A stretch of DNA of 64,000 nt from Methanomicrobium sp. W14 (lineage in GTDB: Archaea > Halobacteriota > Methanomicrobia > Methanomicrobiales > Methanomicrobiaceae), in contig NZ_JAGGMM010000002.1 in NCBI RefSeq assembly GCF_017875315.1, forward strand, positions 310,001 through 374,000, written 5' to 3'. Shown here in pieces: positions 1 to 64,000 of this stretch. How positions within the stretch are numbered: the first letter of the stretch is position 1; each line of letters starts with the position of its first letter. The position numbers and the translations under genes were made by a program. The notes beneath the pieces were generated by a model. That model saw only the letters and a list, made by a program, of their open reading frames with translations, was not told the DNA's origin and did not search any database.

Positions 1-159
1 CTGGCACAGACGGTAATGGCAGAACCCGTGTTCGGGAGGAGGCAGAGGTTTCTTCCAGGGTTCTGCATGATGAATCTCGGTCATACGGGTGTCGTAAACT
101 TTGTTGCCGAAGATAAGTCCGGAGTGCATGTCCGGGTGGAGGATATACGGATAATATGA
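1..159 (+). CDS. C-terminal end of an unrecognised protein (partial)
   Basis: The frame is open from base 1 and ends at a TGA at 157-159, giving the last 52 residues of a gene whose start lies outside the window. The tail contains a Phe/Gly-rich stretch and a Val-rich end. I do not recognise the family. The stop overlaps the next start codon as ATGA (156-159), so it is probably translationally coupled to the marker 16 gene and part of the same sulfur/coenzyme M operon. No function is inferred beyond that context. Confidence 0.6.
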   Translation: MAQTVMAEPVFGRRQRFLPGFCMMNLGHTGVVNFVAEDKSGVHVRVEDIRII

Positions 160-1382
160 AGTCGGTTTATGAAATAAACGAGAAAATAATGAACGGTGAG
201 GCAGTCGTTATGACTGCGGGGGAATTCAAGGAGAGTGTGCGTGAGGGTAAGGCGCCTTCCCTTTCAGATGTTGATATAGTCACCTGCGGGACGTGCGGTG
301 TCATGTCCGGGACTTTTGCCGTCATGACAGTTCCTGTGGCGCAGCCCGGAACTTTCCGCCGCTGTGAAAAAATAAGCCTGAACGGTGTCCCGTGCTTCCC
401 CGGACCGTGCCCGAACGAAGGTCTTGGGACGGCAGACATCGTTGTATTCGGGACAACGCACGCTTCTGAAAAATACGGTGGAGGAAACCTTTTCAGGGAC
501 ATAGTCGAAGGAAAGGAGATAAAAGTCGTCGCCGAGTCTGAGGGCAGGGTATACGAGAACGAAATATTTTCCGATGACATAATGTCTGCACGCATCATAA
601 CGTCCAGAAGCGCCTTTAAAAACTATTCCGCATTTTTGAACTGCGGTAAAAGTCCGTTCAATACTATATTTTCAGTCCTTCCTCTTGGAGGAGGTGCCTC
701 GGAAGCGACAGTGAGCGGGTGCGGGGAAATAAACCCTGTCCAGAACGATCCAACTCTGCGGTTTCTCAAATCAGGTGCAAAGGTACTCCTGGACGGTGCG
801 CAGGGAAGAGTCATAGGTGAAGGTACGAGGAGTTCGGACAAAAAGCCCAACCTTTCCGCATATGCTGATATGAAGGACATGATGCCTGAGTTTATGGGCG
901 GTTTCGTCACTTCGAAAGGCCCTGAGTGCATAACTACCATTGCAGCGGCGATACCGGTAACCGATGAAAAATGCCTTGAAGACCTCTCAGTTCTTGACTG
1001 CGATATACCTCTTCCTGTTGTTGACGTCGTAAAAAGAGATGACGTCGGGACATCGGACTACGGCAGAATCTGGCAGGGGACTGACCTCAAAGTGTCCGTC
1101 AACCCCTTAAACTGCCTTTTCTGCGGAGAGTGCCCCGCAAACCTTGCCTGCCCGACAAGGGCGATAATGCCCGGCGGTGGAATTATACAGTCAAGGTGTG
1201 TTTCCTGTGGGACATGCATCCGTACATGTCCGGGTGAAGTGTACAGCATGGACATGGGCTCGGTAACCTTCGGTGAGAGTTGTGCACCTGTTGTCCTCAG
1301 GCAGTCCGACAGGAGTAAGGCGGTTGAGATTACTGAAATCCTTAAAGATATGATTGAAAGAAAAGAATTCACACTCCTTTAG
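156..1382 (+). CDS. Methanogenesis marker 16 metalloprotein (DUF39/HcyS-like with two 4Fe-4S motifs)
   Basis: The 408-residue protein has an N-terminal DUF39-type domain (about 1-310) with a Cys pair at 44 and 47 (VTCGTCGVMSG) and further cysteines in a GVPCFPGPCPNEG loop. Two ferredoxin-type motifs follow at about 319-365 (CLFCGECPANLACP and CVSCGTCIRTCP). DUF39 proteins studied in Methanosarcina insert sulfide into aspartate semialdehyde to make homocysteine, helped by a separate ferredoxin protein; here ferredoxin motifs are fused on. The gene sits 14 bp before cysteate synthase and fits a sulfur-assimilation role. Family assignment is firm; the exact reaction of this fused form is inferred. 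Confidence 0.85.
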   Translation: MKSVYEINEKIMNGEAVVMTAGEFKESVREGKAPSLSDVDIVTCGTCGVMSGTFAVMTVPVAQPGTFRRCEKISLNGVPCFPGPCPNEGLGTADIVVFGTTHASEKYGGGNLFRDIVEGKEIKVVAESEGRVYENEIFSDDIMSARIITSRSAFKNYSAFLNCGKSPFNTIFSVLPLGGGASEATVSGCGEINPVQNDPTLRFLKSGAKVLLDGAQGRVIGEGTRSSDKKPNLSAYADMKDMMPEFMGGFVTSKGPECITTIAAAIPVTDEKCLEDLSVLDCDIPLPVVDVVKRDDVGTSDYGRIWQGTDLKVSVNPLNCLFCGECPANLACPTRAIMPGGGIIQSRCVSCGTCIRTCPGEVYSMDMGSVTFGESCAPVVLRQSDRSKAVEITEILKDMIERKEFTLL

Positions 1383-1396
1383 AAAAAAGATGACTT

Positions 1397-2668
1397 ATGG
1401 GAGAATATAGTTTAAAGTGCCCAAAATGCGGCTCGGTGTTTGAGGACAAATACACCAACAGTTGTCCTGACGGCTGCAGCTCGCTGATTAAGGCCGAATA
1501 TAAACAAAAAAAGCTGAGGATACGCGACCTTCCGGGAATGTTTCGTTATCATGACTGGCTGCCGGTCGAAGACTGCCGCAATGTCGGGACAAAACCTGTA
1601 ACCTACAAGAGCAGGGAGCTTTCAAGGGAGCTCGGGATCAAAAACCTCTATATCTGTTTCAACGGCTACAACCCGGATATAAACGCGGCCGTTAAGTCCT
1701 GCTCCTTCAAGGAGCTTGAGGCTGTTCCTACAATGCTCCGGATGAAGGAGAAAGGTTCCGGAATCATACAGGTGTCTTCTGCTGGAAACACTGCACGTGC
1801 GTTCTGCGAAGTCTCAGCCGCTACAGGTATGCCTGTAATTGCCGTCGTTCCTAAGTATGCGAAGGACAATATCTGGACGACAGTCCCTGCCGGTGACGTT
1901 CTCATGATAACGGTCGACGGGGACTATACCGACGCGATAGAGTTTGGAAACAGGCTCTGCTCAATAAACGGAGTCGTTGCGGAAGGGGGAGCAAAAAATC
2001 CTGCACGACGGGATGGAATGGGTACAACCCTTCTTGACTGCGCAGTTGCGGCCGGAAGAATTCCTGACTGGTACTTCCAGGCTGTAGGGAGCGGTACAGG
2101 AGCCATTGCTGCTTTTGAGATGTCGGAACGCCTCATTGAAGACGGCAGATACGGCGGAAAGCTTCCGAGGCTTTACCTCTCGCAAAACGATGTTTTTGCA
2201 CCCATTGTAAACGCGTGGAAGGAGAGGAGGCGTGAGATTATTCCTGATAAGGATATGCCGGATGCAAAGAATTCCGCGATGAAGGCCTATTCTCCGGTCC
2301 TTACGAACAGGACTCCTCCTTATTCGGTCTTCGGCGGTCTTTTCGACGCCCTGACTGCAACCGATGGTATCACAGTCCCAGTCCCCCGGGATAAGGCCGA
2401 GAGTGCGGGAAAGCTGTTTGAGGAGGTTGAAGGCCCCGACCTTGACCCGGCAGCGGCCGTGTGTCTCGCCTCACTTCTCGATGTTTCTGAAAAAGGGACT
2501 TTTAAGCCTGAAGACACGGTCATGCTCAACATCACAGGCGGCGGGTACAGGCGTGCCAGAGAGGATTTTGATATAATAAAAGTAAATCCGTCATTTGAAG
2601 CAAGTGCAGGCGACGATATATCGAAAATTTCTTCTGATGTCGCAAAATGGGTGAAGCGTTATGTATGA
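1397..2668 (+). CDS. Cysteate synthase (threonine synthase-like, PLP-dependent)
   Basis: The 423-residue protein starts with a CPKC...C zinc-ribbon-like segment, then a threonine-synthase-type fold-II PLP domain with the phosphate-binding SSAGNTARAF segment near residue 135. This is the architecture of archaeal cysteate synthase, which exchanges the phosphate of O-phosphoserine for sulfite to give L-cysteate, an early coenzyme M intermediate in Methanosarcinales and Methanomicrobiales. The next gene is fused sulfopyruvate decarboxylase, which acts two steps later, so context favours cysteate synthase over true threonine synthase. The aminotransferase joining the two steps is not in the window. 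It overlaps the next gene by 8 bp. Confidence 0.85.
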   Translation: MGEYSLKCPKCGSVFEDKYTNSCPDGCSSLIKAEYKQKKLRIRDLPGMFRYHDWLPVEDCRNVGTKPVTYKSRELSRELGIKNLYICFNGYNPDINAAVKSCSFKELEAVPTMLRMKEKGSGIIQVSSAGNTARAFCEVSAATGMPVIAVVPKYAKDNIWTTVPAGDVLMITVDGDYTDAIEFGNRLCSINGVVAEGGAKNPARRDGMGTTLLDCAVAAGRIPDWYFQAVGSGTGAIAAFEMSERLIEDGRYGGKLPRLYLSQNDVFAPIVNAWKERRREIIPDKDMPDAKNSAMKAYSPVLTNRTPPYSVFGGLFDALTATDGITVPVPRDKAESAGKLFEEVEGPDLDPAAAVCLASLLDVSEKGTFKPEDTVMLNITGGGYRRAREDFDIIKVNPSFEASAGDDISKISSDVAKWVKRYV

Positions 2669-3767
2669 AGATGATTTTGCGGGCGGACTGAAGAGGCTTG
2701 GCATAGAGTTTGTGGTGTCGCTTCCGTGCGACCGGACAAAAGACCTGTGCTCTTTGATGGAGAGAAACTTTCATTACGTGAACATTAACCGCGAGGAGGA
2801 CGGTGTCGGCATATGTGCAGGGCTTGCCCTTTCGAAGAGGAGGTTTGTCCTTCACATGCAGAGTTCAGGTCTCGGAAACTCGCTTAACGCAATGATGTCT
2901 CTTAATTATCTCTACGGTCTGCCGCTTCCCGTTGTTGCAAGCCTGAGGGGGTATTATAAGGAAAAAATTCCTGCACAAATCCCTTTCAACAGCAAAATCC
3001 CCGGTGTTCTGGATGCACTTGGAATAAAATACACGATAATCGAAGACTCTTCAGGACTTAAGAAGGCGTACCGGATAATAGATGAATGCTTCAAAAATTC
3101 TGAAATTCATGTAATCCTTATATCCCCTAAAGTATGGGAGGGAGAACCCTGCACGTGCGAATCCAAATTTCCCGGGCGCAGCCGTGATATAAGCCTGTCT
3201 TTTGAAAGAGAGATAAAAGAGCCTGTTCTTACAAGACGTGACGCAATAAAAATAATCTCTGAATACCTGTCCGGTGAACCGGCCGTATGCAATATAGGTG
3301 TTCCCTGCAAAGAGCTATACGCCGAAAATGACAGGCAACAGAACTTCTATATGCTTGGGAGCTACACCCAGGCGACGCCGATAGGTCTTGGTCTTGCCCT
3401 CGGGCAGAAGAAGCACGTGTATGTGATAGACGGCGACGGGAGTCTCCTCGGGACTGCCGTTTTGCCGGTCGTCGCGGCTGAAAACCCAAAAAACCTGACG
3501 ATATTTGCGCTTGACAACGGGGCTTTCGGCAGCACGGGAATGCAGATTACGCATTCATGGAACGTGTGCAGCCTTGAGCTTATGGCTGTTGCCGCCGGGA
3601 TAAAAGATACTGCAATGGCCCGGACAGGAGACGATCTGAAAAGGGTTCTTTCATCCGGGAAGATACCTCAGTTTGTCCATGTAATCATAAAACCCGGAAA
3701 TTCGGATGCAAAAAATATCCCGCTTTCACCGTCAGATATAATGGAAAGGTTTGAAAAAAGCATATAA
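2661..3767 (+). CDS. comDE: Sulfopyruvate decarboxylase, fused ComD-ComE
   Basis: The 368 residues contain both halves of the enzyme. ComD-like sequence covers about 1-165 (start LKRLGIEFVVSLPCD, then INREEDGVGICAGLAL). ComE-like sequence covers about 190-368 with the thiamine-diphosphate/Mg motif GDGSLLG...LDNGAFGSTG. In Methanocaldococcus these are separate subunits; the fused form is usual in Methanomicrobia. It decarboxylates sulfopyruvate to sulfoacetaldehyde in coenzyme M synthesis. The ATG at 2661 overlaps the end of cysteate synthase and has GGGTGA upstream. A hairpin followed by a T run lies just downstream. Confidence 0.88.
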   Translation: MYEDDFAGGLKRLGIEFVVSLPCDRTKDLCSLMERNFHYVNINREEDGVGICAGLALSKRRFVLHMQSSGLGNSLNAMMSLNYLYGLPLPVVASLRGYYKEKIPAQIPFNSKIPGVLDALGIKYTIIEDSSGLKKAYRIIDECFKNSEIHVILISPKVWEGEPCTCESKFPGRSRDISLSFEREIKEPVLTRRDAIKIISEYLSGEPAVCNIGVPCKELYAENDRQQNFYMLGSYTQATPIGLGLALGQKKHVYVIDGDGSLLGTAVLPVVAAENPKNLTIFALDNGAFGSTGMQITHSWNVCSLELMAVAAGIKDTAMARTGDDLKRVLSSGKIPQFVHVIIKPGNSDAKNIPLSPSDIMERFEKSI

Positions 3768-3789
3768 CAAATTTGTTTTTTTTTATTTC

Positions 3790-3813
3790 ATCCGGGTTTC
3801 CGGATTATTTTTT
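3790..3813 (+). terminator. Hairpin terminator after comDE
   Basis: ATCCGG, a GTTT loop and CCGGAT form a perfect 6-bp stem at 3790-3805, followed by TATTTTTTTT. A long T run also lies just before it (3775-3786). It sits between the convergent comDE and pgk genes and touches the pgk stop codon. Confidence 0.6.
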
Positions 3814-5028
3814 TCCGAACATCTCCCGGCTCTTTTCAAGGGCCGAGATTGCAGGAAGCTTTTTTCCTGTCAGAAATTCTATGCAGGCACCTCCGCCCGT
3901 TGATATGTGGCTGAACCTGTCGTTTATACCAAGTGATTCGGCGACGACTGCGGTGTGCCCTCCGCCGACAACCGAAAACTCCGACTCTGATGCAGCCTTT
4001 AAAAGTTCGAAGGTTCCTGTTGAAAAAAGGTCCTCTTCAAAAAGCCCTGCAGGGCCGTTGAATACGACTGTCCCCGAGTTCCTGAGTATATCGGTGAACG
4101 GGACAAGGGAATCAAGGCCGAGGTCGAGGACAGGATATTTATCAGGTATTTTATCTACGGAAAACTCGCCTCTTGTCCCGTCTTCATTTCTAACCGCGAC
4201 ATATTCCGGGAGAATCACCTTGTCTTTAAACTTTGAAAGAATTTCTGCGGCTTTTTTAATTTCCCCGTAGTAACCGAGTTTTTTTATCAGGTCTGATGAC
4301 GGGCATCCTATGTCAACTCCCTCTGCCAGGAGAAAGACGTTTGCAACGACTCCGACCACAACAACCCTGTCGGCGATGCCGCATTCAAGGACGTTTCTCG
4401 CAACATTCATGGAGTCGTCTACCTTCGTCCCCCCGAGGACAAAGGTGACGGGCTTCGGTGAATCGGAAAACACCTTTGAAAGGCAGGACACCTCTTTTTC
4501 CATAAGTGTCCCCGCAACGGACTTCATAACGTACGGAAGGCCTACCATTGTCGGCTGCGAACGGTGTGCAGTCCCGAAAGCATCGTTTACGTATATGTCG
4601 CCGAGCTTTGAAAGGCCGCGTACAAGATGGGTGGACGCAGCCTCTTCAGGAGTCATTTTGATGTTTTCTTCTGCATTGAACCTCACGTTTTCAAGCATAA
4701 GGATGTCCCCGCAGTCCATCTTTTTTACCGCATCGCGTGCACAGCGCCCAAAAATGTCGTCGATGTATTCAACAGGTCTTCCCAGAAGGTGTTCAAGTCT
4801 TTCGGCGTGGGCTTTAAGAGTCGTGAAGTCCTTTTTCTGCGGGCGGCTCTGGTGAGTTACGATTACCACTTTCGAGTCCTGAAGGTTCTGGACCGTAGGA
4901 GTATGCTCACGGAATCTTTTGTCGTCAAGAATCGTGTTTGACGCAGGGTCTATGGGAGAATTGAAGTCAACACGTAAAATGACGGTTTTTCTGGCGGTTT
5001 CTATATCATCAAGCGTTCCAAATTTCAT
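3805..5028 (-). CDS. pgk: Phosphoglycerate kinase
   Basis: The 407-residue protein matches PGK throughout: N-terminal VILRVDFNSPID, the VIVTHQSRPQ segment, MLENVRF, YVNDAFGTAHRSQPT, and the C-terminal nucleotide-binding GGGHTAVVAESLG and STGGGACIEFLTG segments. It interconverts 3-phosphoglycerate and 1,3-bisphosphoglycerate in the cytoplasm, mainly for gluconeogenesis in a methanogen. It is monocistronic here, convergent with the coenzyme M operon. The length is normal for archaeal PGK and all key segments are intact. Confidence 0.95.
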   Translation of the reverse strand: MKFGTLDDIETARKTVILRVDFNSPIDPASNTILDDKRFREHTPTVQNLQDSKVVIVTHQSRPQKKDFTTLKAHAERLEHLLGRPVEYIDDIFGRCARDAVKKMDCGDILMLENVRFNAEENIKMTPEEAASTHLVRGLSKLGDIYVNDAFGTAHRSQPTMVGLPYVMKSVAGTLMEKEVSCLSKVFSDSPKPVTFVLGGTKVDDSMNVARNVLECGIADRVVVVGVVANVFLLAEGVDIGCPSSDLIKKLGYYGEIKKAAEILSKFKDKVILPEYVAVRNEDGTRGEFSVDKIPDKYPVLDLGLDSLVPFTDILRNSGTVVFNGPAGLFEEDLFSTGTFELLKAASESEFSVVGGGHTAVVAESLGINDRFSHISTGGGACIEFLTGKKLPAISALEKSREMFGKK

Positions 5029-5318
5029 ATTTTATGCACCCGGAAAGGAATAGCAGGTTTTGCTGATTATTATTTGATGTTGGACGCTATTGGAATTATT
5101 GTTTTTTGTCCCGAACTTTTTTTGATTTATTTTTCCGGTGAACTTATTTCAGGACTGTCCTGACGGCACTTACAGGAATATTTTGAAAAATTTCAGAATG
5201 CCTGTCCTTTTTTGGAGCTGTCGCGAAAGTCCCCGTGGAGTAATCCGTAAAAACGTTATTTTGCCGCTTTTTCAACCAAAAAGTATGTGGCACATAGAAA
5301 GTCTATCTATTTGTATAA

Positions 5319-5717
5319 ATGGCGGAGAACTATATATTCAAACTCTTTGAAGGCCTTAACAGGCAGGGACCCGGAAACGACGGGTGCACAAAAAAGGCTT
5401 TTTCATACCTGAAAAACCTCCCTGAAAACCCCAAAATTCTTGATATCGGGTGCGATGTCGTGCCTGAAAAGGAGAGGATAAATGATGCATATGATGCAGG
5501 GTATTCTCTTGTAACATCCTTCAGACTTCCTGTTTCTGCGTGGACAGATGAGTATTACGCCCCGGTCCCAAAGAGGGTAAAAGCCTTCAGAAATGAATAC
5601 AAAGACAACCCAGATGCGCAAAATCTTGCCGATGCGATATTGGAAGAGATATCCTTTTACAACGGTCATTTTTCAGAATACGGATATACTTTCTATATTT
5701 TCCATAAAGAAGAGTGA
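5319..5717 (+). pseudogene. SAM methyltransferase with its catalytic core deleted in frame
   Basis: The 132 residues begin like a class I SAM-dependent methyltransferase (LFEGLNRQGPGND, then KILDIGC at about 40-46). They then jump directly to what is normally the C-terminal part of that family (GYSLVTSFRLPVSAWTDEYYAPV through YGYTFYIFHK). Full-length relatives have about 250 residues, so roughly 110 residues covering most of the Rossmann SAM pocket and substrate site appear missing without loss of frame. The gene is intact as an open frame but unlikely to methylate anything. No convincing ribosome binding site precedes the ATG. I read it as a decaying gene or a remnant with a new role. Confidence 0.65.
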
Positions 5718-5929
5718 AGAGGGGAATAATCCGGCAGACTTCCATTATTCTGCCTCATTATTTTGTAATATTACATATATGTTTTACAATTATGCCTCTA
5801 ATTTGTAATTTTATGTTCCGGCTAACAGTATGCAACTATATTATATGCCTGTCAGCAGGAATTATATACACCACATAAACAGTCCCGTTATTGTGACGGA
5901 CAGAATGAATATCAGGATACAGGATTAAT

Positions 5930-6439
5930 ATGCGTGAACAGAAGTTTTTGGAGAGGTCATTTGAACATGCACTCTGGAATATGAGGTTTGTAGTCCTTCT
6001 CGGAGTCATTTTCGGTGCACTGAGTGCACTTGTCCTTTTTGTTGCAGGTTCTCTTGAGATTTTTGAGGTCCTGAAGGATTACCTTGTTTCAACCGAGCTT
6101 TCAATGACCCACGAGGATATTCTTATCGGGATAATCGGCGCAGTCGACTTTTATCTTATAGGGCTTGTCCTTTTAATATTCAGCTTCGGAATCTATGAGC
6201 TTTTCATATCAAAGCTTGATATTGCAAGAGTGCAGGGCGAATTCGGAAATATACTTGAAGTAAGAAATCTTGACGACCTGAAAAACAAAATTATAAAAGT
6301 CATAATTATGGTTTTAATAGTAAGTTTTTTCCAGAGAGTGCTTTCGATGGAGCTTACAACGTCGATGGACATGCTTGCAATGGCAGTCTCCATAGGTGTC
6401 ATATGTATTGGAGTTTATTTTCTTGGAAAGCATACCTGA
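5930..6439 (+). CDS. UPF0114/YqhA-family membrane protein
   Basis: The 169-residue protein has about four hydrophobic segments (near 20-42, 68-90, 120-137 and 145-163). It also has the YqhA-family features: an N-terminal amphipathic FLERSFEHALWNMRF region and a central FGIYELFISKLD segment followed by a basic loop. The family is widespread and of unknown function. It is monocistronic. The upstream 210 bp contain a perfect 12-bp palindrome TGTAATATTACA (5764-5775) and several related TTGTAAT repeats of unknown meaning. Confidence 0.8.
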   Translation: MREQKFLERSFEHALWNMRFVVLLGVIFGALSALVLFVAGSLEIFEVLKDYLVSTELSMTHEDILIGIIGAVDFYLIGLVLLIFSFGIYELFISKLDIARVQGEFGNILEVRNLDDLKNKIIKVIIMVLIVSFFQRVLSMELTTSMDMLAMAVSIGVICIGVYFLGKHT

Positions 6440-6802
6440 AAGAAAACTTTTTCCTTATTGTACTTTTTTAATAAAAAAATTGTAAACAACCAGATTTGTG
6501 GCATATAATATAAATCCATTTATATTTGGTACCAACGAAAGCTTTCTTGAAGATTAAATCCCACTGTAGAAAGGATATAATCTCCAGTAATATACCAGAA
6601 TGATCCCTGTTCAGAGGAGTATGTAAAAAAGGTCTTCAAAGAACAGAATTTTCCGTAAAATCCAAAAGAGATTATACCTTTACAGATCTCCGGATAAGCT
6701 GCAGGATTTATGTGCGGTGAAGGTTTGCTGCTTTACCAGGGTACACAGTAAATTTGAATCCTGCCGGCCGTTTGGGGACAAGATTTGACAGCGAGGTAAA
6801 TT
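6440..6802 (+). other. Intergenic stretch with a possible decayed coding remnant
   Basis: No intact gene is seen. On the plus strand at about 6599-6740 one frame reads protein-like (including FKEQNFP, then EIIPLQISG, then AAGFMCGEGLLLYQGTQ) but is broken by three TAA codons. It may be a relic of an unidentified gene or chance. The last 20 bp carry a GAGGTAAATT leader for the following flavodoxin-like gene. Confidence 0.3.
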
Positions 6803-7393
6803 ATGAAAGTAGTAGCATTTAACGGAAGTCCGAAAAAGCATGGTAACACCTACATGCTCCTTAAGATGATCCAGTCAGAACTCAGGAACCAGGATATTGA
6901 CGTTGAGATTGTCCATATAGGCGGAAAGAAGGTTATAGACTGCATAGCCTGCAACAAGTGTTTTGACAGAAAAGATAAGAGATGTATTCTGAACAGCGAC
7001 TTTGTCAATGATGCAATTGAAAAGATGGTAGAGGCTGACGGAATAATTATAGGTTCCCCGACATACTTTGCAGACGTTTCATCAGATACTAAGGCTCTTA
7101 TCGACAGGGCAGGTCTTGTTGGTATTGCAAACGACGGAATGTTCTCCAAGAAGGTCGGTGCGGCTGTTGTCACTGCGAGAAGAGGCGGATATATTCATGC
7201 GTATGATACTATCAACCATTTCTTTGGAATGTCCAACATGATAACCGTAGGCTCTTCAGACTGGAATGTAGCACTTGGTGAGGAAATTGGTGATGTTGAA
7301 AAGGACGAGGAAGGTCTTAAAGGTATAAAGAACCTCGCTGAAAATATGGCATGGCTTCTTAAAAAGATCCACGCCGGCGAGGAAAAGGCATAA
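6803..7393 (+). CDS. Flavodoxin-fold NAD(P)H-dependent FMN reductase/iron-sulfur flavoprotein-like
   Basis: The 196-residue protein opens with the FMN-phosphate loop FNGSPKKHGNTYMLL, has a CIACNKCFDRKDKRC cysteine cluster at about 53-67 and the flavin-contacting GSPTYFADVSSDTKALIDR segment. This is the architecture of the NADPH-dependent FMN reductase and archaeal iron-sulfur flavoprotein family. The cysteines do not have exactly the compact spacing of Methanosarcina Isf, so a 4Fe-4S cluster is possible but not certain. A role in redox balance or oxygen/peroxide defence is inferred from the family. A GAGGTAAATT ribosome binding site precedes the ATG. Confidence 0.85.
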   Translation: MKVVAFNGSPKKHGNTYMLLKMIQSELRNQDIDVEIVHIGGKKVIDCIACNKCFDRKDKRCILNSDFVNDAIEKMVEADGIIIGSPTYFADVSSDTKALIDRAGLVGIANDGMFSKKVGAAVVTARRGGYIHAYDTINHFFGMSNMITVGSSDWNVALGEEIGDVEKDEEGLKGIKNLAENMAWLLKKIHAGEEKA

Positions 7394-7734
7394 CTCAATA
7401 ATATTCGCCATAATTTAATCCGGGAAAATATGTTTGCATGAACTCATTTCGGATTATCCTGTATGCTTTAGTTATATCACTAATCACTGAAATTAAGATA
7501 TAGTTTCACCAATATGATGCCCGTTTCCCTGATAAAAGGGATAATGGGAAACAAAAATAATTTTTGCCGAAAAAATAACGGATTCAGACTATTGTTCCGG
7601 TGTTCTCTTTTTAATTTAATTATGTAAAATGTTCCGGGCAGAATTTTTTTGTCTGTATGTTTATCAGATGCGGGAACGGTGTTGTCATCCAGTAATATAT
7701 ACCATCAGGTCGAGTCTATTAAAGAAGACTTAAT
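7394..7734 (+). other. Intergenic stretch with an inverted repeat
   Basis: No gene is seen. GTTTCCC (7523-7529) and GGGAAAC (7546-7552) can form a stem followed by A/T-rich sequence; an alternative inner pairing CCC/GGG (7527-7540) also exists. It lies about 130 bp after the flavodoxin-like gene and may be its terminator or a processing site. The right part should hold the promoter of the ABC operon. Confidence 0.4.
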
Positions 7735-8658
7735 ATGGAGCAGATTATCCTTGTTTCCGGCCTGAAAAAAACCTTCGGCAAAAAGCCGGTTCTGTCAGGA
7801 ATTTCCTTTGATGTGAACAGAGGAGAGGTTTTTGGTTTTCTTGGGCCAAACGGAGCCGGAAAGACTACAACTATGAGAATCCTTCTTGGACTTTTAAAGC
7901 CTGATTCCGGGAAAGCTTTTGTATTCGGTGAAGACCTCGGTGTTTCAGACAGTTCACGTTCGCGTGTGGGAGTCCTGATGGAAAACAACGGGCTTTTCGA
8001 GAATTTTACTCCGCTTGAAAATCTTGAGTACTACGCCGGAATATACGGTGTTCCTGATGCAGGAAAAAGAATAGAATACCTTCTTGAGCTGACAGACCTT
8101 GAGGCGGAAGCAAACGCTAAGGTAGGAAGTTTTTCAACAGGTATGAAAAGAAAGCTTGGAATAGCAAGAGCAATATTACACAGTCCCGAGGTCCTTTTTC
8201 TCGACGAGCCCACCTCTGCCCTTGACCCGCAGGCGCAGAAGATGGTACGGGATTTAATTCAGCATCTTGCAAATGACGAGTCCATGACTGTTTTTCTGAG
8301 TTCGCATAATCTCGACGAGGTGCAGAAAATATGCAGCAGGGTCGCGATACTTCACGGCGGAGAGATAAAGGCGCTTGATTCTGTAGAAAATCTGAGAAGA
8401 GGCAGTGAGGGCAGAAGAGTGAGGATAAAACTTTCTGACGTCTCAAAAACGGATAAAGCCTTTTCATTAATCGCGGGAAATCCTGAATATACGGGTTTTC
8501 AGGAAACCGGCGGGGGTTTTTCGGTTAACCTGCACTCAGGCTCAGCCTCGCCTCTTATATGCAGTCTTTGCAGCGCCGGAGTAGGTATTGAGGAGGTTTT
8601 GACTGACAAACGTTCTCTTGAAGATATCTATATTGAAATTATGAAAGAGGAGGCCTGA
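7735..8658 (+). CDS. ABC transporter ATP-binding protein (ABC-2 exporter type)
   Basis: The 307-residue ATPase has Walker A GPNGAGKTT (about 38-46), signature FSTGMKRKLGIARA, Walker B VLFLDEPTSALDP and the switch histidine in SSHNLDEV. A C-terminal extension of about 80 residues is typical of drug- or antibiotic-export ATPases of the CcmA/DrrA type. It pairs with the permease 5 bp downstream, and the two should form one exporter in the cytoplasmic membrane. The substrate cannot be told from the sequence. Confidence 0.92.
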   Translation: MEQIILVSGLKKTFGKKPVLSGISFDVNRGEVFGFLGPNGAGKTTTMRILLGLLKPDSGKAFVFGEDLGVSDSSRSRVGVLMENNGLFENFTPLENLEYYAGIYGVPDAGKRIEYLLELTDLEAEANAKVGSFSTGMKRKLGIARAILHSPEVLFLDEPTSALDPQAQKMVRDLIQHLANDESMTVFLSSHNLDEVQKICSRVAILHGGEIKALDSVENLRRGSEGRRVRIKLSDVSKTDKAFSLIAGNPEYTGFQETGGGFSVNLHSGSASPLICSLCSAGVGIEEVLTDKRSLEDIYIEIMKEEA

Positions 8659-8663
8659 TTAAA

Positions 8664-9383
8664 ATGGATCCGCTTTTTGTTGTAGCCAGAAAGGAGATAA
8701 AGCAGATATTAAAAAACAAGTCGCTTATAATCGGGGTTATCTTTTTTATGGGAATATTCGGAGGGATTACTTCTATGGGTGCCGTGATGTCTGCTGCGGA
8801 GGGCAGTTCAGGTGTTATTACGTCATCTCTTGATTCCCTGATAGTCTACCTGATTCTTGTTATGGGAATATTTACGGGTTATTTCTTCTCGTCTCAGGCT
8901 TTTTTGAGAGAGAAGACAGACGGGACTATAGAGACGATACTGTGCTCGCCTCTGTCCTTAAGAGAGGTCTGGCTCGGAAAGGTCATCGGCGTAACAGTCC
9001 CCGCGTATATTGTATCCCTGGTAATTGCCGTGATACTTGTTGCAGCGGCGAACTTCGGTTCTGGTTACCTGGTTCTGCCTTCACCGGCGATGATATTGTA
9101 CCTTCTGATTGTGGTTCCCGTATATATCGGGTGCGCAACAGGTCTTCTTGGTTTTGTCCAGCTCCTTTTAGGGATGAGAGAAAACCAGATTGTCAATTTC
9201 GTCATGATATTCGGATTTATTGTCGCCATCTCGTTTTTCGAGTCTATGATAGCCGATAATGCTATAACGGTCTCGTTTTTGCTTGTGATAGAAATGGCTG
9301 CTGCGGGTGTAATCCTTATGGGAATAGTCCGATATTTAACCGGTTTTTTGAGCCGCGAAAAGATTGTTACGACAATACCATAA
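8664..9383 (+). CDS. ABC-2 type transporter permease
   Basis: The 239-residue protein starts with the cytoplasmic VVARKEIKQILKNKS segment common to ABC-2 permeases and has about six hydrophobic helices spread over the rest. The conserved FFSSQAFLREKTDGTIETILCSPLS region after helix two is typical of the family. It is cotranscribed with the ATPase just upstream (5-bp gap). The transporter is probably a homodimer of this subunit with two ATPases. Substrate unknown. Confidence 0.88.
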   Translation: MDPLFVVARKEIKQILKNKSLIIGVIFFMGIFGGITSMGAVMSAAEGSSGVITSSLDSLIVYLILVMGIFTGYFFSSQAFLREKTDGTIETILCSPLSLREVWLGKVIGVTVPAYIVSLVIAVILVAAANFGSGYLVLPSPAMILYLLIVVPVYIGCATGLLGFVQLLLGMRENQIVNFVMIFGFIVAISFFESMIADNAITVSFLLVIEMAAAGVILMGIVRYLTGFLSREKIVTTIP

Positions 9384-9513
9384 TTTTTTTAAATTTTCAG
9401 CGGGATTTTAAAAGCAGATTATACCGGTTTATACAACCTTTTAACCAGATTGTTCAATTCATGGAAGTCTTGCATTTTATTCATATATATAGGCATCATG
9501 CAGATTATTATTC

Positions 9514-9782
9514 AGAGTGTCAGGGAAAGAATAAATAAAACGAAAAGACCTGAAAAAGAAATTTTTTAAGTCACGTTTCGTTTTCTTGTTCTTTTCAGTG
9601 GCACTGGTAACCAGAAAACAACCTCCTGAATTAGAAACCAGTTAAGGCAAACCAGAAAATCCAGCATAAAAAAACCACAAGAATCACCAAAAACCAATTT
9701 GTGAATCAAAAAACCCCCAAATCAAAAAAAGGCGCCTTTGTGAAGATAAAATGCAGGGGTGCCGTAAAAAAATCATTTTTTA
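9514..9782 (+). ncRNA. Putative small RNA, copy 1
   Basis: A TATATATA box at 9484-9491 predicts a start near 9514. The unit ends in GGCGCC (9731-9736) facing GGTGCC (9758-9763), which pair with one G-U in RNA, followed by an A/T-rich tail. Within it AACCTCCTGAA is complementary to a Shine-Dalgarno sequence, and CCAG recurs several times in A-rich surroundings. Start and end are estimates. No protein-coding frame is conserved with copy 2. Unlike any RNA family I can name. Confidence 0.5.
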
Positions 9783-10080
9783 TAGCATCTGTATTTTTAA
9801 TAAATCCTGTTTTGACTGGAAAATCCTGATGCATGAAATTAATATGGTATATTTGCACTCTCTTTTATATGGAATATATAATCCGGTAAAAAAATGAATA
9901 GATAATCAGGCGGCTATTTTGTGAGTCCGGTAACTATAGTCTTATGCGGGACGGCTTAAGTCTGGATGTTTCCCGTTCATGTTAAAAAAACCCGTTTTTA
10001 CAACCTTTTAACCAGATTGTTCAATTCTTTGAATCCAGGTATTTTATTCATATATATAGATATCATGCAGAGTATTATTC

Positions 10081-10347
10081 AGAGTGTCAGGGAAGGAGCA
10101 GAAAAGAGGGACATGAAAAAAGACCAGCAGAGTTCCTGAGTTGTTCTGTTTATTTCATCTGGCACTGAAAACCAGATAAAAACCAAAAAACCTCCTGAAT
10201 GAAACCAGTTAAGGCAAACCAGAAAAATCCAGCATAAAAACCACTACAATCACCAAAAACCAATTTGTTAATCAAAAAACCCCCCCAAAAAAAGAAGGAC
10301 ACCTTTGCTCAAGAGCTGAAAAAATACTCAAAAGGTGTCCTTTTTTT
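10081..10347 (+). ncRNA. Putative small RNA, copy 2
   Basis: A TATATATA box at 10051-10058 predicts a start near 10081. The unit closes with a perfect 12-bp stem, AAGGACACCTTT (10295-10306) and AAAGGTGTCCTT (10331-10342), running straight into a T run. Compared with copy 1 the stem bases differ yet pairing is kept, which supports a structured RNA end. The AACCTCCTGAAT anti-Shine-Dalgarno segment and the CCAG repeats are conserved. Ends are estimated. Confidence 0.55.
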
Positions 10348-10350
10348 AAT
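10295..10350 (+). terminator. Strong hairpin terminator of sRNA copy 2
   Basis: Perfect 12-bp inverted repeat with a 24-nt loop followed by TTTTTTT. It lies about 130 bp beyond the 3' end of the opposite-strand acetyltransferase gene and points rightward. Confidence 0.7.
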
Positions 10351-10479
10351 TTTCTGTTCTTGTCATTATAATTCCAACAGGTTAAGCCGTTTTCAAGTGA
10401 TGTTTAAACCGGTTATTTTCTTTAGTCAAATCCCGGAGAAGGATTTTTCTTCCGGTATAGCATTAATTCATCCGTTAAT

Positions 10480-10983
10480 TCAGATCTGTTTGTACATCCA
10501 TACTTCATCGATGTATTCGACGTTTTTTTTCATGACACCGGGAAAAATGCCGCATTTCAAAAATCCGTTTTTTTCGTGGAAATGTATGCTGCCGGTATTT
10601 TTTGAGGATATGCCGGCGATTACAACTTTGATTCCAAAATCTTTTCCTTCACTCTGAAGGGAGTTCAGCATCTCTTTTCCGATTCCTCTGCCTGTATATC
10701 CGGGTTTTATGAAATATGTGATCTTGGCTGTATGAGAAAATGACCGGACCGGACTATGCGGGCGAAGCATTCCGAATCCGAGAATATTCCCTTTTTCGTC
10801 CTTTACAGAAACCGAAGGGTATTTTTGCGATATTTCAAGAAAGTTGTCAAAAAATTCATATGAAACTTTATTTTCCGGGTATGCAGCGAAACTGTTCTCT
10901 ATATACCAGTTGAAAATGTCAATTATTCCGTTCCTGTCGTCTTCGCAGATTTTTCCATAGTTTAACCCGTCCATTTCTCTCAT
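10480..10983 (-). CDS. GNAT-family N-acetyltransferase (phosphinothricin acetyltransferase-like)
   Basis: The 167-residue protein has the acetyl-CoA loop GYTGRGIGKEML (about 104-115) and the N-terminal DIFNWYIENSFAAY and C-terminal HEKNGFLKCG segments typical of the phosphinothricin/amino-acid acetyltransferase branch. It should transfer acetyl groups to an amine substrate that I cannot specify. It lies downstream of, and on the same strand as, a MarR regulator. A perfect 19-bp palindrome just upstream of its start (11011-11029) indicates specific repression. Confidence 0.85.
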   Translation of the reverse strand: MREMDGLNYGKICEDDRNGIIDIFNWYIENSFAAYPENKVSYEFFDNFLEISQKYPSVSVKDEKGNILGFGMLRPHSPVRSFSHTAKITYFIKPGYTGRGIGKEMLNSLQSEGKDFGIKVVIAGISSKNTGSIHFHEKNGFLKCGIFPGVMKKNVEYIDEVWMYKQI

Positions 10984-11010
10984 TAATATGATGTGTTATC
11001 TACTAATCTA

Positions 11011-11029
11011 TAGTTTAGTTACTAAACTA
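11011..11029. promoter_or_regulatory. Perfect palindromic operator, probably for the adjacent MarR protein
   Basis: TAGTTTAGT-T-ACTAAACTA is a perfect palindrome with a single central base, 28-46 bp upstream of the acetyltransferase start on the minus strand. That is where an archaeal TATA/start region would lie. The marR gene ends about 80 bp upstream. The length and symmetry fit a MarR dimer site. Confidence 0.6.
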
Positions 11030-11110
11030 AATGTGCCTGTGGGCTTATGGCTCCCATGCCATTGATATTTCTTAATCTGTTTTTTAGCAAAAGAATCCTG
11101 AGGAAATAGT

Positions 11111-11635
11111 TTATATTTTCTTATTTTCGGTTAATGCCAGGGATTTTTTTCTCATGATGAGACATGAATCAAAAAGGTTTTCGAATTCGGATAATGTTTC
11201 GATGAGATTTCCGAAGCTTTCGTCATCCATTTTGTCTGCAAATTCAGAAATTTTTTTGTTCATCATATCATGGTAGTTTTTGTGCCACAAACAGGCTTTT
11301 TCCCCGGATTCAGTAAGAACGGCATTGATTTTTTTACCATCCTCGCCGGCTTTCACTCTTTTAATGCAGCCTTTTTTTTCAAGTTTTAATGCCGTCTGGG
11401 ACACTGCACCTTTTGTAATCCCAAGCCTTTTTGCAGCATCTGACATCCCTTCATCAGGGAACCTGCCGAAGATATCTATAAGGTGCACCTCAGATGCATG
11501 GAGATATACGCCGCCTATGTCGACCGGCTCTTTTTCTATTGATGCGGCTTTGTTCAGAAGTTTTATGACCGAATCAAAAAGTATGCCGGTGTCCTTTGAA
11601 GTCCTGTCTGGTTTTGTTGAAGGATTTTCGGGCAT
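11111..11635 (-). CDS. MarR-family transcriptional regulator
   Basis: A winged-helix core runs through ASEVHLIDIFGRFPDEG, then AAKRLGITKGAVSQTALKLEKKG (recognition helix) and a wing with RVKAGEDGKKI. The C-terminal helices would form the dimer interface. I start it at the ATG at 11635 (174 residues) because the longer frame adds 32 basic/hydrophobic residues unlike the family and would reach to within 15 bp of serS. No clear ribosome binding site is visible, so it may be leaderless. It probably controls the acetyltransferase through the palindrome at 11011-11029; the ligand is unknown. Confidence 0.8.
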   Translation of the reverse strand: MPENPSTKPDRTSKDTGILFDSVIKLLNKAASIEKEPVDIGGVYLHASEVHLIDIFGRFPDEGMSDAAKRLGITKGAVSQTALKLEKKGCIKRVKAGEDGKKINAVLTESGEKACLWHKNYHDMMNKKISEFADKMDDESFGNLIETLSEFENLFDSCLIMRKKSLALTENKKI

Positions 11636-11745
11636 TACAAGTAATAAGACCCAGCAGGTGAATAATCGTTTCCCGCATTTAAGCCTTTTTGAAATGTGCT
11701 TCACGCAAATATAATCCCGTATGATATACAAAATTAAAGGAAGTT

Positions 11746-13023
11746 ATGCTTGAACTTAAATTCATTCGCAATAATCCTGACGTCGTAAAAGCTGATCTTA
11801 GGAAAAGGGGTGATCTGGAGAAGCTTTCGTGGATTGACGACCTTTTGGAGAAGGACAAAAAGTCGCGCGAGATGCAGACCGGAATCAATGCGATGCGCAA
11901 CCGCCGCAATGTCATAAGCCGGGATATCAAGGAAGCCAGAAAGGAGAAGAAGGACATTTCCGGTCTTCTTGATGAGGCAAAGACACTGCCTGCAAAAATC
12001 AAGGCAGACGAGGAGCAGCTTTCGGAGATAAACGGGAAGATTAAGTACTACCGCATGAGAATCCCCAATATCCTTCACGAGAGCGTACCCGTGGGAAAGG
12101 ACGACACCGAAAATGTCGAGGTCAAAAAATGGGGAAAGCCGAAGGAGTTTTCATTTGAACTGAAAAACCACGGTGAACTTGTCGTCGAAAAAGGCCTTGC
12201 CGAGTTTGAGAGGGCTGCAAAGATTGCCGGCGCCGGATTTTACATGCTCAAGGGAAACCTTGCGATAATGGACATGTCTCTTCAGCGCCTTGCGGTAGAT
12301 ATGCTTGTAAAACGCGGCTATACTCCTGTCATACCCCCGTATATGATGAACCGCAAAGCCTACGAGGGTGTTACCGACCTTGCCGATTTCGAGAACGTGA
12401 TGTACAAGATAGACGGCGAGGACGAATTTCTTATTGCGACAAGCGAGCACCCCATGGCTGCAATGTACATGGACGAAATTTTCGAGGAGAAAGACCTGCC
12501 GATAAAGCTTGCCGGGATAAGCCCGTGCTTCAGGCGCGAGATCGGTTCGCACGGCCTTGATACGAGAGGGCTTTTCAGGGTCCACCAGTTCAACAAGGTT
12601 GAGCAGTTCATATACTGCAAGCCCGAGGACTCGTGGAATATGCACGCCGAACTTTTGAAAAACGCCGAAGACTTTTTCCAGGCGCTTAAGCTCCCCTATC
12701 ATGTCGTAAACATATGCACAGGTGATATCGGAACGGTTGCGGCGAAAAAGTATGACATCGAGGTGTGGATGCCGCGTGAAAATGCATACCGCGAGGTCGT
12801 TTCGTGCTCAAACTGCACTGCGTACCAGTCCGTAAGGCTTAACATAAGGGCAAGGGACCCGCACGACTTCGAGAACAAGTACTTTGTGCACACACTGAAC
12901 AGTACTGCCGTGGCGACTACAAGGACACTTCGTGCAATTCTTGAAAACTACCAGGAAGAGGACGGAACGGTTGTCATACCCGAGGTCTTAAGGCCTTATA
13001 TGAACGGCGCAGAGACTCTTTAA
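11746..13023 (+). CDS. serS: Seryl-tRNA synthetase (bacterial type)
   Basis: The 425-residue enzyme has the N-terminal coiled-coil arm (about 25-105) that grips the long variable arm of tRNA-Ser. The class II catalytic core carries motif 2 (CFRREIGSHGLDTRGLFRVH) and motif 3 (STAVATTRTLRAILENYQ). It charges tRNA-Ser with serine. It is the common type, not the rare methanogen-specific SerRS of Methanococcales and Methanobacteriales, which supports placement in Methanomicrobia. An AAAGGAAGTT leader precedes the ATG, and a hairpin terminator follows. Confidence 0.95.
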   Translation: MLELKFIRNNPDVVKADLRKRGDLEKLSWIDDLLEKDKKSREMQTGINAMRNRRNVISRDIKEARKEKKDISGLLDEAKTLPAKIKADEEQLSEINGKIKYYRMRIPNILHESVPVGKDDTENVEVKKWGKPKEFSFELKNHGELVVEKGLAEFERAAKIAGAGFYMLKGNLAIMDMSLQRLAVDMLVKRGYTPVIPPYMMNRKAYEGVTDLADFENVMYKIDGEDEFLIATSEHPMAAMYMDEIFEEKDLPIKLAGISPCFRREIGSHGLDTRGLFRVHQFNKVEQFIYCKPEDSWNMHAELLKNAEDFFQALKLPYHVVNICTGDIGTVAAKKYDIEVWMPRENAYREVVSCSNCTAYQSVRLNIRARDPHDFENKYFVHTLNSTAVATTRTLRAILENYQEEDGTVVIPEVLRPYMNGAETL

Positions 13024-13046
13024 TCAGTTTATCTTTAGAATCAGCG

Positions 13047-13077
13047 GGATGGTTAATCCATCCTGAGTATATTTTTT
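13047..13077 (+). terminator. Hairpin terminator after serS
   Basis: GGATGG (13047-13052), a TTAAT loop and CCATCC (13058-13063) form a perfect stem, followed after 8 bases by TTTTTTT. Confidence 0.6.
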
Positions 13078-13161
13078 TGACAGCCTGAAAAGTCAGACCA
13101 TGTCTTTTCTAAGGTATTTTCATAACCGGTCTTTTGGTATATTGCGTTTTATGAAATTTTT

Positions 13162-13551
13162 TCAGGACATTGAGACGAGAATTTTGTAATAGCTGTTGTT
13201 CCAGTACAGGGCTTTGTGTATATACTTCGAGCTGTTGTTTTTGTCGGCTTCAACGGAATAACGGGATTTTAGTTCATATATTACTCTTCCGGAAACGCCG
13301 GCGGTACTTATGAACCCGCTTTTGTCCGGGTCGGCATTTTCAAAAAGTTTTCTTAACTGCGGATATCTACTGAAGTCGTCATCCGTTAAGTTTACGACCT
13401 GCATCTTCGATGCATTGGCGGCATCGATTTCACTGAGATAAAGCGTTCCCCCGAGGTCCATTGAGGAGATGTACATTATAAGAAATATTCCGGATATTAT
13501 GACTGCTGCAAAAAACAGGACGATTAACAGGGTTTTATATATCTTTTCCAT
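13162..13551 (-). CDS. Small membrane-anchored exported protein, family A
   Basis: The 129-residue protein has one N-terminal transmembrane helix (about 8-29) and an outside domain. It resembles the product of 15947-16339: both have a Val/Ile-rich anchor, then a VVNLTDDDF..YPQLRKLFENAD or IMEINDTFIEETPALKRAFEDG segment, then a short C-terminal strand with NNSYYKIL or NGSLYYTL. I do not recognise a named family or function. It is the last gene of a run of minus-strand exported-protein genes. Confidence 0.65.
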   Translation of the reverse strand: MEKIYKTLLIVLFFAAVIISGIFLIMYISSMDLGGTLYLSEIDAANASKMQVVNLTDDDFSRYPQLRKLFENADPDKSGFISTAGVSGRVIYELKSRYSVEADKNNSSKYIHKALYWNNSYYKILVSMS

Positions 13552-13861
13552 CTTCCCGGATGTCTCCCTTTATTTGTCATGATATCCTCTATAATATATT
13601 TTTTGTTATTTACTGTCCAATGTAAATGTCAGTTGTTTTACAGTGCTGCTGTTTTTATTGCTTCCTGTTTTTTTGGGATCCGGGAAACCGGCAGTAAATT
13701 ACAGGCATGTTCTCCTGAGCTTCAGCCTGAAATATATGAATGAAGCCGTCAGGACAATTGAATATATAGTCCCGTAAAAAACTCTCAGGCTCATTCTGAA
13801 AAGTATCTGACCTTTAAGTATATCTTATGAAAGTTTTTGGTTGGGCCTGCATTTTCGTTTT
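13552..13861. other. Intergenic stretch, AT-rich
   Basis: Apart from the probable minus-strand promoter of the family A gene on the left (CTATAATATATTTTTTG near 13590-13606), I see no gene, repeat or RNA signature here. Confidence 0.4.
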
Positions 13862-14020
13862 TCAACATATTTTGTGGTTCTTTTCGAGGATTCCCAAAAC
13901 TGCCACTGCTAAAACTCCAAGAACTGCAAAGAGAAGCATTATTGCCCACTGGCCTGTCACTGCCCCGTAAAGAACGGCAATTATGGCAATAATAAAAATG
14001 ATCCAGTTATACCTGTCCAT
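13862..14020 (-). CDS. Small two-helix membrane protein (52 aa)
   Basis: An ATG at 14018-14020 opens a 52-residue frame ending at a TGA at 13862-13864. The composition is strongly membrane-like: a first helix WIIFIIAIIAVLYGAVTG, a short turn, a second helix of about 22 hydrophobic residues from AIMLLFAVL, and a charged EKNHK tail. Such a hydrophobic pattern across a whole frame is unlikely by chance. No clear ribosome binding site is seen, so it could be leaderless. The neighbours are also small membrane proteins. Function unknown. Confidence 0.5.
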   Translation of the reverse strand: MDRYNWIIFIIAIIAVLYGAVTGQWAIMLLFAVLGVLAVAVLGILEKNHKIC

Positions 14021-14090
14021 ATTTTATATAATTTTTATCAATGGTAATTATAGATTTCCGTTATAAATCTGAATGTGTAAAAACAAAATT

Positions 14091-14480
14091 TTATTTTCCG
14101 GTGTTCTGCCCGTGTTTCATTTTAAAGGCAAAATACAAGATTATCATGAAAACAAATCCGGCAGGTGTCGTGACGTAACCGTCGCTTAAATAAGCGTTAA
14201 CCTGAGTTATCTGCAGTAAAGCCACAATGAAAAGCCAGATAATGAATCCCGTAATCAGGCCTGATATTTCCCAAAAATCCGTTTTTTCGAAATAGTATAT
14301 CCCTGCAGATACAAATACGGGGATTGCTCCGAGAGTCAGCCAGTTTCCAAAAGGACTTTTAATGGTTAAAATTTCTGCCGGCAAAAACATTCCTGCCACA
14401 TAAATGACTGAAATATACACAAAATAGAACAGAATACCGAGAAGTATCCCGTATGTCCTGTATGTTTTTTCGTTTTTCAT
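14091..14480 (-). CDS. Small integral membrane protein (129 aa)
   Basis: Four hydrophobic segments (about 10-32, 45-62, 72-93 and 105-122) make up most of the protein, with a basic N-terminus and a polar C-terminal tail. I do not recognise a family. It lies 68 bp downstream of the next exported-protein gene on the same strand and may share its transcript. No motif suggests transport or catalysis. Confidence 0.6.
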   Translation of the reverse strand: MKNEKTYRTYGILLGILFYFVYISVIYVAGMFLPAEILTIKSPFGNWLTLGAIPVFVSAGIYYFEKTDFWEISGLITGFIIWLFIVALLQITQVNAYLSDGYVTTPAGFVFMIILYFAFKMKHGQNTGK

Positions 14481-14548
14481 TCAGATTTCTCCTTATTTTT
14501 GTTGCGGTTTTGGTGTTATCAGGACTTTTTTTATGGATTTGCACGTTT

Positions 14549-15013
14549 TTAGTCGCCGCAGTTTGCGATATAGACCGGATATGTGTGGTAGGCTGTTGAA
14601 ACTTCGCATGAGTCATTTATCTGAGCATATATCCTCGTTGGCAGAAGGCAGTCTTTTGGATCAGGGTCATAAGGGTCGAATGTAATCATGGTATAATTCA
14701 TTTTGCATGTCTCAGAGTACTCGTTGCAGTTGTAGTTTGAGAGATTTGATTTTGAAAATGATATCGATTTTATACTGTAGTTTCCAAGCAAATCCATCAC
14801 TTTAGGGTCATTTATTGCAATTTTAAGAGCCTGTGCGTCCGTAAGTTCCATAGTGTTTGTGACATTCTGCGGGCATTTGTCCGGAATGCTCATTGAAGTA
14901 TTATTTTCGTAAACGGAGTTTTTCAAATCTGAGACGGTGTATCCTGCAATTATTCCCAGAAAGAAGACCGCGATAAAAACAATCACTGTTGCCGTTTTAT
15001 CAGTACATTTCAT
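14549..15013 (-). CDS. Membrane-anchored exported protein with conserved cysteines (154 aa)
   Basis: A single N-terminal helix (about 9-27) is followed by an extracytoplasmic domain with many Asn, possible N-glycosylation sites (NNTS, NVTN, NYT) and six cysteines (for example NCNEYSETC and a C-terminal ANCGD). The cysteines could form disulfides outside the cell. A segment with DAQALKIAINDPKVMDLLG resembles a short helical PepSY-like start, but this is weak. Its upstream region shares a TATATTAAAAC promoter with the neighbouring prodomain/protease genes, suggesting coregulation. Function unknown. Confidence 0.6.
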   Translation of the reverse strand: MKCTDKTATVIVFIAVFFLGIIAGYTVSDLKNSVYENNTSMSIPDKCPQNVTNTMELTDAQALKIAINDPKVMDLLGNYSIKSISFSKSNLSNYNCNEYSETCKMNYTMITFDPYDPDPKDCLLPTRIYAQINDSCEVSTAYHTYPVYIANCGD

Positions 15014-15114
15014 AAGTCCCTTGCCTTTTTCTTAAGTTGATTTCTCCCACGGAATATATCACAGTTTTAATATAGACCATTTATTGCACATTTCTCTACA
15101 CGTTTTTTAGCATT

Positions 15115-15735
15115 TCAGTTTGATATCATCCTCAGGACAGAGTATTTAATCCGGTCGATTCTGTTCTCCAAAAAGGATTTCCCCTCATCTATAACGTCAA
15201 CAGACCTGTAGGAAAAGTGAATGACCCTCCCTGATTCTGATTTTTCAGGAGTACTTTCTATGATATAGTTTATGCCGTTTACATTGATTCTTGCAATAAG
15301 CGTATTTTCACTTATGGTAAGGACGATTTCACTCTTTTTTGCGTTGTCCAGGTTTCCGGTGAAAGAAAAGGTCTGCGACACTACGTCTGGTGCATTGACC
15401 CTCATTCTCCCGAGGTTCATCGTGTATGAAGCTCCATCAATTACGACCGGTATTTTTTCGCCGTTTTTGAGCATCTCACGCATTTTTTGCGTGTCAAGTG
15501 TTGATAATTCGTATCTTTCAATAGTATGAGGTATTTTTAGTCCGGATTCATTGACTGGTTCCGTGATTTTTTCCGAAATACCTTCAATGTTTATAATTGA
15601 GAGTTCTGTCGTTTTATCGGAAATGCCTCTGAATATATCATCCTTTGGACCTGTAACAGAAACCAGCACTGCACCTGCTATAAGTAAAACAATAAAAAGC
15701 AGACTTATAACCAGTTCACCGTTTTTGGTTTTCAC
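15115..15735 (-). CDS. Membrane-anchored stand-alone metzincin prodomain
   Basis: The 206-residue protein has one N-terminal helix (about 9-27). Its next 180 residues match the N-terminal half of the protease at 16362-17713: TIERYELSTLDTQKMREML, VVIDGASYTMNLGRM, VNAPDVVSQTFSFTGNL and ARINVNGINYIIESTPEKS. That half looks like the propeptide of adamalysin-like metzincins. No HExxH catalytic domain follows; the frame ends 30 residues after the shared part. It could be a tethered inhibitor or folding helper, or a truncated duplicate. The homology is read directly; the function is inferred. Confidence 0.7.
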   Translation of the reverse strand: MKTKNGELVISLLFIVLLIAGAVLVSVTGPKDDIFRGISDKTTELSIINIEGISEKITEPVNESGLKIPHTIERYELSTLDTQKMREMLKNGEKIPVVIDGASYTMNLGRMRVNAPDVVSQTFSFTGNLDNAKKSEIVLTISENTLIARINVNGINYIIESTPEKSESGRVIHFSYRSVDVIDEGKSFLENRIDRIKYSVLRMISN

Positions 15736-15946
15736 CTGAATCCTGCCCCCTTTGAATTCTTACGAAATCCCGTGTGAAAGGGAATGGTTCCGGCATTAAA
15801 AACCCTGTAATTACGTTTGAACATCACTTAAACACTCATCCTGCTTAAAATAAGCATGGTTTTAATATAAACTTCTTATTGGACATTCATATTACGCATT
15901 GGTTTATGCCGCAAATAAAAAAGGCATTTATATCCCTGTAAAATAT

Positions 15947-16339
15947 TTATGCACAGCCTATTAAAGTGTAATATAGAGAGCCGTTGTACTCAAGCACTTT
16001 CCCGTTCAGGACAGCAGTACTGTTTCGGTCTTCGGAATATATCATTGCAATATGGCCGTCTTCAAATGCACGTTTCAGAGCCGGTGTCTCTTCAATGAAA
16101 GTGTCATTTATTTCCATAATTTCATAGCCTTTATTTATGATATTCTCTCTTGTAGCGTTTTCACCAAAGGTATACTTTTCATCTCCGGCACTTATATTAA
16201 AAAGACTCAGAAAACTCGTTGCAATTTTTTCTTCGTTTACACCTGGAATCGTTATCATGTGTGACATTACCAGGAAGAGCGAAACCAATACCAGCACCAG
16301 AACTATTGCAAAAAATTTTAAAATTTTATTTCTATTCAT
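15947..16339 (-). CDS. Small membrane-anchored exported protein, family A
   Basis: The 130-residue protein has an N-terminal helix (about 8-28) and an outside domain related to the product of 13162-13551 (shared ND..IEETPALKRAFEDGH pattern and C-terminal YNGSLYYTL). It sits directly downstream of the protease gene (22-bp gap) and on the same strand, so it is likely cotranscribed. Predicted N-glycosylation sites (NAT, NDT, NST, NGS) fit surface location. Function unknown. Confidence 0.65.
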   Translation of the reverse strand: MNRNKILKFFAIVLVLVLVSLFLVMSHMITIPGVNEEKIATSFLSLFNISAGDEKYTFGENATRENIINKGYEIMEINDTFIEETPALKRAFEDGHIAMIYSEDRNSTAVLNGKVLEYNGSLYYTLIGCA

Positions 16340-16361
16340 TCATCAACCTTCTTTTAATCCT

Positions 16362-17713
16362 TCAGTTTGCATATGATGCAACTATATTTTTTGTTTCATA
16401 AATTCTCAGTGCATTGTTGCAGTAGTAGTCGCCGTGGTAGTCATTTGAAGAGACTTCAAATGTGTTGCTTTTCAGAATAGGTGTCCACATAACAGTTTGT
16501 TTTGTGAAAATCAGATTTTCTGTCCACTGATATGCACGATTATATGATTCCCCCTGTCCCGAACTTTGTTCTCCCTGCTGGTGATCTGCATCAAATATAT
16601 GACCGATTTCATGAATTGTAGCTTTTGCTCTGTCTTCATGAACTCCATCATATGAGGAAGGGTCATCTTTCATCTGAACCCATGCATATCTTCTTTGAAG
16701 TGGATTTGGACAATCATAACCATACGTCGCTGCAATACCTATGTAAGAACTATCGTAACCACCAAGATAGAGAGCAATGTCTTCATGGTTACTGTTCAGA
16801 TATTCTATTGGTACCTGACGAATAATTGAATCACATGGTGATGTTATGTGTTGACTGTCCGATGACAAAGCTGAGGCCTTAGATGTATCGTAATGTGCAT
16901 AAAATCTTATAAATATGTCAGACCTTTGAAATTGGTTGTTTAGCTCTGCAATTATATCCTGAGCTTTAGCCAGCCAGTCAGGTTCATCTGAAATCCATTG
17001 GTTATCTGTAAAAACCCTTATTCTGACTGGGGTTAAACTCTTCGTTGAACTTTTGGAGTTAATTCTCTCTTCTTCGATTTTAGCTTCATCATCTCTCTGT
17101 TTGAGCTCTTCATCTGAATAATATTTATGGGCAAGGTAATCTTCTTCTGTATTTAAGGAACTTCCGTCATCCTTGACGTCGGTAGATCTATGAGAGTAAT
17201 GAATAATTCTTCCAGATTTTGATTTATCAGGCGTACTTTCTATAACGTAGTCAATACCGTTAACATTTATTCTTGCAATTAACACTCTTTCACTTATAGT
17301 AAGAACGACCTCGCTGTCTTTGGTATCTTCAAGGTTTCCAACATATGAGTATGTTTGAGACTTAACGTCAGGTGCATTTACTTCCATCTCACTGAGGTTC
17401 ATTGAGTATGAAACTCCATCAATAGTTACAGGGATTTTTTTATCACTTATCAATAGGTCACGCATTTTTTGGATGTCCAAAGTAAAAAGATCATATTTTT
17501 CAATAGAATCTGGGATATCCAGAGAAGACTTTTCAGTTGTTTCCGGCATTGCCTCAGAAATACCATCGCCAATTTTTATAATTGTCAATTTTTCAGTAAT
17601 GCTGGATATATTTGTATTTTTTCTTCTGCACTGACCGTCGGAACAAAGACCATTCCGATGAGTGCCGCAATCAAAAGCAGGCTTAAAGCCCACATGCCTT
17701 TTCCGGTTTTCAT
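16362..17713 (-). pseudogene. Secreted metzincin metalloprotease, frameshifted after the signal peptide
   Basis: Starting at the ATG at 17713 (GAGGTAAAAA upstream), a clear signal peptide is encoded (MKTGKGMWALSLLLIAALIG to VSAEE). A run of six A (17617-17622, minus strand) then shifts the frame and leads to a stop. One more A would join it to the 400-residue mature frame. That frame has a prodomain (about 45-180) and a catalytic domain with HEIGHIFDADH, a GIAATYGYDCPN segment and a candidate Met-turn TVMWTP. The zinc motif has Asp where metzincins usually have Gly. It could be a true pseudogene, a phase-variable gene or a sequencing error. Confidence 0.75.
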
Positions 17714-17768
17714 TTTTTACCTCTGTTTTGTTTTTTTGAAAATCCGGCATGCAAACTTTAATCTGCAA

Positions 17769-18241
17769 TAATGCGGTTACACTTACATGCCGGAATATAC
17801 CAGCCGGCTGATAAACACCCGGAAAAAGAATGAAAGTGATTCAGGTAAATTGGTTCTTTCTTTTTTTCCGGTTTCTTATTTTTCGACTGACTTATAATTT
17901 TACAGGATCGATAAAAAAAAGAGTGAACATCCCCCTTCTATTGTCTCTCCCGGTTGAGACTTATAAAAGTTGTAGTATAAGCGGTTTTCCGTCCCAGTCC
18001 TCTACACGTTTTCAGAAAATGCCTCTTGATGTTAATATTGTTACTCATTTATTCATAAGAAAAAATGCACTCCTCTCTAAAGTGCTCTCAATTTGGAATT
18101 TACGAATTCCTTTGACAATTCTCTCTCTGTTGCGCGGACAAGCGGGTAGTTGGCCGGCAGTTTAATAATAATTTTATAACACACATTTCTCCATTTTTAG
18201 CGTTAACCACTGTGAATCAGGCGGGTTTTTACTGAAAAAGG
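17769..18241. other. Intergenic stretch with short repeats
   Basis: No convincing gene. It contains a copy of CTCTACACGTT (18000-18010), which also occurs at 15094 and 21236, and a small stem GGAATT-TACG-AATTCC (18095-18110). The left 60 bp should hold the promoter of the protease gene. Confidence 0.35.
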
Positions 18242-19654
18242 TTACAGCCCTGTAAAGTCTTCTTCGTCCCATTTTTTGAACCCGCTTTTCAGAAGAAGCC
18301 ATGCCGGGATAAGGACTATGACCGAGGCGTAGGCAAGGAGAGGATTTGCGGACGTCAGTGCGAGGAGGACGAGTATCAGGGGACCTGTTGTCAGCATGTA
18401 CTTGAGAAAAACCCTGACGTTGTATATCATATTCCCCGGCTCAAGTCCGCACAGCCTTATTGTGAGTCCAAGTTCAAAAAAAGAAATAGAAAGGCAGAGT
18501 ACAACGGCGTTCGGGACATAACCGGCGGAACCTGAAATTAGTCCCGCAGCAGAGAGAAAAAGAACAGGGATAACCTGAAGAAACGTGAAAGTCTTTGCCT
18601 TAGCCTCTATGACTGATGAAATTTTAAGCGGGAGGAAGTAATATGCCGAAATCGAGTCGAATTCCGTAAGCCACGTGTACATGGTCGACGAGATGACTCC
18701 TGCAACGACCGCAAGCGTGAAGAGAATGATTCCCTGGCTAATTAATCCGCCTAAAAATGATAAAAACAGCCATATCAGGCATAGCGGGAGTAGAAACGAG
18801 AAAACAGTCTGTCCCAGTCCGATACCGCTCCTGTAAAGGTCGACGAAATCCTTTGCAACGATTATATTATCGCTGAAAAATTCATATTTCTTCGTCAGCC
18901 TGTCGAGAAGGTTTTTGTGATGTTTTTCGGAGCCGTTGTCATATGGCGTGAAGAATTCGATTGAAAGCAGAAACATCACGGCTATTATAATGAGGGTTAT
19001 CGCAAGTCCTGAATATGAAAACGACGGGAAAAGTGTCAACGGCAAAAAAACACCTTTTATAACAGTTTCAGGGGAACAGAGAAACGCAGAGATTATGACT
19101 GCCAAAACCGCCGCAGCAACAATTATGGCGGCGGCTTTTTTGCTCCTCACGTAGACTGCCGACAGAAGAAACACTGTGCAGAGTCCTGCAAGAAATGAAA
19201 CCGAAGACGTAAGGAGCAGAAGCAGGGGCCAGTATATGCTTATTCCGAGAACCGGCGATGCGACCAGAAATCCGGCCCCAAACGGGAATATCCAGAGCAG
19301 AAAATAGTATAGAATGTCTTTTACCACGAAGTTTAGAAACAGGACCTTTTCAGGTACCGGAAGACTTCTTGCCGAATATGCAACAAGGCTTGCCTGCCCG
19401 AGCCTTCTGTTCATGACCTCCTTTCCCAAAATCCCGAATGACCCCACCATAATCCCTAGAAGTGCGAACTGCGCATGAATCACGAGCCCGAGGACCATTG
19501 TGTCGATTACACTTGTTATGATAGGAATCAGAAACGAGCCCATAAAGGCGATTGCAAAAATAAGTATGGGAAACAATGCGAAATTGAGGCTTCCGAAAAG
19601 GGTGGAGTGCATCCTCCACTCCTCCTTAAACATCGCGAGAAAAAGGTCAAACAT
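18242..19654 (-). CDS. ABC transporter permease, about 12 helices
   Basis: This large integral membrane protein has a short cytoplasmic start (FDLFLAMFKEEWRMHST) and around twelve hydrophobic segments in two halves separated by a charged loop near residues 240-265. I place the start at the ATG at 19654, which overlaps the end of the ATPase gene by 8 bp and has GAGGGAAAAGG upstream, rather than 21 bp earlier. It should form an exporter with the ATPase encoded immediately upstream. No substrate can be named. Confidence 0.8.
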   Translation of the reverse strand: MFDLFLAMFKEEWRMHSTLFGSLNFALFPILIFAIAFMGSFLIPIITSVIDTMVLGLVIHAQFALLGIMVGSFGILGKEVMNRRLGQASLVAYSARSLPVPEKVLFLNFVVKDILYYFLLWIFPFGAGFLVASPVLGISIYWPLLLLLTSSVSFLAGLCTVFLLSAVYVRSKKAAAIIVAAAVLAVIISAFLCSPETVIKGVFLPLTLFPSFSYSGLAITLIIIAVMFLLSIEFFTPYDNGSEKHHKNLLDRLTKKYEFFSDNIIVAKDFVDLYRSGIGLGQTVFSFLLPLCLIWLFLSFLGGLISQGIILFTLAVVAGVISSTMYTWLTEFDSISAYYFLPLKISSVIEAKAKTFTFLQVIPVLFLSAAGLISGSAGYVPNAVVLCLSISFFELGLTIRLCGLEPGNMIYNVRVFLKYMLTTGPLILVLLALTSANPLLAYASVIVLIPAWLLLKSGFKKWDEEDFTGL

Positions 19655-20375
19655 CCTTTTCCCTCTTTTCGACAAGCTCCATGAAAAAGTCTTCCAGCCT
19701 GACGTTTTTTTCCTTCAGGCCGGAAACGTTTCCTGCGTGCAGGAGCTTTCCCTTGTGCAGTATTGCAAAATCGGAACAGATCTCCTCTGCGGTCTCAAGG
19801 ATGTGCGTCGAAAGAAATATCGTATTCCCCTTTGATACGTAGTCCTTCAGGAAGTTTTTGACTTTTCTCTGCATTACCGGGTCAAGGTTTATCAAAGGCT
19901 CGTCTATAAGGGCAAGTTTCGGTTCGTGCAAAAAAGCCTGTGCAAACATGAGCTTCTGTCTGGTCCCGCGGGACAAGTCCTTGCATAATACGTCCTTTTT
20001 ATCAGAAAAGTCAAGGTAATCGAACCAGAGGTCTATTTTTTCCGAAGTGTCCCCGAGTTTTCTTATTTTTGAGACGAAGAAAAGGTATTCCGAAGCCGTA
20101 AGAAAGCTTGGCGGAGTCTCCTGTTCGGGGATTATTCCGACGAGTTCACGCACTTTAATCCCGTTTTTGAAAGGGTTTTCCCCAAGAATTTCAGCGGAGC
20201 CTGATGATGATTTAATCTGCCCTGTAAGCATCTTTATAATAGTGGTCTTTCCTGACCCGTTAGGTCCCAGAAGCCCGAACAAGGCTCCTTTTTCAACGGA
20301 AATGCTGACCGAGTCAACAGCTCTCAGGCTGCCGTAGTCTTTTGAAAGACCTAATGTTTTTATCGCAGGCTCCAT
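19647..20375 (-). CDS. ABC transporter ATP-binding protein
   Basis: The 242-residue ATPase has Walker A GPNGSGKTT (about 37-45), signature LSRGTRQKLMFAQAF, Walker B LALIDEPLINLDP and a switch histidine in STHILETAEEIC. The Arg in place of Gly in the signature (LSRGT) is common in this exporter subgroup. It is the first gene of a two-gene operon with the permease. The transporter is distinct in sequence from the one at 7.7-9.4 kb. Confidence 0.9.
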   Translation of the reverse strand: MEPAIKTLGLSKDYGSLRAVDSVSISVEKGALFGLLGPNGSGKTTIIKMLTGQIKSSSGSAEILGENPFKNGIKVRELVGIIPEQETPPSFLTASEYLFFVSKIRKLGDTSEKIDLWFDYLDFSDKKDVLCKDLSRGTRQKLMFAQAFLHEPKLALIDEPLINLDPVMQRKVKNFLKDYVSKGNTIFLSTHILETAEEICSDFAILHKGKLLHAGNVSGLKEKNVRLEDFFMELVEKREKDV

Positions 20376-20525
20376 AGTAATCTTTTCTTTTCAGTAAAAT
20401 GTTGTTTTTGCACTATATCAAAATGGTACCTGTTAGTCTGGGAGTATCTGTATTTGAATGTCAAATTTAAAATAAGAATCATACCATTACTTGAGTTAAA
20501 AAGAAAATTCAGAAATTCTAAAAAG

Positions 20526-20831
20526 TTAACTCCATATTTCCACAATACGGAGTACGGCAACATCTGTCACCTCAATAAGCAACAGGACAAGTACAGCTAA
20601 AACGATTCCTTTTAAAATAGATTTAACAGTTTTAACTAATTTAAAGCGTTCTTTATTATTTTTAAAAAAGATGATTAAGCAAAGCAGCCACAAAACCGGA
20701 AATATTAATGCAATATACCCGCCACCAAGCAGATATCCGCAAATAAAAAGCAGAAACAGTAGTGAAGTACACAACACAAGTTGGGAATAGTTTATTTTCT
20801 TGTCGAATATACTTTTTATGTCGTTTTTCAT
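20526..20831 (-). CDS. Small membrane protein (101 aa)
   Basis: Three hydrophobic segments (about 18-34, 38-56 and 72-92) are separated by a basic loop (KNNKERFKLVKTVKS). No family is recognised. It stands alone, 150 bp upstream of the ABC operon on the same strand. Its base composition is more AT-rich than its neighbours. Function unknown. Confidence 0.55.
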   Translation of the reverse strand: MKNDIKSIFDKKINYSQLVLCTSLLFLLFICGYLLGGGYIALIFPVLWLLCLIIFFKNNKERFKLVKTVKSILKGIVLAVLVLLLIEVTDVAVLRIVEIWS

Positions 20832-21462
20832 TGGAATCTCGGGATAATTTCAGGCAATATAATATGTATAACCTAAATTGTAATTTATCTTCATAATCAT
20901 AAGAACTTTAGTATAAATCATCTGAGTCTGTCAGGCCCCAGTATATACAGATATTATTATGTTAATTTTTTTTAAAATTGCCGGTCTTGTAAAAACACTT
21001 CCAAGGGAGAGAAAATTCTAATTTTAACTCAGGGAAGATTTAGTCCGGTAAATTTTGTGAAATGCATGTTTTCGGTGATTTAATGAAAGTAAGGCAATAA
21101 TTTAAGTTTCGGAAAATACCCTGATCAGGTTGGGAAAATCATAATAATTCTTTACAATATGTTTCTTAAAAAAGGTAATTTGGTCTTCTGGAGAGTCATT
21201 AATTCATTATGATATTTTCTTTTTACACTACAAACCTCTACACGTTAAGCGGGAGCAGTACTTTGTTCACTGGATTAAAGCCCTTAGAGACCGGTTACTA
21301 TTTTATTTTGGAGGCAGAAGGAACATGACTTTGGTCATTGCCGGCAGGTCGGATTTGTGCGGGTCTGAAGGTGTAAAATACGGCTGGTCTTATAGCAGGC
21401 ACCTGAAGAACGCTTAATAGGAATATAAAATAAAAAAACCCATTATCGGGAGAAAAAAATAT
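20832..21462. other. 631-bp intergenic stretch
   Basis: No larger gene is supported. It holds a perfect 10-bp palindrome CCTGATCAGG (21120-21129), a copy of CTCTACACGTT (21236-21246) and a 30-codon frame at 21325-21417 listed separately. The rest is AT-rich without recognisable signals. Confidence 0.35.
21325..21417 (+). CDS. Possible 30-residue peptide or gene remnant
   Basis: An ATG at 21325 is preceded by TTGGAGGCAGAAGGAAC, a good ribosome binding site. The frame encodes 30 mixed residues (MTLVIAGRSDLCGSEGVKYG then WSYSRHLKNA) and ends at TAA. The codon use is unremarkable. It could be a real small protein or the start of a decayed gene. I do not recognise it. Confidence 0.25.
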   Translation: MTLVIAGRSDLCGSEGVKYGWSYSRHLKNA

Positions 21463-22317
21463 ATGAATCTTAAAAAACTCTGCGAAATATCGGAAAAACC
21501 GGAAATATACGAGAAGGGGGACGCTTTCATGTGGGATGACGAATATATCTCAAAAAAACTCCTTGAAATTCATTTAAGCCAGGATACGGACCTCGCAAGC
21601 AGGAAAAAGCCTGCAATTGAAAAAACGACCGGCTGGATCCTGGAAAGGCTTGGAAAGGAGAACGCCGACATTCTTGATTTAGGGTGCGGGCCCGGTCTTT
21701 ATTGTGAAATTTTCGCCGGGAGCGGTCACAGGGTGACCGGTGTGGACATTTCAAAACGTTCAATCGAATACGCGAGAGAAAAAGCCCTTGAAAAACACCT
21801 TGATATCAGTTATATCAACGAAAATTACCTGAATATCAGTTTTGAAGAGAAGTTCGACCTTATTGTAATGATATTCTGCGACATTGACGTTCTGGTTCCG
21901 GTTGAAAGGGACAGGCTCCTGGATATTGTTTTTAAAGCCTTAAAACCCGGAGGTATGTTTATATTTGATACGATGAACGGAGAAACAACCGGGATTATGA
22001 AAGACGGTGAAAGAAACTGGGAAGTCTCAGAGACGGGATTCTGGAAAGATTCACCGCATATGGCACTTTCGGAGTCGTTTCATTACCCGGAGAATAACGT
22101 ATTTTTAAACCAGACTATAGTCTTTTCAGAACCTGACGAGTACAGGACATACCGCTTCTGGATGAATTACTATGAGTTTTCCGGCCTTCGGCCCGTTCTT
22201 GAAGAAAGGGGATTTTCAGGCGTAAAAAAGCATGAAAACGTCCTGACAAGTGACGACTTCTACTGTGGAAGTGCCGTTACCTTTTACGAAACGGTAAAAC
22301 CTGAAAGGATAATATAA
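21463..22317 (+). CDS. Class I SAM-dependent methyltransferase
   Basis: The 284-residue protein has the SAM-binding motif I ILDLGCGPGLYCEIF (about 66-80), motif II VTGVDISKRSIEYAR, a KPGGMFIFDT segment after strand five and a C-terminal cap region. The N-terminal 30 residues (FMWDDEYISKKLLEIHL) and the WMNYYEFSGL region resemble bacterial and archaeal small-molecule methyltransferases. The substrate is unknown. It is monocistronic and convergent with mcrA. This protein is full length, in contrast to the core-deleted methyltransferase at 5.3 kb. Confidence 0.88.
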   Translation: MNLKKLCEISEKPEIYEKGDAFMWDDEYISKKLLEIHLSQDTDLASRKKPAIEKTTGWILERLGKENADILDLGCGPGLYCEIFAGSGHRVTGVDISKRSIEYAREKALEKHLDISYINENYLNISFEEKFDLIVMIFCDIDVLVPVERDRLLDIVFKALKPGGMFIFDTMNGETTGIMKDGERNWEVSETGFWKDSPHMALSESFHYPENNVFLNQTIVFSEPDEYRTYRFWMNYYEFSGLRPVLEERGFSGVKKHENVLTSDDFYCGSAVTFYETVKPERII

Positions 22318-22408
22318 AAAATCCTGATAAAAAAGTTTGAAGGTTATTTCTCTGCCATGGTGTAGGAAAAAATAGCAGTTTTATTTTTATATTCCTTTTT
22401 CTCTGTTT

Positions 22409-24115
22409 TTATCTTGCGGGGATTATAAGGGAGCGTTCTCCTGCCGGCATAAATTCACGTACAGCTCCTCTTGCGAATTCACGTCTCGGTTCGGTAAAAT
22501 CAAACCTAAGAGAAGGATCGGCAAACGTTATTTTAATCAGGGGTTCTAGGCAGAAAGCGTCTCCTCTTCCGTAATGGGCTCCGGACACGATAGCCGCGTA
22601 TTCTCCCTGGTGGCCGACGTTCATAGCGTAGTTGGGGTAATTAGGCCCCCTGAACTCCCCTACAAGGCCCCTGTCAGGTTCGACAGAAAGGGAGTTTGCA
22701 GAACCGCACTGGTCCTGAAGGTCGTAGCCGAAGAACCCGAGCCTGCTCCACCCGTCTTTGTGCATAAGCATGCACAGGTACCATGCATTAAGCCCTGCAT
22801 TCGAGTTTCCGGTTGCAATTGACGTCGAAAGACCGCATGCAGCGGCCATTACACCGGCACGCTGCGAACCGCCGAAATGGTCTTCCATCATTGTCGGGAA
22901 CTGCTCGTACTGCTCCATTGCATTGAGGCAGACCTCGGTTGCAATATCGTTTACTATCTCCTGTGTGGGCCTTACTTTGTCCGAAGGTGAAGGGTTCTTC
23001 CAGTCGACATTGTATTTCCGGTTTATGTAGTCCATGCCGTAGTACGTAAAGTCGTCAAGGATGTTGTCGGTGTATGCGGCAGTTGCGTACTGGGTGAAGC
23101 CGACACCGCCTGACATGTATGAACCCAGCCAGATCTGGTCGAAGAGCATACACCCTGCACCCACGACTTCAAGAGAGGCTTTTGCCGGGTCGTTTGGGTA
23201 TTTGCGGTTTGCCTGTATCATGTCGCCGAAATAGCCGAATTTGATGCCTCCTGGCTCGTTTGGGCCTCTCGCACGGCGGGCGGGGAGAATAGTCCCCATC
23301 TGGATGACACCTGCGTGCTTTGCGGCAAAAGAAAGGTCTGCTACAGCCGCTTCACCGGCACACATCCTGTAAGCGGCGATAAAGGACATTCCAATCTGCA
23401 TTGCGGACCATCTTGAGGTTGTACCCCCGTCGCATGTCCTTGAGACGATGGTCGGGATGTGAATCGCCTGGAATATGGATTTTCCGACTTCTTCCTTTAG
23501 TTCTGCGGCCTGATTATTAGGGAACAGTTTGTCTATGTTTATCAGGTACTGCGGGTCTATATCGTCAGCAAGTTCGTCGTCGCCTGTGAATATCTTGACA
23601 TAGCAGTCGTCGGTAAGGCTCGGGTGTGTTTCGACCATATGCTCCTGTACGACGGCACCGCCGGGCATTGCGTGGTTGAGGGTGTGAAGGTACTCGTTGA
23701 TTGTCTCCGGAGTTACCTCTTTTCCGAGCCGCTTTTGCAGGGTGGCATGAGCCATATCCATTCCTACAATGACGGTTCTTCTGATTTCGTCCCACATCTG
23801 CTGCATTGCGGCGTTGTTGACGAAGTGCAGGTCGTCGCCTTCTACGAAGACATCGGTTCCGGAGACCTCGTATGTCATAAGCTGGCGCTGGCCCATAGGA
23901 ATTCCGCCGAGATGGCAGCGTTCGGGGTCATACATCGATATGCCGCGTTTTTTTTCGATTTCTGCGGTTTCAGCCATGAACTCCCGCTTACGCGGGGACT
24001 GCCTGACGCCGTTGAAGTTGTAGAATGTGGTCCTTTCGGATTCTATATCCTGTCCCCTGAATTTTTCTTTAAGAGCATTCAGAAAAAGTTTCTGTGATTT
24101 TTCGATTTTACTCAT
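22409..24115 (-). CDS. mcrA: Methyl-coenzyme M reductase subunit alpha
   Basis: The 568-residue alpha subunit catalyses methane release from methyl-coenzyme M and coenzyme B with nickel F430. Recognisable parts are the F430-ligand region [13 protein letters not shown], the [19 protein letters not shown] stretch (sites of N-methyl-His and methyl-Arg in known enzymes), [15 protein letters not shown] with the catalytic Tyr, and [17 protein letters not shown] with the thioglycine and S-methyl-Cys positions. It is the last gene of an mcrB-mcrG-mcrA order, 4 bp after mcrG. Whether this is the main enzyme or the MrtA isoenzyme cannot be settled by eye. Confidence 0.97.
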
Positions 24116-24119
24116 GGTT

Positions 24120-24881
24120 TCACTCCTCGGAAGGCATGAAGCCGTATTTAGTTCTCAGCGAGTGGATACGCTGGATGTATTCGATATATTCGCTGTCCCT
24201 GCGCAGTGCCGTTCCTACAAGAGAGTGGAATATGGTGCTTTTTTCGCGGAGCCATTCGTCGTCCATAGGCTTTCCTACAACAACAGGTCTGTCGAGCGGG
24301 ACTCCCACCTGGTCTTTTACATAGCAGACATTGCCGTCTTCTGCAAGTATGCAGCGCTGAATAGCATCGAACATAAGGCCGTCCTCTGCAAGGCGCAGTG
24401 AATGCCCGTGAACGGTTGCCCCCCTGCACGAGACTGTGGCAGGATCGAAGACTTCTGTCTCGATAAGTATTTTGGCGTATTTTTCGAGGTCACGTTCACG
24501 ACATTCTACAATCTGGCGGCCTGAAAGAGTCCCCGGGTCTATTGCCCGGAAGCGGTACATCTCCATGTATGTCCTCTGGTAGGGCTGGCTGGGCGCATTG
24601 AACATCGAGTCTGCAAACTGGATATAGCGGACACGGTCACCGGCCTTTGCCCCTTCCGTCGGTTTGACCAGTTCTCTCATCGGGTCTTCGGGCTCCTGCT
24701 GTTCGGAGAGCGGGGGGTGGGCGGACGGGTATGCCTGCCCTGGAGCACGGTGCCCGAGGATCATGATAATGTCCTCGTCTGTTACAGATCTGATTTTTTG
24801 CAGTTCATATTCGGGGTTCATCTGGTTACGCCGGTTTTGCGCAACGTTTGATGTTCCCGGACCATATTGGGGTTTATACAT
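24120..24881 (-). CDS. mcrG: Methyl-coenzyme M reductase subunit gamma
   Basis: The 253-residue gamma subunit starts [20 protein letters not shown], like the family, and contains the coenzyme-contacting region [24 protein letters not shown] (quoted in parts: PYQRTYMEM and [11 protein letters not shown]) and the [15 protein letters not shown] segment. It is part of the alpha2-beta2-gamma2 complex. The gap to mcrB is 78 bp and holds neither mcrD nor mcrC, which commonly lie between these genes. mcrA starts 4 bp after its stop. Confidence 0.96.
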
Positions 24882-24959
24882 ATTATCACTAAAATCCCGT
24901 CAAAAAATATTTGTCCTAAACATTTTCTGAAAAATTCTGTTCTCAAAACAGCAGGCTGA

Positions 24960-26282
24960 TCAGGCGACTTCCCCTGCACCCTTCGCTATCTGGTGCAACG
25001 GTTTTCTGAAGACGTCTATCTGGCCGTAAGTTTCGCCCATTATCTTTGATGTACTCTCAGGCGAGAACATCTGCGTCCCTGCATCAAGAGCACAGGCCGC
25101 AACGGCACACGGAATCGCCACACCGTTTGCATGCCTTGTCACGACGTGGTTTCCGTTGAAAATTCCGGGTCCTCCGCCTCCGTAAATGGAATGGCTGAAG
25201 AATGAAAATCCTACGGCTGTACCCATCATACGCCCGAAATCGCAGGACGGAAGGCCTGTTTCGTGCTCAATCAGGTCGTTGAAGTAAAGAAGCGTCGCCG
25301 AAGCCGCCTGCGCAAATCTTCCTGCACCGCAGTTTACGATTGTTGCGGCAAGCTGTCCTGCCGCGACATATGCATTCCACATCATCGGGTCTTTGGTATC
25401 GTAAAATCTGAAGTATTCGCCTTTTTTGCCCGGGGAAATTACCCTGTCCTCAAGAGCCCGTTCGACAAGTGACTGGACGACAGTGCCGACTGTTCCCGAC
25501 TGTCCGTTGTCCTTTACGATGTCGTAAACCATGTTGTCGGCGTTGAGGCCCTGGTGTCCGTAGGAGAGCAGAAGGTTTCTTTCGAAAGGCCCGATTGCGG
25601 CCCCCATCTCGTACTGTCCGGCCATTTCCAGGGTTGAAGCAAGTGCAACGCCCTGAAGCGAGTTTCTTCCTGTCATCATGACGAAATGGTTTACAGGTAT
25701 ATTTCTGAGCGCAAATCCGATTCCCTCGTTGTTCTGCGGTATTGAAAGAATAGATGTGACAAGGGCGCCCTGCATGTCCATAGTCTGCGGGTAGGAACCC
25801 CAGCATGCGGCTTTAACCATTGAAGCGTCAAAGGCATCGACTTTGAACTGGTCGATTATCGAATATGTCACAGCCGATGCGACAGAGCTTATTGCCGCAT
25901 CGTATGTCGCCGCGTTCTGCAGTCTTTTTGAAGGGACCTGGACAAGAAGCAGATTTCCGCCGTTGAATTCAAGAATGTTGGTGTCATCATCTTCTTCGAT
26001 TTGGATCATGCTCCTAATCTTTTCAACGAGACTGTCCTTGTTTTCAAGAATCGGAATATCGAGTTCCCTTCCTTTGATTCTGCTTTTGCCTTTACCAATC
26101 CTTCCTGTCCTGAGGGCATTTTCTATACCTCCAAGATTGACGTTAATCGTTCTTTTAGTCAGATCGATGATCTTATTCGCAGCGGGGTTAATCATCGGAC
26201 TTATTTGCCCGAGGTTAACATCACTTTTGAGAAGTTTGCCGTCGTCTGAATACAGATCGATTGTATCTGAATATGCTACCAT
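24960..26282 (-). CDS. mcrB: Methyl-coenzyme M reductase subunit beta
   Basis: The 440-residue beta subunit shows SIYGGGGPGIFNGNHVVTRH near the C-terminus, where the second catalytic Tyr sits, and the FALRNIPVNHFVMMTGRNSLQG segment (family-typical) in the middle. The start at 26282 is supported by AAAGGATGAACTGAT. It is the first gene of the mcrBGA operon; a long AT-rich leader and promoter region lie upstream (26283-26605). Confidence 0.96.
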   Translation of the reverse strand: MVAYSDTIDLYSDDGKLLKSDVNLGQISPMINPAANKIIDLTKRTINVNLGGIENALRTGRIGKGKSRIKGRELDIPILENKDSLVEKIRSMIQIEEDDDTNILEFNGGNLLLVQVPSKRLQNAATYDAAISSVASAVTYSIIDQFKVDAFDASMVKAACWGSYPQTMDMQGALVTSILSIPQNNEGIGFALRNIPVNHFVMMTGRNSLQGVALASTLEMAGQYEMGAAIGPFERNLLLSYGHQGLNADNMVYDIVKDNGQSGTVGTVVQSLVERALEDRVISPGKKGEYFRFYDTKDPMMWNAYVAAGQLAATIVNCGAGRFAQAASATLLYFNDLIEHETGLPSCDFGRMMGTAVGFSFFSHSIYGGGGPGIFNGNHVVTRHANGVAIPCAVAACALDAGTQMFSPESTSKIMGETYGQIDVFRKPLHQIAKGAGEVA

Positions 26283-26605
26283 ATCAGTTCATCCTTTTAA
26301 CCTTTGTTCAGAGTCCTTTTAAGAGAAAGAAATCTTTTGAATTTTGTCAGATTCTTAAAATTAAAATATCAAAACTCTGAAAGGGGCAATAAATGTTTAA
26401 GAATAAAACATATAAAGTTTAGCAAATAATTCTAAAAAATTGTATTGATGTAATACTAAATCTAATAATTTTACCTTATAAGCATTACCATATATGGTTA
26501 TTAATTAAAAACATATGATCTAACAGCTAAAAAACAGGTCCTGATTAATAAAAAGCTGTAAAAGGATTATTTTTAATTTTTATGTACTCCGGTCTTTTAT
26601 TTTTA
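26283..26605 (-). promoter_or_regulatory. mcr operon promoter and leader region
   Basis: On the minus strand a TTTATATG box (26409-26416 on plus) suggests a start near 26388 and a leader of about 105 nt. Farther upstream lies a perfect palindrome ACCATATATGGT (26487-26498) and TAAATCTAATAA (about 26457-26468), a 12-mer also found upstream of hcgG. The stretch is AT-rich and also contains the 3' side of the hydrogenase protease gene. No gene is seen. Confidence 0.5.
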
Positions 26606-27112
26606 TTAATCTTCAGACACCTCAGTACACCTGTTAAAAGCGCAGCTGCTGCGAAAATCAATTCCCACAAGTATGAATACCATCCCGACTGCACGTGGTA
26701 CAGCTTTTCGGACTTCTTTTGAGAGACCGATTTCCATAAACAGTCCCCCTTTTTTTTGCGGCTGGCACCCGATTACATGGACGTCCATCTTATTTTTAAG
26801 CATTTCCAGAGATGATGAGATACCCCCGGGCTCTGCGTCCTTCAGTTTTCTTTCAAATTCCTCATTAAGGTTGAATTTCGTAATGTCGCCAGGCACGGAG
26901 CAAAAATCGACGATGTCAATTACAATCAGTTTTTTTGTGGTTTTAGGATCAAGCAGGCTAAAGAGAAGTTCAGGCCCGCCAAGCCCGGCATCGATGGTTT
27001 TTACGTTTCCGGGAAGCACGGTTCTTTTAAGCTCTTCAATTACAGCCGGACCGAACCCGTCATCGGCAAATAACGGATTTCCGCAGCCTGCGATTACAAT
27101 CTCGGGATACAA
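26606..27112 (-). CDS. frhD: Hydrogenase maturation protease (HycI/FrhD family)
   Basis: This 168-residue protein has the family signature GCGNPLFADDGFGP (nickel-sensing Asp included), DAGLGGPELLF, and the second acidic VIDIVDF segment. Such proteases clip the C-terminal tail of a NiFe-hydrogenase large subunit after nickel insertion; the length and sequence suit the F420-reducing hydrogenase enzyme FrhD, though no hydrogenase genes are in the window. I prefer the TTG at 27112 because AGAGG lies 8 bases before it. Divergent from hcgA and upstream of mcrB on the same strand. Confidence 0.82.
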   Translation of the reverse strand: MYPEIVIAGCGNPLFADDGFGPAVIEELKRTVLPGNVKTIDAGLGGPELLFSLLDPKTTKKLIVIDIVDFCSVPGDITKFNLNEEFERKLKDAEPGGISSSLEMLKNKMDVHVIGCQPQKKGGLFMEIGLSKEVRKAVPRAVGMVFILVGIDFRSSCAFNRCTEVSED

Positions 27113-27265
27113 TTGCAATACCTCTTTTTTCGTTTAGTATACCTGTTGCAGTCTGATCTCTTTGGTATTAAAAATAATAAATATTTAGTGATTTAGTAAT
27201 ATTAAAAATAGGTTTAATATGAAAATTTAATATTGCATAACCTGAACCATATATGTGATGAAACA

Positions 27266-28321
27266 ATGATTGAAGATATCCTGAAAATGGCGGAGTGTGG
27301 GATAAGACCTGGCAAAAGTGATGTTTTGCGCCTCTTCCAGCCGAAAAATGATGATGAATTCTCAAAAATAATTGATACTGCCTTTGGAATTAAAAAGCAA
27401 TACAGCAAAACCGTAAAACTGACATCTACAATTCATATTACAAACGAGTGCAGTATCACACCTAAATGCAAGTACTGCGGTTTTGCCGCAGGGACATCTC
27501 CTGACGGGTACTATAAGCCGTTTTTTAAGACCGACGAAGAAATACTCCGGGCCTCGGTAAAGATTGAGGAGTCGGGCATCCCGAGGGTCAGCTGTTCCGG
27601 GGGTCACGGGTTCGGGGGGAAGCAGGCAGTTAAGGCCGCTTCTATCGTAAAGGAAAATACATCTCTTGAACTTTTAGTCAATGTAGGGTTTGACCTGGAC
27701 AAAAACTCTCTTGAAGAACTGGCCGGCTACGGAACGGATACGGTATGCTGCAATCTTGAGACGACAAATGAAGCGATATTCAGTTACTTAAAGCCGGGTG
27801 AGTCACTTAGAGGCCGGATAGATGTGTGCAGAAAGATATGCGACAGCGGCATAGAGCTCTCGTCAGGACTTCTTATAGGAATAGGCGAATCTTATGAAGA
27901 CCGTTTCAATCACCTGAATTTCCTGGGGGAATTTTCAGGTCTCGGAGAAATTCCTATAATGGGCTTCAATCCTTACAGGGGTACACCTATGGAAAACTGC
28001 CCTCCGTGTCCGTTAAGGGAGCAGATGCTTACAATAGCGGTAACCAGGATATTGTTCCCTGAAATCAGGATTACCGTCCCGACACCTACCATAGGGCCTG
28101 AAAACGTCAGGTATTCCCTGATGGCCGGTGCTGATAATCTTGCCACAGTAATCCCTGTAAATTATCCTCTTGAAGTGAAAGGTGTCGGCTCTCCTGTCTG
28201 CGGAACGCTTGACGGCGTCCTGAAAGTCGTAGAAGAAATGGAATTAAGTCCGCAGATCCGGTTTTCCAAAAAGTCGCAGAGAAGAATAGTTCCTGTCGGT
28301 CAGGTAATACGGCATGAGTAG
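27266..28321 (+). CDS. hcgA: Radical SAM protein HcgA (HmdB), FeGP cofactor synthesis
   Basis: The 351-residue protein has cysteines 62, 68 and 71 as CX5CX2C (CSITPKCKYC), the unusual radical-SAM motif described for HcgA/HmdB, in a biotin-synthase-like fold. It is required for making the pyridinol part of the iron-guanylylpyridinol cofactor of Hmd, although its exact reaction is unsettled. I start it at the ATG at 27266, preceded by GTGATG, not at a TTG 33 bp earlier. It leads the run hcgABCD. Confidence 0.92.
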   Translation: MIEDILKMAECGIRPGKSDVLRLFQPKNDDEFSKIIDTAFGIKKQYSKTVKLTSTIHITNECSITPKCKYCGFAAGTSPDGYYKPFFKTDEEILRASVKIEESGIPRVSCSGGHGFGGKQAVKAASIVKENTSLELLVNVGFDLDKNSLEELAGYGTDTVCCNLETTNEAIFSYLKPGESLRGRIDVCRKICDSGIELSSGLLIGIGESYEDRFNHLNFLGEFSGLGEIPIMGFNPYRGTPMENCPPCPLREQMLTIAVTRILFPEIRITVPTPTIGPENVRYSLMAGADNLATVIPVNYPLEVKGVGSPVCGTLDGVLKVVEEMELSPQIRFSKKSQRRIVPVGQVIRHE

Positions 28322-28347
28322 AATTTTTTGATTTTCAGGAAGAAGAC

Positions 28348-28833
28348 ATGAGTTTCGAAGATATAATCAAAAACGCTTTTCTGGAGTCGATGAACGGTGA
28401 AAGGAGGGGGGACACTCCCGGTGAAACCGAAATGATAAGGGAATATATCAAAGATTCAAAGAAAATTGTCGTCCCGAACTGCAATGACCAGAAAGTGGAG
28501 GCTATAAACGAAGTATTAAAAAAGTTCGGGCTTTCTTTGGCCTCTCATCTTAATGTATATACAAACTGCTGCGATGCCTCAAGGATGCCGGCCGTGGAAA
28601 AAGCCTGTCTTGCACTCGACATTACAGGGGCCGACCTCGTGATTGCAAGGGGAAGGCTTGGAGTTCCTGGCTCAGGGTCAATGCTTATAATAATGGACTG
28701 CAGGGGAAGAATTCTTTCGGCAGCAATTTCCCCCCCGCATCATGCCCACGGAAAAACAGTCTATGAAGCCGTAAAAGACGAAATTAAAACTGCTCTGGAA
28801 AGAATCGGGTTTGTTGACGGAATAATTTCATGA
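28348..28833 (+). CDS. hcgB: HcgB, pyridinol guanylyltransferase
   Basis: The 161-residue protein matches HcgB, which joins GMP from GTP to the pyridinol 4-hydroxyl in FeGP cofactor synthesis. Visible features are VVPNCNDQKVEAINEVLKKF, the ADLVIARGRLGVPGSGS phosphate-binding region and SPPHHAHGKTVYEA with paired histidines near the C-terminus. It is 26 bp downstream of hcgA and 10 bp before hcgC. The length is near that of characterised homologues. Confidence 0.88.
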   Translation: MSFEDIIKNAFLESMNGERRGDTPGETEMIREYIKDSKKIVVPNCNDQKVEAINEVLKKFGLSLASHLNVYTNCCDASRMPAVEKACLALDITGADLVIARGRLGVPGSGSMLIIMDCRGRILSAAISPPHHAHGKTVYEAVKDEIKTALERIGFVDGIIS

Positions 28834-28843
28834 GACGATTAAT

Positions 28844-29659
28844 ATGACGGATAGCATAACCTGCGAAACGGGAATCACTCCAACTGTTATGACTTTTTTT
28901 TCGGACTGTACAGTATACGACCTTATTGACGCTGTTGCAGGAGTAAAAGTCCTCTCAGTACTTGAATGGATGATGAAAAAACGCATCTCTCCCGGGAAAT
29001 GTCTTATTATGGGTTCATATCTTACGGGTGCAAAGCTTGCAGACTGCCTGTCTGAAAAGTCCCGTGTGACGGTTGTCGATATCAACCCCCAGACGCATTT
29101 TCTTCTCGGTGACCGGGTTAGGGTTGCAGGCTGCATTGAAGAGGTTTCGGATGAGAGATGGGACATGATTGTTGATACGACGGGTTTCGGAGGAACGGAC
29201 CCAAAAAGTCTTCTGAAGTTACGGACTCCGGATGTTTTTATTGTTGAAAACCCGTGTTCTGATGGCAGCGGAGATGCTTTGAAAAAAATCAATCACAGCA
29301 GAAAACTGCTTGAAACAATGAACGCACCAGCGGGTGGACTTTTGCATTCCGGTGGTCTGAATTCAAAAACTTCAGGTACAATGACCATTGCAATCGAAAT
29401 TCTGCGCAGGTCTATGGAGGATGCACTCTCAATGGACGGGGTATTATATGCTGCGGCATCGATGGAATTTTACGAACGGATTCTTTTCAAAGAAAAGAAC
29501 CCGGAAAAATTTGTGAAAAGCCTGAAGAAAAATGCCTTTACTGTTTCATCCGTAAACTCTGTGGACTGCAACGATATTATCACAAATAACCTTGGAAGAC
29601 TAAAATCAGAGGTCATTGATTTTGGGGGTGGGAAAAATAAAGGCGTCTTATCTTTTTAA
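28844..29659 (+). CDS. hcgC: HcgC, SAM-dependent pyridinol C3-methyltransferase
   Basis: The 271-residue protein is in the HcgC position and has a Rossmann-like segment KCLIMGSYLTGAKLADCL followed by VTVVDINPQTHFLLGD, which fits SAM binding. HcgC methylates C3 of the pyridinol precursor. An IVDTTGFGGTDP loop and VENPCSDGSGDAL follow. It overlaps the start of hcgD by about 30 bp, suggesting coupled translation. Confidence 0.88.
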   Translation: MTDSITCETGITPTVMTFFSDCTVYDLIDAVAGVKVLSVLEWMMKKRISPGKCLIMGSYLTGAKLADCLSEKSRVTVVDINPQTHFLLGDRVRVAGCIEEVSDERWDMIVDTTGFGGTDPKSLLKLRTPDVFIVENPCSDGSGDALKKINHSRKLLETMNAPAGGLLHSGGLNSKTSGTMTIAIEILRRSMEDALSMDGVLYAAASMEFYERILFKEKNPEKFVKSLKKNAFTVSSVNSVDCNDIITNNLGRLKSEVIDFGGGKNKGVLSF

Positions 29660-30365
29660 AAGAATTGAAGAGAAAATACCTCCAAATCTGGCTTTGGACA
29701 ACGATAAAATCGGTCTTACAGACAGGACGGGTGATTGCGATTTTGAAGTGGAAAAAGTTTTGGTCCTTATGGACTACCTATCTCCCGGGGCCGGGGACTT
29801 TACAGACTACGACAGTTATGACCTTCTAATCCTTCATCATCCCCCGGCGGAAAAACCTCCTCTTCCTGCATACGTTATTCATTCCAACTGGGATATCGTC
29901 AGAGGCGGAGCCTGCGACGCACTTGCCGACTGCCTTAATGTCATTTCCGAGGAAGTTCTTGATGAGAATACCGGGCTTGGGAGAATCGGGACTTTAAAAT
30001 GCGGGCCGGTTCCACTCTCTGAATTCTGCAGAGATGTAATGGAAAAACTTGGTATAAACTTTATCAGAACGGTAAACTACCGGGGTGACGTGATGATTGA
30101 AAGAATCAGCCTGGTGTCCGGTTTTGGTCTCAAAAATCCGGGTCTCATAGAAAAAGCACAGCAAAAAGGAGCAGACCTTTTCCTTTCAGGTGATCTGGTT
30201 CATTCATGCGCAGTTGCCGCAAAAAATTCCGGCTTTGTTCTTTTGGACGCATCACATTATGCAACCGAACTTCCCGGCCTGTACAAACTTGGCAGAGTGA
30301 TAGAAGGACTCGGCGTAAAAGCCAATGTAATCGATACAAAAATTCCGTGGACAGTCATCCACTGA
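29628..30365 (+). CDS. hcgD: HcgD, Nif3-like iron protein
   Basis: A Nif3/DUF34 family protein: the metal-binding LLILHHPPAEKP region and C-terminal LLDASHYATELPGLY carry the conserved His and acidic residues of the dinuclear site. HcgD is proposed to deliver iron to the Hmd cofactor. The frame can begin at TTG 29616, but GTG at 29628 gives the family-like start (MGKIKASYLFKRIEEKIPP). It overlaps hcgC by 32 bp. After it comes a 240-bp gap with its own signals before hcgE. Confidence 0.85.
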   Translation: MGKIKASYLFKRIEEKIPPNLALDNDKIGLTDRTGDCDFEVEKVLVLMDYLSPGAGDFTDYDSYDLLILHHPPAEKPPLPAYVIHSNWDIVRGGACDALADCLNVISEEVLDENTGLGRIGTLKCGPVPLSEFCRDVMEKLGINFIRTVNYRGDVMIERISLVSGFGLKNPGLIEKAQQKGADLFLSGDLVHSCAVAAKNSGFVLLDASHYATELPGLYKLGRVIEGLGVKANVIDTKIPWTVIH

Positions 30366-30553
30366 TATAACCGGAATATATCTTTTTTAATATTTTAGGA
30401 TCTAAATTTTTTATCTTTTCGGCGCCTTTTTGTATTTTCCAAAGTCTTTTTTTGCAGATATATGATTTCAATATCTGATCCTCCAACACGGATCTTTAAT
30501 ATTTATTCATAAAGAAAATTATTTTAGTAATAATAACCAAAAACCAGACAAAG

Positions 30554-30580
30554 CGGATTGATGTTCTGCCTGACAATCCG
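30554..30580 (+). promoter_or_regulatory. Inverted repeat in the hcgE leader
   Basis: CGGATTG (30554-30560) and CAATCCG (30574-30580) form a perfect 7-bp stem with a 13-nt loop, followed by a third CCGGATTATG half (30588-30597), 28 bp before the hcgE start. It may be an operator or RNA hairpin regulating the second hcg transcript. Confidence 0.35.
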
Positions 30581-30607
30581 TTTGGAACCGGATTATGTAG
30601 TGATATA

Positions 30608-31246
30608 ATGTCCATCGAAGATTTGGAAAAAAAGAAAGTCCCTTTTGGAGAAGTTACCCTTGTGGGTGCAGGAAGGCTTGGACTGCGCACAGCCATCAAC
30701 CTTTACGGTGTCCATGGCGGCGGCCCTGAAAGGCTTACTCTTATTGACGGTCAGAAAATTTCTTCCGACGATCAGCCGTTTAAACTGCTCGGAGCAAAGA
30801 ATGGTGATTTCAAGGTCCGTTTCATTGAAAGGATTCTCGGTGACACCGGCACGAAAAAAGTAACCGGAATCCCTGAAAATGCCTGTGAAAACAACCTTGA
30901 TTTTATTAAAGGCGATGTTGTATGCATTGAAGTTGCAGGAGGGGACACTCTCCCCTTAACGGCTGAAATAATCAGGCATGTCAAAAGCTACGGCGGCTCA
31001 ACAATAAGCACGATGGGTGTAGGTGGAGTTGGTGACGAGGAGGTGAAGGTCATTGACATAAGCGAAGGCAGTCCCGACAATCCGATAATTACCGGTCTTC
31101 AGAGTTATGGAATTACAAAGAACCACGTGATGGTAGGCACCGGAAAACTGATACGTGACTGGGAGCCGGTGACTCCATGGGTCCTTGACAGGGTGGCGTG
31201 CAGGATAAGTTCTGAAATACTGAAAATTCTAAACCGCAGAAAGTGA
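30608..31246 (+). CDS. hcgE: HcgE, ThiF/E1-like adenylyltransferase
   Basis: The 212-residue protein has the nucleotide-binding GAGRLGLRTA (about 20-29) and the LTLIDGQKISSDDQPFKLLGA region of E1/ThiF enzymes. HcgE adenylates the carboxylate of guanylylpyridinol so that HcgF can form a thioester. The zinc-ribbon cysteines seen in some E1 enzymes are absent, as expected for HcgE. hcgF begins 4 bp after its stop. Confidence 0.88.
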   Translation: MSIEDLEKKKVPFGEVTLVGAGRLGLRTAINLYGVHGGGPERLTLIDGQKISSDDQPFKLLGAKNGDFKVRFIERILGDTGTKKVTGIPENACENNLDFIKGDVVCIEVAGGDTLPLTAEIIRHVKSYGGSTISTMGVGGVGDEEVKVIDISEGSPDNPIITGLQSYGITKNHVMVGTGKLIRDWEPVTPWVLDRVACRISSEILKILNRRK

Positions 31247-31250
31247 AAAA

Positions 31251-31772
31251 ATGATAAAAATAGCTACCGCCGAGTGTTTCACCCACGGCAGAATAGGTAT
31301 GGAAATCCACGCTTTTTCACGCGGGTACTTTAATGATTACGTTATTGACCTTGACCCTGAGGTGTACAGGTTGTCGCTTGTGGCGTCCCTGTTCATTCCG
31401 ACGCTTACAGGTGTCAGGAGTATTCTTGGTTTTGAACCCCTTAAACCTGAGGAAACGATAGACGACATAAAGGTGTATGATCAGGAGAAGGATAATTTAA
31501 TGGCGGTAAAAATGGCCGAAGCCGTCAGGTCAAAGACCGGTGCGGATATAGGCATAGGCACTACGGCCGGCATCGGAAAAGGTGCGATCGCCGTTTTGAC
31601 CAATGACTTAAAGGTTGTAGCCTCTTCAGGTATGTATGCGGATTTGAGGTCTTCTGATGTGCACCAGATTATGAAAAGGGAGGATTATGGTGTGAAAAAG
31701 GCTCTCCTTCTCCTTGAAAACGTTTTGAAAGGAGAAATAAAAGCTGATAAAAGCGAAATCCTTTATTTCTGA
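31251..31772 (+). CDS. hcgF: HcgF, guanylylpyridinol thioester-forming protein
   Basis: The 173-residue protein has a cysteine at position 9 (IATAECFTHGRIG), matching the catalytic Cys9 of HcgF that takes the activated guanylylpyridinol as a thioester, a precursor of the acyl-iron bond. The GADIGIGTTAGIGKGAIAV loop is also typical. It follows hcgE by 4 bp and precedes a 220-bp gap before hcgG. Confidence 0.88.
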   Translation: MIKIATAECFTHGRIGMEIHAFSRGYFNDYVIDLDPEVYRLSLVASLFIPTLTGVRSILGFEPLKPEETIDDIKVYDQEKDNLMAVKMAEAVRSKTGADIGIGTTAGIGKGAIAVLTNDLKVVASSGMYADLRSSDVHQIMKREDYGVKKALLLLENVLKGEIKADKSEILYF

Positions 31773-31917
31773 AGTTTTGTCCGGCTTTTGATTTTGAGAG
31801 AGTCTTTAAAATTCAATTCCTTTTAATTTCTGTTTTTGCAGTAATCAGGTCCGTATCCGTATTTTAAAACTTTTGTATAATAGGCATCTTTTAGGCTGTA
31901 GGCTCTTTTTATTAAAT

Positions 31918-31930
31918 CTAATAAAATTAG
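31918..31930. promoter_or_regulatory. Palindrome upstream of hcgG
   Basis: CTAATAAAATTAG is a 13-bp palindrome (CTAAT-AAA-ATTAG) 62 bp before the hcgG start. It overlaps TAAATCTAATAA (about 31914-31925), a 12-mer also present upstream of mcrB. It may be an operator or part of the promoter. Confidence 0.3.
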
Positions 31931-31991
31931 TATGAATTAATAAGTATTATTTTAGAATAATAACATACATTGCCTTTTGGCAGGATGACAT

Positions 31992-33509
31992 ATGGAAGAT
32001 GTAATCAGAAGAGCTGTATCGGACCCAATGGCCGCATGGGAGCTTTCAAAAACAAAGAAAGACCCGGCAGAGATTGTCGAATGCGTATCGCGTCTTGACA
32101 GAAACGAAACGATGAAACTGGGGATGAATTTTAAGAGGTTTCCTATAGGTTGCGATTTAACGGAGGTCCTTGTAGGGACCTGCGCCTCGGACCTGGACAA
32201 AATCGATATAATGGGAAATTCTTTTCTTTCCGATTCCATTGGTGCGTCTGTTCACGTATGCGCCTATGCATTTGCAGATATCGCCGAAGCGAACGGGATG
32301 AAGGGAATAGATCTTTTTAAGGAAATAAGGGAGAACACCGAGGTCCCGCTGGATTTGGACCATTTCGGAAGCTACGGACCGATGAGGTTTCCTAAAGAAA
32401 TTACTGGTTGTTCAGGGTGGTGCTATAACCAGGGCCCTCCGTTTGAAGGCTGCCCGCGGGACAGGATTCATGTAAGACTTGTCGATAAGGAAAAGGAGGA
32501 CCTCTGCGACAGGGATGAATGGGTAAAAGTTTCATCGTCGGTTGCGGTTAATCTTACATGCGTCCAGGGAGCGGAGGGGCACGCTGCACCGCTTAAAGAA
32601 GCCGTGGACGTTGCAGGACTCGCGAAAAAGTATGGCAAACCCGTTGAAGCGATTATGTTCGCCGGGGACGGTTATGAAGATCTCATCAAAGGCTTTTCTT
32701 CGGCTCTTGATATTGGTGCGGACATATTTGTAATAGAGGGAGGCCCTTTTAACCGTGCAGAAAACCGTCTCGACGCCTTTTCAAGGGCGGTTGCTGTGGC
32801 AAGGATTCTTGCACCCGGAAAAATAGTGGTTACAAACGGTGCCTACGAGGATGAATGCCGTATTGGTCTTCGTTCCGGTCTGAACGGTATAATTACCGGA
32901 TTTCCGAAGAACCATCACGGTTATATGTGCGGCTATTCACCCGGAACGGCGAAAAGGGGCAGGTTCGGACTTCCGAGAGTTATGCAGATTATACGTGAAG
33001 AGGTTAAGGAGGGCCTGACGCATGCACCTATAGGGAAAGGAGAACTGGAATCTCTTGCACGTGCTGTGAAAGCCGCGGGTCAGTCGAACGTTTACCCTGA
33101 AAAGATAGGATATACTTATGTCGGAGATGCTCACTGGGTGTCTCTTCCTTCAACGCCTTTATATGAAAGGGTTTCCGTCAAAAACACTGTTTCTGATATT
33201 GTCAAAATGGCTGATGAGGGTATTATAGGAGAAAGTGTGGCTCTTCTCGGGGGACGGTTTGTCTCCTGGGTTATTGCAAAGGAGCTTGACGGCAGGGTTG
33301 ACCGGATAAGGATAAGCGATGCCGACTCATGGGTGGAGCAGGTGACTGTCGACAATCTCAGTTGCGGGCTGAAATCAGAAGTATGCCGCGCATACTCGGA
33401 TGACAAAGCCGCATATGATCAAAGCGACAGTACGATAATCTGCTCTACGATACCTTTCCTTTCGGAAAAAATTTCATGCGGTCTGAAAAATTCCATAAAG
33501 CTGGTTTAA
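31992..33509 (+). CDS. hcgG: HcgG, FeGP cofactor biosynthesis protein
   Basis: The 505-residue protein matches HcgG in place and length. An N-terminal part resembles a TIM-barrel-like enzyme (ADIFVIEGGPFN and NGAYEDECRIGLRSG), and a C-terminal part from about 405 looks Rossmann-like (GESVALLGGRFVSWVIAKEL). Conserved cysteines occur in TGCSGWCYNQGPPFEGCPRD. HcgG is needed for Hmd cofactor assembly and has been linked to forming the iron complex with its CO ligands, but the reaction is not fully settled. It has its own upstream region. Confidence 0.85.
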   Translation: MEDVIRRAVSDPMAAWELSKTKKDPAEIVECVSRLDRNETMKLGMNFKRFPIGCDLTEVLVGTCASDLDKIDIMGNSFLSDSIGASVHVCAYAFADIAEANGMKGIDLFKEIRENTEVPLDLDHFGSYGPMRFPKEITGCSGWCYNQGPPFEGCPRDRIHVRLVDKEKEDLCDRDEWVKVSSSVAVNLTCVQGAEGHAAPLKEAVDVAGLAKKYGKPVEAIMFAGDGYEDLIKGFSSALDIGADIFVIEGGPFNRAENRLDAFSRAVAVARILAPGKIVVTNGAYEDECRIGLRSGLNGIITGFPKNHHGYMCGYSPGTAKRGRFGLPRVMQIIREEVKEGLTHAPIGKGELESLARAVKAAGQSNVYPEKIGYTYVGDAHWVSLPSTPLYERVSVKNTVSDIVKMADEGIIGESVALLGGRFVSWVIAKELDGRVDRIRISDADSWVEQVTVDNLSCGLKSEVCRAYSDDKAAYDQSDSTIICSTIPFLSEKISCGLKNSIKLV

Positions 33510-33847
33510 GCGGAACCTTATTTCCCTGAAAATAATCTTTTTCAGGAAGTTTGTCCCGCTGTTTATTTACGTATTATATTCAGGATATGCAGGAAATAAT
33601 GGCAAATATACTTTTTTTGCAAAAATCATGAAAAAATCTGATTAGAATACGTTTTTTTAAGTTTTTTTCATTTGTTTTTCTATAGGATCAAATAATAAAG
33701 TTTATAATAAATAAAGCCAATTTTTTCATATTGTTTAAGTAAATTGTATAAAAAAATATTACTACTTACTTAAATAATAAAAAGAAATATCATAGAATGT
33801 AAAGAAATTAAATTTTTTACAGACTATGATAGATATAGGTGCATAAG
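33510..33847 (+). other. hmd upstream region, AT-rich
   Basis: A 338-bp stretch of very AT-rich DNA with no gene. It carries the spaced inverted repeat at 33734-33774 (listed separately) and, just before hmd, GATATAGGTGCATAAG with the ribosome binding site AGGTG. Long A and T runs between 33600 and 33720 may end the hcgG transcript. Confidence 0.5.
33734..33774. promoter_or_regulatory. Spaced inverted repeat upstream of hmd
   Basis: TTTAAGTAA (33734-33742) and TTACTTAAA (33766-33774) are perfect 9-bp arms separated by 23 bp, so their centres are 32 bp (three helical turns) apart. They lie 74-114 bp upstream of the hmd start codon. This spacing suits a regulator that binds two same-face sites. 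No regulator is assigned. Confidence 0.45.
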
Positions 33848-34876
33848 ATGAGTATTAAGAAAGTTGCGATTTTAGGTGCCGGCTGCTACAGGACGCACGC
33901 GGCAACAGGTATAACCAACTTTGCAAGAGCCTGTGAAGTTGCAGAAAAGGTCGGAAAGCCGGAGATAGCAATGGCGCACTCCACGGTGATTATGGGCGCC
34001 GAGCTTAAGTATCTGGCCGGAATAGACAACATAGTTATCTCTGATCCTTCATTTGGGGGGGAATTCACTGTAGTCAAAGACTTTGACTATAATGAAGTGA
34101 TAAAGGCGCACAAGGACGATCCCGAAAAGATAATGCCGAAGATAAGGGAAAAGGTCAACGAACTTGCAAAAACCGTTCCGAAACCTCCGAAAGGTGCAAT
34201 CCATTTCGTACACCCTGAAGAGCTCGGCCTGAAGGTAACGACGGACGACAGGGAGGCGGTAAAGGACGCTGACCTCATAATCACCTGGCTTCCGAAGGGG
34301 GACATGCAAAAAGGAATCATCGAGAAGTTTGCCGGGGATATCAAACAGGGGGCTATAATTACACATGCATGCACAATCCCGACGACTCTGTTCTACAAGA
34401 TATTTGAAGACCTTGGTATTGCCGACAAGGTTGAAGTAACATCATATCATCCCGGTTCTGTTCCGGAGAACAAGGGTCAGGTGTATATTGCAGAAGGCTA
34501 TGCCTCCAAAGAAGCTATTGACACGATGTACGAACTTGGAAAGAAGGCCCGCGGCAATGCGTTCAAGCTGCCTGCAGAACTTCTCGGGCCGGTCTGCGAC
34601 ATGTGTGCCGCACTTACGGCAATAACATATGCAGGTCTTCTGGCCTATCGTGACGCTGTCATGAACATTCTCGGGGCACCGGCAGGGTTCAGCCAGATGA
34701 TGGCAAAGGAGTCGCTTGAGCAGGTCAACGCCTACATGAACAGGGTAGGGATAAAGCACCTTGAGGAAAACCTTGACCCGGGTGTATTCCTTGGTACTGC
34801 CGATTCGATGAACTTCGGGCCAATAGCAGAGATTCTGCCCACAGTCCTGAAATTCCTGGAGAAAAGATCAAAATAA
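33848..34876 (+). CDS. hmd: [Fe]-hydrogenase (H2-forming methylene-H4MPT dehydrogenase)
   Basis: The 342-residue enzyme reduces methenyl- to methylene-tetrahydromethanopterin with H2, using the FeGP cofactor and no nickel. It shows the N-terminal GAGCYRTHAATGITNF with the catalytic His (residue 17), the PKGAIHFVHPE segment and the iron-ligand cysteine in ITHACTIPTT (Cys175, equivalent to Cys176 of described enzymes). The ATG at 33848 is chosen because AGGTG lies just upstream; the frame extends 9 bp further to a GTG. All seven maturation genes are next door. Confidence 0.97.
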   Translation: MSIKKVAILGAGCYRTHAATGITNFARACEVAEKVGKPEIAMAHSTVIMGAELKYLAGIDNIVISDPSFGGEFTVVKDFDYNEVIKAHKDDPEKIMPKIREKVNELAKTVPKPPKGAIHFVHPEELGLKVTTDDREAVKDADLIITWLPKGDMQKGIIEKFAGDIKQGAIITHACTIPTTLFYKIFEDLGIADKVEVTSYHPGSVPENKGQVYIAEGYASKEAIDTMYELGKKARGNAFKLPAELLGPVCDMCAALTAITYAGLLAYRDAVMNILGAPAGFSQMMAKESLEQVNAYMNRVGIKHLEENLDPGVFLGTADSMNFGPIAEILPTVLKFLEKRSK

Positions 34877-35177
34877 ATTAATTTTTCCGGAGGTATGCCA
34901 TTTCACGTTAAAGGACCGTATTCTATCCATAATTAAATATAAACAGGGTAAAAAGCAGCTTTGGTTGCAACACACATGCCTGAAGTATATATTTTGCTGT
35001 TGTTTTCCCCGCATAGGACTTAAAAAGGCAAATATATAAAATATTTAATCTCTGTTCCGGACAAAAAATCCTTTAACATACGTATTGTGGTATTCTAAGA
35101 AATTCATTTTATTTTCAATCCTTCATTCTGCCGGTTTGCCGGTATCCTGACGGCTTTTCATGCCGTCTGTTTTATTT
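34877..35177. other. Intergenic stretch
   Basis: About 300 bp between hmd and a convergent gene. AT-rich with no gene or RNA feature that I can support; T-rich segments near 34877-34886 and 35100-35120 may terminate transcripts from both sides. Confidence 0.35.
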
Positions 35178-35954
35178 TCACGGTACCGGGAGCATGGGGT
35201 CATAGTAGATGTCATCAGATGAGTACACTGCATACAAAATGCCGGATGAATTTTTTGCGGCCTTTGTTGACTGAACCGGCTTTATGTATATCCCGTAGTT
35301 ATTTGCTGATTCCGACTGAAAGTTAACTGAAAAAATAAAATAATCAAAATTTTCATTTGTAAGGTCTCTGGAATAACCTAAAGACAGAATTTTTTCCCCG
35401 GGATAACTGTCGTCGTCAATTAAACCGGAATAGTAGTCCAGACTCCTTTTTGTTTCATTTCTGATTTCATTGCCGTTGAATATCAGATTAACGCTGTATT
35501 TTTTATCTTTAATCCGCACAGGAAGGACTGTGCTGTTGTCCTCTTTAAGCCCGAAATCTTTGAACTCAACAAGGTCACAGGTTGTAACACCGTAAGGGAT
35601 GTAGATTTCACCGTATTTTTCAGTGATGTAGCCGGGAATTGGAAGTGAGGTATTGTATCGTTCTTCTATCACGTTAGTGTACCCTGTGATATCGCATGCT
35701 ATGCCCGGGTTGGCGCTGAAATTTCCGGTTATTTCATAGTTGCCGGGGTTCTGGGAGTCCGGTGCAAAAACCGGTATTTCACCGCAAAGAAAAATAAGTG
35801 CTGAAAAAATTATAATGATGACTGCAAGAGCTATACATGCTACGGTGAGAGCTTTTTCCTGCTCAGTCAATTCCTGTTCGTCTCCCGGAAAAATTCTGGG
35901 TTTGAAAATTTTTCCTGATAAAAATTGAGGATATAATATATTATTTATTCTCAC
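35178..35954 (-). CDS. Membrane-anchored exported protein (258 aa)
   Basis: A single transmembrane helix (about 36-59) follows a short cytoplasmic part containing an EQELTEQEK segment. The remaining 200 residues lie outside and have many Asn/Tyr residues and possible glycosylation sites (NTS, NST, NET, NSS). A central stretch with TVLPVRIKDKKYSVNLIFNG faintly resembles the IPVTIDGVSYSMNL strand of the prodomain at 16-17 kb, but this is weak. No function can be assigned. Confidence 0.6.
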   Translation of the reverse strand: MRINNILYPQFLSGKIFKPRIFPGDEQELTEQEKALTVACIALAVIIIIFSALIFLCGEIPVFAPDSQNPGNYEITGNFSANPGIACDITGYTNVIEERYNTSLPIPGYITEKYGEIYIPYGVTTCDLVEFKDFGLKEDNSTVLPVRIKDKKYSVNLIFNGNEIRNETKRSLDYYSGLIDDDSYPGEKILSLGYSRDLTNENFDYFIFSVNFQSESANNYGIYIKPVQSTKAAKNSSGILYAVYSSDDIYYDPMLPVP

Positions 35955-36215
35955 TATGGAATTGAACTGTTGAAGAGGAAAATTCTTAAAATTCCCAAAA
36001 TATTATAGGATTCTCTTTTTGGATCAATGAAAAACAGAAGTAACAAAGATGACGATTAACATGAAAAATAAGATAATTTTGATGGAATTTCAGTGAGAGT
36101 GGAAAAAATCTAAAGTTATCACAATAATATTAAGTGATCAGACTGTAATCCTCAGTAGTAAGAATCTTTCTAAAATAGTCAATTGTGATCTTTTATAGAT
36201 AATAGCGGTGTTTAA

Positions 36216-36854
36216 ATGGAAAATAAGAAAAAACTAACAATTTTTGTGTCATCTACTGTGTATGGTTTTGAGGAACTTTTAGATAAAACTTACACACTTT
36301 TGACTAAATATGGTTATGAGGTCTGGATGTCACATAAAGGAACAGTTCCAGTTTTTTCCGATCGCTCTGCTTTTGAGAATTGCATCAACGCAGTAGTAAA
36401 TTGTGATCTGTTTCTAGGATTGATAACTCCATTTTATGGATCTGGAAGAAATGGTGAAGAAATTTCTATAACGCATCAGGAGTTAAAAAAGGCTATTGAG
36501 CTGAATAAACCACGCTGGTTATTAGTTCATGATCATGTAGTTTTCGCCAAATCGCTTCTTAAATATTTAGGATATGACACTAAATTAAGCAGAAAAAAAC
36601 TTTCCTTAGGAAAAAACCGTATTTTTGATGATCTCCGTGTTATTGATATGTATGAGGAAGCACTAATTTCACAAAAGCCTCTTTCAAAGCGGAGTGGGAA
36701 CTGGGTTCAAAAGTATTATTCTGATGATGATGTCATCATTTTTGCAAATGCACAATTTTTCCGCTACCAAGAGGTTGAAGCATTTGTAAAAGAAAATTTT
36801 GAAGACTATAATCATGTCTCTAAAGCAATACGTGACTCTGGAGGTAGATTATGA
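36216..36854 (+). CDS. DUF4062 (TIR-like) protein of an AT-rich cassette
   Basis: The 212-residue protein has the DUF4062 start TIFVSSTVYGFEELLDK (about 8-24) and a strand-turn region VNCDLFLGLITPFYGS, followed by ISITHQELKKAIELNKPRWLLVHD. The order of strands and the Glu in THQE resemble TIR-type NAD hydrolases, which is an inference. DUF4062 proteins often occur with NTPases in bacterial and archaeal conflict systems. It overlaps the next gene by ATGA, and the pair is AT-richer than its surroundings, a sign of acquisition. A nucleotide-sensing or NAD-cleaving effector role is possible. Confidence 0.75.
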   Translation: MENKKKLTIFVSSTVYGFEELLDKTYTLLTKYGYEVWMSHKGTVPVFSDRSAFENCINAVVNCDLFLGLITPFYGSGRNGEEISITHQELKKAIELNKPRWLLVHDHVVFAKSLLKYLGYDTKLSRKKLSLGKNRIFDDLRVIDMYEEALISQKPLSKRSGNWVQKYYSDDDVIIFANAQFFRYQEVEAFVKENFEDYNHVSKAIRDSGGRL

Positions 36855-38290
36855 AATTCAATAAGCTTAATGAGTACCTAATGCTTGGGGAAGAGGGGCA
36901 AAATATTGAATTCAAAGAAAAATGTCAGAATATTTCACATGTCGGCAAGATCGTCTGTGGTTTTTTGAACACATCTGGAGGATATATCTTATGTGGAGTG
37001 GATGAAACCGGTAATATTAAAGGGATCAATATAACCAAATCAAGATTAAATAGTATTGAAAAAAATTTTCAACAAAATATCTCACCAAAAGTTCTTATTT
37101 CCGTTGAATTGACTGAAATTGAAGGAAAATATATTCTTGTCATAGAAGTTCCTGCAGGTAAGGATGTACCCTATGCATATGATGACATCGTTTACATCAG
37201 GGCAGATAATATTACAAAAAAAGCTGACATTTATACAGTTCAGGATATGATCCTCCGTAAACAAATTGAAACTGAAAGATGGGAACGACGTTTCTCAACG
37301 GCCAATATCAATGATGATTTAGATCAAACTGAAATATTTTCAACAGTGAAAGAATTATCCAGTCGCTTCAAATTTCGGGATAGAGATAACACAAGTATGA
37401 TTCTTGAGGACTTATCTGTCTCTAAATATGGTCGTTTAACAAATGGTGGAGACGTCCTTTTTGGAAAGAACCCTGCAATTAGATATCCACAAGTTCGTGT
37501 TCGTGCTTCATGCTATACGTCTGATAAATCTGATGAAAATTATAAAGATTTAAAATCATTTGAGGGACCTCTGATTTCGACTCTTGAAGATGTATTTCTC
37601 TTTATACAGAGGAATACGCCCACGAAATCACATTTTAGCCTCAATGATCTAAAACGTGAAGATAAATCACTTTATCCACCTGCTGCGATTCGTGAAGGTC
37701 TCGTAAATGCTTTTGTTCACCGAGATTATAGTAATTTTGCAGGAGGGATTATAGTCAGCATTTATCCAAACAGACTGGAAATTAATAATACTGGTACTCT
37801 TCCTGATGGTGTCACATTAGGTAAACTTTCATCAGGGCAGATCTCAGTCTTGAGGAACCCTGATATAGCTCATGTTGTTTATCTGCGGGGATTAATGGAA
37901 AAGATGGGGCGCGGTAGTATAATGATCCAAAAATCTTGTGTAGATCATGGATTACCTATTCCCAGATGGTTCTGTGATAAGAACGGCGTTACTTTAATTT
38001 TCTATGCCCCGGAAGTTGCCCCGGAAGTTGCCCCGGAAGTTGCCCCGGAAGTTGCCCCGGAAGTCATAAAAGTATTACAAGTTTTAAAAGGAGAAATGTC
38101 ACGCAAAGAGCTTCAAAAAAGTTTAAATCTAAAAGATGCTGAAAACTTTAGGAAAAAATACTTACTCCCCTCAATTAAAGGAGGATATATTGAAATGACA
38201 ATTCCAGAGAAACCAAATAGCAGAAATCAAAAATATTGTCTAGAGAATAAAGGTAAAAAAATTTTAAAGTTACTTGAATTAGATTCATAG
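36851..38290 (+). CDS. AlbA_2/Schlafen-type GHKL ATPase (COG2865-like)
   Basis: The 479-residue protein has an AlbA_2 (Schlafen-like) N-terminal domain (about 14-125; EEGQNIEFKEKC, GFLNTSGGYILCGVDE), and a HATPase_c_4 domain (about 270-385; N-box REGLVNAFVHRDYSN, GTLPDG, LRGLMEKMGRGS). Five APEV repeats (about 386-405) and a C-terminal winged-helix-like segment follow. Such proteins are usually called transcriptional regulators or DNA-binding ATPases and recur in defence loci. It is coupled to the DUF4062 gene by a 4-bp overlap, suggesting a sensor/effector pair. Confidence 0.8.
   Translation: MKFNKLNEYLMLGEEGQNIEFKEKCQNISHVGKIVCGFLNTSGGYILCGVDETGNIKGINITKSRLNSIEKNFQQNISPKVLISVELTEIEGKYILVIEVPAGKDVPYAYDDIVYIRADNITKKADIYTVQDMILRKQIETERWERRFSTANINDDLDQTEIFSTVKELSSRFKFRDRDNTSMILEDLSVSKYGRLTNGGDVLFGKNPAIRYPQVRVRASCYTSDKSDENYKDLKSFEGPLISTLEDVFLFIQRNTPTKSHFSLNDLKREDKSLYPPAAIREGLVNAFVHRDYSNFAGGIIVSIYPNRLEINNTGTLPDGVTLGKLSSGQISVLRNPDIAHVVYLRGLMEKMGRGSIMIQKSCVDHGLPIPRWFCDKNGVTLIFYAPEVAPEVAPEVAPEVAPEVIKVLQVLKGEMSRKELQKSLNLKDAENFRKKYLLPSIKGGYIEMTIPEKPNSRNQKYCLENKGKKILKLLELDS
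38006..38065 (+). repeat. Five tandem 12-bp repeats coding APEV
   Basis: GCCCCGGAAGTT is repeated five times (the last ends GTC). It encodes Ala-Pro-Glu-Val units linking the ATPase and C-terminal domain. The unit is a multiple of three, so copy-number change alters linker length without breaking the frame. The repeat is markedly GC-rich within an AT-rich gene. Confidence 0.95.
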
Positions 38291-38602
38291 ATTAAACAAA
38301 TATTGACTTTGGAGATATTTTTTTGAAAAATATCATTTTGAAGGATTGACCATGATCACTATCCTAACATCATAATGTAATGGGGCAAAAGTTACACAAT
38401 TACCTAAATTTATTATAACCTCAAAAACCTCCTGTTTTTCCACAAAATTACTACCTGCAAAAAATCCGCACCAGCTGCTACTTGTAAAAGAGGAATATAC
38501 GGTTAGTCAGCGGTGATTTTTGGATACAGGATAACAAACTGCATAAAGTCTTTTGCCGGAAGGATTAGCTGAAAAAACAGGTCTCTAAAAAAAGCAAAAA
38601 AA
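38291..38602. other. Intergenic stretch right of the DUF4062/AlbA_2 cassette
   Basis: 312 bp without a recognisable gene, tRNA or attachment-site repeat. Contains ATAACCTCAAAAACCTCCTG (about 38415-38434) of unknown meaning. It separates the cassette from the 3' end of atpD. Confidence 0.35.
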
Positions 38603-39235
38603 TTATTTAGCCTGGGCCTTGGCCCGGATCTTTTTGAGACGGACAATCTCGTCTCTTTCCATCTCATCAAGCCTCATCTTGATGAAGTCACGTCCCTCGC
38701 AGAGTTCAGGGATGACCTTGAACTCAAGGGCATTAACACGGCGTTTTGTGGACTCTATTTCGTCCAGGAGACGCTTCATGGTGGTCTCGATTTCAGCCGC
38801 CTCGATGATTGCCTCGACAAGCTCCTCAAAAGCCGTCGCGGTCTCATCGATTACGGCGGACGAACCGAGGATACCGTAGCCGCGGCCTGTAACAGTCTTT
38901 ATGACTGACGAAGCCTCGATATCAGGGACGACGACACCCATGATATTCTTCTCCTTCAAAGAGATCTGTGGGTTTTCCTTGACAGCCATTGCAGCCGCCT
39001 TAACCCTGATTGACCCTTCAACCGTGTTTGCAACCGCAATCGTTTTGGTTGCATGTTCATAGCCCTCGGCAAGAGCACCCCTGCTCTTCTTGGCCTCTTC
39101 AAGCACCTTGAAGAACTCAAGGATTAGTCCGTCGCGCTTCATCTTGAGGATGTTGTACCCGCGTTCGGAGAGCTTAATCTTCTTTTTAAGGTTTATTAGT
39201 TCTGAACGTGTAGGTTTTACATCTTTAAGCGCCAT
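38603..39235 (-). CDS. atpD: A-type ATP synthase subunit D
   Basis: The 210-residue subunit D forms the central stalk that turns inside the A3B3 head. It begins with the conserved helix KPTRSELINLKKKIKLSERG, contains long coiled-coil-like helices and ends with a basic tail. It is the last gene of the operon HIKECFABD; a separate subunit G gene, found after D in some Methanosarcina operons, is not present downstream. Confidence 0.95.
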   Translation of the reverse strand: MALKDVKPTRSELINLKKKIKLSERGYNILKMKRDGLILEFFKVLEEAKKSRGALAEGYEHATKTIAVANTVEGSIRVKAAAMAVKENPQISLKEKNIMGVVVPDIEASSVIKTVTGRGYGILGSSAVIDETATAFEELVEAIIEAAEIETTMKRLLDEIESTKRRVNALEFKVIPELCEGRDFIKMRLDEMERDEIVRLKKIRAKAQAK

Positions 39236-39244
39236 ATCCAGGGA

Positions 39245-40630
39245 TCACTCCTTCTTTCTGTATTTCGGGTGATACTTCTGGATAAGGTCGCGGTCGATAC
39301 GCGTAAGCTGCTCTTCCGGAAGTGTTGCCAGAAGTTCCCATCCGATGTCAAGCGAGTCTGCAATGGAGCGGTCCTCGTCATGGCCCTGGCGGACGAACTT
39401 GTTTTCGAAGAGGTCGGCAAACTCCAAAAAGCGCTGGTCACGCTCTGAAAGTGCGTCCTTTCCGACGATTGCAACAAGACCACGGAGGTCGACACCCTCT
39501 GCGTATCCGGCGTACATCTGATCAGATACCTTCTTGTGGTCGTCACGCGTCTTTCCGGCACCGATACCAAGGTTCATCAGACGTGACAGTGAAGGCATGA
39601 CGTTTATAGGCGGGTATATGCCCTTCCTGTGAAGCTCACGGCTTACCACAATCTGGCCTTCCGTGATGTATCCCGACAGGTCAGGAATCGGGTGAGTTAT
39701 ATCGTCACCTGGCATGGTCAGGATTGAAAGCTGTGTAACCGAGCCTTTTTTACCTTTGATGATACCTGCACGCTCATACAGAGATGCAAGATCGGTATAC
39801 ATGTAACCCGGATATCCACGCCTTCCCGGGACCTCTTCACGGGCAGCACCTATCTGGCGCAGTGCCTCACAGTAGTTTGTCATATCCGTAAGGATGACAA
39901 GCACATGGTAACCGAGCTCGAAAGCAAGGTATTCGGCCGTTGTAAGAGCAAGACGCGGTGTTATGATACGCTCTACAGCAGGGTCGTCGGCAAGGTTAAG
40001 GAACACGACGGCGTGCTCAAGAGCACCTGTACGCTCGAAGTCGGCCATGAACTGGTTTTCTTCTTCCTTTGTGATACCCATAGCCGCAAAGACAACAGCG
40101 AACTCTTCCGAAGAGCCCGGAACCTTTGCCTGACGTGCTATCTGAAGAGCAATCTCATTGTGCGGCAGACCTGAACCGGAGAAGATAGGAAGCTTCTGAC
40201 CACGGACAAGTGTGTTTGTCGCATCGATTGTCGATATACCTGTCTGGATAAACTCTGACGGGGATGCACGTGCATACGGGTTGATAGCTGCACCGTTGAT
40301 GTCAAGCCTCTTTTCAGGGACGATATCGGGGCCGCCGTCTTTTGGCTTACCCGCACCGGACAGGATACGTCCGAGCATTTCCTTTCCGACAGGCATCTTG
40401 ATGGTCTCGCCTGTAAAGCGGACTCCCGAGTCCTTGCCTATACCGGCAGTCGACTCGAAGACCTGGACACAGACAATCTCATCTGAAGTATCAAGAACCT
40501 GGCCACGCTTTACCGTGCCGTCAGACTGGACAATGTTTACAAGCTCATTGTACCCTACAGGCTCGGTCTTCTCGACGAATACAAGCGGTCCCTGGATCTT
40601 GGTAATTGTGCGATATTCCTTCATTTCCAA
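39245..40630 (-). CDS. atpB: A-type ATP synthase subunit B
   Basis: The 461-residue regulatory subunit lacks a Walker A loop: the equivalent region reads [14 protein letters not shown], as in other archaeal B subunits. Typical stretches are [21 protein letters not shown] and [20 protein letters not shown]. It alternates with subunit A in the catalytic hexamer. It starts 1 bp after atpA stops and lies 9 bp before atpD. Confidence 0.97.
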
Positions 40631-42379
40631 TCAGGCCTCCTTAATCTTTGCAAACTCTTTTTCCATGTCTTTGAGAATCTTCTCAAGTTCTGGCTTGTAG
40701 TCTGCAACGTACTTTAAGCGTGCAAGCTCGTTCTTGGACTTGATGGCGATAATCGCCGCAATCGGGAATCCTGATTTCTGCGTAGAGTATGCAAGGTCTG
40801 CATATTTTCTGATGGACTTCATCAGGTCGAACTGCTTCTCCATCGAACAGTATGCATCAACGGGGTCGAAAGCGTTCTGCTGCAAAAAGACCTCACGGAT
40901 CATACGTGCGACTTCGATTGTGACCTGTTCCGCCTCAGGAAGTGCGTCTGAACCTACAAGCTGTACAATTTCCTGGAGTTCGGATTCCTTCTGCAAAACC
41001 TCCATCGCCCATGACCTTAACGGGTTGAGTTCAGGTGAGACGTTCTCATCGTAGTAGTTTGCAAGAGCGTTAAGGTAAAGTGAGTACGAGTTCAGCCAGT
41101 TGATGGCCGGGAAGTGACGTCTCTGCGAGAGTTTTGCATCCAGGGCCCAGAAGCACTTTACGATACGAAGAGTGTTCTGGGTAACAGGTTCCGAGAAATC
41201 ACCACCTGGTGGTGATACGGCACCGATAACGGTTACTGATCCCATCTTGCCGCAGAGAGCGTCAACACGTCCTGCACGTTCGTAGAACTCGGAAAGACGA
41301 GCTGACAGGTATGCCGGATAACCCTCTTCACCGGGCATCTCTTCAAGACGTGACGAAATTTCACGCATTGCCTCTGCCCAGCGTGACGTTGAGTCAGCCA
41401 TCAGGGATACATCGTATCCCATATCACGGAAGTACTCCGCGATTGTGATACCTGTATAAACCGATGCCTCACGTGCTGCAACAGGCATGTTCGAGGTGTT
41501 TGCGATAAGAATTGTCCTCTCCATCAGAGGCTTTCCGCTCTTCGGGTCCTCAAGCTCAGGGAACTCGGTTAAAACCTCGGTCATCTCGTTTCCACGCTCT
41601 CCGCACCCGATGTAGACTACAATCTCGGCATCGGACCACTTTGCAAGCGACTGCTGCGTAACTGTCTTTCCCGATCCGAACGGACCCGGGATTGCAGCCG
41701 TACCGCCCTTTGCAATCGGGAAAAGACCGTCGAGGATACGAAGACCTGTAATAAGCGGTACATCAGGGTTCTTCTTTTCGATGTATGGTCTCGGGACACG
41801 TACAGGCCACTTCTGCATCATGGTCACTTCTTCGCCGGAATCAAGGACACAGACAACTTCGTCAATTGTGAAGTTCCCTTTTTTGATTTCTTTGACTTTG
41901 CCGCCCTTAAAGTTCGGCGGGACCATAATCTTTGTGACTATGTTTGTCTCCTGGACCTCTCCGATGATAGCTCCCGGACCTGCCGCATCGCCTTTTTTGA
42001 CGACAGGCTTAAACTCCCATTTCTTTTCATGGTCAAGACCCGGTGCGTTTACACCGCGCTCGATGAAGCTGCCCATCTTTTCCATGAGCACCTCGAGCGG
42101 CCTCTGAATACCATCATAGATACTTGTCAGAAGACCCGGTCCAAGCTCAACTGCCAGGGAGAGCCCGGTATTTTCAACCGGCTCGCCCGGGCGGATTCCG
42201 TCGGTCGCCTCGTAGACCTGGATGATGACGTTATCGCCGTCTATTTTGATAACCTCACCCATAAGTTGTTCGTTGCCTACCCTGACCACATCATACATAT
42301 GTGCTTCAAGGTCTACGGCTGTAACGACCGGCCCGGAAATCCTTTTTAGAATTCCTTTAGATTTTCCTTTTACTTCCAC
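40631..42379 (-). CDS. atpA: A-type ATP synthase catalytic subunit A
   Basis: The 582-residue catalytic subunit has the Walker [13 protein letters not shown] (about 233-244), the non-homologous insertion of A/V-type A subunits near 115-185 and [21 protein letters not shown]. It makes ATP from ADP and phosphate driven by ion flow through the membrane part. No intein is present. It overlaps atpF by 10 bp. Confidence 0.98.
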
Positions 42380-42672
42380 AGATCAACACCCACTGATCTC
42401 TTAATTCTCTCTCTCATGGAAATGCCTCCCGTCTCCTCTCCGATGGTGATAACGGTCGGCTTTACAGACTCCGAAAGCGTGGTGCGAAGCCTAAACGACA
42501 GTTTCTGCATGTCTTCGCCTTTAAGAACTATGATTCCCACGTCCTTGTCGCCGAGAACCTTTGTGACCTGGTCGGCAAACGCCTCATCGGTGTCTGCCGC
42601 GTAGGTCTTCTGGATGCCGGCAAGGCGGAATCCGAGTATGAACTCGCTGTTACCAACTACTGCTATTTCCAT
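42370..42672 (-). CDS. atpF: A-type ATP synthase subunit F
   Basis: The 100-residue subunit F starts [20 protein letters not shown], as in other archaea, and ends with [14 protein letters not shown]. It belongs to the central rotor stalk with D. It overlaps atpC by 23 bp and atpA by 10 bp, which implies coupled translation. Confidence 0.95.
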
Positions 42673-43732
42673 TAAGCACCACCATACAGGCCTTTATATT
42701 CTCGTTTGGAAGGTTCGATTCCTTTCCGCGTGCTATGGCGCGAAGGTTCGTGACTTCGTAATGCTTCATCTCGAGGTAGAGGAGAATCGGTGCAACGGAC
42801 ATAGGGTAGAGCTTTGAAAGCCTGTCCATTTCGGCAAGTTTTGCCGTGATAAGACCTACCTCAAGCTCCTGCACCGGTTTTTTCTCGCTTACAGCCTCAA
42901 ATACTGCATCAAACGAACCTGTCTTCATCCTCTTCTTTACGGAATCTATCATCTCATCAATGTTTTCCATTCCTGAGAAACGGACGAGTTCATCGGCGGA
43001 GAAGCTTCCGCCATCAATCAGAAGATTTCTGATAGATTCGGTGTCTGTCTCACCTTTAACGCGGAAGACGGTCTCAAGGTTCTTCGTGTCAATATCAAGC
43101 CTGACATATTTGAGGAAGGCATGCCCTCCCCTGACACCGCTCTTGGACTCCTTTATGAGAATTGCATAATACGCCTTGTAAAGTTCGTTTTCCATCCGTG
43201 AAAAAGACCCTGACTCAACAGCTGCCGCAATCTCCTGCTCGAATACGTCATAGAGCATGTGGCCTTTCAGGCTGTCTATAATTCTGTCTGTTGAGTCTTC
43301 TGCGAGGAGTTTGTCAAGACTGTCCTTGTCAAGACTTCCGGCGGGAATTAAAATCTCCTTTATTTTGCCTGCGGAAACTCCCTGGTTCTTTCCCCTGAGG
43401 ATTGTGAGCATGTTAAGGATATCCCATTTTAAAAGGTAGCTCTTTGTAAAAGCCTTGAGATGTCCGGGTACAAGTGCTATTATTCTCTGGTACTCCTTTG
43501 CAAGGTTCCATGAGAGTCCAATCTCCATGAGATCAATGCCGGAGAACGATGAGGCGAGCTCATCTATTTCCGTTTTATAGTTCGTTTCCTCGATGAAACG
43601 GGCTATTTCCGGGAGCTCCATATTAAGCATCCTCATATACTCTTCATGCGGAAGGAGAGATGCCTTCCTGACCCGCATACGTGTGCAGGCGTATATGTAG
43701 GGAGCCGGGCCTGTAGTATTAACTGCAGCCAT
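42650..43732 (-). CDS. atpC: A-type ATP synthase subunit C
   Basis: The 360-residue subunit C (d-like) links the central stalk to the membrane ring. It has an all-helical three-fold repeat; recognisable parts are the [16 protein letters not shown] start and [19 protein letters not shown] end. It lies between atpE and atpF. Confidence 0.93.
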
Positions 43733-43745
43733 TAGCTAATCCCCT

Positions 43746-44324
43746 CTACTTAAACAGAGCCTCTGATGCGTCTTTAAGCCCGGTCTCCCAGACCTCCGAA
43801 AGATAGGCGCCGTAACTGAAGTCCAGCTGAAGCAGCCCGTCTTTGCTCTCGGCGATGACGCCACCGGAGATATCTTTTGTTCCAGCCAGTGTAAATCCGG
43901 ATAAAGTCTTAAGTTCGGATATTGCAGACTCTACTGCTTCTTTATCACGTTTGTTGCAGTAGAGAACACCTTCTCCAAGCTCTTTTGCAGCGGCCTTGCA
44001 AAGCTCCCTGACGGCTTTTTTGTGGAAATCACCGGGCAGGTCATCTATTGCGTTGACTGTTGCCTTGTGGACCATGTCCAGAAGGTCTTTTTCGGCGTTG
44101 AGAACCTCTCTTTTGACCGCAAGATTTGCAGCCGCAGTCTCCCTTGATATAATCTGGGACGACTGGCGGTTTGCCTCCTCTTCTGCCGCTGTTTTAATTG
44201 CAACAACCTTAGAGTTTGCCTCGGATAGAATCCTGCCGGATTCAGCCTTTGCTTCTGCCTTTATAGCCGCAGCTTCCTTATTGCCTTTGTCCTTAATTTC
44301 ACCGACTACAGCATCCAATGCCAT
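43746..44324 (-). CDS. atpE: A-type ATP synthase subunit E
   Basis: The subunit has a long N-terminal Ala/Lys/Glu helix (about 5-100) and a small globular end with GGVIAESKDGLLQLDFSYGA, as expected for the peripheral stalk, where it pairs with subunit H. The ATG at 44324 (192 aa) is preferred; a TTG 6 bp upstream lies nearer to the AGGAG motif and cannot be excluded. Confidence 0.93.
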   Translation of the reverse strand: MALDAVVGEIKDKGNKEAAAIKAEAKAESGRILSEANSKVVAIKTAAEEEANRQSSQIISRETAAANLAVKREVLNAEKDLLDMVHKATVNAIDDLPGDFHKKAVRELCKAAAKELGEGVLYCNKRDKEAVESAISELKTLSGFTLAGTKDISGGVIAESKDGLLQLDFSYGAYLSEVWETGLKDASEALFK

Positions 44325-44351
44325 TGTCAAATCTACTCCTTGTATACCCGT

Positions 44352-44603
44352 TTATGTAAAGAGGAGAAGAAGTGCAACAACAAGACCAAAGATAACGACT
44401 GTCTCGGGGATAACGGTGAACAGAAGTGCAAGACCGAACATTTCCTTGTTCTCTGCTGTCGCACCTACTGCCGCACCACCTATACCGAGCTGTGCGAGAC
44501 CTGTTCCCATACCTGCAAGTCCTACTGCAAGACCTGCACCAATTGCTTTAAATCCAACTGCGGATGCCTGAGCAACTTCAACTGTCATACCTTCAACTAC
44601 CAT
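44352..44603 (-). CDS. atpK: A-type ATP synthase ring subunit K (c)
   Basis: The 83-residue protein has two transmembrane helices linked by a loop (GATAENKEMFG), the single-hairpin form. Helix one has a Gln (GLAQLG, residue 38) and helix two IPETVVIF with Glu67-Thr68. A Gln plus Glu-Thr set resembles sodium-binding c-subunits, so Na+ coupling is plausible though not proven. A 17-residue start precedes the first helix. It lies just before atpI (4-bp gap). Confidence 0.93.
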   Translation of the reverse strand: MVVEGMTVEVAQASAVGFKAIGAGLAVGLAGMGTGLAQLGIGGAAVGATAENKEMFGLALLFTVIPETVVIFGLVVALLLLFT

Positions 44604-44607
44604 TATA

Positions 44608-46584
44608 TTATTCCTCCGTAAACTTTCTTATAATTCCAAATGGTTCGTACTTCTTTCCTCCACCCTGATAGAATTTGGTGAAGAATTCAACGTAATGCAA
44701 ACGAATCGAATGCAGACCACCGCTAAGGAGACCAAGAGCGGTGTTTAAAATGTGTCCTATCAGGAATACGAAAATTCCCGCTATAATCATCACAAAGCTC
44801 ATGAGACCGAAGTCTGCAAATGCAGGCTCTATCATCATGCCTATTGAGATGAAGTTTACAACCGCTGCGATTGCAACCGATGAAAGACCGACTGCTGCAA
44901 GACGGGTGTAGGACAATACGTGACTTATAATTGTCGTGAGCTCCATGAGCTCAAGCGCCGAATCCAGCCCTATGCCGATAATTCCTGCGACGATTAGCAG
45001 GGCACCTATAAATGCGAAGACGTTGAAGCCTGTGACCATAGGTCCTGCGGTCAAATCGGGCATAAGCGGAATTGCGGCTATAGTCCATATCAGAAACAGA
45101 ATCCCCCACATTACCATAATCCAGCCGAGCTGGGCAAATATTACCTTGCTCCTGTGTTTTCCGGGGTGCATCTGAATACAGGTGTTTCTTATGTGAATCG
45201 ATCTTCCCAAGGTTATATGCAGGATACCTATCCATGCCGATATAATCAGCAGAATAATTGCATCGGGACCTCCTCCTGTAGCTTCCGTCGCTCCGATATG
45301 GAAGTGGCGGCTGATAAAGAAAGGCTCCCATGGGCATGCAAATCCCAGGAATTCACTAAATATTACACCAAATATTATACTCATAATACTTGCGTTTCTG
45401 AGAACGTCTAAAAGCTGGTTACCTGCAATGCTGTCTTTGAGATATTTGCGCAGCCAGACGCTTACAATAAGCAGTATAAGACCATACGCGATATCGCCCA
45501 GTATGAAACCGAAGAATATCGGGAAGACAATTGCAACGAGCAATGTCGGATCAAACTCATTATACTGCGGCCTTGAATAGATATCCATTAAAACCTCGGA
45601 AGGCTTTGAAAAGTCGGGGTTATCGTATTCAATAGGCACTGAATCTTTGTCGTAATCAATCTCTTCTTCCGTTACGAACACTTTTCCGCCCGTAACAGAC
45701 TCCAGATCTTTGACCAGACTTTTCGCCTTGTCTGTAGGAACCCAGCCTTCGGCAACAAAAGTCTGCTCGGTAGTGGCGAATCTAAGCGGTGCTTCCGCAC
45801 GTTCCACGTCTGCCGTGAGCAGTTCATCGCATGCCACAAGATACGATGCGTGCTTAGATTTAAGAGCAGCTATCTGCTCGTTGATTTCACCAGTCTCTTT
45901 TTCGAGACTGTTTTTCTCATGAGTGTACGAATTTATTCTGCCCAGTGCATCCCCGCACTCTTTTGGTATTGGCAGGGACTGGAAACCATTGCCTGAAAGG
46001 AAATCCTCGACCTCCTTTTGCCCGGATTTCTTAAAAACAGCAATATACAGGTTTCCTTCAGAATTTTCCGCAAAAAACTCCTCGCAGTCAACAGGCAGTT
46101 TAACGTCATGCGGGATGTGACCTGCGACTACAGAAAAATCGTCATATCCTGACAAAAGAGAGAGATCATACGGAAAAGATGTAAACGGTGAAAGCTCCTG
46201 AATTTTCTGCTCGCATTCGCGGGCTTTCGATTCAAGTTCGTTTCGTTTGCTTACAAGTGCTGCGACCTCTTTTTCTATAGCCGGCAGTTCCTCCCCGATA
46301 CTTTTGTGGAGAGAGCCTGCGCTCTGAAGTGCCTCTTTTTCGACAGAATCGGCTTTTATACCCATAGTGTTCGAAAGAGACCTTACTCTGAGCAGTTCTG
46401 TTGATGTCTCCGGGGCGTTCTCCATCGGTTTTCCGATTTTAAGGCCGTCGAATCCTTCAGCATTCTGCTCCACAAAGTCTTCTATGTGAAAGACATTATG
46501 TCTGTACAACTCACGTACAATCGGGTCAAGCTGATCTTTGGACGCGGCGATGAGCAGTTTGCTCATCCTCTGGACTTTAAACAT
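44608..46584 (-). CDS. atpI: A-type ATP synthase subunit I (a)
   Basis: The 658-residue subunit has a cytoplasmic coiled-coil half (about 1-345) and a membrane half with about eight helices. The latter includes FPIFFGFILGDIAYG, WIGILHITLGRS and the Arg-containing helix LSYTRLAAVGLSSVAIA, which should face the ring. It forms the stator with E/H. It overlaps atpH by 8 bp. Confidence 0.96.
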   Translation of the reverse strand: MFKVQRMSKLLIAASKDQLDPIVRELYRHNVFHIEDFVEQNAEGFDGLKIGKPMENAPETSTELLRVRSLSNTMGIKADSVEKEALQSAGSLHKSIGEELPAIEKEVAALVSKRNELESKARECEQKIQELSPFTSFPYDLSLLSGYDDFSVVAGHIPHDVKLPVDCEEFFAENSEGNLYIAVFKKSGQKEVEDFLSGNGFQSLPIPKECGDALGRINSYTHEKNSLEKETGEINEQIAALKSKHASYLVACDELLTADVERAEAPLRFATTEQTFVAEGWVPTDKAKSLVKDLESVTGGKVFVTEEEIDYDKDSVPIEYDNPDFSKPSEVLMDIYSRPQYNEFDPTLLVAIVFPIFFGFILGDIAYGLILLIVSVWLRKYLKDSIAGNQLLDVLRNASIMSIIFGVIFSEFLGFACPWEPFFISRHFHIGATEATGGGPDAIILLIISAWIGILHITLGRSIHIRNTCIQMHPGKHRSKVIFAQLGWIMVMWGILFLIWTIAAIPLMPDLTAGPMVTGFNVFAFIGALLIVAGIIGIGLDSALELMELTTIISHVLSYTRLAAVGLSSVAIAAVVNFISIGMMIEPAFADFGLMSFVMIIAGIFVFLIGHILNTALGLLSGGLHSIRLHYVEFFTKFYQGGGKKYEPFGIIRKFTEE

Positions 46585-46900
46585 TTAGCTTCACCTTGAA
46601 CTTTTCTACAAGCATATTTGCTGCTTTGTCAAGGTTTTCTGTTGCCCTCTTTCTGAGAGCTTCAGCATGCTGTCCGCCGTCCTTTACGATCTTTGCGAAG
46701 TTCTTCTCCGCTTCAGACCGTGCGTCTGCGATACGCTTGTTCTTGTACTCTTCAGCATCTTTTTGTGCTTTCGCAATAAGATTGCCAGCCTCAGCTTCGG
46801 CATCCGCAATAGTGCGTTTTTTCTCTTCCAAAGCTGTACTGATAATTTTTTTGTACTCTTCTTCTGAATCTTTGATGCTCTTGAGGACCTCAGTCTTCAT
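46577..46900 (-). CDS. atpH: A-type ATP synthase subunit H
   Basis: The 107-residue protein is one long helix rich in Lys, Glu and Ala with heptad-like spacing, as expected for the peripheral-stalk partner of subunit E. It is the first gene of the nine-gene operon. An AGGAGGGTTGG ribosome binding site precedes the ATG. Confidence 0.88.
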   Translation of the reverse strand: MKTEVLKSIKDSEEEYKKIISTALEEKKRTIADAEAEAGNLIAKAQKDAEEYKNKRIADARSEAEKNFAKIVKDGGQHAEALRKRATENLDKAANMLVEKFKVKLNV

Positions 46901-47121
46901 CCAACCCTCCTCTCACGGCAATACCTAATGTTATGTGAAAAGAAGGCTATTAATGCTTGTCTTTTCTCATATCCTCCTGTGAAGTACAGGGCTGGTAAAA
47001 TTGCCTTAATAGAATATGTTTACTAGAAAAATGTTTACATTCAGGATAAATAAGGTTAATCGGGTAAGGGCATTTTTAAGCCGGCATTTTTCAGGCTTTT
47101 AAAAAAGCGCCGTCAGGTAAA

Positions 47122-47595
47122 TTAAACCTGAAAAAAGTCTTTTGGGCTGATTAATGATATTTCATAATGACTTTTTTTTTGCGGTTCTATCTCTATTCCT
47201 CCACCGTGGGAATAAAGGCTGATATCTCCAAGCTCTTCTGAAGCACATATTACGTTTTGTTCGGGATGTGTACCTCTTTTAATGTCGCATCTCGTGTATA
47301 TGGACTGACCCGCAGATACGACCATTTTAAGTCTTTTTGAACCCGGGTGTTCTTTCGGAAGCACAACAAGCGGCTGGCGGTATTTCCTTACAAGCTCTAT
47401 AAGAACAGCTGCATGCATTATGTCACCGCCTTCGGGTGCCGAAACCGCGATAATGTCATCTTTTTCTATTGTCTGGCACAGTTCTTTTTCTGAAGTTTCA
47501 ATAAAAAGAACAAAAAGCTCCCCGGCTAATGCTGCAACAAGAAACGATTCTTTCCCCTTTATAAGAATATATTCGTCTTTAAGGGAAATTTTCAT
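47122..47595 (-). CDS. Unrecognised conserved archaeal-type protein (157 aa)
   Basis: A cytoplasmic alpha/beta protein with a strand-helix pattern (DIIAVSAPEGGDIMHAAVLI, then QPLVVLPKEHPGSKRLKMVVS) that looks like a small nucleotide- or ligand-binding fold with a conserved HPGSKR. I do not recognise a named family. Its ATG overlaps the stop of the small zinc-ribbon gene (ATGA), so the two probably act together. Confidence 0.7.
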   Translation of the reverse strand: MKISLKDEYILIKGKESFLVAALAGELFVLFIETSEKELCQTIEKDDIIAVSAPEGGDIMHAAVLIELVRKYRQPLVVLPKEHPGSKRLKMVVSAGQSIYTRCDIKRGTHPEQNVICASEELGDISLYSHGGGIEIEPQKKSHYEISLISPKDFFQV

Positions 47596-47744
47596 ATTAA
47601 AGTCACGTTTTCAGACTGGCATGAGGGGCATACAGGATGTTTTCCTACAGCCTCGAAAGTCGTGCCACAGTCGTTGCACCTGTATTTTTTGCCTTTAAGC
47701 CGTTCTTCAAGCTCTATATCAATAGGGCCTCCAACCGAACACAT
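47592..47744 (-). CDS. Small zinc-ribbon protein (50 aa)
   Basis: An ATG at 47744 opens a 50-residue frame containing CNDC (residues 23-26) and CPSC (39-42), the two knuckles of a zinc ribbon, in a mostly charged context (DIELEERLKGKKYR). Its TGA overlaps the next start (47592-47595). Such zinc ribbons bind nucleic acids or proteins. Upstream GAGGGTG is 13 bases from the ATG, a bit far, so the true start is uncertain. Confidence 0.75.
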   Translation of the reverse strand: MCSVGGPIDIELEERLKGKKYRCNDCGTTFEAVGKHPVCPSCQSENVTLI

Positions 47745-47895
47745 AAGTTTTATTGCACCCTCTTTTCTGGTAAAATTGTACAGACCTGTATTAATATTTT
47801 TTGAAGTGGGGTTTAATCTGTAAAAAAAGAACTGTTTGAAAGGCGGCTGTCTGAAAAGGGTGCATGGAGGTGAACTGATACGTGTGAACGGGTTC

Positions 47896-48471
47896 TCAGT
47901 AGAGAATATTTACCTTGTCAACCTGGTACGGAGCATTTCCGGAGACAATAAAAACGCCTGACGACGGGGATTTCATCTCTACCGTAAACTTTTCGTTCTC
48001 ACTGAGTTCATCCAATGAATCCAGGTGAATGAGAATTGTAAATGTCTCTCCTGATTCTAGGAAATTGTCGTTTGACTTGGAGGAAGGTTTTCGGTCAATA
48101 ATTCCCCAATGCCCTTTGTCTATGGATGTACTGTATAGCGGGTCGTTCGGTTCGATGTTTTCTATATTTTCACTTGTACTCCACGTTACGACCATGCTGC
48201 TTAGATCAAGAATATCCCCTCCAGGCGAAAGAGATATGGAATACCTTATCGAGCCTATGCCGTTTTCACCTTTAAGGCCGTATACATTGCCCAGAAGCTG
48301 CGGCATCGCGCCTGCACTCTGTACTGACGAATATAATACGTCCTGCGTTTTGTCTGTCGTAAAAAATCCCGCACCCAGAACGGCAAATGAGAAAACCGAA
48401 GCTACAACTACGAATGCTATAAGGACAATAGCAGCCTCAAGGCCAGTAAATGCTTCAGATTTATCATCCAA
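47896..48471 (-). CDS. Archaellin-like (class III signal peptide) protein
   Basis: The 191-residue protein has the archaellin N-terminus EAFTGLEAAIVLIAFVVVAS followed by FAVLGAGFFTTDKTQ, which is processed by the preflagellin/prepilin peptidase and forms the filament core. The outer domain carries an SSSGVF-type strand region. It is shorter than some archaellins and lies upstream of none of the usual arlC-arlH genes; only arlJ and arlI are nearby on the same strand. It could be an archaellum filament or a pilin-like filament subunit. Confidence 0.85.
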   Translation of the reverse strand: MDDKSEAFTGLEAAIVLIAFVVVASVFSFAVLGAGFFTTDKTQDVLYSSVQSAGAMPQLLGNVYGLKGENGIGSIRYSISLSPGGDILDLSSMVVTWSTSENIENIEPNDPLYSTSIDKGHWGIIDRKPSSKSNDNFLESGETFTILIHLDSLDELSENEKFTVEMKSPSSGVFIVSGNAPYQVDKVNILY

Positions 48472-48663
48472 AATTTAACACACCGTACATCCCTTACGTA
48501 TTTTCAAAAATTCTTGTTTTACTATAAGATAATGTTCTATATATAGGCATTATTGTATTGTTCTGACAAACGGGGAATGATTTTTCTGTATTTCTCCAGA
48601 ATGGAAATAATCTTGAAAAACCTTCTTTTGATCAGATCCTGTACTTAGATAATTAAATTTAAT

Positions 48664-50604
48664 TTATATAACTGTATTGAATATTATAAGGCCTGCAATG
48701 AGCATGACAGCAACATGTTTTACACCTGCCTTAAGTGACCCTTCACCCATCTGACCCGCAATAAGTCCTGAAAAAAATGCCTGTATCATGCACGTGTGGT
48801 ACAACAGTCGCTTGAAGGTGTCTACAGGCACCTGTGTGCTCTGGAGATATGATGAGCCCTGCGCCAGGTCTGTTGCCTGGGTTGCAGACGAAGTTCCTAC
48901 AGTGCTCAGGATACTTAGGAAGTTGACGTCAAGGACAGCTACAACGAATACAAAAACAAAAAAAGCAAGGTAAATTATCATAGTGTATATGAACATCTCA
49001 CCTGACCTTTCGTGTTTAAGGGTCTGGCTCATACGTGCGTCGCTTGATGCAATGCTTAAAACTTCACCGATTTCACCGCTCATCTCGCTTGCTTTGGTAA
49101 TAAGTGTCACGGTTCTTGCGATTGCGGCCGTATTAATTCTTTTCTCAAAACGGATAAGTGCGTCGCGTACATTTGCTCCCCATTCTATGTCCCTTTTTAT
49201 TCTTCTCACTTCATAGGAGATGACACCCAGGTTTGCTCTTACAAGAATTGTTATGGCATCCGCCAGAGTCATTCCTACCCTGTTTATACCACCGAGTCTG
49301 TCCAGGAAATCCGGAGTTCCCTCCTCTATATTTCTGACTTTTTTCCTCCATATTTCATAGAATATGGCATATGGAATTATTACCATCAGTATGGCGATTA
49401 TTAAGTGGTCGTCGATTACGTCTATCGTTATTTCAGAGTTTGAGTAATACGGTATACTGAGATAAATAAGAATGGCATAGGCGGCCGCAACTGGTGCAGA
49501 GATAATAAGTGAGCGTTTTGGGTCTGTTGTGAACCATTTCGTCGGGCTTTTCAGAAAGTCCATGAACTTTTTTTTCCTGTCGTAGCTGTCCAGAAGTGCC
49601 AGGTTTTCGCTGTCGCTTTTCTTTTTTACGACCGTTATGTCATTGAACTGGTTCAGTACGGTTGCCTGGAGATATTTTTCTATCTGCTCGTCCTTCAGGG
49701 AGATTAAATCGATGAAAAGCATAAAGACAACGGCGCCTATAGGAAGGACCACGTAGGTTACTGCGGTGAACTGAATTACGGCAGTCCTTCCAACCATACC
49801 CATGACGACCATTATTATGATGAGAAACAGTGGTCCTGCAACGAAGACAGTGACATAGCTCTCTGCTATTATCTGGAGGACTGACAGAAACTGCTTCTGT
49901 TCGAACCTCGCCTCATCCTGGTAAAGCCTCACGCGGCCTTCAAGGTATGAAGATACGTCCCCCCCGCTGTTTAATACCGACAGGAGGTCTTCAAGAAAGT
50001 CCTTGAATTTTTCGGAGGGGGTTGTGTATGTCAGGTTTCTGAGCGCAGAGATGAGGTCAAGACCGAAATATTCAGTGTCTCTTATGACAAGCCTCAGTTC
50101 AAGGGCAATCTCACCGTATATTCCTGAGTTGTCGGATATGGATTCAAAGATTTCAAGAAGTTCTGCCCCGCCTCTTCTCATAGCGTACATGTATGAGACC
50201 GCATTGTGGATTGAGAGATTTATCTTCGTTGCACGTGCAGATTTCTGCATTTCAGGATACTTCAGGGCAGTGTAATATCCTATTGCAGACCCTGCAATAA
50301 AGCATACCAGGAATGAAATGAAACCTGCAACACTGCTCAAAAATGTCAGTTCACTGTATGAAGAGACCTGTATATTGAAAACGTCATATATTCTGATGGA
50401 AAAATTTGGAATAATAAACGTTGCAGATATAAAATATCCAAGTAATCCAAGAAGCACCCCGAGTACAAAGGACAGGCTGAGAGCATAGTAAAGATAGTGC
50501 TGTAGCGTAACTCCCATCCGTGATGCGGTCAGGTTATAGTGAAGTACAGAATAGGCACCCGGATTTTTGCTGATTTTCCATTTTATATACCTGTCTGCTA
50601 TCAT
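48664..50604 (-). CDS. arlJ: ArlJ/TadC-type membrane platform protein
   Basis: The 646-residue protein has two T2SSF-like domains (about 125-260 and 440-575), each with SGGDVSSYLEGRV- or NVRDALIRFEKRI-type cytoplasmic helices, and about eight to nine transmembrane helices. It is the membrane anchor for the ATPase encoded upstream (overlap of 4 bp). Archaellum and archaeal pilus systems both use such proteins, so the symbol is provisional. Confidence 0.85.
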   Translation of the reverse strand: MIADRYIKWKISKNPGAYSVLHYNLTASRMGVTLQHYLYYALSLSFVLGVLLGLLGYFISATFIIPNFSIRIYDVFNIQVSSYSELTFLSSVAGFISFLVCFIAGSAIGYYTALKYPEMQKSARATKINLSIHNAVSYMYAMRRGGAELLEIFESISDNSGIYGEIALELRLVIRDTEYFGLDLISALRNLTYTTPSEKFKDFLEDLLSVLNSGGDVSSYLEGRVRLYQDEARFEQKQFLSVLQIIAESYVTVFVAGPLFLIIIMVVMGMVGRTAVIQFTAVTYVVLPIGAVVFMLFIDLISLKDEQIEKYLQATVLNQFNDITVVKKKSDSENLALLDSYDRKKKFMDFLKSPTKWFTTDPKRSLIISAPVAAAYAILIYLSIPYYSNSEITIDVIDDHLIIAILMVIIPYAIFYEIWRKKVRNIEEGTPDFLDRLGGINRVGMTLADAITILVRANLGVISYEVRRIKRDIEWGANVRDALIRFEKRINTAAIARTVTLITKASEMSGEIGEVLSIASSDARMSQTLKHERSGEMFIYTMIIYLAFFVFVFVVAVLDVNFLSILSTVGTSSATQATDLAQGSSYLQSTQVPVDTFKRLLYHTCMIQAFFSGLIAGQMGEGSLKAGVKHVAVMLIAGLIIFNTVI

Positions 50605-52817
50605 GGAACTACCGATTTCAGGTTATCTATGACTGACATGACCTTCCCGGGGTTTATGGAGTACGCCTGTATAACTCTTGTTACGTTTACGTAATCTCTT
50701 ATTCCCTGTTCATGCATTGCGTTTAAAACCTTCATGCGGTTTTCAATCTCAAGGTTCATCTCTGCCGAGCTCCACCCTCTGACTTCCATGATGCTTCTGT
50801 ATACATCTGACCTGCCGCTGTAGGAATGGGTATCCGATATAGGGTCATACTCGAAGACGTTGTTGACCCTGAGGTTTCCGGTTCCCGGGTCTATTCCGGC
50901 AATCTCCACAATTTCCCTTGACCGTCTCACTCTCTCCTGTCCGCGGTATACAAGTGCCTGTACGCTTACCACGTCAAGGGCCTGCACCATGTTTCTCGGG
51001 ACGTTGAGGGGAGCGTTTTCAAGCCTGTGAATGGATGCGTCAACGTTGTTTGCATGAAGAGTTGAGAATGTCGTATGCCCTGTATTCATAGCCTGGAAAA
51101 GAGTCTGTGCCTCCTCTCCGCGGACTTCACCGACGATGATGTACTCCGGTCTCTGCCTCATTGCAGCTTTGAGAAGGTCGAACATGTCAATTTTTGACCC
51201 TGTGGACTCGGCAACCGATTCTCTTGTTACGCTTGCAATCCAGTTGTCGTGGTACAGTGTAATCTCTCTTGTATCCTCAATACTTACGACCTTTGAAAGC
51301 GGGGGGATAAAAAGCGCTACGGCATTTAGGGAAGATGTCTTGCCGCTGGCAGTTCCACCGACAAAAAGAAGGCTTTTGTTGTTTTCGATTGCAAGCCAGA
51401 AGTAGACGAGCTCCTCTGCACTGAATGTTTTGTACTCCATGAGCTCTACAGGCGTGAACGGGTCTTCACGGAATTTTCTTATTGTAAACGATGTCCCTCT
51501 GGTTGTGATTTCCTTTCCCAGAGTCAGCTGAAGACGTGAACCGTCGGGAAGCGTTGCGTCAAGCATGGGCTGGGAGATGGATATATGCTTTCCTGCCCTC
51601 TGTGCCAGGGTAATTGCAAGTGAGTTCAGGTTTTCTTCCGAAAACAAAACGTTTGTTTTTATGTTGCGGTATTTCCTGTGATATAGAAAGACCGGAACAA
51701 GGGAGCCGTCGCAGGATATATCCTCGATATACGGGTCGTTTATTAAAGGATCGAGTTTTGCCCATCCGAGAAAGTTTCTCTTAAGATAATACTGAAGCAT
51801 GAAGAGAGACTTTTCTTCAGGTTTCACTTTGTATTCTTTAAGAAGTTCTGCCGTTTTTTCAAGGATTATTTGAGCTTTGTCCTTTTTTGTCTCTTCATCC
51901 GTCAGTATGAGAACATCTCTCATGTCCTCGAACAGCCTTTCCAGAAGTTCGTATTCAAATTCCGAGAGTAACGGCTCAAAAAGGAAATATTCGTTGAGAT
52001 GAGTGTCGTTGTTCTGGGCTATAAGAACGCATGACCTTCCTTCTGATATCCAGTAGTCTTTCACGTGCGAATATCCTTCAGGAACTGTTATTTTGACAAG
52101 AGGTCCGTCTCTCCGAAAATTATACAGTTTTACAGGCTCTGTATTTCTCGTAAAAAAGGCTGAAAACAGATTTTTTTGAAGTTTATCACTGTTTTCACCG
52201 GAATCTGTTTTTACATTGTCCCTGGCTCTGGATTTTTTCGCTTTTTTATGACCGGCACCAGTTGATTCTTTTTCAGCAGGTCCACCTGTATTCTTTTCAT
52301 TTTCAAGTGGTTTTATACTGTTTTTTTCAGGGTTATCCACGTCGTCGGGTTCTTTTTCAGGAAGTTCTGCCGAATTTTTCAAATCCTCTGGTTGCACTGT
52401 GTTATCGGAAATATCTTCTCTTTCCCCGTTTTTTTCATGAACCTTTTCACCGGCAGAAAAAACACTTTCCCCCTGTGTTTCCGGTTTTGTTGTTTCGGTG
52501 TTAACCGTTTCTGTCTTTATCTGGGTATCCTTTTCACCGTAGTTTTTTTCTCCGGCACTATTATAGTCATTGTTAAAAGAACCAGAATTTCCTTTCGCAT
52601 CTTCGTTTGCTGCATCCTTTGCATCAGGATTTTCTGTATGGCTTATATGGCTTACACCTGAATTCAGGTCTGATGAAATCCCTTTGATATCGCTTTCTTT
52701 TGCCTGCCTGTCACCGGGAGAATTGTTTTTTTGTTCAGAACTATTGTTTTGAAGTTCATCAAGGTCAATATCCTGAGCATTCTGCTCCTGTTTCTTTTTT
52801 TTTCTGAAAAATGCCAT
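50601..52817 (-). CDS. arlI: ArlI-type secretion/assembly ATPase with long acidic extension
   Basis: The 738-residue protein ends in a PilT/VirB11-like ATPase: Walker A GGTASGKTSS (about 487-496), Asp-box SIEDTREI, Walker B region RPEYIIVGEVRGEEAQTLF and the His-box STLHANNVD. The first 200-odd residues are low-complexity, rich in Asp, Glu, Asn, Lys and Ser, and look disordered; typical ArlI proteins are about 500-560 residues. It overlaps arlJ by 4 bp. It would drive filament assembly from the cytoplasm. Confidence 0.88.
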   Translation of the reverse strand: MAFFRKKKKQEQNAQDIDLDELQNNSSEQKNNSPGDRQAKESDIKGISSDLNSGVSHISHTENPDAKDAANEDAKGNSGSFNNDYNSAGEKNYGEKDTQIKTETVNTETTKPETQGESVFSAGEKVHEKNGEREDISDNTVQPEDLKNSAELPEKEPDDVDNPEKNSIKPLENEKNTGGPAEKESTGAGHKKAKKSRARDNVKTDSGENSDKLQKNLFSAFFTRNTEPVKLYNFRRDGPLVKITVPEGYSHVKDYWISEGRSCVLIAQNNDTHLNEYFLFEPLLSEFEYELLERLFEDMRDVLILTDEETKKDKAQIILEKTAELLKEYKVKPEEKSLFMLQYYLKRNFLGWAKLDPLINDPYIEDISCDGSLVPVFLYHRKYRNIKTNVLFSEENLNSLAITLAQRAGKHISISQPMLDATLPDGSRLQLTLGKEITTRGTSFTIRKFREDPFTPVELMEYKTFSAEELVYFWLAIENNKSLLFVGGTASGKTSSLNAVALFIPPLSKVVSIEDTREITLYHDNWIASVTRESVAESTGSKIDMFDLLKAAMRQRPEYIIVGEVRGEEAQTLFQAMNTGHTTFSTLHANNVDASIHRLENAPLNVPRNMVQALDVVSVQALVYRGQERVRRSREIVEIAGIDPGTGNLRVNNVFEYDPISDTHSYSGRSDVYRSIMEVRGWSSAEMNLEIENRMKVLNAMHEQGIRDYVNVTRVIQAYSINPGKVMSVIDNLKSVVP

Positions 52818-53076
52818 TGAAAAATACCGTCCCGGTTTTAGGATTTTTATAAACTTATTTTGGGCATACAGTTGAATACTTTAAGGATAATCATATATAA
52901 CAATCATATATTAATGAATTGTGTTGCATATTGTTTTTTGCAAAAACACAGGCTTTAATATGAAGTGCCTGCGTTAAATTGTTTCGGCGAAGGCATCATT
53001 CTGCCTGAAAGTATGTTTATTGTTTTTGCATGATAGGAATATTTACGAGCAGGTGGTTCATATTGTAAACGTGCAT

Positions 53077-53907
53077 ATGCAGGATGATGACGTAAAGAGA
53101 GTCCCGACAGGTATTGAATCCCTTGATCCGGTTTTGGACGGGGGAGTCCCGCCGGGTTCGGTAATTCTTCTTGCCGGGGAGCCTGGTGCAGGCAACCGTG
53201 AATTTGTATATTCTTCAGTCCTTTTTTTGTCGATGATGAAAAGAAAAGGCGCTGAAAGACCGGGGATTGTGCTCCCTCAAAATATATACTATGCAACTTT
53301 TACAAGGCTTTCATCCTCAATTACGGAAGAAATAAAACTTTCGTTTAAGCAGGACATCACGGAAGGGATTGAAGACAGTATAAATTTTATCGACCTGTCT
53401 GAGATGTACTTTGAATCAAGTGCCGTTCCTTCTGAGTGGTACAGCAACTCCTCTGTAATCGAGCGCTTTCAGAAAAAATCCCGGTCAGGAGGAGTTATAC
53501 CCAAGCTTGCTGAGGTGCTGAACGAAAGTTCTCAAAAAAGTCTTATTGTGCTTGATTCTATAACTGATATTGCAACTGACAGCACGGGGATCAGTGAATG
53601 GAAAGAGCTGATAGGTTTTTTGAGAGGTCTTCAGAGAGTGTCAAAGACCTGGGATTCTGTAATATATATACTCCTTTCCGAAGGCATTCTTGCAGGTCCG
53701 CGTCTGGTTGAGATCTCGGACTGTTGCGATGCTATGGTAAGTTTCCGCTGGGAGGAAAGTTCCGGGCGAAAAAGGCAGAGAATAATGTATTTCGATAAGT
53801 TTCGCGGAGTCATGCCTCACCTCGAAGAAAATGACCTGGTGAAATTTGCAGCAAGAATCACACCCGGATCAGGATTTGAAGTCAGTAATATAAGGGTTGT
53901 AATATGA
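53077..53907 (+). CDS. KaiC/HTR-like RecA-fold protein with a degenerate P-loop
   Basis: A RecA-superfamily protein with the KaiC-type start VPTGIESLDPVLDGGVPPGS. The expected Walker A reads GEPGAGNREF, with Asn in place of the catalytic Lys, and the Walker B-like SLIVLDSITDIATD is kept. It may therefore bind but not hydrolyse nucleotide. Similar HTR-like proteins occur beside archaellin/taxis genes in Methanomicrobia. The start is unclear: ATG 53077 is used, GTG 53071 is possible and AGGTGG lies at 53051. It overlaps the next gene by ATGA. Confidence 0.8.
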   Translation: MQDDDVKRVPTGIESLDPVLDGGVPPGSVILLAGEPGAGNREFVYSSVLFLSMMKRKGAERPGIVLPQNIYYATFTRLSSSITEEIKLSFKQDITEGIEDSINFIDLSEMYFESSAVPSEWYSNSSVIERFQKKSRSGGVIPKLAEVLNESSQKSLIVLDSITDIATDSTGISEWKELIGFLRGLQRVSKTWDSVIYILLSEGILAGPRLVEISDCCDAMVSFRWEESSGRKRQRIMYFDKFRGVMPHLEENDLVKFAARITPGSGFEVSNIRVVI

Positions 53908-54602
53908 TAAAGGAAAGAATCCTTACAGGCATTCAGGGCCTTGATGAGATGCTCGGAGGAGGGCTGATAAAAAACAGTACATGTTCGGTTATAGGGACAT
54001 ATGGTACCGGAAAAACAACATTTGCTCTGGAATTCTTGTTTGAAGGTATTAAAAAGGGCGAAAAGTGTGTTTATATAAGCCTTGAGGAGAGTGAGGCGAA
54101 TATTTATGAAAAGATTTCAGACCGTGGGCGTGATGCAGAACCATACAAAGATAAGTCCCTTTTTGTCATAAAACTTGACCCTACTGACTTCAATCTTTCC
54201 ATAAACAGCATTAAAAATGATCTACCTGATCTTATCAAAAGTGTCGGTGCCTCAAGGGTGGTAATAGACCCTATTTCACTTTTTGAGGGTCTTTTTGATG
54301 ATATTTCGACAAGAAGACGGGAGATGTTCCGTTTCGTTGAGATGATGGAAAATTTGGAGTGCACAACCCTTCTTACGAGCGAGACAGAGCAGAACAACAA
54401 CTATACAAGCAGGTACGGCCTTGTTGAATACCTGTCGGATACGGTAATTGTCCTTATGTACATAAGGCCCTCAGACCTGTCCGAAGTCCACACTGCTCTT
54501 GAAGTCGTTAAAATGAGGCGCTCAAATCACTCCAGGGAGATAAAGCCCTATGAAATACAGGAGGACAGGGTAAACGTGTATTCCGAGGCAAGTGTTTTCT
54601 GA
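53904..54602 (+). CDS. KaiC-like ATPase
   Basis: The 232-residue protein has a complete P-loop GTYGTGKTTFALEFL (about 30-44) after TGIQGLDEMLGGGL, a paired Glu in YISLEESE, and a Walker B-like SRVVIDPISLFEG. It resembles the single-domain RecA-like proteins ArlH or KaiC and could partner the degenerate protein encoded just before. ArlH often sits next to ArlI; here the pair lies divergently upstream of arlI, so a role in regulating assembly or taxis is inferred. Confidence 0.85.
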   Translation: MIKERILTGIQGLDEMLGGGLIKNSTCSVIGTYGTGKTTFALEFLFEGIKKGEKCVYISLEESEANIYEKISDRGRDAEPYKDKSLFVIKLDPTDFNLSINSIKNDLPDLIKSVGASRVVIDPISLFEGLFDDISTRRREMFRFVEMMENLECTTLLTSETEQNNNYTSRYGLVEYLSDTVIVLMYIRPSDLSEVHTALEVVKMRRSNHSREIKPYEIQEDRVNVYSEASVF

Positions 54603-54695
54603 AAAAGTATTATTTTTATCATTTAGATTTATTGATGATGTTATTTGCAGTTTATTGCATCTTTATCGTTAATTGTTAAGTAAATCCGGTTATTT

Positions 54696-56147
54696 TCAGC
54701 AGGCTCTTTTTACAGAGGTGTCTTTGAAAATCTTTTTTGAGGTTTCTGGTGCCCGGGTATTTGAATATTCTTTTGAAGAAAGGTCTTTAGGGAGGAAAAA
54801 GGTAAAAATACTTCCTTCGTTAATTTTGCTTTCAGCTTTTATGTCCCCGCCATGAGAACGGGCGTATCTTCTTGCGATGGAAAGACCAAGGCCTAATCTC
54901 GAATATTCCCTGCTGTTGTTCATGTAGTTGCAGATGAAAAACGGGTTGAATATCTTTTCGAGACAGTCTTTCTCAATTCCTCTCCCTTTGTCGCTTACTG
55001 AGACATAATGGTTTCTGGCGTCACCTCTATATGATATTTCAATCCTGCCAAATTTATTGCTGTAGGCAGCGGCATTGGATATCAGGCTGTCCATTATCTG
55101 GTATATTTTGTCAAAATCCCCGCAAATATATGTATTTTTCGGGATATCATACACTATTACCGCCTTTTCGCAGTAATCCCCCGCACGTGTAACGTCTGAT
55201 ACTAGTTCATAGAGGTTTATGTCAGAAAAGTTCAGTAGAACCTCGCAGGACACAAGAGAACTTATCTGGAGCATTTTTTCTACGATATATGACTCTCTTT
55301 TGACGCATGCGAGACTTTTTTTCAGGAAGTTCATGTCCATGTTATTGTTCCCGTTTTTTTCCATGTCGTCTATTAAAAGCTGCAGATATCCAAGGGCGGG
55401 TTGAAGAGGTGTCCTTAATTCATGCGATATTATATCAATGAAATGAGTCCAGCGGCTGACTTCGTCCTCATCACTGCTTTTTTCTTCAGGGCCTTTGGTG
55501 CAGGCACCGCTTTCTTTGCATTCCGGGAGAAAATCATCAGGGATGGGGCTTATGATGTGTATATACTTTCCGGAATTCATTTTTCCCGCTTTTATGCCAG
55601 TATTTAAATCTCCTGAGTTTTTGATCCCTTCCTCTATAAAATATTCTCTGCCTGCAGCGGGAGATTTTTTTCCGTATTTGTCGTTATCTTTTTTAAAAAA
55701 ACAGTTATCGTGATTTTCAGGCGTTATACATTCAGGGACATGATACTCTGTTATTTCACCGTCACTGTCATATATAAAGTAAAGGGAGCCCGGCAGGTGG
55801 TAGAGGTTGCCGGGAATCGTTTTTGTGTAATCCTTTGAATAGATTCCTGAAGTATCTTTTCCGGTTACATCCGAGACTGCGAAAACAGCCATATCAGACG
55901 AGGGAATGTTTTTACCGGATATAAGAATGTCTCTGCATTTCCCTGAGTCAGGGTTTGTCTTTGCATGAAAATTTTTGATCTCACCGTTTGCAAGGAATAA
56001 TTTCCTGATAACATTTATTACCCGCGAGTCCAGAAACATAATATCATTTAGTCTTTTTCCTGCGATTTCGCTGTATTCACATCCGAAGATACCGGCCGTA
56101 TTCTGTGTAATTTCCTGAATCTTTTCTTTATATTTGTCAATTACCAA
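54696..56147 (-). CDS. PAS-containing sensor histidine kinase, soluble
   Basis: The 483-residue kinase has a PAS-like start (about 10-95; GIFGCEYSEIAGKRLNDI), a middle region of low similarity, the HisKA box DIISHELRTPLQP (His at about 242) and the HATPase domain with N-box DSLISNAAAYSNK, DKGRGIEKDCLEK and GLGLSIARRYARSHGG. No transmembrane segment is visible, so it senses an internal signal. No response regulator is adjacent. It is convergent with the KaiC genes. Confidence 0.9.
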   Translation of the reverse strand: MVIDKYKEKIQEITQNTAGIFGCEYSEIAGKRLNDIMFLDSRVINVIRKLFLANGEIKNFHAKTNPDSGKCRDILISGKNIPSSDMAVFAVSDVTGKDTSGIYSKDYTKTIPGNLYHLPGSLYFIYDSDGEITEYHVPECITPENHDNCFFKKDNDKYGKKSPAAGREYFIEEGIKNSGDLNTGIKAGKMNSGKYIHIISPIPDDFLPECKESGACTKGPEEKSSDEDEVSRWTHFIDIISHELRTPLQPALGYLQLLIDDMEKNGNNNMDMNFLKKSLACVKRESYIVEKMLQISSLVSCEVLLNFSDINLYELVSDVTRAGDYCEKAVIVYDIPKNTYICGDFDKIYQIMDSLISNAAAYSNKFGRIEISYRGDARNHYVSVSDKGRGIEKDCLEKIFNPFFICNYMNNSREYSRLGLGLSIARRYARSHGGDIKAESKINEGSIFTFFLPKDLSSKEYSNTRAPETSKKIFKDTSVKRAC

Positions 56148-56492
56148 AATACCAAGATTTCCGGCATAAAAGTAATTATCACTGCTAATAATTTCCTGCC
56201 TCCTTTACGTATATTCTGATTTTCAATATTATATGAATTTGATCAAATTATTCATATACAAATATATATATAGAATTTGATTTTAATTTTTATCTGAAAA
56301 ATTCTGTTTAAAATGTATTTTTTGGACTGATTAGCTGTACAGAATTTTTTAACAGCTGTCCATTTATTCAGGTGATTTTCTGGCAGGTCAATGCCTGCCA
56401 GTTTAAACCTGCAATTTAGTAGCCTGAAACGGTATTTGGTGCACGTGATATCCGGAAGACTACATATTTTAATTTCCGGTGAAAGTATTTTT
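56148..56492 (-). other. Intergenic stretch with a hairpin
   Basis: 345 bp without a gene. TGGCAGG (56381-56387), a 6-nt loop and CCTGCCA (56394-56400) form a perfect stem about 90 bp after the cheW stop on the minus strand, perhaps a terminator or processing site; no T run follows. The left part is AT-rich and should hold the kinase promoter. Confidence 0.4.
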
Positions 56493-56969
56493 TTAGTTGC
56501 AGCCTTTTCCGGTCGTTTCTTTGAGGATTTTTTCGATGTCAATCCAGATTACAAGGTCTTTTTTAGTACTGTTTGAACTGCCTGTCTTTATGATTCCTTT
56601 TACAAACGCTTCTTTTGACAGGGAAGCGTCAATCTGGTCTATATTCTCATCATTTACCTGAAGGACGCTGTGTACATCGTCAACTATAAGGCCTATGTTC
56701 GAGCCGCCGGTAGCCTCCGGCACAAGAACAATTATTTTTTTGTTTGTGTTGTCTTCTGAAAAGTCAAGCCCCATAAGGCTGTTTAAATTCATAACGTTTG
56801 TAATCTCGCCTCTCAGGTTTATTATTCCGGCTATATGCACAGGGGACCTTGGAACCGGGGTTATAGGCATCATTTCGACAATCTCCCTTGCAGTGCTTAT
56901 ATCGATTGCATAATTTGTGCCTGATATCTCAAACTGCACCACGCCAATCGTTGCCATTGTGAAAATCAC
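56493..56969 (-). CDS. cheW: CheW chemotaxis coupling protein
   Basis: The 158-residue protein has the CheW fold: VQFEISGTNYAIDISTAREI, then PRSPVHIAGIINLRGEI and LIVDDVHSVLQV. It would couple the chemoreceptor encoded just upstream to a CheA kinase, which is not in the window. It overlaps the chemoreceptor gene by ATGA (56966-56969), so both are made together. Confidence 0.93.
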   Translation of the reverse strand: MIFTMATIGVVQFEISGTNYAIDISTAREIVEMMPITPVPRSPVHIAGIINLRGEITNVMNLNSLMGLDFSEDNTNKKIIVLVPEATGGSNIGLIVDDVHSVLQVNDENIDQIDASLSKEAFVKGIIKTGSSNSTKKDLVIWIDIEKILKETTGKGCN

Positions 56970-58597
56970 ATCCTGTATTTGAACTGTGAGTTTGCTTCAT
57001 TAAGCTCTTTTATAAGAGAGTTGACTTCATGCACAGCACTTCCGATCTCCTCCACGGATGCACTGGACTCTTCTGCAAGTGCTGCGAGCTCCTGTGCCTC
57101 CCTCTGCACGTCCTTTGTCATAGAATCGCCTTTTTCGGCTGCGTTTACAACATTGTTGGCAATAAGTGCCTGGTCTTCTATTGCCTTCGTTATTTCTCCT
57201 ATGTCATGCGTAACCTGGCCTGCACTTTTTATTATTGTGTTCAGTGCTTCAAGTGTCTTGTTGACGCTGTCAACACCGTCTATTATTTCGTCATTTGCAA
57301 GCATTATGGCCTTTGCAGTCTTGTCACTTCCGTCCTTGACGGCAGAAACCACCTTTTCTATGGAATCGGTTGCGGTTCTTGCCTCGGCTGCAAGGTTTTT
57401 GACCTCTCCTGCAACGACTGCAAAACCTCTTCCGTGTTCACCGGCACGTGCCGCTTCAATTGCGGCGTTAAGTGCAAGGAGGTTTATCTGACCTGCAATG
57501 TCGTTTATGAGTTTTACTATTTTTCCCACTTCTTTAATCTGGGTATTCAGCTCCTGAATTTCGCTGACGCTTTCTTTTGCTATTTTTTCGACATCACCCA
57601 TCTTGCTGTTTGTGACGTTTGCCAGTTCCTGCGTTTCTTTTCCTACGTCAACAACGTGGTTTGCTGCATTGTGGACTTCCTGGGAGGTGCTTGCAATTTC
57701 TTCGTTTGATGCTGAAAGGTCAGCAATCTGCCTTGTTATGTCATCAATACTTGTCAGAAGGTCTTTTGTAAGGTCGGCAGTCTTCTGGCTTGCGTTTGCG
57801 ACACCTTCTGTTGCCTTTGCCACTTCGTCGGTCCCTTTTGTCACTTCGTTTGAATTTGCTACGACCTGTTCAGTGACTTTGCTTGTAACGGAAAGGCTGT
57901 GGGATATGGACTCGCCTATGCCGTCAACCGCCTCCTTAAAGGATTCAAAATCACCTCTCATGTCGATGCTGTCGGAGAAATGGGCGGTGAAGTCTGCGTC
58001 CGCGTACTTTTTGCAGACTCTCATGGCTTCGTTCATGGGGATTACAAACGAGTCTATTGCACTGTTGACTGACTTTACAATCTCACCGTATGCACCTTTA
58101 TGAGACGAGGCATTGCTCCTGTAATCGAGTTTCCCCTCAGAAGCATATTTTCCGAGAATTTCAATCTCTTCAGTGACATTGTTTATCGCCTCCATCATTT
58201 CGATGTAAGCCGGTACAATTTTATCGTTTTCGCATCTCTTTCCGGCGCCGTTTCCAATGCTTCTGAATTTTTCGAGGTCGGAGAAGTCGCCCCTGGAAAG
58301 GTCTTCTGCAACATCTTCCAGAGTAAGGAATCTTTTTCTGATGAGGTTAACTGAATCAGTTAACTTTTTATAAATTCCTGTGCAATTTCCCTCTGCCTTT
58401 TTGGTGTAATCGTTTTCGGACATAACACCTAAAGTGTCCATACTTTCGTGTATTGCCGAAAAACCATCAATTAGTGCGTTTATTTCATTTAAAACTCCGG
58501 AAAACTCCTCCCCGAGTTCTCCGGGACTTATTTTTTTTACCTTGTCGCCGTTGTTGAGTGCTGAAAGTATTTCTTCAACTTTTTCTGCTGCGGTCAT
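56966..58597 (-). CDS. Soluble methyl-accepting chemotaxis protein
   Basis: The protein (543 aa) has the conserved signalling tip INDIAGQINLLALNAAIEAA followed by RAGEHGRGFAVVAGEVKNLA, flanked by long coiled-coil arms. N-terminal HAMP-like and PAS-less segments (about 130-240) precede them. No membrane helix is seen, so it is a cytoplasmic receptor. The ATG at 58597 is preferred over one 6 bp upstream because AAGGAAGG is 9 bases before it. Cotranscribed with cheW. A C-terminal pentapeptide tether for CheR is not present. Confidence 0.92.
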   Translation of the reverse strand: MTAAEKVEEILSALNNGDKVKKISPGELGEEFSGVLNEINALIDGFSAIHESMDTLGVMSENDYTKKAEGNCTGIYKKLTDSVNLIRKRFLTLEDVAEDLSRGDFSDLEKFRSIGNGAGKRCENDKIVPAYIEMMEAINNVTEEIEILGKYASEGKLDYRSNASSHKGAYGEIVKSVNSAIDSFVIPMNEAMRVCKKYADADFTAHFSDSIDMRGDFESFKEAVDGIGESISHSLSVTSKVTEQVVANSNEVTKGTDEVAKATEGVANASQKTADLTKDLLTSIDDITRQIADLSASNEEIASTSQEVHNAANHVVDVGKETQELANVTNSKMGDVEKIAKESVSEIQELNTQIKEVGKIVKLINDIAGQINLLALNAAIEAARAGEHGRGFAVVAGEVKNLAAEARTATDSIEKVVSAVKDGSDKTAKAIMLANDEIIDGVDSVNKTLEALNTIIKSAGQVTHDIGEITKAIEDQALIANNVVNAAEKGDSMTKDVQREAQELAALAEESSASVEEIGSAVHEVNSLIKELNEANSQFKYRM

Positions 58598-58603
58598 TTG
58601 CAT

Positions 58604-58967
58604 TACCTTCCTTGGATTGTGAATATTTATGTGATTAATAAAACGATTTAGAGGGTTTTGGTGGTTAGTTAATATAAGAAATCAAAATGTGATTTAATTA
58701 AAAAAACCACTTTATTCAGCTGTGAATGTCGCTAAATCGCCTCAGCTGAAAATTAGTGATAATAATATATAAGTATGATCAATTTATATTTTATATAATT
58801 TTTTTATATTATATTATATAGATCAAAATAAAAATTATAGTCAATATATCAACGCAATTGAATTGTGATTATCATTGAATATTGTTGTCAACTTATATAG
58901 GCTAATCTATTGAGTCTTAAAAAAAGCAATATTTGCGGATTGATATGAGTGTCAAAAAAGATTATTT
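58604..58967. other. Very AT-rich intergenic stretch
   Basis: 364 bp with long runs of A and T and no gene. It includes a TTATATAATTTTTTTATATTATATTATATAG-like zone (58790-58821), which is a likely promoter or easily melted region for the receptor operon. No replication-origin repeats are recognisable. Confidence 0.4.
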
Positions 58968-59249
58968 CTAAATAGTGATTCCTGCAAGGTTTAAAACCAT
59001 CAGAAGAATTGCACCGGGAAGTCCCCCCAGGGCACATACAAGGACTGCACCCCAGGTAATATTGAATGATTCCATCCCCAGAAGGTTCATCTGGGATACA
59101 ATTATAAGCGTGACAAGGCCGACTACGGAATTTATTATCAGTGTTGTCAGATTTTTCAGGAAATACCAGAGGACAAAGACGATTCCTCCGGCAATTATGA
59201 TAGTTATCAGAGTGTCCAACATTTTTGCAATAATAATTAAAACAGCCAA
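58968..59249 (-). CDS. BofA-like small membrane protein
   Basis: The 93-residue protein has three hydrophobic segments and the family-typical LIINSVVGLVTLIIVSQMNLLG and GAVLVCALGGLPGAILLMVL stretches (each short enough to recognise). BofA inhibits a sporulation protease in Bacillus, but archaeal members are of unknown function. It is monocistronic between the AT-rich stretch and tldE. Confidence 0.75.
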   Translation of the reverse strand: MAVLIIIAKMLDTLITIIIAGGIVFVLWYFLKNLTTLIINSVVGLVTLIIVSQMNLLGMESFNITWGAVLVCALGGLPGAILLMVLNLAGITI

Positions 59250-59306
59250 TTTACATTAATCTTTCTTCAGCAGAAAGCAAAAATGTGGATTTTTAAAATA
59301 TATTGA

Positions 59307-60608
59307 CTACAGTCTTCCGACTACCGAAAGGCCGGAGAACCTGACCGAGGGGACGGTCATCGAGCCGAGGCTTCTGGTCTCCTCTGACATTCCTGACACT
59401 GAGTTTAACATTTCAAACACGTTTCCGGAAAGCATTGCCGATTTTATCGGTTTCTCCTTCTCTCCTCCTTCGACAAAGGCTGCATTTGAAAGTTCAACCG
59501 AGAAGTCTCCGGTTACCGCATTTGCCGTGTGTGCACCGACGACCGTATGTGCATATACAGCCTTTTCATCAAATATGTTCTCTCTTTTTCCGTCGACACA
59601 GATGTTGTGCGTCCCAATTACCGGAGCACCTCCGGCCCCGTCACGTACGGCACTTCCGGTTGACTTCTCGTTGTAGCGGTATGCGGTCTTAAGGTCGTAG
59701 GAAAATTCTTCTACGATGCCGGATTTGATGAAGTCTATTCTTCTTGTGGGAACACCTTCGGAATCGCGTAGTGTCGCTCCCATACCGCTGAAAGGGTCAT
59801 CGTAAAGGCTGAAATTTTCATCAAAGCATTTTTGCCCGAGTTTTCCGTCGAAAAATGACCTTTTGGCCTTTACGTTTCTGCCTGAAAGCGATGGTATAAG
59901 AACCGAGCTTAAAAGCTGGCACACGGCGACAGGCGAGAGAATTACATCGTATATTCCTGTTTTGATATCGCAGCCATCTTTTGAAAATACAGCCAGGGAT
60001 GACGCTTCCCTTCCCGTTTTTTCAGGGTTCAGGCGTTTCGTATATGCAGATGAGTCAAATTCGTATCCTGTTGACGTCCCGAAAATAGTCTCCAAGGAAA
60101 TTCCCGCACCGGTTTTTTCAATGGAATAGAATACGCCGTTTGAGTTTGCAATTACCGTCCTCCCTGCTGAGAGCGAGGCCCCTCCGCCTACGATAATGGA
60201 TTCGTATTCCGAAGCCCCGTCAAGCATTCTTTCAATGAGAGCAGTTGCAGACGATATGTCGCATGAAAGGTCCTTATCATATACGTCAAGCTTTACGTCA
60301 GGCAGGAGAGAATCGGAAGGCAGACCTTCCCAGTTCTGCGGTGAAGATAGCTTTGCACTGTCAAGAGCGGAAATGAGGCATTTTTCCCAGCACTTGGGAT
60401 CGTTTGTGGAAGAGCACCCTATTTTTCCGTCCTTTATTACCCTTATGCCAATGCCCCATGACCCGGAGCCGAAAGCCTCTCCTATGAGTTTCCCCTTAAG
60501 ATCAAGGCCGGTTCCTTCCCCTGAGGAAAAGAACACCTCGGTTTCGTCAGCAAGGCGGTCACCTTTCTTTAATATCTCATCGATAACAGGTTCGCAGTCG
60601 GAAGTCAT
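59307..60608 (-). CDS. tldE: TldE/PmbA-family protein
   Basis: The 433-residue protein is the TldE-type partner of TldD: SSVLIPSLSGRNVKAKRSFF, LYDDPFSGMGATLRDSEGVP, and GDFSVELSNAAFVEGGEKEKP. It lacks the zinc motif. TldD/TldE form a protease that trims peptides and unfolds targets, for example in modified-peptide maturation. Overlaps tldD by ATGA. No precursor peptide is visible nearby. Confidence 0.92.
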   Translation of the reverse strand: MTSDCEPVIDEILKKGDRLADETEVFFSSGEGTGLDLKGKLIGEAFGSGSWGIGIRVIKDGKIGCSSTNDPKCWEKCLISALDSAKLSSPQNWEGLPSDSLLPDVKLDVYDKDLSCDISSATALIERMLDGASEYESIIVGGGASLSAGRTVIANSNGVFYSIEKTGAGISLETIFGTSTGYEFDSSAYTKRLNPEKTGREASSLAVFSKDGCDIKTGIYDVILSPVAVCQLLSSVLIPSLSGRNVKAKRSFFDGKLGQKCFDENFSLYDDPFSGMGATLRDSEGVPTRRIDFIKSGIVEEFSYDLKTAYRYNEKSTGSAVRDGAGGAPVIGTHNICVDGKRENIFDEKAVYAHTVVGAHTANAVTGDFSVELSNAAFVEGGEKEKPIKSAMLSGNVFEMLNSVSGMSEETRSLGSMTVPSVRFSGLSVVGRL

Positions 60609-61933
60609 TGTCCCTGCCCTCCTATAATTGCCTCTCTGAGAAGAAGATGAGGCGAACCATCGGTTACCGGGACGTTCTGCCCGCTTTTTCCGCAGTAGCC
60701 GGGGTTCATTTTTCTGTCTTTTGCGCAGAGGGTTATGTTGTGGAGAGTTTTTAATATGTCACCTGAGAGGGATACGTCCCTTACCATCCCGGAGAGTTCC
60801 CCGTTTTTGATAACGTAGCCATATTCGGCGTTGAACTGAAATACCCCGCGTCCGGGGTCGACCTGTCCGCCTCTTGACCCTTTGAGAAGAATCCCGTTTT
60901 TGCATTCAGAGACTATTTCATCATATGACGAGTCGCCGTTTTCGATGAATGTATTGCTCATCCTTACAACGGGGACGTCGCCGGGCTGGCTCCTTGCATG
61001 TCCGGCGTCTCCGAACCCGACGGCCGCAAGAGTCTGGCGGTTATGAAGATAGGAGTTCAAAACGCCTTTTTTTATTATTTCAGTCCTTACCGGAAGAACA
61101 CCTTCCGAGTCGACAGGCATAAACCCGAATTCATGCAGTGTGGGGTCATCGACTACATTTACTATATCGGCACCTATTTTTTTGCCGTTCATTCCCTTAA
61201 GGACAGATATTCCCTCTTTTACAAGGTCGCCTTCTGAGGCATGTCCGACGGCTTCATGGGCAAATACTCCCGCAAGCTCCTGGTCTAAGACTGCATCCAT
61301 GATTCCGCCTTTTGCAGGTTTTGCGTCAAGAAGTTTTACAGCCCTTTCGGCGGCCTCAAGACCTTTGTTTTCCTTGTGTCTTAGGTTGAACCCGAGAATC
61401 GTATGTTCGCTTTCACGCCCGGCCTGCATTACACTTCCCTTTTTTGCAACGGCCGAGACCGAGTAGCCGGACCTGCAAAGGCTGTATTTGTACTCGTGTC
61501 CCGATGAATCGGTGAAGTGGACTGTCCCGTTTCCTTCGGTATAGTTTGCACGGGTGTTTACGATGGAATCTATTCTGGCGGCCCTTTCAATATCCATTAA
61601 AAGGGAGCATTTTTCTTCAAGGGATACTTCTGTGGGGTTTTCCGAGGGCTTTGGAACGGGAAGAATGCCTGAGGTGCAGTCTGCCAGAACAACCTCTTCT
61701 TCCGTAGCCTTTGCGTACTTCATTGCAAGGGCGATGTATTCCTTGATCTCTTTTTCCGACCGCCCTGTGAAATTTTCAATCGTCACAACACCCCAGCCGC
61801 GTTTTCCTAGGACACGCATTACGGCCGTATCAGAAAAACTGTTCGTAGCGGACTCAACAATGCCGTTGTCTATCTCAATATGGGTTGAAATACCCTTTAC
61901 GTGACTTATATCATAATATTCGGGTTCTTCCAT
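60605..61933 (-). CDS. tldD: TldD metalloprotease
   Basis: The 442-residue protein has the zinc motif HEAVGHASEGD (HExxxH) after a family-typical VLDQELAGVFA segment, and FIENGDSSYDEIVSECKNGI further on. It is the catalytic partner of TldE, encoded 4 bp overlapping downstream. The pair is widespread in archaea. It lies 130 bp from the convergently read lonB 3' end. Confidence 0.93.
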   Translation of the reverse strand: MEEPEYYDISHVKGISTHIEIDNGIVESATNSFSDTAVMRVLGKRGWGVVTIENFTGRSEKEIKEYIALAMKYAKATEEEVVLADCTSGILPVPKPSENPTEVSLEEKCSLLMDIERAARIDSIVNTRANYTEGNGTVHFTDSSGHEYKYSLCRSGYSVSAVAKKGSVMQAGRESEHTILGFNLRHKENKGLEAAERAVKLLDAKPAKGGIMDAVLDQELAGVFAHEAVGHASEGDLVKEGISVLKGMNGKKIGADIVNVVDDPTLHEFGFMPVDSEGVLPVRTEIIKKGVLNSYLHNRQTLAAVGFGDAGHARSQPGDVPVVRMSNTFIENGDSSYDEIVSECKNGILLKGSRGGQVDPGRGVFQFNAEYGYVIKNGELSGMVRDVSLSGDILKTLHNITLCAKDRKMNPGYCGKSGQNVPVTDGSPHLLLREAIIGGQGQ

Positions 61934-62062
61934 GACAAAACTCCGTTATATAAAACAAAAGACAGGATTTAACCCTTTTACACTGCCCGGAAAAATCCCT
62001 TTTTGCGGTTTTTTTGCGTTGCAGAGGGTTTTAATCCTTATAGTTAAAAAAACCTGTCCGTT

Positions 62063-64000
62063 TCAGACACCCGGAGCCTTCTTTCCTGGTCCGGATGCCG
62101 AAATTTTCTCTATAAATTCTGCGGGAGTAATTTTTGCAAGGTTTCTTACCTTTTCCATAAATGCCTCCTTCTTTTCAGGCACGAGGGCAATCTCGAGGAC
62201 TTCCTCTATCTTTGTCACAGGAATTATCTCGACCATTTCCTTGTAGCGGTCCTCTATCAGGACGTCGTCAAGGTTTGACTCGGGTATTATTATCTTCTTT
62301 ATTCCTGCTTTTGCCGCGGCCTCTATCTTGTATGTCGCACCGCCTATAGGAAGGACGTTTCCCCTTACTGAAAGGGAACCTGTCATAGCAATGTCCTGGC
62401 GGACAGGAATCCCCTCAATTGCACTTATGACAGCTGTTGCGACACTGACTGACGCCGAATCTCCCTCTACACCGTTGTAAGTCCCGATGAACTGGATATG
62501 TATGTCCATGAACCTTATGTCGCGGCCGGTAAACTTTTTCACTATAGCGCTTACGTTTTTGATGGACTCCTGTGCAATCTCCTTTAACATTCCTGTTGCG
62601 ATGATTGTACCGGTTGCACCCTGTGTAGGTGTGGCTTCAGCCATGATGGGAAGGACCTGGCCCGAGTCGGCACCGACTACCGCAAGACCGTTTACACGGC
62701 CCACCTGTGTTCCCTCAACGACCATAAGCTCATATTCACGGCTTCTCTTTGTATACTCGTCGGAGATCTGGTTTTCTACAGAGCGGGCGATTGACTTTGC
62801 CTTAAGTACGTGATCGGTTGTCGTTACGGGGGAGTTGTCCTGGCGGGCCATGTCGCCTGCAACGCGGATTAGTCCGCCCATATCACGCAGCTTCAGCGTG
62901 ATGTGGCCTTTTCTGTTGCTTCTGCGCCTCGCCTCACGCATTATCTCCTCTATTGCACCCTTGTCGAACGGGGGTATCTTTCCGTCGTTTTTGATTTCCT
63001 GTGCTATAAAGCGGATGAACTTTTTCTGGTTCTCTTCTGTGTCAGGCATTGAGTCCTGCATGTAAATCTCGTAACCGTATCCCCTGATACGTGAACGCAG
63101 TGCCGGGTGCATGTTTTCCATAGCGTCAAGGTTTCCCGCTGCAATCATTACGAATTTGCACGGCACAGGCTCGGTCTTTACCATTGCACCGCTTGAACGT
63201 TCACTCTGTCCTGTAATAGAAAATTCACCCTCCTGGAGAGCAGTCAGCAGGTTCTGCTGGGAATGTGCTGTAAGGGTGTTTATTTCGTCGATGAACAGAA
63301 CTCCTTTGTTTGCCTTGTGTATCGCTCCGGCTTCGACACGTTCGTGAGCCGGAGTTTCAAGACCTCCCGACTGGAAAGGGTCATGCCTTACGTCCCCGAG
63401 AAGTGCTCCCGCATGCGAACCTGTCCCGTCAAGGTAAGGGGCGTTTGAGCCTTTGTCGTTTGAGACGAGAAGTTTGGGAACCATAGCCTCCTCTTTAGGC
63501 CTTGAATACTGCAGGGCCATGAATATGAAGGCCGCACCTATAATTCCCATTAAAAGCTGCCCGGTAATTATAGCATACCCCATAATTCCGAATATCAGGA
63601 TCATTATTAGTGAATTTCTGGTCTGGGCACGCTTTCTTGCTTCAGCTTTGTGTGCAGCCACAATCTCTTTTCCGCGTCCCGCCTTTACCGTTCTTATTAT
63701 AGGGGTATTGGAATCTTCTGAATTCGGGTACACGAGTATGTCCTGAAGGTCCTCTTTCGGAAGGAGCTCGGCCATAGCCTTTGCAAGCATGGATTTGCCT
63801 GTCCCCGGAGTTCCTATCATCATTACATGGCGGCGCTGTATTGCTGCTTTTTTTATTACCTCTACAGCATGCTCCTGACCTATCACCTGATCTATAAGCC
63901 TTTTCGGGACTTCTATGTCAGACGAGGTCTCAATATTGTCAATCTCTATTTCTTCAAGTTTTAAGGGTGCCTTTTTTGGTTTGCTGTTCCCTTTTTCGCC
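62063..64000 (-). CDS. lonB: Membrane-bound ATP-dependent protease LonB (5' end outside window)
   Basis: 645 residues are visible and the frame continues past 64000. It has Walker A GTPGTGKSM, two close transmembrane segments in the ATPase domain (SLIMILIFGIMGYAIITG and GIIGAAFIFMALQ), Walker B VLFIDEINT, and the Lon protease domain with the catalytic Ser in GVEGDSASVSVA and the Lys in GGATYKIEAAAKAG. It is the archaeal Lon that degrades unfolded and membrane proteins. Its start lies beyond the right edge. Confidence 0.96.
   Translation of the reverse strand, partial: GEKGNSKPKKAPLKLEEIEIDNIETSSDIEVPKRLIDQVIGQEHAVEVIKKAAIQRRHVMMIGTPGTGKSMLAKAMAELLPKEDLQDILVYPNSEDSNTPIIRTVKAGRGKEIVAAHKAEARKRAQTRNSLIMILIFGIMGYAIITGQLLMGIIGAAFIFMALQYSRPKEEAMVPKLLVSNDKGSNAPYLDGTGSHAGALLGDVRHDPFQSGGLETPAHERVEAGAIHKANKGVLFIDEINTLTAHSQQNLLTALQEGEFSITGQSERSSGAMVKTEPVPCKFVMIAAGNLDAMENMHPALRSRIRGYGYEIYMQDSMPDTEENQKKFIRFIAQEIKNDGKIPPFDKGAIEEIMREARRRSNRKGHITLKLRDMGGLIRVAGDMARQDNSPVTTTDHVLKAKSIARSVENQISDEYTKRSREYELMVVEGTQVGRVNGLAVVGADSGQVLPIMAEATPTQGATGTIIATGMLKEIAQESIKNVSAIVKKFTGRDIRFMDIHIQFIGTYNGVEGDSASVSVATAVISAIEGIPVRQDIAMTGSLSVRGNVLPIGGATYKIEAAAKAGIKKIIIPESNLDDVLIEDRYKEMVEIIPVTKIEEVLEIALVPEKKEAFMEKVRNLAKITPAEFIEKISASGPGKKAPGV

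Follow-up and report, generated by a model that had tools for sequence, protein, structure and literature searches.

The alpha-r14 sRNAs, among them NfeR1 of Sinorhizobium meliloti, keep an anti-Shine-Dalgarno (anti-SD) motif conserved while their stems vary (PMC10746234). Among methanogens, masking of ribosome binding sites has been proposed for sRNA154 and sRNA41 of Methanosarcina mazei (reviewed in PMC5867862). For the regulatory proteins, a point of reference is ArnA/ArnB of the Sulfolobales, an FHA module with phosphorylation-controlled regulation (PMC6509490, PMC10470591). Here we describe two sibling units located in a 64-kb window of the Methanomicrobium sp. W14 genome, the window being the whole stretch of DNA that was analysed. 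We estimate at roughly 0.62 the probability that they encode stress-regulated anti-SD sRNAs, placed under an ArsR/FHA factor set by a kinase and a phosphatase, that would act by masking Shine-Dalgarno (SD) sites; this value gives most weight to the anti-SD sRNA reading, and requiring every inferred step to be true would reduce it. To our knowledge, gene regulation in the Methanomicrobiales is almost unstudied, and the logic is known for very few of the archaeal sRNA families.

The units occupy positions 9439-9782 and 10006-10350, and each is predicted to yield an RNA of ~270 nt. Both comprise, in this order, an operator, a TATA box, a 5' hairpin, an A-rich body that contains AACCUCCUGAA, and a terminal hairpin, and all their features given below lie on the plus strand. 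A repeat search detected a 108-nt block at 9423-9530 and 9990-10097 (88% identical, spacing 567) and further blocks of 26 nt at 100% and 63 nt at 87%, with an overall spacing of 566-568, while a BLAST comparison of the units over their whole length gave 78% identity (E = 1e-66). These results bear out the initial annotation, which had proposed two tandem units 567 bp apart sharing a TATA-type promoter, an A-rich block and a terminal hairpin, all of which we could place at defined coordinates. The unit coordinates that it gave were correct, but an upstream extension, from 9440 and 10007, was needed to take in the operator. Neither this palindrome nor the long stem at the 5' end (9516-9605) was in the initial annotation, and the two proved to be the most informative features. 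In the window, the units have as neighbors an ABC-2 type transporter pair on the plus strand, and a GNAT acetyltransferase and a MarR-type regulator on the minus strand (7735-9383, 10480-10983 and 11111-11731).

We then consider the promoters. The operator reads TTTAACC-AGAT-TGTTCAA in unit 1 (9440-9457; a match without mismatches that aligns free of gaps to 16 other units) and in unit 2 (10007-10024; pattern match and alignment), its right half being degenerate in both relative to the TTTAACC-N4-GGTTAAA palindrome present in most units. Pattern scans and alignment place the BRE/TATA region at 9472-9491 (ATTTTATTCATATATATA, with a fixed 16-nt spacing to TTATTCAGAGTG) and at 10039-10058, the TATA element CATATATATA itself covering 9482-9491 and 10049-10058. 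Exactly 30 bp past the start of this element lies TCAGAGTG in both units, at 9512 and 10079. Because of the archaeal TATA-to-start distance, transcription likely starts about the TCAGAG sequence, at ~9512-9516 in unit 1 and ~10079-10083 in unit 2. The predicted sRNAs would thus span 9512-9782, the start being set by the TATA spacing and the end by the hairpin and T-run, and 10079-10350, as judged from sequence, repeats and predicted folding.

BLAST and promoter-pattern scans recovered two other copies in this genome, arranged in tandem (G000:C3:177889-178073 and 178503-178666) downstream of a gene for a LysE-type transporter, for a total of four. Other Methanomicrobiaceae carry 1-4 copies per genome, often in tandem: four each in G006, G007 and G013, two each in G004 and G011, and one each in G003, G019 and G016; genera g3 and g7 are among those with copies. 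Copies adjoin the LysE-type gene in G003 (one), G004 (two, tandem) and G006 (three, tandem); the neighbors at these LysE-linked loci differ from those in the window, and a contig scan of the genomes with the neighboring ABC permease as query found nothing. In G004, G006 and G007 the promoters of tandem units are near-identical within one genome, probably as a result of repeated tandem duplication or gene conversion. The initial annotation had suggested a covariance search of relatives, and a covariance model built from 17 units indeed recovered homologs across the Methanomicrobiaceae, with strong matches (E below 1e-11) in 10 genomes. Only weaker matches, with partly different promoters, appeared in the rest of the order, and in a phylum sample of 393 genomes the seven with a match at E <= 1e-4 all belong to the Methanomicrobiaceae. 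The window gave zero Rfam matches at the gathering threshold, and under a permissive threshold the best scores were far below the cut-offs; for guide RNAs (C/D, H/ACA), only chance-level snoRNA matches below threshold were seen. A search of the open-access literature found no description of the family. The homologs in several genera, the co-varying 5' stem described below, the conserved, mostly unpaired ACCUCC and the lack of a conserved frame, of an Rfam match and of transposon ends support the earlier suggestion of an undescribed duplicated regulatory RNA.

Next, we studied the structure of the units. An alignment of 17 of them runs without a gap over 100 columns, from the operator through the TATA box to the 5' arm, with fixed spacing, and in every unit a 5' stem starts at or just past the predicted start site. 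In unit 1 the stem-loop covers 9516-9605, with arms at 9516-9545 and 9576-9605 (inverted repeat and folding), and in unit 2 folding places it at 10083-10166. Examples of its paired arms are GUGUCAGGGAAAGA/UCUUUUC..UGGCAC, GUGUUAAAGG/CCUUUGGCAU and GUGCCAAAGAC/GUCUUUUGCAU. Pair counting on a plain MAFFT alignment was weak because the stems vary in length (52 of 500 shuffles reached the covariation score), and an arm-swap test was used in its place. Paired with their own partners, the 5' arms totaled -324.7 kcal/mol, compared with a permuted mean of -245.6 (sd 13.5); none of 20000 permutations was as low, a p-value that is inexact since relatedness stays in the permutations, and the same 0/20000 was obtained with 13 representatives. 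The arms of the 5' stem therefore co-vary. At the other end, sequence and folding define a terminal hairpin with a T-run at 9730-9782 in unit 1 (hairpin 9730-9763), and an inverted repeat does so at 10290-10347 in unit 2 (arms 10290-10306 and 10331-10347). The compensatory changes previously pointed out in these hairpins concern two sequences only and are weak on their own; it is the 5' stem that shows strong covariation.

The units have a conserved TATA promoter, 3' hairpins and no conserved frame, and each may give a free-standing transcript. Among 18 units we found no conserved reading frame, as their ORFs vary in frame, length and residues, and the frame of unit 1 is broken by a TAA in unit 2, in line with the earlier statement that the two share no protein frame. 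A coding explanation was rejected on these grounds. Overall, the units are very probably genuine non-coding RNA genes.

To approach the control of these genes, we examined the palindrome in the wider set of genomes. In the 17-unit alignment TTTAACC starts at a constant distance, 42 columns before CATWTATATA. The palindrome also occurs elsewhere in 11 genomes, notably around one conserved cluster. This encodes a PP2C phosphatase, a protein in which an ArsR-type HTH is fused to an FHA domain (ArsR/FHA), and a large Ser/Thr kinase that bears a NosD-type repeat region; lipoprotein, glutaredoxin/thioredoxin-reductase and rubrerythrin genes come next. In the 80 Methanomicrobiales loci holding the ArsR/FHA gene, AACC-N4-GGTT was counted 41 times in the intergenic DNA around the FHA genes, compared with 0/0/0 for three rearranged controls, and 25 of the 80 loci have an exact copy no more than 320 bp ahead of the ArsR/FHA gene, mostly at -101 to -153 (controls 0). 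What is new here is a fixed-distance palindromic operator common to the units, the PP2C/ArsR-FHA/kinase cluster and the region upstream of the ArsR/FHA gene. A regulator that controls its own gene typically reveals itself by a conserved site ahead of that gene, and because the palindrome is conserved in such a place we propose the ArsR/FHA protein of the kinase/phosphatase cluster as the most likely operator-binding factor. An alternative candidate is an XRE-type regulator with the palindrome upstream of its gene pair (L157:2790; L096, L097, L101). This copy lies at G000:C2:307790 (L157:2790), 2.2 kb left of the window, and there, as in L096, L097, L101 and L154, it sits between the XRE-type gene pair and a divergent operon for an ABC ATPase, a GTPase-like protein and methanogenesis-marker-like proteins. 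Overall, we consider it probable that the ArsR/FHA kinase-phosphatase system controls the units through the palindrome. In archaea, a site upstream of the TATA box is the place of an activator and not of a repressor, and the position of the operator suggests activation. Our search of the open-access literature retrieved neither an ArsR/FHA regulator in methanogens nor a link between ArsR/FHA proteins and sRNAs.

In genus g6 and families f3 and f5, an operator and promoter like those of the units drive mRNAs for small secreted or lipoprotein-like proteins, each of which opens with a hairpin close to its predicted start. As mRNAs under the same operator and promoter also start in this way, the 5' hairpin is a regulon-wide feature, and it may guard against 5'-3' decay. 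The same operator-TATA-5' hairpin arrangement was observed before small secreted or lipoprotein-like genes at L137, L138, L127, L139 and L140, in other Methanomicrobiales genera and families. A second RNA-like unit (class II), also with the operator and the 5' hairpin, lies between the Ser/Thr kinase and lipoprotein genes in G000, G003, G004 and G006 (L145:3345-3815; L146:6282-6750; L155, ~3050-3525, minus strand; L149:2647-3115). It carries a conserved perfect SD sequence, CGGAGGTGATG, in which nine bases are perfectly complementary to the 16S tail, then a frame of 2-4 codons and, further downstream, conserved CAGGTAGGATCA and TCGACTCCA-type motifs; GAGGTGATG is also present in G011_u2 and G016_u1. 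The class II RNA may act as a decoy or a sponge, or may provide a leader peptide. In three genomes an ORF of 28-30 aa with a single transmembrane helix (e.g., MMQKEAKIALGIHLTLIVIFGVLISALA) adjoins operator sites (L145, ~4158-4245; L151, minus strand; L149, ~3480-3575), and it probably codes for a small membrane protein that belongs to the regulon and lacks an annotation.

The proposed mode of action centers on the segment AACCTCCTGAA, located at 9620-9630 in unit 1 and at 10189-10199 in unit 2. The 16S gene of this genome ends in GGATCACCTCCTAACG (tail AUCACCUCCU), and ACCUCCU is common to this 3' end and the units. Of 18 bodies, 14 contain ACCTCC, with 16 copies in all, compared with 1.76 expected and a maximum of 7 in 300 dinucleotide shuffles; the units that lack it are u4 of this genome, G004_u2, G011_u2 and G016_u1. 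Predicted ensembles give it a mean unpaired probability that mostly exceeds 0.8 across the family and is about one half in the two window units (0.51 and 0.46). In all, 14 of the 18 units present an SD complement, mostly predicted to be accessible, that equals the core of the 16S 3' tail. A second C-rich tract is predicted to be unpaired at 9714-9718 in unit 1 (AACCCCC; mean unpaired probability 0.98) and at 10280-10286 in unit 2 (AACCCCCCC). SD usage was judged by position, as a first test was uninformative: its reversed-motif control itself contains GGAGG. For 73 genes of this genome we counted 30 SD-like 5-mers at -18..-7 of the start codons, compared with 5 at -40..-29 and 2 inside genes. 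Start codons thus carry SD-like 5-mers at the right distance, and therefore an RNA exposing ACCUCC could mask them. No clear gene of this genome had an exact 12-nt complement of the anti-SD segment (TTCAGGAGGTTT) at its start codon, and a genome search for extended complements gave no convincing strong single target. On balance, we consider it fairly probable that the units act by pairing with SD sites.

Other explanations have to be weighed against this one. CsrB/RsmZ RNAs sequester CsrA through GGA motifs, and the repeated unpaired AACCYCC tracts of the A-rich body could in the same manner titrate an RNA-binding protein with no pairing to mRNA. The presence in each RNA of several near-identical C-rich unpaired motifs, including AACCCCCC tracts unlike an SD complement, would fit this, as would the duplicated genes and the lack of an evident extended mRNA target; however, the motif most over-represented relative to chance is ACCUCC, which copies the 16S tail, and not CCCCC, so we regard titration as unlikely. 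We know of no CsrA-like archaeal protein for C-rich tracts. The ACCUCC segment might instead be directed at the ribosome, either by competing globally with 16S rRNA or by pairing mainly with the class II RNA as an initiation buffer. The class II RNA does possess the operator, the 5' hairpin and the conserved CGGAGGTGATG, which can pair with the 16S tail as well as with the RNAs of the main family (class I), but the pairing amounts to six to seven base pairs only, and class I-class II duplexes were predicted on CGGAGGTG for G004_u1 only and fell in other places elsewhere, which leaves us doubtful of such a role. We also consider, as an unlikely scenario, that one kinase/phosphatase/FHA regulon makes two RNA flavors with a similar promoter and 5' hairpin, an anti-SD RNA and a perfect-SD RNA with a 2-4 codon frame, which together could set the free initiation capacity as an RNA-level rheostat of translation under phospho-signalling.

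Two further explanations do without a regulatory RNA. The units could be 5' leaders of mRNAs or code for short peptides, given that their promoter and 5' hairpin drive small secreted-protein mRNAs in g6, f3 and f5 and that short frames cross the CCUCC segment in G003 and G004_u1. We find this improbable, as the frames disagree between units, that of unit 1 is stopped in unit 2, ribosome sites are absent, and the units end in a hairpin with no same-strand gene after it. The dispersed and tandem copies might also be taken for a mobile or decaying MITE-like repeat without function, but promoter, stem and motif are kept across several genera, several genomes conserve the place beside the LysE gene, and terminal inverted repeats are lacking; transposon ends, which the initial annotation had named as a finding that would speak against it, were not seen. 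We give this idea almost no credence.

The stress-regulated anti-SD sRNAs that we favor could work as follows. The window units are siblings within a family of structured non-coding RNAs from the Methanomicrobiaceae; each would be transcribed from its own promoter and controlled by the TTTAACC-N4-GGTTAAA operator, whose center lies about 64 bp before the start site. Binding of the ArsR-type winged-helix/FHA protein to this operator would make the RNA output follow kinase/phosphatase signalling. The RNA would start with a stable 5' hairpin, probably a stabilizer, continue with an A-rich, largely unstructured body exposing ACCUCC and C-tracts, and end in the terminator hairpin. ACCUCC, a copy of the 16S anti-SD, would pair with the SD sites of a set of mRNAs and lower their translation, the duplicated copies providing a higher dose or a wider target range. 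Upon a stress signal the sRNAs would thus probably turn translation down. If true, this would connect Ser/Thr kinase signalling of a eukaryote-like kind with anti-SD sRNAs that hydrogenotrophic methanogens hold in several copies, define for the order a regulon of kinase, phosphatase, redox enzymes, small envelope proteins and sRNAs, and offer an operator motif and a regulator ready to test.

Such a system would be an archaeal counterpart of the anti-SD sRNAs known from bacteria. Like alpha-r14/NfeR1, the family consists of sibling RNAs, trans-acting in the bacterial case, with conserved unpaired CCUCC-type motifs, several per RNA, and a conserved upstream promoter element. In the bacterial RNAs three hairpins carry CCUCCUCCC where they are unpaired, whereas the archaeal units have one 5' stem and a terminator, with ACCUCC in the A-rich body, and a TATA promoter with a palindromic operator; the likeness is functional and not based on sequence, and the units are not members of alpha-r14. 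With sRNA154 and sRNA41 they share an intergenic location in a methanogen and a proposed masking of ribosome binding sites, but those RNAs are nitrogen-controlled and appear to belong to another family. Finally, our candidate would resemble ArnA/ArnB as an archaeal FHA regulator that depends on a kinase and a phosphatase, and the ArsR/FHA protein differs from them in joining an ArsR-type HTH to the FHA domain and in a putative output that includes sRNA genes.

Follow-up and report, generated by a model that had tools for sequence, protein, structure and literature searches.

The closest described counterparts of the protein considered here are the chaperone CpaB and the prodomain of ADAM17. 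According to the excerpts of the sources cited, CpaB has a single N-terminal membrane segment, is encoded just 3′ of cpaA and is needed for CpaA secretion (PMC4713064); both the secretion and the stability of CpaA depend on it (PMC4713064, PMC7542363), and it has been described as an SRPBCC-type chaperone for type II secretion (PMC4713064). The structure of CpaA with CpaB is available as 6O38, and the same paper reports that the C-terminal tail of CpaB blocks the active site of CpaA and that the complex is secreted once the membrane segment has been removed (PMC7542363). For ADAM17, the excerpts describe (i) that the barrel of the prodomain sits on the side of the catalytic domain facing away from the cleft, with an interface of 5,380 Å2, (ii) that the segment preceding C184 enters the cleft and is critical for inhibition, C184 itself being dispensable, and (iii) that the prodomain is needed for the protease's own folding and exit; this prodomain was described there as being without a homologous structure (PMC12184519).

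Earlier work has treated ADAM-type prodomains as inhibitors and as zymogen components; in the archaea considered here they appear to have been detached and tethered many times over. Our starting point is a gene in a stretch of 64,000 nucleotides from Methanomicrobium sp. W14, hereafter the window.

The locus in the window

The stand-alone prodomain gene occupies positions 15115..15735 of the minus strand and encodes 206 residues, from a GTG start at 15735, preceded about 12 nt 5′ by a GGGGG run resembling a ribosome-binding site, to a stop at 15115. The original prediction had placed a gene at this site with the strand left unstated; the gene is real and lies on the minus strand, the plus-strand translation of 15115-15735 being interrupted by nine stops. 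Its product had been proposed to match the prodomain of the neighbouring metzincin over some 150 residues, and BLASTP indeed finds 94 of 152 residues identical (62%, E 6e-62), which is far above chance. It had also been said to carry no catalytic domain, and within the window the catalytic-domain HMM matches the protease ORF only. When the protease was compared with positions 13000-16000 of the window by tblastn, one N-terminal match in another frame (E 0.003) was obtained beyond the prodomain, all others having E ≥0.78; by both searches, no remnant of a catalytic domain is present in or behind the stand-alone gene.

The product can be divided into a hydrophobic N-terminal anchor (residues 8-29; 15649..15714, minus), assigned from hydropathy and motif only, the prodomain (residues 38-188; 15172..15624, minus), predicted to be a β-barrel, and a C-terminal tail (residues 186-206; 15118..15180, minus), predicted as a helix with partly low confidence, which takes the place of the protease's cleft/switch segment. 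The membrane anchor that had been predicted is consistent with the hydrophobicity of residues ~8-28 (Kyte-Doolittle 3.2) and with the lack of a VSA-type cleavage motif; here and below, anchors and cleavage sites were called from hydropathy and motifs, not by a trained predictor. Since the N-terminus (MKTKNGELVISLLF...) can be aligned to the protease's signal peptide (MKTGKGMWALSLLL...) and is devoid of the VSA motif, we infer that it is probably a signal peptide converted to an anchor. Neither this protein nor the small protein PART introduced below had a usable match in NCBIfam or Pfam. A plasmid-borne locus was considered and set aside, as PLSDB yielded no match.

The metzincin ORF (16362..17768, minus) comprises a prodomain at 17154-17612 and a catalytic domain at ~16368-17144 with the motif HEIGHIFDADH at 16581-16613. 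Its matches to M12B reprolysin models fall short of the cut-offs, and its modelled catalytic part resembles adamalysins with a Z-score of 16.5 (VIA list, catalytic domain alone); the model of the protease (pLDDT 72, pTM 0.54) is too uncertain for reading an interface. The signal peptide (MKTG...VSA; 17627..17713, minus) is not in frame with the prodomain, and an A6 run (17617-17622) is situated between the two. This break may be real or a sequence error (the assembly consists of 6 contigs), and it may imply that the pair of protease and stand-alone prodomain is non-functional in this genome; intact protease copies are present in relatives.

Directly 3′ of the protease and 5′ of the stand-alone prodomain lies the gene of a 130-residue protein (15947..16339, minus) with a small membrane-anchored domain for which we coin the name PART, the gene order being protease, PART, stand-alone prodomain. 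A second PART gene is found at 13162..13551 (minus), and its two relatives in L126 and L130 adjoin a stand-alone prodomain. The window also encodes a second, divergent membrane-anchored prodomain without a protease (35178..35870, minus, TTG start), whose nearest kin in the tree is L130 8858-9559 (100/99). The two genes 3′ of the stand-alone prodomain, 14091-14480 and 14549-15013 (both minus), encode a membrane protein of 129 residues and an anchored protein of 154 residues; small genes like these flank the stand-alone prodomain of L011 as judged by eye.

Resemblance to M12B propeptides and CpaB

The model of the stand-alone prodomain covers 176 of the 206 residues (pLDDT 81.5, pTM 0.79). The top chain found with VIA-align is 6o38_H (Z-score 10.0; 2.5 Å; 106/118 residues), followed by the ADAM17 chains 9o54 (8.1), 8snl (8.0), 9q7y (7.9), 8snm (7.7) and 9o58 (7.7) and thereafter by profragilysins with Z-scores of ~4.8-5.6. 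Judged by their length of 117-130 residues, we read the matched 6o38 chains as CpaB and not CpaA. Foldseek alone gave weak matches, with a best E-value of 4e-3 and values of 4e-3 to 2e-2 for the ADAM17 chains.

The sequence profiles likewise lead to ADAM17: five of its chains rank at the top of the PDB matches for a profile of 32 members devoid of a catalytic domain (A5; best E 8.7e-5), the profile of alignment A10 matches ADAM17 at E 8.2e-6, and a whole-protease profile does so at E 6.8e-10. None of the sequence profiles of prodomain members matched CpaB. With the Pfam model Pep_M12B_propep, the window protein gave no match and only one of the 32 members matched (E 0.13, below the gathering score); this model may be too narrow. 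The similarity in sequence and the predicted β-barrel fold both agree with membership of the M12B propeptide superfamily.

Distribution, architectures and N-termini among relatives

Within the order, the prodomain profile matches 70 of 232 genomes, the catalytic domain 41/232 and PART 69/232 (E ≤0.01). Eighty stretches, located around part of the prodomain-profile matches and around weak matches in the genome itself, were examined by scanning all ORFs with three HMMs. This revealed four architectures: a prodomain with a catalytic domain, a prodomain by itself (mostly 186-300 residues, stop to stop), a prodomain fused to PART (mostly 283-347 residues) and PART by itself. The ORFs number 46 prodomain-catalytic, 30 prodomain-only and 30 fused, with near-identical copies kept and nine ORFs removed that are broken by a frameshift, split, cut or incomplete. 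Conservation in relatives, which the original prediction had put forward as a check, was followed for the pattern: 60 intact prodomain ORFs lacking a catalytic domain, 30 alone and 30 fused to PART, are spread over 39 genomes. An initial scan of the genomes' contigs with the single stand-alone protein as query had given no match. N-extended versions of the prodomain also occur among the relatives.

At the level of the phylum, 71 of 391 genomes and 17 of 136 genera match the prodomain profile, many of these being the genomes of the order again. Beyond the order, a prodomain ORF without a catalytic match is carried by 15 of the 20 stretches examined, which were chosen mostly for short frames, and the N-terminus of many of these ORFs looks hydrophobic or lipobox-like by eye. 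The idea that the protein is unique to this genome is ruled out by the matches in order and phylum. In three stretches from another family of the phylum (L207, L210, L211), the prodomain is followed by a C-terminal part that looks Ig-like by eye, again without a catalytic domain.

The VSA-type cleavage motif is carried by 41 of 46 proteases; of the prodomains lacking a catalytic domain, two among the 30 stand-alone and one among the 30 fused ones have it. At least three intact copies (L088, L135_12836, L145) look cleavable, in addition to six N-extended ones (by eye), and tethering is hence not universal. The N-terminus counts, and equally the orphan counts that follow, leave out L129_5656, L147, L115 and L154 (proteases that are frameshifted or degenerate, or ORFs that are split) and L108, L141_16330 and L148 (cut or incomplete records).

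Among the 39 genomes with stand-alone or fused prodomains, 17 have no match to the catalytic domain (E 1e-3), a count bounded by genome completeness and by the E-value limit; 12 of the 17 are ≥90% complete. Four genomes (G112, G060, G051, G065) contain three to five PART matches each and zero catalytic-domain matches.

Origin and selection

When 65 prodomains were placed in a tree, the 21 stand-alone rows required 12 label changes, at least eight of them forced by well-supported branches, and the fusions required seven, at least three of them forced. These figures include rows that are doubtful or mislabelled, namely L129_5656 and L147 (frameshifted or degenerate proteases), L108 (partial) and L148 (incomplete) among the stand-alone proteins, and L141_16330 among the fusions. 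The tree thus indicates that stand-alone and fused prodomains originated repeatedly. The window copy and its own protease are sisters (99/61) and share a 100/99 clade with an L129 protease. The main fusion clade (seven rows, 99/98) is the sister (97/92) of the L136 and L134 proteases, each of which is followed by a fusion.

Purifying selection in the orthologous sets compared is indicated by their pairwise dN/dS values. The L126/L130 stand-alone pair gives 0.23; ten stand-alone copies from a single genus range over 0.15-0.70 in 45 pairs; three orphans yield 0.19-0.31 in 3 pairs, and six fusions 0.24-0.61 in 15 pairs. For the window copy, which is without a close ortholog, the comparison with its own protease gives a dN/dS of 0.21 at a pS of 0.65, that is, near saturation, so that this figure is no proof of selection on the copy alone. 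A recent truncation of a full-length protease, the counter-case raised along with the original prediction, was judged not to apply, given the missing catalytic remnant, the near-saturated synonymous sites (pS 0.65) and the intact stand-alone copies in relatives. Hence, the recurrent stand-alone prodomains look like kept, working partners of the protease rather than broken copies of it.

Gene neighbourhood and PART

For 41 intact protease genes, the available sequence extends more than 700 nt past the 3′ end (near-identical copies included; loci picked by prodomain matches and not by PART). Behind 36 of them, at a distance of no more than 400 nt and in the same orientation, lies a gene for PART, for a prodomain or for a fusion of the two, and PART is the commonest gene 3′ of the protease. 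In L136, L139, L142, L144 and L134 it is the fusion that occupies the position of PART. According to coordinates, isolated C-terminal catalytic fragments are directly followed by PART in G010, G018, G192 and G011 and twice in G194, and such a fragment is directly followed by a prodomain-PART fusion in G087; at least five other isolated catalytic fragments have no PART recorded beside them. At L127 3801-3971 and L135 9858-10193, isolated metzincin C-terminal fragments have an intact PART directly 3′, as is seen in toxin-immunity arrays. When compared with the PDB by sequence, PART gave nothing better than E 0.11.

Functional interpretation

We suggest, as a reading that we judge equally apt to be right or wrong, that the protein is a detached M12B (ADAM17-type) prodomain which is membrane-tethered, docks in trans on the metzincin catalytic domain and restrains the protease at the surface. 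An uncleaved signal anchor would fix the prodomain copy to the cell membrane so that it faces outward, and the copy would contact the secreted metzincin at that face of the catalytic domain to which the cis prodomain binds. The docked protease would then be kept in check on, or close to, the surface of the cell itself, which would thereby be protected; where a genome has no such protease, the tethered prodomain might confer immunity to the proteases of neighbours. PART may fill the same slot. The reading builds on the observed identity, anchor-like N-terminus, recurrence, selection, neighbourhood and fold resemblance, from which an outward topology, binding, restraint and a protective purpose are extrapolated. 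Points that weigh against it are the loss of the cleft segment from most stand-alone copies, the frame break in the window protease and the copies whose N-terminus looks cleavable. The core of the original prediction, a stand-alone, membrane-tethered prodomain acting in trans on the metzincin, is thereby retained and gains from the conserved pattern, purifying selection, neighbourhood and CpaB match; its interpretation was shifted by the orphan genomes and by PART. With 17 of 39 genomes devoid of a catalytic domain, immunity to foreign proteases is favoured over service to the cell's own protease.

Such service is the essence of a less probable alternative, which we nonetheless take seriously: the protein might be a tethered helper for folding or export which, like CpaB, catches the emerging protease, aids its folding and releases it. 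CpaB being the best structural match, the reported dependence of CpaA on its adjacent, membrane-bound partner speaks for such a helper, as does the reported need of ADAM17 for its prodomain in folding and exit. However, the archaeal proteases already possess a prodomain in cis, and the orphan genomes offer no catalytic domain to fold.

The cleft segment bears on a further alternative, namely that the protein is a docking or retention factor that keeps active protease on the cell surface without inhibiting it. As judged by eye, this segment is retained in just 9 of 30 stand-alone copies, and the window copy has no clear version of it. Hence it is the barrel, that is, the docking part, that is common to all copies, cleft blocking being optional; as the segment before C184 is reported to be critical for inhibition in ADAM17, many stand-alone copies may dock without blocking the cleft. 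That the ADAM17 barrel reportedly binds away from the cleft through a large interface speaks for retention as well. In the linkers of the archaeal proteases, the place of the ADAM17 switch cysteine is taken by Cys in 7 and by Asp in 16 of 31 cases (de-duplicated, by eye); in the window stand-alone copy, a cysteine-switch residue is absent. Retention is also consistent with the commonness of hydrophobic or lipobox-like N-termini, but many orphan genomes have no protease of the family to dock, and we regard it as improbable.

The orphan copies also leave room for a role unrelated to proteases, such as adhesion, ligand binding or sensing, for which the barrel might have been exapted. The N-extended versions and the fusions, be it to PART or to the Ig-like-looking part, would fit such a role, which is difficult to reconcile with stand-alone and fused clades that adjoin particular protease prodomain clades, as do the fusions that are sister to the proteases they follow; we thus consider an exapted barrel to be quite improbable, too. 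Finally, a truncated, decaying protease copy is brought to mind by frameshifted or truncated relatives (L087, L104, L118, L129, L154), but this explanation, rejected for the family, is highly improbable given the intact frames, ortholog dN/dS values well under 1, recurrent architecture, altered N-termini and absence of a catalytic remnant.

On a broader scale, it is conceivable, though rather doubtful, that methanogens conduct conflict or regulation at the cell surface through secreted ADAM-like metzincins, whose prodomain was repeatedly turned into a tethered immunity protein, alone or fused to PART; the orphans would then act against the proteases of rivals, and CpaB would represent a bacterial branch of the same idea of a detached prodomain. 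If the proposed binding is true, the family would provide a natural series of trans-acting metzincin inhibitors or docking proteins, and at the same time a candidate protein-based conflict system of methanogens.

Comparison with known systems

The present analysis connects a large family of archaeal proteins with both the ADAM17 prodomain and the chaperone CpaB, a link that we did not find in the earlier open-licence literature. That literature likewise yielded no metzincin version of a stand-alone propeptide-like inhibitor and no useful paper on halocin C8 immunity, and the excerpts of the 'dark matter' and polymorphic-toxin papers contain no description of this gene set. Families of metallopeptidase toxins are listed in PMC3482391.

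With polymorphic toxin/immunity loci, the archaeal loci share (i) a putative effector gene followed by a small partner gene, a candidate immunity gene adjoining the effector gene in the 36 of 41 cases given above, (ii) partners that are more widespread than the effector, and (iii) 3′-end fragments of the effector followed by an intact partner. In contrast to such loci, neither an RHS domain nor a delivery domain of another type was noted.

The ADAM17 prodomain (M12B, Pep_M12B_propep type) is alike in its sequence profile match and in its fold (Z-scores 7.7-8.1); it is made in cis and then removed, whereas the archaeal one is a separate protein with an anchor-like N-terminus. A domain homologous to a propeptide and encoded without a catalytic domain is what the archaeal family has in common with propeptide-like inhibitors. 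According to the excerpts available, SUB1-ProM of Plasmodium is a subtilase propeptide domain without a protease, encoded beside subtilase genes, that inhibits SUB1, and CTLA-2alpha, crammer and BCPI of the I29 family (cathepsins) are propeptide domains encoded without their protease. Both belong to other protease classes, however, and in these excerpts a membrane tether is not described for them.

CpaB of Acinetobacter offers the closest fold found and resembles the archaeal protein, as far as the excerpts describe it, in its single N-terminal anchor, its stand-alone nature and the location of its gene beside that of a secreted metzincin; in the window, one PART gene sits between the stand-alone prodomain and the protease. 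CpaB is not described in these excerpts as a prodomain copy, and, unlike in its case, the archaeal protease retains its own, 62%-identical copy in cis, the detached copies arose repeatedly, and orphans exist. Propeptide-like inhibitors and CpaB are thus the known kind to which the tethered, detached metzincin prodomain adds a new variation.
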